Below, in pieces: positions 1 through 26,180 of a DNA stretch of 26,180 nt; the first letter of the stretch is position 1; every line of letters starts with the position of its first letter. Under the pieces are notes generated by a model, which saw only the letters and a program-made list of their open reading frames with translations, did no database searches and was not told the DNA's origin. The position numbers and the translations under genes were made by a program. Source of the stretch: Pigoraptor vietnamica (taxonomy: Eukaryota; Opisthokonta; Filasterea); the NCBI GenBank assembly GCA_943704525.1, contig CALSCQ010001358.1:1-26180 (forward strand), written 5' to 3'.

Positions 1-2019
1 CCCCCCATGCGGCACAAAAGCGCACGCACGCTCGTGCACGCACACACCCGTACACTCACACATCTGACGCGCGCCTGATGCTCAGCATATTCTGTAATAC
101 GACTGCGACATGAGCGCCGCGAACTGAGCCGGCCAGTGCGTCACCGTGCCGGCCGGCGGCTGGTCTGAAACACTGCCGATGCGGCGCGTCTCTTCTAACT
201 TCGTCGCGCCTCACATCAGTGCAATGTAGGCAGGTTGCACGCCTTTGTTAATCAGAGTTATGTGACGACGCACACAGTGTCTGACGCTGCTGCATCACGG
301 CCCCCGGACTGACTGCCGGACTGCGTCAACTCAACGGCCGGTGGCGTGTTGGTCTAAGGGCCGGCGCCGTTTGAATGTCCTGACGGACAGTTCACGCACT
401 GACGGCTGACTCGGCGTACAAATTTACGGCTGCTCAGCCGACTGAGCGATCAAGTGGTGCTAGTTGGTCGGCCCATAGCCTGACTGAATGTCGCCCGGGT
501 CGACTCATTCAGTGGTGGCTGAACGACCAGTGAGCCCTTGTCTGCCACGCTCTCTCATGGCTGCCGTGTTGTCGGTCACGTCCATCAAAATGCATTGGAT
601 GTCAGTTCTCAACGGAAAAAAAATTAATATAATTCCATTTCTGACGCGCTGCGGCTTTTCCGGAGCAATTGGTTCCGCACGGACTGCGCCACAGCCTATT
701 ATGTGAATGCTGAGCCGTGTCGGCCACTGTGAGCCGGCGGCCAGTGATCGCGACCCGCACGGCGTGCGCCGCCTGGTCACACCAGTCGTTAGTACTGAGT
801 GCCGTCGGTGCGGCAGTCCTGAGCACGCCATCTGATGGCGTTGCATGCGTTTTCGATTATCTCGACAGACTGACCGCAGCGTCCCCTCATCAATGAGCAC
901 GGTGGCTCACTGAGTCATATTAATCACAGTGTCAGTCGTTCCAGAAACTGAACTGGCGTCACTAGTCACACCGACCGCCTCAGAACTGAAGTCGGCGGTC
1001 CGCCGGCCAGCATCGCCGAGGTACATACGACCTGCCCCGGCCGGCGGCGGCAGGGCGGCGCCCGGTCGGTACCAACTGAGTAATTCAACTGCAAGTCCTA
1101 AACGGCTTCAGCCGAGCCGGGCTGCCTCAGGGTCGGATCACTGAGTCAGACGTCCCGGCGGCACCTTGACCGGCGGCGTCGTGGCGTGACTGGTCGGCGT
1201 TGCCTCCACGGGCTTGCCTAGCCGGCCGGGGCGGACGCGGCCGGCACCGTTCGGCGCCTCAGCACGACGGCCGGCGGCCGGCACTGAAACGGCGAAGTTG
1301 GTAGACTGCGAACAAGCCGCGGCAGAACCGCCCGGCAACGGCCCCCCGCGCGTTAGTCCGGCAAGTGTCACACACTGCCCGGCCCTGGCAAAGCGGCCAT
1401 TCGGTGCCGGGCCGCACTGGCCGAGGCAGCACCGAGTCGGCCGCCGTTAGTGAAATCACTGGCGACTCCGACACAGTGGGCACTGAGGCACATCAGGATC
1501 GCGCTATGGCTGATGCACTAAAACGACGAATAAAATATTTTTTTTTATATTTTTTTTTGCGGGCACGCACGCCTTGCACAGGCGATGGAAGGCGATTGGT
1601 GTGACATGTTGCTGCTTGTGGGTGTCTTTTGGGTCCGTGCTTTCGGCGCAATTCGAATGCGCGTGAATTCCGATTGGTTCGTTTTGTATTTTTTAACTTA
1701 ACCGGCTCCCACTGTCCGGTTGGCCGGTTAAAAACACTTAAAATAAGCCAATCAGCGTGCGCCCTTCCTGCCATCACCGCGCAGAGCACGCAACGCTTTC
1801 GCAAGTATGCATCCTCCAGTGGGCACAGGCGCCACTGTGAACGCGCAAACCGGTTCACGCAACCCGTTTCATCCTTTGCACTCGTCAGTCGCATGGAGTT
1901 GCCGCGACATTTCTGCCTGAGTCCCACTTGTCAATAGAGTGAAGCGCGCCCGGTCGGATAATTATCAGGACATCTGCTGTCGCGCGTCAGCCACGTCCGA
2001 TCGGTCGTTTCGCGCAGTG
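1..2019. other. Non-coding region upstream of the WOPR gene
   Basis: No gene is supported here. Short ORFs exist on both strands but overlap each other and show no recognisable domain. Bases 1 to about 1510 are unusual: the word CTGA (or its complement TCAG) recurs about 40 times by my count, CCGG/GGCC blocks are frequent, and the 11-mer TCACTGAGTCA occurs at 907-917 and 1138-1148. At about 1530-1558 there is an A/T-rich block with two long T tracts. From about 1560 to 2019 composition becomes more ordinary, and this part probably holds the promoter and 5' leader of the downstream gene. Confidence 0.6.
1698..1731. promoter_or_regulatory. Inverted repeat TTAACCGG/CCGGTTAA upstream of the WOPR gene
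   Basis: TTAACCGG (1698-1705) and CCGGTTAA (1724-1731) are exact inverted copies separated by 18 bases, about 290 bases before the chosen start codon. The left arm sits in TTTTTTAACTTAACCGG, whose complement contains TTAAGTTAAAA. This loosely resembles the TTAAAGTTTAA-like sites described for the fungal WOPR protein Wor1. A regulatory role is inference only. Confidence 0.25.
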
Positions 2020-3505
2020 ATGGCACCGAGCCCTTGGGAGCGCACCATTCCCATCCCTTCCGCGGCTGTTGCGGCACCCATTCACGCGAAGGTCGACGCA
2101 GTGTCGTCAGCGCCTGCGGCGGCGCAGGGTCCCATGGCGCTGTATGGGCCCCCGCCCCCTCTCGTTCCTCCCCTCGCAGCGCCCCTCGCACCGGCCCCCC
2201 TCGCCCTCTACGCTGCCGGCGCCGCCGCCGTATTGCCGACCCAGCTGTCGCAAATGGGGCAGTCGCCGATTTGCGCGCGCGACGGAATTGTGTGGAATGC
2301 GGCGCAGGACCCGCGCATGACGGCGCTCATGATGCAGACGTACAACCCCTACGTGAGCTTCTTCGGCTGCGTGAAGGACGAGAAGTCGGCGCTGTGCGTG
2401 CTCAATTTTGCGAAGCGGATAGGCGTGCGCAAGTGCAAGGAGCGCCCGCGCGACATCTCTTTCGGTCCGGGGCAAGGGTACATTTACGACACGGCCGAGA
2501 GCGGCCTGCAGCGGTGGACGGACACGGTCAAGTGGTGCGTGTCTCGCCACCCGTTGAAATCGTGCTCTGCAGGCGTTGTGTTTTTCTGCCTGCCTTTGCA
2601 CCGTGGCCAACGCATCTCTCTTTCGTGCTCCAGGGGCGACTCGCTCCATCCCGGCGGCCGCCTCATGATGTACAAGGAAGTGGAGACCTTCTACGACGAC
2701 CGCCTGCACAAGAAGCGGCGGAGGGAGAAGGCGGGCGGAATGCGCAAGGTCACCCTCGCCGACCCCTCGAGCACCCTGCGCCTCGTCAGCTATTACGACG
2801 AGAGGTCAGTCGCTCGCGCTGCCCCGCAATTGCGCCAGTGCACGTGTCTGACGCCGCGTTCCGCCCTTCGACAGATTTCTCACGCGGCCAGAAGCCCCCG
2901 AATTCCGATTTCTCGTCGAAGCGTCGTACGTCCTCGTGGGCCTTGAGACGTGAGTACGACAATGGCTGTTTCCCTCCCCGCCCCTTTCCCCCACGCCTTT
3001 CTCATGCGCCGTGTGACACAATCGCAGGCTGCGGCTCGAGTACTCGCTCCAGGCGCTCCAGTGGAAGGAGGCCGCCGCAGCACAGTCGTCTCGCCTGGTG
3101 GCCGCATCGAGCCAGCCCTCGATGTCGCCGCAGGAGCTGTCCCCAAAGGAGCATGCGCCGCAGCGCGTTCCCTCCGCCTCTGACAGCACACGCACGACCA
3201 CCACCTCCGAATCGCCCGCCGAGTACGGCGTCGTGCCAGTGTCTGCGCCGGCGCCAGTTCCCGCGGCATACCCGATGATGGTGCAGCACGGCCACCCCCT
3301 CGCACGCCCCGTGCCGTCATCCGTCTACATGAGCCTCCCGCCGTTTCCCAGCCCCACGGACTATCTTGCGGCCGCCGTGGCGTTTGCCGCAAACGAGGCC
3401 GCAGCGGCCGCGCAAATAGCCGAGCTCTCGCGCCCGCCGGCAACCAAGGACTTCGCACCCAAAATGCGCACGGAGCGAGCGTCGAATATCTGGCGGCCGT
3501 TCTGA
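2020..3505 (+). CDS. WOPR-domain (Gti1/Pac2-type) transcription regulator
   Basis: Four exons (2020-2534, 2634-2804, 2875-2949, 3028-3505) give about 412 residues. The start is the first ATG of the open frame. Residues 1-105 are Pro/Ala-rich and probably disordered. Residues about 109-254 match the WOPR fold: GYIYDTAESGLQRWTD, then KW, then GGRLMMYKEVE across the first splice junction, corresponding to the family pattern G.vf.y.E.esgi.RWTDg..W......g.fl.YrE. The second half (LRLVSYYDER) matches the conserved HLvsYY segment. KKRRREK at the end of the first half looks like a nuclear localisation signal. The C-terminal 160 residues are Ser/Pro/Ala-rich. Family members are sequence-specific DNA-binding regulators (Wor1, Ryp1, Pac2, Gti1) known mainly from fungi. 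The canonical SPSR after the Trp is replaced by GDSLHPG. It is tail-to-tail with the calpain gene. Confidence 0.8.
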
Positions 3506-3709
3506 GGGCTGCCGTTGCCTCTGCGTTCCCGCGAAATCGTTGCGTTGCGTTGCCGCACAGCACATGCGCCAGTGCCCCGTCGGTTTGGTCCGTCGGGGGA
3601 GTGCGCACTGAATATACACCCTGCATTGTTACACGGCAGGACTGCAGTGGGCAGCATTAACGCGGCTTTCATAGAGCACACGGCGAACGCCCCACAGCGC
3701 CCGCAGCGC

Positions 3710-6700
3710 TCACTTGGCCTTTGAGAACGACGCGTAGCATTCCTCGTGGCACTTGCCCGCGGGGGAACCGTCGGCCGCAGTGATCGGATAATACGAGCCC
3801 GAAAAGCGCCCGACCACCTCGCACAGCTGCGGAGTTGGAGGTGAGTAACAAGGCACTGCAACTCACGAGCGCCCGCACAAACACACCACTCTCTTGTAAG
3901 GTCTAGAAGAAACTCATCCACACGCACCCAAACACCTCACATCACACGCGCGCACAAATTTAGATGAGCGGAATGCGAGGCGTGTTGTACACATCACACA
4001 CCGGTCCCTTGCAGTGTATGCACTTTTCGGCGCGCATCTGGACGTAATTCTGCTCGCAGCGCACGTGCACCGTGTCTCCGTTTTCAAACTCCTGCAGCCG
4101 CGCGTACGTCAGCAGAGAGCCAAACAGAGGCGCCGCCAACGCACACCGTCCCACCTGATACGACTTGTCAAGAATGGGCATGAAGCACAGCGCACACTGC
4201 GGGCCATGCGACGCCTGGAAGAGCTCGTAGCACTCGACGTGCACCTGCAAACAGACGCAGGCCGTTTCAGCCACTGCGATTCGCCCTCACCGAACGCGAC
4301 CGTTGACCACACTCGCCTGCTGTGTGTTGTCGAGCACGCGATAGAATTTCCCCGAGAACTTGTCGTTTGCGGCGATCGCCTTTGAGCACTGTATGCACTT
4401 GGGCGCGAGGCTCTCCGCGTGTGCGTCAAAGCAGCGCTCGTGCACGGCGCTCCCGTCCTGCGATGCATCGAAATGGCGACAGCTGAGTTGTGGACAGGCA
4501 AGTGTGTAGTGTGACGACGAGCGCGCTCCTCCACCTTGAAGACCTTGTACTTGTCCTCGCGAATGGTCGTTTTGCAGTGCACGCACTTTGGCGCATTCCC
4601 CTCTTGGAACGTGTCGTAGCATTCCTTGTGCACCTGCGCAATGCGGCTGGTTAGGGGCGCAGCAGCGACACGACGACGCAGATTGAGCGCCACTTGCTGC
4701 CATCGACGATTTACCTTGCGTTCGACAGACTCCTGGGTTACGACGTAGAAGAGGCCGCTGAAGCGACCCTCAATCTCGATCAGCTGAGCGAAGCAGGAGG
4801 AACAAGGGTGTTAGAGAGTGTGCGGCGGCATCAGGTGGAAATCTGCATACGCACACACACACACGCAAAAAAAGGATAAGCGCGCACGCGGGTACACACG
4901 CACCGGCTCGCCGCACTGGTGACATTTCTCCGACGTCATCTCGATGTGTCGCTTGTTGCAGTCGGCGTGGCACTTGCCCTCGGGATACCCGTAAAAAACG
5001 CCTGCGCACGCACCGAAACGTCAATGCAAGGACACGGCAACACGCTTTCACACAGCGCGGCAGAGACGCACCCTCCACAGGCTTGCTGCAGACGAGACAG
5101 AGGGGGATCCGGCTGTCCACGCGTTTCATGCGCTCCGCATCCCCCGCATTCGGCGTCGGCGGCACAATCTGGGACACGGACACCGGACTCCTCGACGACA
5201 CCGTCAGCCAAAACGTGCCTTCAACGCCGGCTCCCCACGCGGCCACGACGCACACGAGACGCTCGTGGCGCCCGCGGCGAACAGCGGTTTCGGCCGATGC
5301 CGTGCGTCGGTGGCACTCGATTGTAAGCGCGGCGTCGGTGGGCTTTAGCGGGCCCGTCGGATTGCGGAAGACAAAGAGCTTGAACTCGAGGAAAGGCAAA
5401 TCTGTGCCGCGGACGTCTCGCTGAGCGACGGTAAACGTGACATGCCCCTCGTCGCACTCGACGGCGTACGTTGGGTTGAACTGGAACGTCTCGGGGGAGT
5501 AGCCGCCCGCAGTGCTGATCCCAGAGGCCAGTGTAAGGACAAGACGCGCACACGCAAACGCGCGGAACAAAAAGACACTCGACGCGACGCAGGTCTCTCC
5601 GTGCTCCCACCTCCCTGCGGCCCACGAGCCCCGGATGGACGCGTAGTTGAAGCCGAGTGGAAGGGGAAGGCAGGCGCCGATGTTCTCAAAGTGCGCCACA
5701 AAGTCCCTGAAGCTCATCCAGAAGGAGCCGTCGTCGCTGTTTACGTAGCCCACCTGCGCGTGCAAGCGCGAAACGGAGAGTGAGGAGCGCAGTGGGAGCG
5801 GTGTGAATCGGTGACGGTCGCCCTCGTCGGTGCGCAGTGGTAGCAAGTGTCCGATCTGCCACCACCCCAAACAAAGGAAAAAGTCCGATTCGGAAGAAAA
5901 TTCCGACATGTTACTCAGCCTGAATGGGCCATTCACCTCGCGCTTGAGGGCGTCTGTCCACAGGCGGCTGTTGTCGCTGAAGTCGCCGCTCCACTCGAAC
6001 TCTCCCCATGGGTTGCGACACTGCGCCACAGAGAAGTGTTGGACGCGCGCACGGTGCGGCAACATACGGTGTTACGCGTTGTTACTACGCACCTTCACCA
6101 GCCGTATCCCTGCGCTCGTGTCCTTGAGTGCCAGCACGGAGTAGGCGTGGTCGCTGATGAGACCCTGTCGTTCAACTACTGTGTCAGACGGTGGTGAACC
6201 TCTCTCAAAGCGCGAACATGCGCGCATGTGCCTTCGCTTGCCTTCGTCTTTGCAACCGCGGACGAAATCGTGTGGCGCACTTCCGTCGCCATGAACGGAT
6301 CGCGCTTCGAAATCGCCTGCGCAGAGCTCCACACCTGCATCCGCAACGAATTGCACACACTCAACTACAGTCCGTTCTGCGTTGCATCGCACGGAAAGTC
6401 CGCCATACCTCCTCGAGCTCCTTCTTGTCAGTGGTGTCGTGCGGCAGCAGAATGGTCGTCGTCGTGCCGCCCGTCAGATAGCCAAGGGCGTCGATGGTGT
6501 CGCCCGCAATGCACGCCTCGAAGCTCCCGTGCAGCTTCGCCCACGCCTGCGGCAGCCAGAAAAGGAGAAAAGTGTCTGAGTTCTCTTGTCAACGATGGGC
6601 CGTCTAAGGTGTAAGCTGACCCGGCATTGCGATGTGTCTCGGGTGGGGCAGTCTGCAAGGGAAACACAGCCTTGTCATTCGACCACACACCTTCTCCATG

Positions 6701-8837
6701 ATCATGCACCACGTCTCCTTCTCGCGGCTGTTGCTGCGCCCATAGCGGCTGAAGACGGGCATCCACTGCGACCCTTGCTTGTAGCACGGAAAGAGGTCGT
6801 CGATCACAACCTGCATCGATGGCGGAGTTCAAGAGCCTCAGATGCTTGTCGCCCGCACCCACTCGACGAGGGATTGCGCCGTGCTATTGCGGAGCGCTTA
6901 TGTGCATATACTAAAAGCATGCCCTGCTCATTAGTATTGTTCGTACACACGCTTCAGACTCGTGCGCATCGCCCACTCACCGTCACCCACGCGCCCTCGC
7001 GGAAAAACTTGACGCCGTAGAGGCCGACGTCCTCATGGTCCTCGACGACGAGATCTTCGATGAGCATGTTGCGCTTGGCGCACCCGGCGATCGCGGCGAG
7101 AAAATAGCAGTCCCCAAGTATACCCTGTAATAGGTGCGTCAGCAAGCGCCACGCGCACGCAACACACAGGCACGAGCGCCTCCATGCACACCTGGTGGAT
7201 GTCGTCGGGGTCAATGCCCTCGGAAAACACGCGCGGCACCGCAGTGATGTCGCCAAATTCCGTCGGGCGCTTCCATGCCAACGACAGCCGCTTGCCGCTC
7301 GAGTCCGTGAGAAATTCGGGGTGGAACTTGGCCGGCTTCGAAGGGTCCATGAAGAGCGCGCTGCGATCAAGGGGAAGGAGCAAGGTGGCCGCAGCGCCCG
7401 GCGTGGGTAAGAGATGAGTGCGGAAACACGAACAGTTACGTGCAGATAACGTCGAATTCCACTGAGGCAAATTCAAAATGGGCCTGCATGAAAGCAAGAA
7501 CGCACCGGTCGTCGGCGGGGAAATCGGGGTCGCGGAAGAGCGCCCCCCGGGCACGCAGCATGTCCGCCAGCTCTCCCACCATCGCCTCACCCTCCCGGTC
7601 GCGCACGCCGGCCCACACCCCCTTCCACGCCGCTGCCCCGGACCCGCGCGTTCGCAGCATCCGATCACGCAGTCGCGCGCACACTTTCGCCTCGGGCGGC
7701 GTCAGTTCACTGCTTCCCGCGGCACCCACTGCGCCCGTGGCGCTCGGCGCAGCGGCGGGCTTCGAATGGCGATCGGCCGCGCTGTCCTGCCACGCGACGT
7801 CGCGCTTGTTCTTCGGCAAGGCCGCCGTTTTCTTAACGAAGGCCGACGCGGCCGCAACCTTGACGGCAATCGACGCAAACGACTTTGGGGCGGTCTTCTC
7901 CAAGCCCCAGTGCTCCATGCGCGCCGGCGAGGCCATCGACAGTGCGGCCGCAAGTAGCGCCCACCCCCGCCGCTTCACGGTTAGGTGGGCGAGGCGCACA
8001 AATCGGCCGCGGCCCTTCTCGCATTTAAAGAGGCGCTCAGTGCCAGCAGTGCCGTCGTTCGCGTCCGCGCCGGGCTTGTCCAGTTCGACGCCGGCCCACA
8101 CGCCACGCCCGAGGGCCGTGGCGCCAATGTAGCGGATTGTGCACTCTTCGTCACCATAGTCGAGGTGCAAGGTCGCCTGCACCAACAAGGCACATGTGCG
8201 CTGAGTACCAGGGGTACTGCTGAGTACGCGCAGGTCCCACTGGCCGCAATAATCCCCACCTTTGCGCCGACCCTGAATTCGGAGGGGTATGCAGGCATGG
8301 CGTGGATCTCGTTCATCACGGACTCGCGCGTGCGATGCTGCACGCGGTGTCGGCATGAGCACACGGAGTGCAGTGGGTTCGCAGTGCCACAAACATTCAA
8401 CGCACCCTGCGGAAGAGCGACTGGAAGCGGCGTGCGGCATCGCGCGCAGTGCTGCCGCGGTACTGGAGTGCGGTGGCTTCCGGCAGAACGGCGTCCTCTG
8501 GCACAAACACGCCGAGGCCAGGCCGGCACTTGAAGAAGCGGCGGCCGTGCACCGTCCCCGCAGTGCCCACTGTGTGGCAGCGAGTGGTTCAGAGGAGTCA
8601 GCCAAGTCCAGTGAGGCCAGTGAAGCGCATCCAAGGCACCCTCACAGAGACGCACAGTCCGACACACGCACACCCACCCGTAAAGCCGTGCCTGCGCCAC
8701 GGTTCGTCCATAATGACGCCCAGCCACACGCCGTCCTCCCAGTAGACGCGCGACGACGACGCCACTGTGCCGAGTGCGCATGCGCCGCGCCCGTTGGGGA
8801 CGGCCACGCGGCGACCGACGGCCTCTCCCTCTGCCAT
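3710..8837 (-). CDS. CAP-Gly/calpain cysteine protease with LIM-like zinc modules
   Basis: Twenty exons, 5' to 3': 8837-8678, 8569-8406, 8337-8260, 8176-7440, 7360-7192, 7124-6981, 6810-6691, 6546-6409, 6334-6281, 6164-6093, 6020-5937, 5753-5611, 5514-5072, 5001-4904, 4783-4715, 4633-4535, 4457-4317, 4244-4155, 4091-4002, 3826-3710; all phases close, about 1069 residues. CAP-Gly 1 (about 1-95) has lost the GKNDG motif; CAP-Gly 2 (about 128-200: IRYIGATALGRGVWAGVELD) keeps ANDGT. Calpain core about 345-690: Cys442 in GILGDCYFLA, His594 in GLISDHAYSV, Asn615 in RNPWGEFEW, and DGSFWMSF. Domain III follows (AGGYSPETFQFNPTY). The last 240 residues hold six C-x2-C-x(16-29)-H-x2-C modules joined by 11-residue spacers, related to LIM fingers but without the usual 2-residue spacer. 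Predicted active Ca-dependent-type protease, possibly targeted to microtubules (inference). Exon 17 ends at a GC donor. Confidence 0.85.
8201..8227 (-). mobile_element. 11-bp CAGGGGTACTG insertion flanked by 8-bp repeats (copy C)
   Basis: CAGGGGTACTG (8209-8219) is flanked by CTGAGTAC at 8201-8208 and 8220-8227. It lies inside the third intron of the calpain gene (8259-8177). The 11 bases equal the first 11 bases of the 19-bp copy at 18437-18455. The repeat can be read as 9 bases because G precedes both arms. Interpretation as an insertion with target-site duplication rests on the shared core and the exact flanks. Confidence 0.6.
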
Positions 8838-8986
8838 TGTTGGTGCAGCCGCGAGGCGACTCCAGGAGTAGCACAGACTTGGCGCGCGATGGCGACTTCG
8901 TGTGAATGCAGTGCCGCCAACTGGCTGGAATTTTTTTTTAGAAGTCAACAGAGGATCACTCAAGATGGGAATTTAATCCGGGGTAG

Positions 8987-9038
8987 AGTTACGCTTAAAT
9001 GCCGTAACTGACTCCGGATAATCCCGTGCAGTATCCGG
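8987..9038. other. Pair of adjacent hairpins upstream of the calpain gene
   Basis: AGTTACG (8987-8993) pairs with CGTAACT (9003-9009) around a 9-base loop, and CCGGATA (9014-9020) pairs with TATCCGG (9032-9038) around an 11-base loop. Both stems are perfect 7-mers separated by only 4 bases. They lie 150-200 bases before the calpain start codon. I could not match the segment to tRNA, 5S rRNA or spliceosomal RNAs. It may be a structured leader, a small RNA or chance. Confidence 0.35.
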
Positions 9039-10025
9039 CACACACACGTGGGCCTAGCGCAACACAACGTGGACCTTTGACAAAGCGAGATCACACTCTG
9101 AAACAGAATGACGCGAGAAAGGTGAGTCGCGCTGTGTGCACGCTGCTGTGTGTGGCCTAGGATTACAACAACAATGCACCACGCCTAATGGCCGCTTGGC
9201 CCTGAGGAAAACCAAACACCTCTAAGAAGTAATGAGGCCTCCGCTCTGCTTTCCATCCAATTTGAACTGGAGCTTATCGCCGCGCCCATTGATGCTCATT
9301 CCCCGACTACCTTGCGTAGCAGGTTGCAGAGAGAAAGACGAGCGCGCGGCGCGTGTTTATGGGGTGGGTTGCAGTGCCTGCTGCTCTTTGGTTTCCGAGG
9401 CACACATGATGAGCAATTCGACGATGCCAGTTCTGCTGCTGAGTACTTTGATGATACCCTTTTTATTTTTCGTCTGGCTGATCCCTCATACGCATCAACG
9501 CCTTCTGCTTTGTTGGAAACCGTCACTTACTCTTTTATCGCTGTCTGTGTGCAGGCGACTTTGGGGAAGGGATTCGACGAACTTCAGTGTGAAGGTTCGT
9601 GTTTGCTGTTGTGCTGCGGTGTGTGTTGCGCGGGCACCAATGGGATGGTCATAATTTGCGTCTGAGGGGAAGTGCGCTCGGTGCATTCGCCTGCAACCTC
9701 ATAGCCGCTCCTCGCGTTGATTACACTTGTGTTCTGATTGGCCCACACACACACTTTACGCGCGCGTTTGCGCCGTGACGCTTCCTTTCGCTCACGTGCC
9801 TTTCTTACGTTGTTGCAGGGCAAGGGCGCAAGGAGCTGAGAGCATGCGTGAAGGTCGAAACGTGATTTTCAATGAACTTGGCTCTGAAACACAATGGACT
9901 CAGTCGGTGCAATTGAATTGGATTTTGGCCAAAAGAGAGGCGATTTTGCACCGGATTTTCAATTTGGCGACACCCGCAAGACCCCCGGCTGTCCGGCCAG
10001 AAATCCGTCAACAATGGCCAACACC

Positions 10026-10096
10026 GACACACACACACACACGCACACACACGCACACACACACACACACACATACACACACGCACACACGCACAG
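10026..10096 (+). repeat. CA-rich microsatellite
   Basis: Alternating CA dinucleotides with interspersed CG steps, about 220 bases before the start of the UNC13-like gene. Purine-pyrimidine alternation of this length is compatible with Z-DNA formation. Confidence 0.85.
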
Positions 10097-10313
10097 AGCC
10101 AAGGAGACTGCGCACAGCCGCGAACTCTCACGCGTACTACTTGCGGGGCGCATCGCATGGTCTAGCAGAAGAGCAGGACTTGAAGAGAGAGGCTGTTATA
10201 TCCCCTTGCTATACAATTCGTGCGAATCCGCGCCGAAGATGCGCTAGTGGCTGTCTGTGGTTTGTTTTGTCACACTCTGACGTGCGTGCGAGGCCCTGTG
10301 ACCGCGCTTGAAA

Positions 10314-13300
10314 ATGGTGAAGTTCAAGAAGCAGCAGGTCGCCTCGGGGCCTGCGATGGCCCCCGCGCGGGGCAGGTGCGTGCCAGTGCCCGTTTATGAT
10401 TGCTGTGGATGGCCTTGTTCCAACACTGAATGGCGAATGCGTGCGTGTGCGTGCGTGTGTGTGCGTTTCAGGAGCCTCCGCGACCTGACGGAGGCGGCGG
10501 GCATTGCGGACCTCGCATTCCTGAGCGAGATTGAGCAGGCAGCGCCCATCCCGACGCAGAACAAGCCGAAGGAGGTCCGTCTCACTCGGCCGCACACGCA
10601 CTAACAAACACGCACACAATCACACACACAGTTTACGGTGTTCATGGTCGCCTGTCTATGACCTAATCTGATCCCACGTCGGCCTGTGTGGTTGTCCGCT
10701 GGTGGCAGGGCATGGCGTGCGTGCGCGTCTTCATGCCGGACAATTCGTATGCGAGCTTCGTGGTCGCCGACGACGCGACGGCGGGCGATGTGGCGGGGAA
10801 GGCGTTTCGCAAGTTCTGCACGATGACGGGCGGCGACGAGTCCGTCGAGCACGTGCTGTACATGGTAACCTTCGACAAGGAAGGCGGGTCTCGCTGCGGC
10901 GTCTCGTGTGCTGTGTGACCCTGCACGCTCAATTTCATATGGCCTCTCGTGTGCTGTGTGACCCTGCACGCTCAATTTCATATGGCCTGCGCGCGCATGC
11001 AGATCGCCCGCTCTACGACGAGGAACGCCTCGTGCAGCTGCGTCAGAAGTTCCTGTCAAGCAAGGCGGCGCACGCTGCTGGCGACGGGGACGACATTGTG
11101 CGGTATGTAGTCTGGACACATTGGGAGTGGGGAGAAGTGTACTGACACCCGTCGCTGCTCCACGCAGGTTCCAGCTGCGGCCCAAGGCGAAGGAAGAGGT
11201 GATCGCCATGTACTTTCCGGACGAGTCGTACGGTTCGTTCCGCGTCACTGCCGAGACAACCGCAGCCGAGCTGGCGGAGGTGCGCTGAGTGCGAACTGGT
11301 GTGCATGCCGCAAGCACATGCTCGAGTGTATGGGCGCATGCGTATGTCACTGGTAGCCTCTGTGCTCACATGCACGTCGCGGCGCACGCTCACCCCCCGC
11401 GCTGCAGATGGGCCGGCGCAAGTACAACCGCATTATGGAATACCCCGACCAGGACCAGTCGGCCGCGCTTGCCATCCGCGTGCACACCTTCAACAAGAAC
11501 GGTGCGTGCGTGCGCAACGCCCAACACAACGCAGCGCACTTGCGTAGTGTGTGTGTTTGTGTGTATTGTGCCTGGAAGACGCTGCTTGCGTGGACGCGAG
11601 TGCCAATTCGTCACCCGCGCAGACAAGTACCTCGAGCCCGACGACAAGCCCCTCCTCATCAAAATGAACCTTGTGGTTGCCAACGGATTCGTCGACGGGC
11701 ACGCGGTCCGCTTTGAGCTCCTCGAGGTGCGCTGCCACCCCTCCCTTGCCCAGTTCTCTGCCTGCGTATGTGTTGTTAAGGGAGTTCGCTTGTCTGATAC
11801 TGGCCCTTCTACGCAGCGTGATTCCACCACGGACAAGCGCGCATCCTCCGTGCTCCCCGCGAGCACGGCGACCGAGGCAGCGCCGGCGAAGGAGGCAACG
11901 CCAGAGGTACGTAGCGACGCTTTCCCTTTTTGCTGTTTCTCGCTGCCCTCCGCAACACGCCAGCCTTTCATCGTGCTGACGAATTGCATGCCCACGTGCA
12001 GGACCGCGCCATGTTTGAAATTGCAGTGCGCGCGCTCATGTGCACACCCGCGTCGGCCGTGCGGTCCATGCGCTCAACGGATGCCGCCAGCGAGGACTCG
12101 AGCGCGCAGAAGCGCAAGTCGCGCGTGGGACGCAAGGTGTCCGTGGACAAGCTGCGCGCGCTGAGCCTCCGCTGCGCCGGCAGGGTCAACGACCTACAGG
12201 ACAAGCACAGCAAGGCCCCCGCGGACGACGGCGAGGCCGAGCGCGAGCGCGTGTACGTCGCGGCCCTCTCCCACTACCACGCGCATTTTCTGTGCCAGCG
12301 CGCGCGCCACCTCATCCTCATCAGCGACACGACGACGGACGACTTTGCCGCCATCTTCGGCACGACCCTCCGCAACGAAATCCGCCGATTCGACGCAGAC
12401 CTCGTCGACCGGCGCGCGGCCGAGACGCGCAACGCGCAGCAGCGGCGAACGGGCGCGGCGGGCGCCACACCCGCCCCACGCCCCCTGCCGAACATGCTGG
12501 GACCCGACAAGGACAAGTACGAGGCCTGGATGGCGGACTTCACGTCCATGCTGCTGGACGTCGTCGGTAGCGGTGCGGACGACACCAAGACCGTCGTCCG
12601 CAAGCGCCGCGCCACGGAAGTGTCGGCGGACGACACGGTGGCGACGCCGTCGGGGACTCTGCGGCTCTCGACGCTCTCGCGCACGCAGGCTGAGGCTCTG
12701 GGGCTGCTGCGCGCGGCGCTGTCGATTCCCCAGGCGGACGCCGACGCCATCGTGGAGCGCGAGCGCGTTGCCTTTGAAGCAAATCCGTCGGATCTTGTGC
12801 TCGGGCTGAGCCAGCGACTCGCGCGGGCAGCAGCGCACCCGTTCTACAACGAGACGTCCCTCGACAAGGCGCGCGCGGCTGCGTGGCGCGAGGCGGAAGG
12901 GTCGCAGACGCGCGAGCTCATGAAGGCCATCTGGTCTGCGCCGCGGCAGTCGAACCGCGAGTGCCTCTTCAAGTGCCGCCTGAAGATATCGCTGCTGGAG
13001 CTCGTGGGCGTGCGGGGCGGCGGCGTGGACTGCACGCGCCCCATGGCCCTCGCTCTCCTCGGCAAGAAGCAGCACATGACGCTGCCGATCGACTACAGCG
13101 ACAAGGCGGGCGCGGCGCCGATCGTGTGGCCGGACGCGACGTTTGAGTTTGACGTGAGCAACCCCGCCGCGATCATCGCCATTGAGGTGTGGGACGAGTC
13201 CAAGTCGCAGAAGATCGCAGTCCTCGAGGCAACGGCCGTGTCGTACATGGAGGGCCTGCTCAACAGCCCGCGCGGCCCCTCGCCCGACCCCATCCGCCGC

Positions 13301-13957
13301 CGCCGCCGCATGACGAGCGTCGTCGCACCGGACACGGCCCCGGAGGCCCTCTTCCAGGTTTCGTGCGTGGTCGACGCGTCCGTCCGCGCGATGGGCCACG
13401 TGCACGTGCGCGGCGGCGACTACTCGTCGTGGACGGACATTTTCATGGCCGTGCACGTGCTGGACGGTGACTCGACGGGCACGGTGTTCAAAATGTTTGC
13501 CCTGCCGCGCCTCTTCGACGGCGACGAGGAGGAGGACGGCGCACTCCCTTCGTCCACGCACAAGCGCACGCCGAGCAGTCTGTCGGTCTCGTCCCGCAAG
13601 CGGAACACGTCGGGCGGCGAAAGCGACAGCCGCATGCGGTCTGTCAGCGGTGCGTCGACGTCGAGCGCGAGCGAGCTCTCCCACTCGGGGTCGTCACTGT
13701 CCCTGCCGTCCGTGGCGTCTACGGCGGGCGCGGCAGGCAGCACCGGCACCGGCGGCGGCGTGCTGCAGCGCGAGGGCATGCTGACGTGCAAGAAGAAGAG
13801 CGAGTCGAAGCGGTCGTCGCTCAATCTGTCGCGCGCCAAGTGGAAGCCGATGTACTTTCTCCTGCGCAACACGCGGCTCTTCATCTACAAGGAGAAGCCC
13901 GTTGGCGTGGGTGGCCTGTGCCCGCAGCTCATTGTCGCTTAGGGAGCCGCACAGAGT

Positions 13958-14009
<52 letters not shown>

Positions 14010-17000
14010 ACATGTGTGCTTGCGAGCGCGTGGGTGTGTGGGTGGGTGTGGATATACAGAGTACTGTGCCTGACCCTATTGCCTCCCGCAGGATGTGTCC
14101 CCTGTGGCCGACTACGATGTCGTCCACGCCACCATCGAAGCGGTTGCCGAGCACAAGAAGCGCCCAAACGTCATCACGCTGACTCTCTCTGACGGTGTCG
14201 TCTACTTCATGCAAGCCGCCTCCTCCCCCGAGATGGACGCGTGGGCGGAGACCTTGCGCAAGGCCGCCGCCATGGGCGCCCCCATCCCGGCCGTCAGCCT
14301 CACGTCGTCCGGCAGCGTGCGGGGCCCCAGCAGCCGGTGGAAGAGCACCGCCAGCGCCGCGGTGGCCGCAAACGCATTTGCCGCGGCCGCCGCGACATCC
14401 ACGCGACGTGGCGCCGCGCCCACCGAGTCTGCGATTCCGGAGGAGGGCGGCCTTGCGGCGTCGTCCTCAGGGCCTCTCCGCAAACCCGCGGACGACGGCG
14501 CCGGGGACGCGCACGCGCGGGGCGACGACGACGGCACGCGGCCGCGCGAGGTGCGGATGGGCATGTTCCACCTGATTGGGGAGGAGCTCGAGGAGCCGCT
14601 CGGCGGGGACGTGCTGCCAGACCTCAGTTTTGACATTGTGACGGACGCCGGCACGCGCCTCTCGTTCCTCCTCCCGACCACGGCGGATTGGAAGGGGTGG
14701 CACGGCGCGCTCCGTGCCCTCACGCGCCGCCGCCGGCAAACGGACGCCGTGATGGTGTCTCGCGCTGACGCAGAGGGTAATCTCGCGATGCGGCAGCGCG
14801 TGCGAGACGCCTACGCCGCGCAGGGGACCGCCGTGCCGGAAGTCGTGAATTTGGACGTCGACCGTGCGCAACGCGTGTTGGCGCTGGCGCAGTCGGGCGC
14901 GCCACCGGCCCTCTCGACGCCGCTCGAGCTCTCGCTGGCGGAGGCGATCGATGAGGACCACCACGGACAGTTTCGCATGCTGCTCTACGCGCTCCTGGAG
15001 CACGACAGCGAGACGGAGGAGCTGAGCGAGGCCGCAGCGCTCGTCATGGACACGTATGGCACGTTTTACGGTGTCGCAGAGACGTACAGGCGGCTGCTGT
15101 ATGTGGACGCCCTCGCGCGGCAGTACAATCTTGAGTGCCACCGCAAGTCTGCGCGCAACGTGCGCTATCTCCCTGTGCTTGCCGAGCTCCTCGTCCAATT
15201 CGGACACGTGAGTGCCGGCCCGCCCGTTCCGCAAACACCCACATCTAACACACGCGCGCACAGAGACACACTCACGCACGCACGTATGCACTGACGCAAC
15301 CTGCAATCCTCGTGCTCATAGTCTGCACCCTGTGGTGCTCTCCCCTGCAGTCGATTGAGACGTCGCGCGTGGGCTTGTCGCTGCTGGAGAAGGCCATTTA
15401 CGACGACGTCCTCTCTCTCCTCGAAACGCTCCAGACGGAACAGGTGCGCTTGTGCTGCAGCCTTTACCTCGCGTGCTGTCCGTGAGCGCTTGCACTGACG
15501 ATTTTTGGCCCCGCAGATATCCGCGTACAAGGACTGGTTCCCCTACGCCAAGGGTGGCATCGAGGCGACGCTCCGCCTGCTCAACGTCGTCGTCCAATCC
15601 GAGTACTATCGCGCCAAGACAAAGCGGGCGCCGAACCCCATGGCGGACCTCCTCCTCGTCTGCATTGGGCGTGCGACGGTCGCCCGCTACGACCGCGTGG
15701 GCTCGATGACGGCCGACCTCGTGGCCGCCGTCCTCTCGGCGCAGGCGCAGACGCCGACGCAGCACGCCGACGCGCGCTCTCCGCTCCAGCTGATGAAGAT
15801 GGCGCAGCTCGTCGGCGAGGAGCTCGCTGAGGACGCGGAGTACTTTCGCATGGCGTTTGCGCCCTACACCGACGTCGTCGCGACGGCGGGAGGCGAGTAT
15901 GCACGACTGCTCCTGAAGGACGTGCGGCGGTGCGTCGCGAGTCCCGTGCACACGGACTCTGAGAAGATCGACCTGTACCTCCGCGTGCGCCGCCTCGTGG
16001 ACGGCCCACTGCGGGAGGCGCGCACGCCCAAGAGCGAGGCGGACGTCGATGGCCTCGTCGCCGCGTTTGAGCCGTGCATCCGGGGGTGGCTGACATCGAC
16101 GGGGAAGCAGCTGCGCGAGTGGACGCGGCGCGCTCTCAGGGACGACACGGTGGGTGTGGGGCTTTAGAGGTGGTCTTTTCGTGTGCCCATCTCACCCTTT
16201 TTCCGCGCTGCATGCAGTTCACGCTGGTGGAGTCGGGCGGCGGCACGCTGCACTCTGCGTCGGTCGTCGACGTCTTCTGCTGCTTCAACCAGGTGCGTGC
16301 GATGAGCGGTGTGCGGTGGCGTGCGTGGGCACGACGCTCTTGTTCCCTGCAACCGTACACTCGCGGGGAGACCACTGACCGCGACACCCCCGCAGAGCTT
16401 TGACTTTGTGCAGCGCCTCAATTGGCCCAACGCATCCGAGCGGCACCAATTCCTGGAAATGTTCTCGGAGGTGTGTGCGCTGTCCGGGTGTCGTCACTGT
16501 TATGTCTACCCCGTTCCCCTCCGAACGTGACATGTTCATGTCTCTCTCTTTGCACCCCTGTCGTGCCCCTGATGAGCGAGCCCCGCGCAGTCCACGTGCC
16601 GCACGCTCGAGGAATACGTCGTCGGGCTGAAGGATGCGTGCGCCGAGCGCTTTTTCGAGAAGGGACCCCCGCCGCCGCCAAACGCCAACCCAAACACGGC
16701 GATGGGGCAGCTGTCGGCCCTGCTGGAGAGCAAGATTGACCTGGTCGAGGCACGCGTGAACAGCGTCTTTGGCGCGCCGGAGAGGCCGAAGCCCCGCCCC
16801 ATGACCGTCGAGGATGTACGTACTGCGCCGCTCTGTGCGCGAATGCCATGGCAGAGCGACCTTGCGCACATGCAGCCCTTGTCAGTATATCCTAATGTTG
16901 GCGGCGCGCTAACACGCAATGCCCGGCGCAGCTGTTCACCGCCCTCAACAACATTGAGGTGGCGCGGCAGCAACTGGCGGAGCTCAAGCGCCTCTTCCTG

Positions 17001-18206
17001 GCGCACGCGGCTGCGCTGCCGGTGGAGAACGGCTTCACTGGCCGTCACTTTGACGAGGCCGTCTCCGTGCTGGACCACATTGCGCTCGCGGGCATCCTCG
17101 CCGACCTTGCCGAGGAAGTGAGTGCTGCCGCTGCCACACGCCCATGTGTCACGTGGTGACCCCATGCGAGGGGTCGTGTTGCACTCCGTGCGTTGGGTGC
17201 CCCTTTGCTAAGCCGCGTGTTACTGCTCGCAGATGGCCGGCAGCATCCAGAGCGGCCTGCTCCACTTGACGGGTGTCGACGTCTCCGGCCGGGCAGGGTC
17301 CGCGTCACGCGAGCTGACCGAGGCCGACCTGGGCGCGACGGACGCCGAGGTGCAGGAGCTCGTCGACCCCGTGATTGCGTACATGAACGAGAAGCTCGAG
17401 CTCTTCACCGAGCACCTCTACGATCCCGTCTTCCAGCGCGTTCTCGAGCGCATGTGGGTGCTCGTCCTCGAAACGATAGAGGCCATCCTGTGCCCGATCA
17501 GCGACGCGGCCGGCGCGCAGAACGGGGCGCAGGCTCCCCGCCAGCCCTCGCGGCACGTGGACCTCAGCGGGTCGATGCGCCGGCGCCTCCCGAGCGGCGT
17601 GAAGAAGGCGCTTGGCGGAGTGCTCACGCCGCGCCAGCACGCTATGTTCGACAAGGCCATCAACGTGAGCGCTGTTCTCTGCCGCCTGTGTCGGCTGGCA
17701 CCTTTGTTTTGCGTGCGTGGGTTGAACGGAGTGTGGGCCTCTGAGTTGTCTTGTCGCGCGTGTGCAGATTTTCCGAGGGTTCCTCCACGCCGACTCGGAC
17801 GGCCTTCCTCTCGATGTCCTCGACTCGCCGAAACTTGCGGAGACGCGCCGCTTGCTTGCGCACTGCCGCACACCGACGAAGGCGCTGGTGGAGGCGCACG
17901 ATGCGCAGGCCACGCCCGAGGCAGAGCGCACGCTGATCAGGTATGTTCCGCTGCGTTTCTTGTGTTGGTGTGCCACTTGAGTGATTGATGCTCTTGTACG
18001 CGCGATAACGTGCGACTCTCGCGTGCCACTTTTCTGATAAATGCCCTTTAACGTGCGACCTGTGTGCGCCGCGCAGGCTCGTCATATCGAACCGCCAACG
18101 GGACTCGGACGCCGTGCAGTGGATGCGCGGGCGGTCCAACTCGGCGGGGAGTGGGGAAAACGCCGTCGATCGCATTGGGCGCTCCATCACGTCGTGGTTC
18201 AAGTAA
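10314..18206 (+). CDS. UNC13/Munc13-like protein with ubiquitin-like, C2, PH and MUN regions
   Basis: Nineteen exons: 10314-10375, 10472-10574, 10709-10883, 11003-11102, 11168-11279, 11408-11501, 11623-11726, 11817-11906, 12002-13906, 14092-15207, 15351-15443, 15517-16149, 16218-16292, 16396-16470, 16591-16815, 16932-17117, 17233-17664, 17768-17940, 18077-18206. Phases close, giving about 1960 residues. Residues about 55-280 carry two related segments (VRVFMPDNSYASFVV and VIAMYFPDESYGSFRV) that look like ubiquitin-fold or RA-type domains. C2 at about 600-720 (FKCRLKISLLELVGV), with few acidic loop residues, so Ca binding is doubtful. A Ser-rich linker is followed by PH at about 872-975 (KWKPMYFLLRNTRLFIYK) and a possible second PH-like end (about 1065-1125). 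MUN region to the C-terminus: MHD1-like VVDVFCCFNQSFDFVQRL (about 1540) and MHD2-like YMNEKLELFTEHLYDPVFQR (about 1765). Family members promote SNARE-dependent vesicle exocytosis. Exon 3 appears to end at a GC donor. Confidence 0.82.
10902..10987 (+). repeat. Perfect 43-bp tandem duplication in an intron
   Basis: Two identical 43-base units (10902-10944 and 10945-10987) inside intron 3 of the UNC13-like gene (10884-11002). The second copy ends 15 bases before the acceptor. The exact identity suggests a recent duplication. It lengthens the intron from about 76 to 119 bases and does not touch coding sequence. Confidence 0.9.
13962..14008 (+). repeat. (GT)n microsatellite in an intron of the UNC13-like gene
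   Basis: An uninterrupted 47-base GT tract lies in the intron between exons 9 and 10, which splits the PH domain. The tract starts about 55 bases after the donor. Confidence 0.95.
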
Positions 18207-18342
18207 AGGGCACCAGCTTTGTTACGCCAGCGCATCGGTTTGCCATCGCAAAGAGAGACAACCGACATGCCCGCCACCCCTACCCGTCTCAAAAGGTTAC
18301 ACGATTTTGAGCAGAAAGTGTATCCTCACTGCGCCCAGGGTA

Positions 18343-18377
18343 ACGTGGTTCAGGGGTTCAGTACCCCTGACGTGGTT
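18343..18377 (+). mobile_element. 19-bp palindromic insertion flanked by 8-bp repeats (copy A)
   Basis: CAGGGGTTCAGTACCCCTG (18351-18369) has 7-bp terminal inverted repeats (CAGGGGT/ACCCCTG) around the spacer TCAGT. ACGTGGTT stands immediately on both sides (18343-18350 and 18370-18377). A CAGGG terminus with an 8-bp target-site duplication is typical of hAT-superfamily transposons. No transposase could fit, so this would be a termini-only, non-autonomous derivative. It lies about 140 bases after the stop codon of the UNC13-like gene. Confidence 0.7.
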
Positions 18378-18428
18378 ACACCCGAAGCGAATTATTCCGA
18401 GAGCTCGCAATGTTTTGGAGCACACACA

Positions 18429-18463
18429 AAAGCGACCAGGGGTACTGAACCCCTGAAAGCGAC
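18429..18463 (-). mobile_element. 19-bp palindromic insertion flanked by 8-bp repeats (copy B)
   Basis: CAGGGGTACTGAACCCCTG (18437-18455) is the exact reverse complement of the copy at 18351-18369. It is flanked by a different perfect 8-bp repeat, AAAGCGAC, at 18429-18436 and 18456-18463. The same core in opposite orientation with different flanking duplications argues for two independent insertions rather than one duplicated segment. Confidence 0.7.
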
Positions 18464-18690
18464 GCCATTTCACCCAATCGGGCCATCTGCTCCTTTTTTC
18501 CCTCTGCTTTCGTTTTGTTTGCCGCCGCGCGCGCGTTCTCTCATTCTGCTTGCTGTACATGTGGCTTAGTGTGTGGCAGTGCGGGTAGAGTGGGTTGGGG
18601 TTCACAGTGGGAGGGGTTTGTTTGCTAGTGCAGGGTGCCTATCAACATAGTCGGGCGACGGGAACGTTTCGTGCGTCCGCACACGCGCTG

Positions 18691-18736
18691 CACGCACGCA
18701 CGCACGCACACACACACGCACGCACGCACGCACACA
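18691..18736 (+). repeat. CACG/CACA simple repeat
   Basis: Runs of CACG alternate with CACA upstream of the SET gene. Strict purine-pyrimidine alternation makes it a Z-DNA candidate near the promoter. Confidence 0.8.
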
Positions 18737-18994
18737 ACTCGCGCGCCTAACCACGCGCACGCTATCACTCTCGTGCATACACCGCAGACACACGCAGACG
18801 CACATACTTTCGCCTCTTCGCACACACAAACACACAACCACACACACCACAACAAAACGCGCGCATCGCACGCGTACATAATCGCGCACTCAGCACGCTT
18901 ACAGCGCGGCCTGTGCGCCTTTTGGCGCCTCAATTGCCCACACGCACTCGGCTACGCACGCAACACGACGCACCGCGCGTGATCGTGCTGCGAC

Positions 18995-20173
18995 ATGGCA
19001 GCACCGCCTGCGAAGGCACCCCGCCTGTCCGATGGGCCCACCGACATCCACGAGCGTCTGGCGGATGGCCAGCGCGCGAATGGCGCAAAGGACGCCGCCT
19101 TGGTGGCGCGCGCCCTGAGCGAGCTGGACGCGTCGCAGGAGGGTTTGGAGCGGCTGAATGAGATGGCCTCTGAGGAGATTCTCCGCGTGGAGCGCCAGTA
19201 CAACGCACTGCGGCAGCCGCTGTACCAACAGCGCTCGCAGATCATACGCGCGATTCCGGACTTCTGGCTGCAATGCGTATCCGTCCCGTCTCTATGCCGT
19301 CCTGTATGCCACCATGACACGCGCACAGACACACGCACGCAAACACGCTCGCAAACACGCACGCACGCGCGCAGGGACGCACACATTCGACACCGGAGTG
19401 TACAGTGTTATTCCCTCTGCCAGTCGTCGTCTGCGTATTTTCTTGACCGCACGTCTCGTGGTGCAGTTCCGCAACAACGAGCTCCTGCGTGGGCTGCTGA
19501 GCGAGGACGACGCCGAGGCTTTCCACTACTTGCGCTCGATTGACGTGGAAGAGTACGACGATGTCAAGTCGTACAAGATTGTCTTTGTAAGTGGCCAGCT
19601 GTGTGTGCGGCGTTGTGTGCGTGTGTGCTTTTGTGGGGCGATGGGGTGCGTTGCTAGTGTTGCTATCGCAGTATATGCACTCACGTCAACGCGCGCGCAT
19701 CACCCCCTCACTCACTTCGCTAATGCGTCGTGCACGCGCAGTCGTTCGACCCCGACAATCCCTTCTTTGAGAATGCGACGCTCGCGAAAGAATATCTCGT
19801 GGACGACAATGGCGACTTGCACACGACGTCGACACCAATCGCGTGGAAGCCGGGAATGGTGTGTCTTGTCGCCTGTATTGCCCTCGGTGTGTGCGCACAC
19901 GCGAACACAGAAAAGCATGCGCGGCCTCTCAAATGCCAGCTCTTGCGATGCGGCTGACGCATGTGCTGTTGCAGGACCTGACTGCGGAGAATGTCAACGC
20001 GACCAAGGGGCGCAAGCGGCGGCGAGAAGACGGGGAGAGCTTTTTCCGGTGGTTTGCGGGGGGACAGGCAGCGGACGTCGAAATTGGCGAGGTCATCAAG
20101 GAGCACTTGTGGCCGAACCCGCTTCTCCACTACGCCGCGCGGGTGGGTCGAGCACAGAACTTTTCTGGCTCTC

Positions 20174-20228
<55 letters not shown>

Positions 20229-20342
20229 TATCTGTGTGTCTGTGTGTGTGTGTGTATGTGTGTGTGTGTGGTGTGTGTGTGTGTGTGGTGTGTGTGGTGT
20301 GTGTGTGTGGTACGTGTGTGTGTGCGTGTGTGTTGTGCGTGC

Positions 20343-20396
<54 letters not shown>

Positions 20397-21033
20397 GGTC
20401 ATGCCTGTGCATTGAACGCCTTTCCATTTCGCGCCGCAGTCGAGTGATTTTTCGGATGCACGCGGGGATGGCACAGCGGCTGTTGGCGTGAACAATGGCC
20501 TTGGCGTAAACGGCGAAAGCGCGCTAGCAGTGGACGAAGAAGGTGCCAACGGCGATGGCGGGGACGTGGCCTACGACGGCTACGCGGGCGAGGAAGTTGA
20601 AGAAGAGGATGAGACGCTTGCGACCGCTGGCGCCGACGGAGCGGCTTTTGCCGAAGGAGAGGTGTATGCCGAGGGGGGTCTATCGGGAGAGGTGGACGAC
20701 GACGAGTACGCGGGCGAAGAGGTCGCTGAGGCGGAGGGTGCTGAGCATGCGGAGGGTGTGGAGGCTGCGGACGAGGAGGGCGGCGAGGAAGAAGGAGGGG
20801 AGGAGGAGGAACAGACTGGCGACGAGCCCGACGGCGCCGCTGCTGTCGGTGAGCCTGGCGTAGCGGCGTATGGCGGCGACGGCGCTGAAGACGAGGGCGA
20901 CGAAGGGGACGAGGGAGACGAAGGGGAAGAGGAAGACGGCGAAGGCACGTATGGGGCCGATGCCCCGGATGACGACGAGGGTATTGACGCGGGGGGCGAC
21001 GAGGAGGAGCCCGACGACACGTACCGATCGTGA
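18995..21033 (+). CDS. SET: SET/TAF-I-type histone chaperone (NAP family)
   Basis: Five exons (18995-19276, 19467-19586, 19742-19858, 19975-20142, 20440-21033) encode about 426 residues with all phases closing. Residues about 35-85 form the dimerisation helix (LSELDASQEGLERLNEMASE). The NAP-fold body follows with IPDFWLQ, HYLRSIDVEEYDDVKSYKI, DPDNPFFENATLAKEY, ESFFRWF and EVIKEHLWPNPLLHY, closely tracking the SET subgroup rather than NAP1. RKRRRED at about 185 could be a nuclear localisation signal. The last 180 residues are an exceptionally long Asp/Glu/Gly/Ala tail including GDEGDEGDEGEEEDGE. Family members bind histones and assemble or remodel chromatin; the acidic tail binds basic histone surfaces. 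The tail is longer than in typical SET proteins, which have a few dozen acidic residues. The first donor is GTATCC, a weak match. Confidence 0.93.
20177..20394 (+). repeat. Compound (GT)n microsatellite filling intron 4 of the SET gene
   Basis: Two pure GT tracts (20177-20227, 51 bases; 20347-20394, 48 bases) are joined by imperfect GT/GTGGT sequence. Together they make up most of the 297-base intron (20143-20439). Confidence 0.95.
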
Positions 21034-21959
21034 AACGTGTATGGAATCGCCCGGGCTCATCGTACATCGTGCTTTGTCGTGCTCTCGTGAGCATCAACGT
21101 TAAGTGCGGGCGTTGTCATGTCTGCTGCGAATGTCTCCGCGTTGGTGGTGGCACGGGGTGCGGGGCGCGCGTGACGACTGCGAGGGGTGTTGACGGCAGT
21201 GAGGCGTATCTAACGGCGAGGCGTTGTGGAGCATGTTCGGGGCTTGATCGCTCGCGACGTTCGTTTGTTGTCCATGCCTGCGCGCGGCTGACGGGGGTGG
21301 CTGTGGCTGCGTCGTCTTCGTCCGGCGGCTGTGTTTTCGTGCTGCGCTTGCGTTGCGTTTGCTGCGTGCGCGCCAGCGGTCTCACGCGATGCACATTCCA
21401 CTCACAACACCACTCACCCAAACACACACACACACACACACACAAAGACGCAAACATGAACCTCACTGGAACGAAATGGCTCAATACAGAAGAGCTCGTT
21501 ACTCCGTCGAGCGAAGGCGGCCATGCAAAAAAAAAAAAAGGCTCAGGCTGCATAATTGGACCTTCGACGAAGAGAAGGCGTTTTGGGCGTATCGCTGTCT
21601 GTAAATCTCTTGATGTCATCCCGGCCCGACAAAACCCCAATCTGTCCAAGCGCAAATCGGGCACAGCAATCTCCCGTCGTCTCTTCCCAAGTCCTTTCCC
21701 TCCGACCGTTTCTTCTTTTCCGGAGTTTCCTTTTGCGCCGTTTTGCGTGCGCGCGCAAGCATTCTTCATCGGCGAACCCGTCTCCATCGGCGTAAAAAAC
21801 AAAGCGGCATCAGTTGCAACATCGTCAATCGTTTATCGGCTGCGACAACAAACCCTCTTCTCTCATTGCGTGCGACATCCTTCTTCACGCGCGCGAATGC
21901 GGCCCGCGCGTCGCGATGCGCCCCGTGGGGGGCCTGTCGGTCCCCCTGGGGAGGCGGAG
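21034..21959. other. Intergenic region between SET and the small membrane protein gene
   Basis: No gene is supported. Open frames exist but lack domain resemblance. A short (CA)n tract lies at about 21421-21444 and an A12 tract at about 21528-21539. In-frame ATGs at 21897 and 21960 make the 5' boundary of the next gene uncertain. Confidence 0.5.
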
Positions 21960-22225
21960 ATGGCCCTCTACGACATTCGAGAGCGCGTGTTTGACGAGCG
22001 CAAGAAGGAGATGGGCGAATTGAGACAGAGGATTGCGCAGTTGCAAGGTCTGGCAGAGTTGCAGTTGCGTGTTCGTGTGTTGGCCATGCTCGTGCCGAGT
22101 GAGCGCGCCCGTCTGTGTGCGCGTGTGCGTGCGTGTTTACTGTACTCAAGTGAGAATGGGTGAATGTATGATGCGTTTGTTTGTGTGTGTGTGTGTTGTG
22201 TGTTGATGTGTGATTGCTGTACGCC

Positions 22226-22258
<33 letters not shown>

Positions 22259-22283
22259 GTGCGTGTGTGTGTGTGTGTGCGCT

Positions 22284-22320
<37 letters not shown>

Positions 22321-22701
22321 GCGTTTGTATGTGTGTGTGCGCTTGTGTTTGTGCCTGTGTGTGACTGTGAGCTGCTCTGCTCTGATGAAGCGCAGTGCGT
22401 GTGTGCCTTTATACTGTATATGGCATGCATATTGTGCGGGTCTGCACGTGTGCTTGCGCGTGCTCCATGATCGCGTTGCGTGCATGTGCCTCGTACAAAG
22501 ATTTTTCATCGCTGTGTTGCGTGTACTGTCCTCACCTTCTGTTCCGTTCGTGCAGACGCCATAAAGAGCGAGGGAAAGCCCTCCCACCAACCGTCGCTCA
22601 CCGCGCGAATCGCGAGTGTCGCGGGCGTGTGCGTTGCGCTGGGCATTATCGTGAGCGCGTATTACTCTGTCACTTTCTACGAACCCGAGAACGTAACATG
22701 A
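21960..22701 (+). CDS. Small single-pass membrane protein of unknown function
   Basis: Two exons (21960-22047 and 22556-22701) give about 77 residues. The first exon encodes a charged, probably helical N-terminus (MALYDIRERVFDERKKEMGE). The second encodes a polar linker, one hydrophobic segment (IASVAGVCVALGIIVSAYYS) and a short tail ending EPENVT. This suggests a cytosolic coiled segment and a C-terminal membrane anchor. I do not recognise the family. The donor GTCTGG is weak and the 508-base intron is long for this locus, but the junction restores the frame. An in-frame ATG at 21897 could add 21 residues. The last 22 coding bases and what follows are tandemly duplicated downstream. Confidence 0.5.
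22179..22364 (+). repeat. Imperfect (GT)n/(GC)n repeat in the intron of the small membrane protein gene
   Basis: Long GT-rich tract with GC and TT interruptions within the 508-base intron. It accounts for much of that intron's unusual length. Confidence 0.9.
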
Positions 22702-22902
22702 TCGTATCGTATGTTGCACAGGCCTCAGTCCATGCCCTTCCCTGCTGGCCGATACTTGCCTCTCTAGCACCCTCTCTCCACCACGCTGCGAACCCGAGAA
22801 CGTAACATGATCGTATCGTATGTTGCACAGGCCTCAGTCCATGCCCTTCCCTGCTGGCCGATACTTGCCTCTAGCACCCTCTCTCCACGGCACGCTGCGA
22901 AC
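22680..22902 (+). repeat. 109-bp tandem duplication at a gene 3' end
   Basis: Units 22680-22788 and 22789-22897 are nearly identical, differing by a CT deletion and a 2-base insertion, with a 5-base third start at 22898. The unit begins in the last codons of the small membrane protein gene. The second copy therefore contains a non-functional echo of its C-terminus and stop codon. Confidence 0.92.
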
Positions 22903-23107
22903 TTTCTGTTTCACATGCTGCCGGAGTTGGCTGCACCCGTGCTCTGTGCCAAGCCTGCATCCACTCTACGCATGCATGCTGCGAACAGTCACGCATCCGG
23001 CGTATTCTGTTGTGGCAATTCCATTCGCAGCGCGCACGCGGAGACCGGATAATGGGGTAATGACAGGCAGAAGGGTCTTCCCACACTCTATAAATGCTCG
23101 CACGCGG
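22702..23107. other. Tail-to-tail intergenic region
   Basis: Between the small membrane protein gene (+) and the Cupin_5/DUF952 gene (-). It holds the 109-bp tandem duplication and a TATAAA at about 23088. No gene is seen. Confidence 0.6.
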
Positions 23108-24876
23108 TCACGTGCTCCTGTGCACGACCGAGGACTCTGGCAGTTCAAAGGAGAGGTACTCGCCGCCCTTGCCACGCGGCATTTCGTGCACTTCGACCAC
23201 TGCGTCGCTCTCAATCGGCGCATAGACGTGCGGGAAGGAGGGCACGTCGGCAAGCTCCCGCGGCATGGGAACGCCAGGCGGCGGCGCGGCGGCCTCGAAC
23301 TTGAGCCCTGCGGATGCGGCGCTTTGTGAGCACCATCGAGAAGCAGCCGGAGGGAGCCTTTGGAGAGGAAGTGGTGGAGCGCGTGTGGAGACAAGTGCAG
23401 GCATGACGAGTGGATTTAGAGAGCAGACACGAGCGAGAGTGAGATTAATAGGAAGTGGAAAGCATGGGACGAGAGCAGGCCACGAGAGCCCCGAACCCTT
23501 ACACACACCCTTCAGCTTGTACTCGTCCAGCACGAGGACGACCGCCGTGCCTTCGATGCCCCGCAGAAAGGCGTTCGCGACAATGATGCACTGCGCGAGC
23601 GTGGCACAGCAGTGCGTGAAGCCCTCCTCCGCGAAGCCCGCGGGGACATACGCGCGACCGCCCGCCGTCGCCTTGGCATAATACTCGCGGGTTGTCATGT
23701 GAAACACAAACTTGCCTGGGTGCGGGTGGAGGCACCGCGGGAAGTAGTCTGTGGGGGGGGGGGGGGGATGTGTGTGCGTGTGTGTGTGTGAGTGTTTGTG
23801 CGCGCCCGTGCAGGTCGGCGCGCAAGTGTTTGCTTGTGAGTAAATGGTGCGTGCACTCGACAACAAATACGCATCTAGTCACTCCGTGCGACGCGCACTG
23901 CACGCACCCGCATACTCCGTGAATAGGTGCGGAAACGTCTTCTCGACGTATTCGCGCGTGACGAGCGTGCGTCCCTGCGGCAGCCACCGCGGCACAGTGC
24001 ACTCGCTCACGAGCGCAAAGTCGCCCCGCACCAGCTCGCTCGACTTCCAGTACCCCGCCGGTACAGTCATCTGCAGCCGGTCGCCAGCGGCCAAGTCGCC
24101 GCCGAGCGTGATTTGCTCCACGCGGCCCTCTGCGCGGACGACGCATGCGCGCACAAGTTAAACACGCCAGGCATGGGAATAAGGCGAGGTCTCATCTGGA
24201 ACGCATAAAACTTGGAAGGCGTCGCGAATAGTAAGTGTGCATTGTTGAGCTGTGCATGTGTGTGTGGCACGGGTGCATGAACCGTTTCTCTCTCTCTCTC
24301 GCCACACAACACGTTGCATCAGTTCACGGCGCACTAGCACAAACTGATGCAACAGCGCACTAGCGCCTTGAGGCAGCACATAAGGACGTGAAATGCGAAA
24401 GGGCTCTCGCAGCAAGTCGACACACACCTGGAGAGACGATCGTGTACCTCGAGGCACCGCCCTTGTGAAAAAAGTGCGTGATGTCGCACTCGTTCGTGTG
24501 AAAGTATCCGATGGTGTGCTCGCGCGTGAGCATGTAGAGGATGCAGCCGTAGAGCGGGACATTCTTGGACTTTGAGTCGTCGCAATCGGCCGACGGAACA
24601 GTGATCTTGAAGAAGCCGCCCTCTGAGGTGGAGGGAATGCGGTCACACCGCGTGTATACACACGCACACAGACACAGGCGCACGCACACACGCACACAGC
24701 ACTTACGCACACGCTACTACGCACGATCACTCATAACGGACGCACACGCTACTACGCACGCTCACTCATAACGGACGCACACACTACTACACACGCTCAC
24801 TCATAACGGACGTCCACTAACCCTCGTGCGGGATAAGCCCGAGGTGCGCAATAATAGCCTCGGCGGTGTCCGCCAT
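23108..24876 (-). CDS. Cupin_5 (DUF985)-DUF952 fusion protein
   Basis: Five exons (24876-24822, 24622-24428, 24129-23908, 23748-23509, 23307-23108) encode about 303 residues. All junctions restore the frame and four have GT-AG borders. Residues about 5-155 match the Cupin_5 family: EEGGFFKIT, YGCILYMLTREHTIGYFHTN, THFFHKG, ITLGGDLAAGDRLQMTVPAG, then DFALVSECTVP, the usual LVsCTV strand. Residues about 165-290 match DUF952: KFVFHMTTREYYAKATAGG, EEGFTHCCATLAQCIIVAN, VLVLDEYKLKG and FPHVYAPI. Both families are common in bacteria and lack a firmly established reaction. The acidic DE pair usual near the cupin His appears as CDIT here. The protein has no signal peptide or membrane segment, so it is probably cytosolic. 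A metal- or small-molecule-binding role is inference. Confidence 0.85.
23753..23767 (+). repeat. G15 homopolymer at a splice acceptor
   Basis: Fifteen consecutive G on the + strand form a C15 tract on the transcribed strand, directly before the ACAG acceptor of intron 3 of the Cupin_5/DUF952 gene. It serves as the polypyrimidine tract and is prone to length slippage. Confidence 0.9.
24706..24810 (-). repeat. Three tandem 35-bp repeats in an intron
   Basis: Three copies of a 35-base unit containing CTACTACGCACGCTCACTCA and then TAACGGA, with period confirmed by TCATAACGGA at 24731, 24766 and 24801. They lie in intron 1 of the Cupin_5/DUF952 gene, just after its donor. Only a few bases differ among copies. 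Confidence 0.9.
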
Positions 24877-25365
24877 GCTTCAACGCTTAACCCGAAACCG
24901 TTCGCGAACACAGATGGGTATGTTGCTCTGTGCAACTCTCAGCGGCGAACTGCAGACTGAACGCGACAAGGTACGTGTGCGCACAAGGATACTGGGTAGA
25001 TCTTGTGTGTGTGTCTTGTGCCTGTGTGTGCATGTAGTCTGCGCATCAGCCGTGCATATGTACTCATCGCGTGCACTCTTCTCGCTGTGCATCCATTGGT
25101 GGGGTCAGCTGGCGGTGCTATTCTTGCGGGAGGGAGCACTCCATGTTACCCACCGCTGCCCGATTAGGAAATCGGCGCAAGGTGTCGACAGTAAGTGCTG
25201 CCAGTGTTCGGTACGGCAGCGGCGCGTGGCTCGTTTTGAAAAGATCGCCTGCGCGACAGCACTTTTCTTTCTTCGCACGCTTTGGCTGACTGCAACAATA
25301 AGTGGCTCCGGAAGTACCTCTGGTTATATAGGCTCCTGGCGCTGAGAGGGTTGGGCCAACTTTAG
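24875..25365 (+). CDS. Possible small spliced gene, unknown product
   Basis: Three exons can be read (24875-24970, 25109-25190, 25244-25365), with donors GTACGT and GTAAGT and AG acceptors, giving about 99 residues with a stop. Segments include LSGELQTERDK, LAVLFLREGALHVTHRCP and DSTFLSSHALADCNNKWLRK. I recognise no family. Two good donors and closing phases support it. Against it, its first ATG overlaps the start codon of the divergent Cupin_5/DUF952 gene by two bases. A start at 24914 would ease that. The stretch may instead be the promoter and leader of the divergent gene. Confidence 0.3.
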
Positions 25366-25794
25366 CTGTCGAGAAACTGTTGAGTTAGAGACTCGCAACG
25401 TCATGTAAACAGAGCCCGATAGTTCATATATTACGGTCGATGCCTCGAAAGCAGACACGCAACCGCGCGACCAACAACGACGCACGGCGAGCCGCTTTTT
25501 CACCAAGGCACTCTGAGGGCAATTCCGGACCAGAAAAAAACCGGCGCGCGATCACCAGCAGCGCGTTCACGCAATCAAATTAAATGAAAGAGAAAATGGA
25601 AGCGACGCAACGAGCGAATGTACAGAGGGCTACCAGAGCCCAAGAAACGCGCGCAAGCGAAGGAGGGGGGAGACGAGCTCAGACAAATGCCAGCGCAAAC
25701 AAGTGGCGCACACGCAAACACAAGGCATGCGTGCGCGACCCCACCGCGAACCCGCGCGGTGCAAGAGAGCGCTGCGCTTCGTCAAGCGCGCTCG
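25366..25794. other. Intergenic region downstream of the phosphodiesterase gene
   Basis: No supported gene. It should contain the 3' untranslated region of the phosphodiesterase on the minus strand. No clear AATAAA-type signal or RNA gene was found. Confidence 0.5.
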
Positions 25795-26046
25795 CTAAGT
25801 GGCTGCATCCGCAGCAGCCGCCGCCTTTTTCCGCGCCTCTTCCTGCTCCATGTCGACGTAAAACTGGTACACGCCGCGCAGGCGTGGTACGTAGATCTCG
25901 GCGAACGACGGAAGCGACGCGCCAATCGCCTCGTAGAGGGGCAGCGAGAACGTGCGGATGAAGAACGTCTGTGCGCCGGCCTTGGACACTGTCTTTCGGT
26001 CCATTCGAGGCGTGAGCGGAAGGCCCTCCACAATCTCGCGGTCACC
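25795..26046 (-). CDS. Class I 3',5'-cyclic nucleotide phosphodiesterase, C-terminal exon (partial)
   Basis: One open exon of 83 codons plus a TAG stop, starting after a CAG acceptor. The rest of the gene lies beyond the right end of the window, and the 134 bases to the edge look intronic. GDREIVEGLPLTPRMDR matches the conserved GD.E...G...sP.MDR block near the end of PDEase_I catalytic domains. Next come QTFFIRTFSLPLYEA and SLPSF, matching the QvgFi..i..PLy......P segment. An Ala/Lys-rich tail ends the protein. The enzyme hydrolyses cAMP and/or cGMP. The metal-binding His/Asp residues and the residues that set nucleotide preference lie outside the window, so specificity cannot be judged. Confidence 0.85.
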   Translation of the reverse strand, partial: GDREIVEGLPLTPRMDRKTVSKAGAQTFFIRTFSLPLYEAIGASLPSFAEIYVPRLRGVYQFYVDMEQEEARKKAAAAADAAT

Positions 26047-26180
26047 CTGTGAGCATAAGAGAGGGTGTCAGCGCCAACAACATTCGAGCGCGTCACTGAC
26101 AATAAAACGTTGCACACAGCCAGCGTGCTATTACAGACAGCAGATCGAGAGGAGAGAGAGGTGTGTGTGTGTGTGGGGGG

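Follow-up and report, generated by a model that had tools for sequence, protein, structure and literature searches.

Palindromic micro-inserts in the genome of the filasterean Pigoraptor vietnamica as probable scars of excised P-type transposons

The P transposase of Drosophila cuts 17 nt inside the inverted repeat of its element, thereby leaving 17-nt 3′ extensions (excerpts of PMC7776569). When such tails are end-joined in flies, the products contain tail prefixes enclosed by 8-bp repeats and joined at microhomologies or through filler, and a single P excision junction was recovered up to 14 times (excerpts of PMC2895639). The short inserts described here resemble these footprints, as given in Table 1 and the excerpted text of PMC2895639, in having the target duplication on both sides of prefixes of two inverted 17-nt tails, and also in their microhomology junctions, filler, one-sided remnants, and recurrent identical junctions. 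However, the footprints of that report are products of an assay, whereas those in P. vietnamica are natural scars distributed across a genome. The tips also differ (CAGGGGTACT here, CATGATGAAA in Drosophila P), several tip classes are present here, and the duplications comprise 8 or 9 bp depending on the class. Another P-type system from outside the flies, the P-like Pdre2/THAP9 of zebrafish, likewise has 8-bp target duplications and terminal inverted repeats, but its repeats are 13 bp long and of other sequence (CATACCTGTCAAC), and the excerpts consulted mention no set of scars for it (PMC10983969).

In this study, we analyzed a window of 26,180 bp, which is contig C554 of the assembly G000 (32.5 Mb, 1395 contigs), and searched this assembly for related inserts. 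Reading of the window confirmed the observation of an earlier, sequence-only reading that the 19-mer CAGGGGTTCAGTACCCCTG at 18351-18369 (+ strand) and its exact reverse complement at 18437-18455 (- strand) are each bracketed by perfect 8-bp repeats, namely ACGTGGTT at 18343-18350 and 18370-18377 and AAAGCGAC at 18429-18436 and 18456-18463. With up to three mismatches allowed, the 19-mer was detected at these two places only, on both strands each, while shuffled sequences gave a mean of 0.01 matches. A third, one-sided scar missed by the earlier reading is located at 8200-8227 on the + strand, where CAGGGGTACT, 10 nt of one end (8209-8218), is enclosed by the 9-bp repeats GCTGAGTAC (8200-8208 and 8219-8227). 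This site lies within a - strand open reading frame (ORF) bearing a CAP-Gly domain and may be inside an intron of it. Further ORFs of the window at 17233-17988, 23108-23866, and 14095-15294 contain a MUN domain, DUF952, and a PH-domain match below the cut-off, respectively, the MUN ORF being directly upstream of the two 19-mers. CA-rich simple repeats are present at 18690-18760, just 3′ of the 19-mers, and simple repeats also underlie the ORFs at 20172-20549.

In the whole assembly, the exact 19-mer was found 14 times, compared to one match of a reversed-pattern control with up to two mismatches, and 13 of the 14 copies carry an adjacent exact 8-bp repeat, which is absent at L052 (contig C994). 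A related 19-mer, CAGGGGTACAGTACCCCTG, occurs five times, three of them with 8-bp repeats, and the wider pattern CAGGGGTN{1,31}ACCCCTG matched at 58 places (control: 3). The 19-mer family had no match in a viral collection. For further analysis, a set of 66 inserts was used, comprising 56 among the wider-pattern matches listed (of 58) and all 10 copies of CAGGGGTACCCCTG; loci L001-L012, which duplicate others, were excluded. Exact flanking repeats of 8 bp were present at 35 of these inserts, of 9 bp at 10, and of 7 bp at four, while 17 had none of at least 7 bp. Since exact repeats of 7-9 bp thus flank 49/66 inserts and none of 4282 mismatched flank pairs reached even 7 bp, the interpretation of the 8-bp repeats as target-site duplications, and with it an origin by transposition, was upheld. 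The inserts range from 14 to 41 bp in length, most commonly 19 (19 sites), 14 (10), and 26 bp (9), and only two are longer than 34 bp (38 and 41 bp). The identical 19-mer accounts for 14 of the 66; homology over a whole unit with constant interior and two ends was not found, the middles differ, and some inserts are one-sided remnants. Duplication length follows the motif class: AAT-type scars have 9-bp repeats in 7/7 cases, and 8-bp repeats were found at 9/13 CACG types and 19/30 GAAC/TG types, with 9 bp never occurring in either. Among the 16 sites unclassed by motifs, seven have 8 bp, three 9 bp, three 7 bp, and three no repeat. At positions 1 and 2 of the 8-bp duplications, G and T, respectively, are only weakly preferred (0.40 and 0.46, counting both strands), a preference that may resemble the fly target motif.

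We consider it very probable (about 0.9) that the 19-bp palindromes are scars of excised P-type transposons, of which dozens are spread over the genome, rather than miniature mobile elements. A P-type DNA transposon would have inserted in the germline, duplicating 8 or 9 bp of its target, and during later excision the cut in one strand would fall at the tip of the element and that in the other strand 17 nt further in. The donor site would then retain a 17-nt 3′ single-stranded terminal-repeat tail on each side, and cellular end joining would trim and join both tails, often at short microhomologies. Between the copies of the target duplication, the expected product is a one-sided remnant or a palindrome-like insert composed of two prefixes, which usually does not exceed about 34 bp. 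In support of this reading, target duplications are present, the inserts are composed of two prefixes, and the retained lengths show a gap beyond 17 nt. In addition, long elements carrying these tips occur, with duplications of matching length, and the genome contains genes for P-type transposases. Scar anatomy together with the genes present suggests that the acting enzyme was of the P type; it would have acted on these ends by cutting at 17 nt, and the retained lengths in the sequence point to such a staggered cut inside the end. The scars are ordinary in kind and unusual in number and clarity; no report of natural P-type scars on a genome-wide scale was found among the open-licence papers searched.

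The two-prefix composition was exact in 49/66 inserts, which are joins of prefixes of two 17-nt tails, and in 48/66 the prefixes agree exactly with the four tails observed on long ends (exception: L037); 17/66 are not simple prefix joins. The 19-mers of the window can be composed from the GAAC tail by 12-14 nt of one end and 7-5 nt of the other with a 2-nt overlap, and the GAAC tail of contig C1345 yields the same product with this overlap. Fourteen identical copies are many for an overlap of 2 nt, unless this junction is strongly preferred. A derivation of the 19-mer from a CCCC-ending tail pairing with GGGG was dropped, as no parent end was found for it; none of the three sites concerned (L063, L112, L113) is a long end. 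Each tail contains a self-complementary GTAC, from which a 14-bp junction, CAGGGGTACCCCTG, was predicted beforehand; it was found 10 times (control: 0), with an exact 8-bp repeat at seven copies, 7 bp at one, and none at two. The 38-bp scar at positions 101-138 of L063 (contig C1120) contains TTCAGTACC twice, which looks like templated filler. Near this scar, at L063:158-172, CAGGGGTTTCCCCTG is located between 9-bp GCGAAAACG repeats, perhaps representing another element family.

Of 139 termini compared with four long ends, 129 retain 9-17 nt, none retains 18-23 nt, and 10 match over at least 24 nt, all of the latter being long ends; the search word imposed the floor of 9 nt, the values of 15 nt for CACGGG variants are minimum estimates, as no long end of this exact subtype was found, and two sites (C304 and C1253:24098) are omitted from the set. 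One one-sided remnant measures 20 nt. In a reference-free comparison, shared stretches above 17 nt were seen in many pairs of scars, for the most part because identical palindromes have both arms in common; between CACGTG-type scars that are not identical, the shared length reaches 21 nt.

Searches with the end sequences recovered one-sided remnants as well as 12 ends of long elements, which consist of CAGGGGTACT (CAGGTGTACT in C1253 and C585), a tag (AATC, GAAC, AACC, or CACGGA), and then GGGGTATG. Four pairs of these ends, located on separate contigs, share a reverse-complement copy of the target: C336/C620 (8 bp), C719/C996 (8 bp), C674/C1179 (9 bp), and C1345/C1253 (8 bp), and the 9-bp pair is AATC-tagged. 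No other pairing among the 12 reached a shared target of 5 bp. In 9/12 cases the contig end cuts the long end within about 120 bp, as would be expected for repeats. The right end of the only paired GAAC element reads CAGGTG, so that no exact parent of the 19-mers was found among the long ends. A search for long ends with any other middle, including CAGGGGTTC, added only C1097 as a candidate.

The history of individual sites could also be followed. A repeat of about 140 bp occurs in three states, empty in L014, scarred by the 19-bp insert in L036, and bearing the end of a long element in L108, the empty form holding one copy of the 8-mer and the target in L108 having one extra G. On C1345, a long element is located beside the scar-like CAGGGGTACTAACCCTG in the same target, and re-insertion at a scarred site would therefore explain tandem copies such as those on C164, where three copies of GATCACGC lie between two 19-mers. 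The close 19-mer pairs in the window and on C142 perhaps reflect repeated use of one site as well. In L074 and L077 (contigs C431 and C663), stretches of 247 bp which are 96% alike carry the same CAGGGGTACTCACGTGAGTACG remnant, which is therefore probably older than their duplication.

Some hAT elements, including MITEs, have CAGGG-like tips and 8-bp duplications, and in both respects the inserts with their CAGGGGT tips are alike. Scars of hAT or of another superfamily duplicating 8 bp (e.g., KDZ), with short ends left by abortive gap repair, were therefore considered as an explanation, and the search with PF05699 (hAT), which gave 0 matches in the genome and also 0 in the control genomes, leaves room for it. 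However, retained ends of up to 17 nt followed by the gap at 18-23 nt fit a fixed cut, unlike random repair stops, and one-sided remnants occur. Also, the flanks are hairpinned during hAT excision, so that element ends would not remain, and P-type transposase genes are present in the genome. We regard a source of this kind as improbable. Of the earlier proposal that the 19-mers are termini-only hAT insertions, the origin by transposition was supported, but the hAT origin was not, the transposase family found being P-type.

Still less probable is that termini-only 19-mers were mobilized in trans and copied as 19-bp units, as the sequence-only reading had suggested. The 14 identical copies with exact 8-bp duplications at 13 would fit such a unit, as would the GATCACGC shared between the two copies on C164. 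Against this, the same tips occur with many lengths (14-41 bp) and middles, including remnants without a second end, and long elements with these tips exist, the GGGGTATG block of which is contained in 0/66 short inserts; Drosophila P transposase binds internal sites (excerpts of PMC7776569). Drosophila P excision likewise yields the same junction repeatedly, with up to 14 isolates of one product (excerpts of PMC2895639), and the tandem copies would be accounted for by re-insertion, as on C1345. A reading of the palindromes as ordinary regulatory sites or as repeats arisen by chance, with incidental flanking repeats, for which the 17/66 inserts without a repeat of at least 7 bp might speak, has a negligible probability and is refuted for the insert set by the 0/4282 control pairs and the single 8-mer in the empty site.

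With excision of P-type transposons, a mechanism with testable predictions replaces the claimed 19-bp transposon, and one of these was confirmed in the sequence, namely the GTAC junction of 14 bp. From dozens of scars, the position of the transposase cut, the length of the target duplication, and the habits of end joining can be estimated within the genome itself. As a wider interpretation, held with less assurance and nevertheless favored by us, the genome may represent a natural germline archive of P-type excision, in which the 17-nt stagger would be old and conserved in the P superfamily far from the fly, a short tag would decide whether related subfamilies with the same tip duplicate 8 or 9 bp, scarred sites would be re-entered, and end-joining habits could be read from an assembly without experiment. 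The results also advise caution, as a palindromic micro-element flanked by target duplications can be the scar of an excision.

Concerning the P-type transposase genes, PF21787 was detected on three contigs, none of which is among the 12 long ends; the interiors of the long elements were unreadable. A P-type transposase inside a CAGGGG-ended element was not found, and C888:1-5700 is without a CAGGGGT end. A search with the C888 protein gave nothing at E 0.001, while words drawn from its residues 380-930 gave nine matches. By sequence, the PDB yielded no match, or one meaningless match, and of eight stretches of the viral collection matching the transposase alignment none was a relative. The P-type transposase frame on C888 is flanked by inverted repeats of about 95 bp at 110-204 and 5518-5603 (L105 and L106), which are 79% alike and possibly represent the ends of a different P-type element. 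Finally, a tandem repeat with a period of 54 holding TGCGCTGGAA-CAGGGCGTACTGACG was observed at L048:3934-4085.
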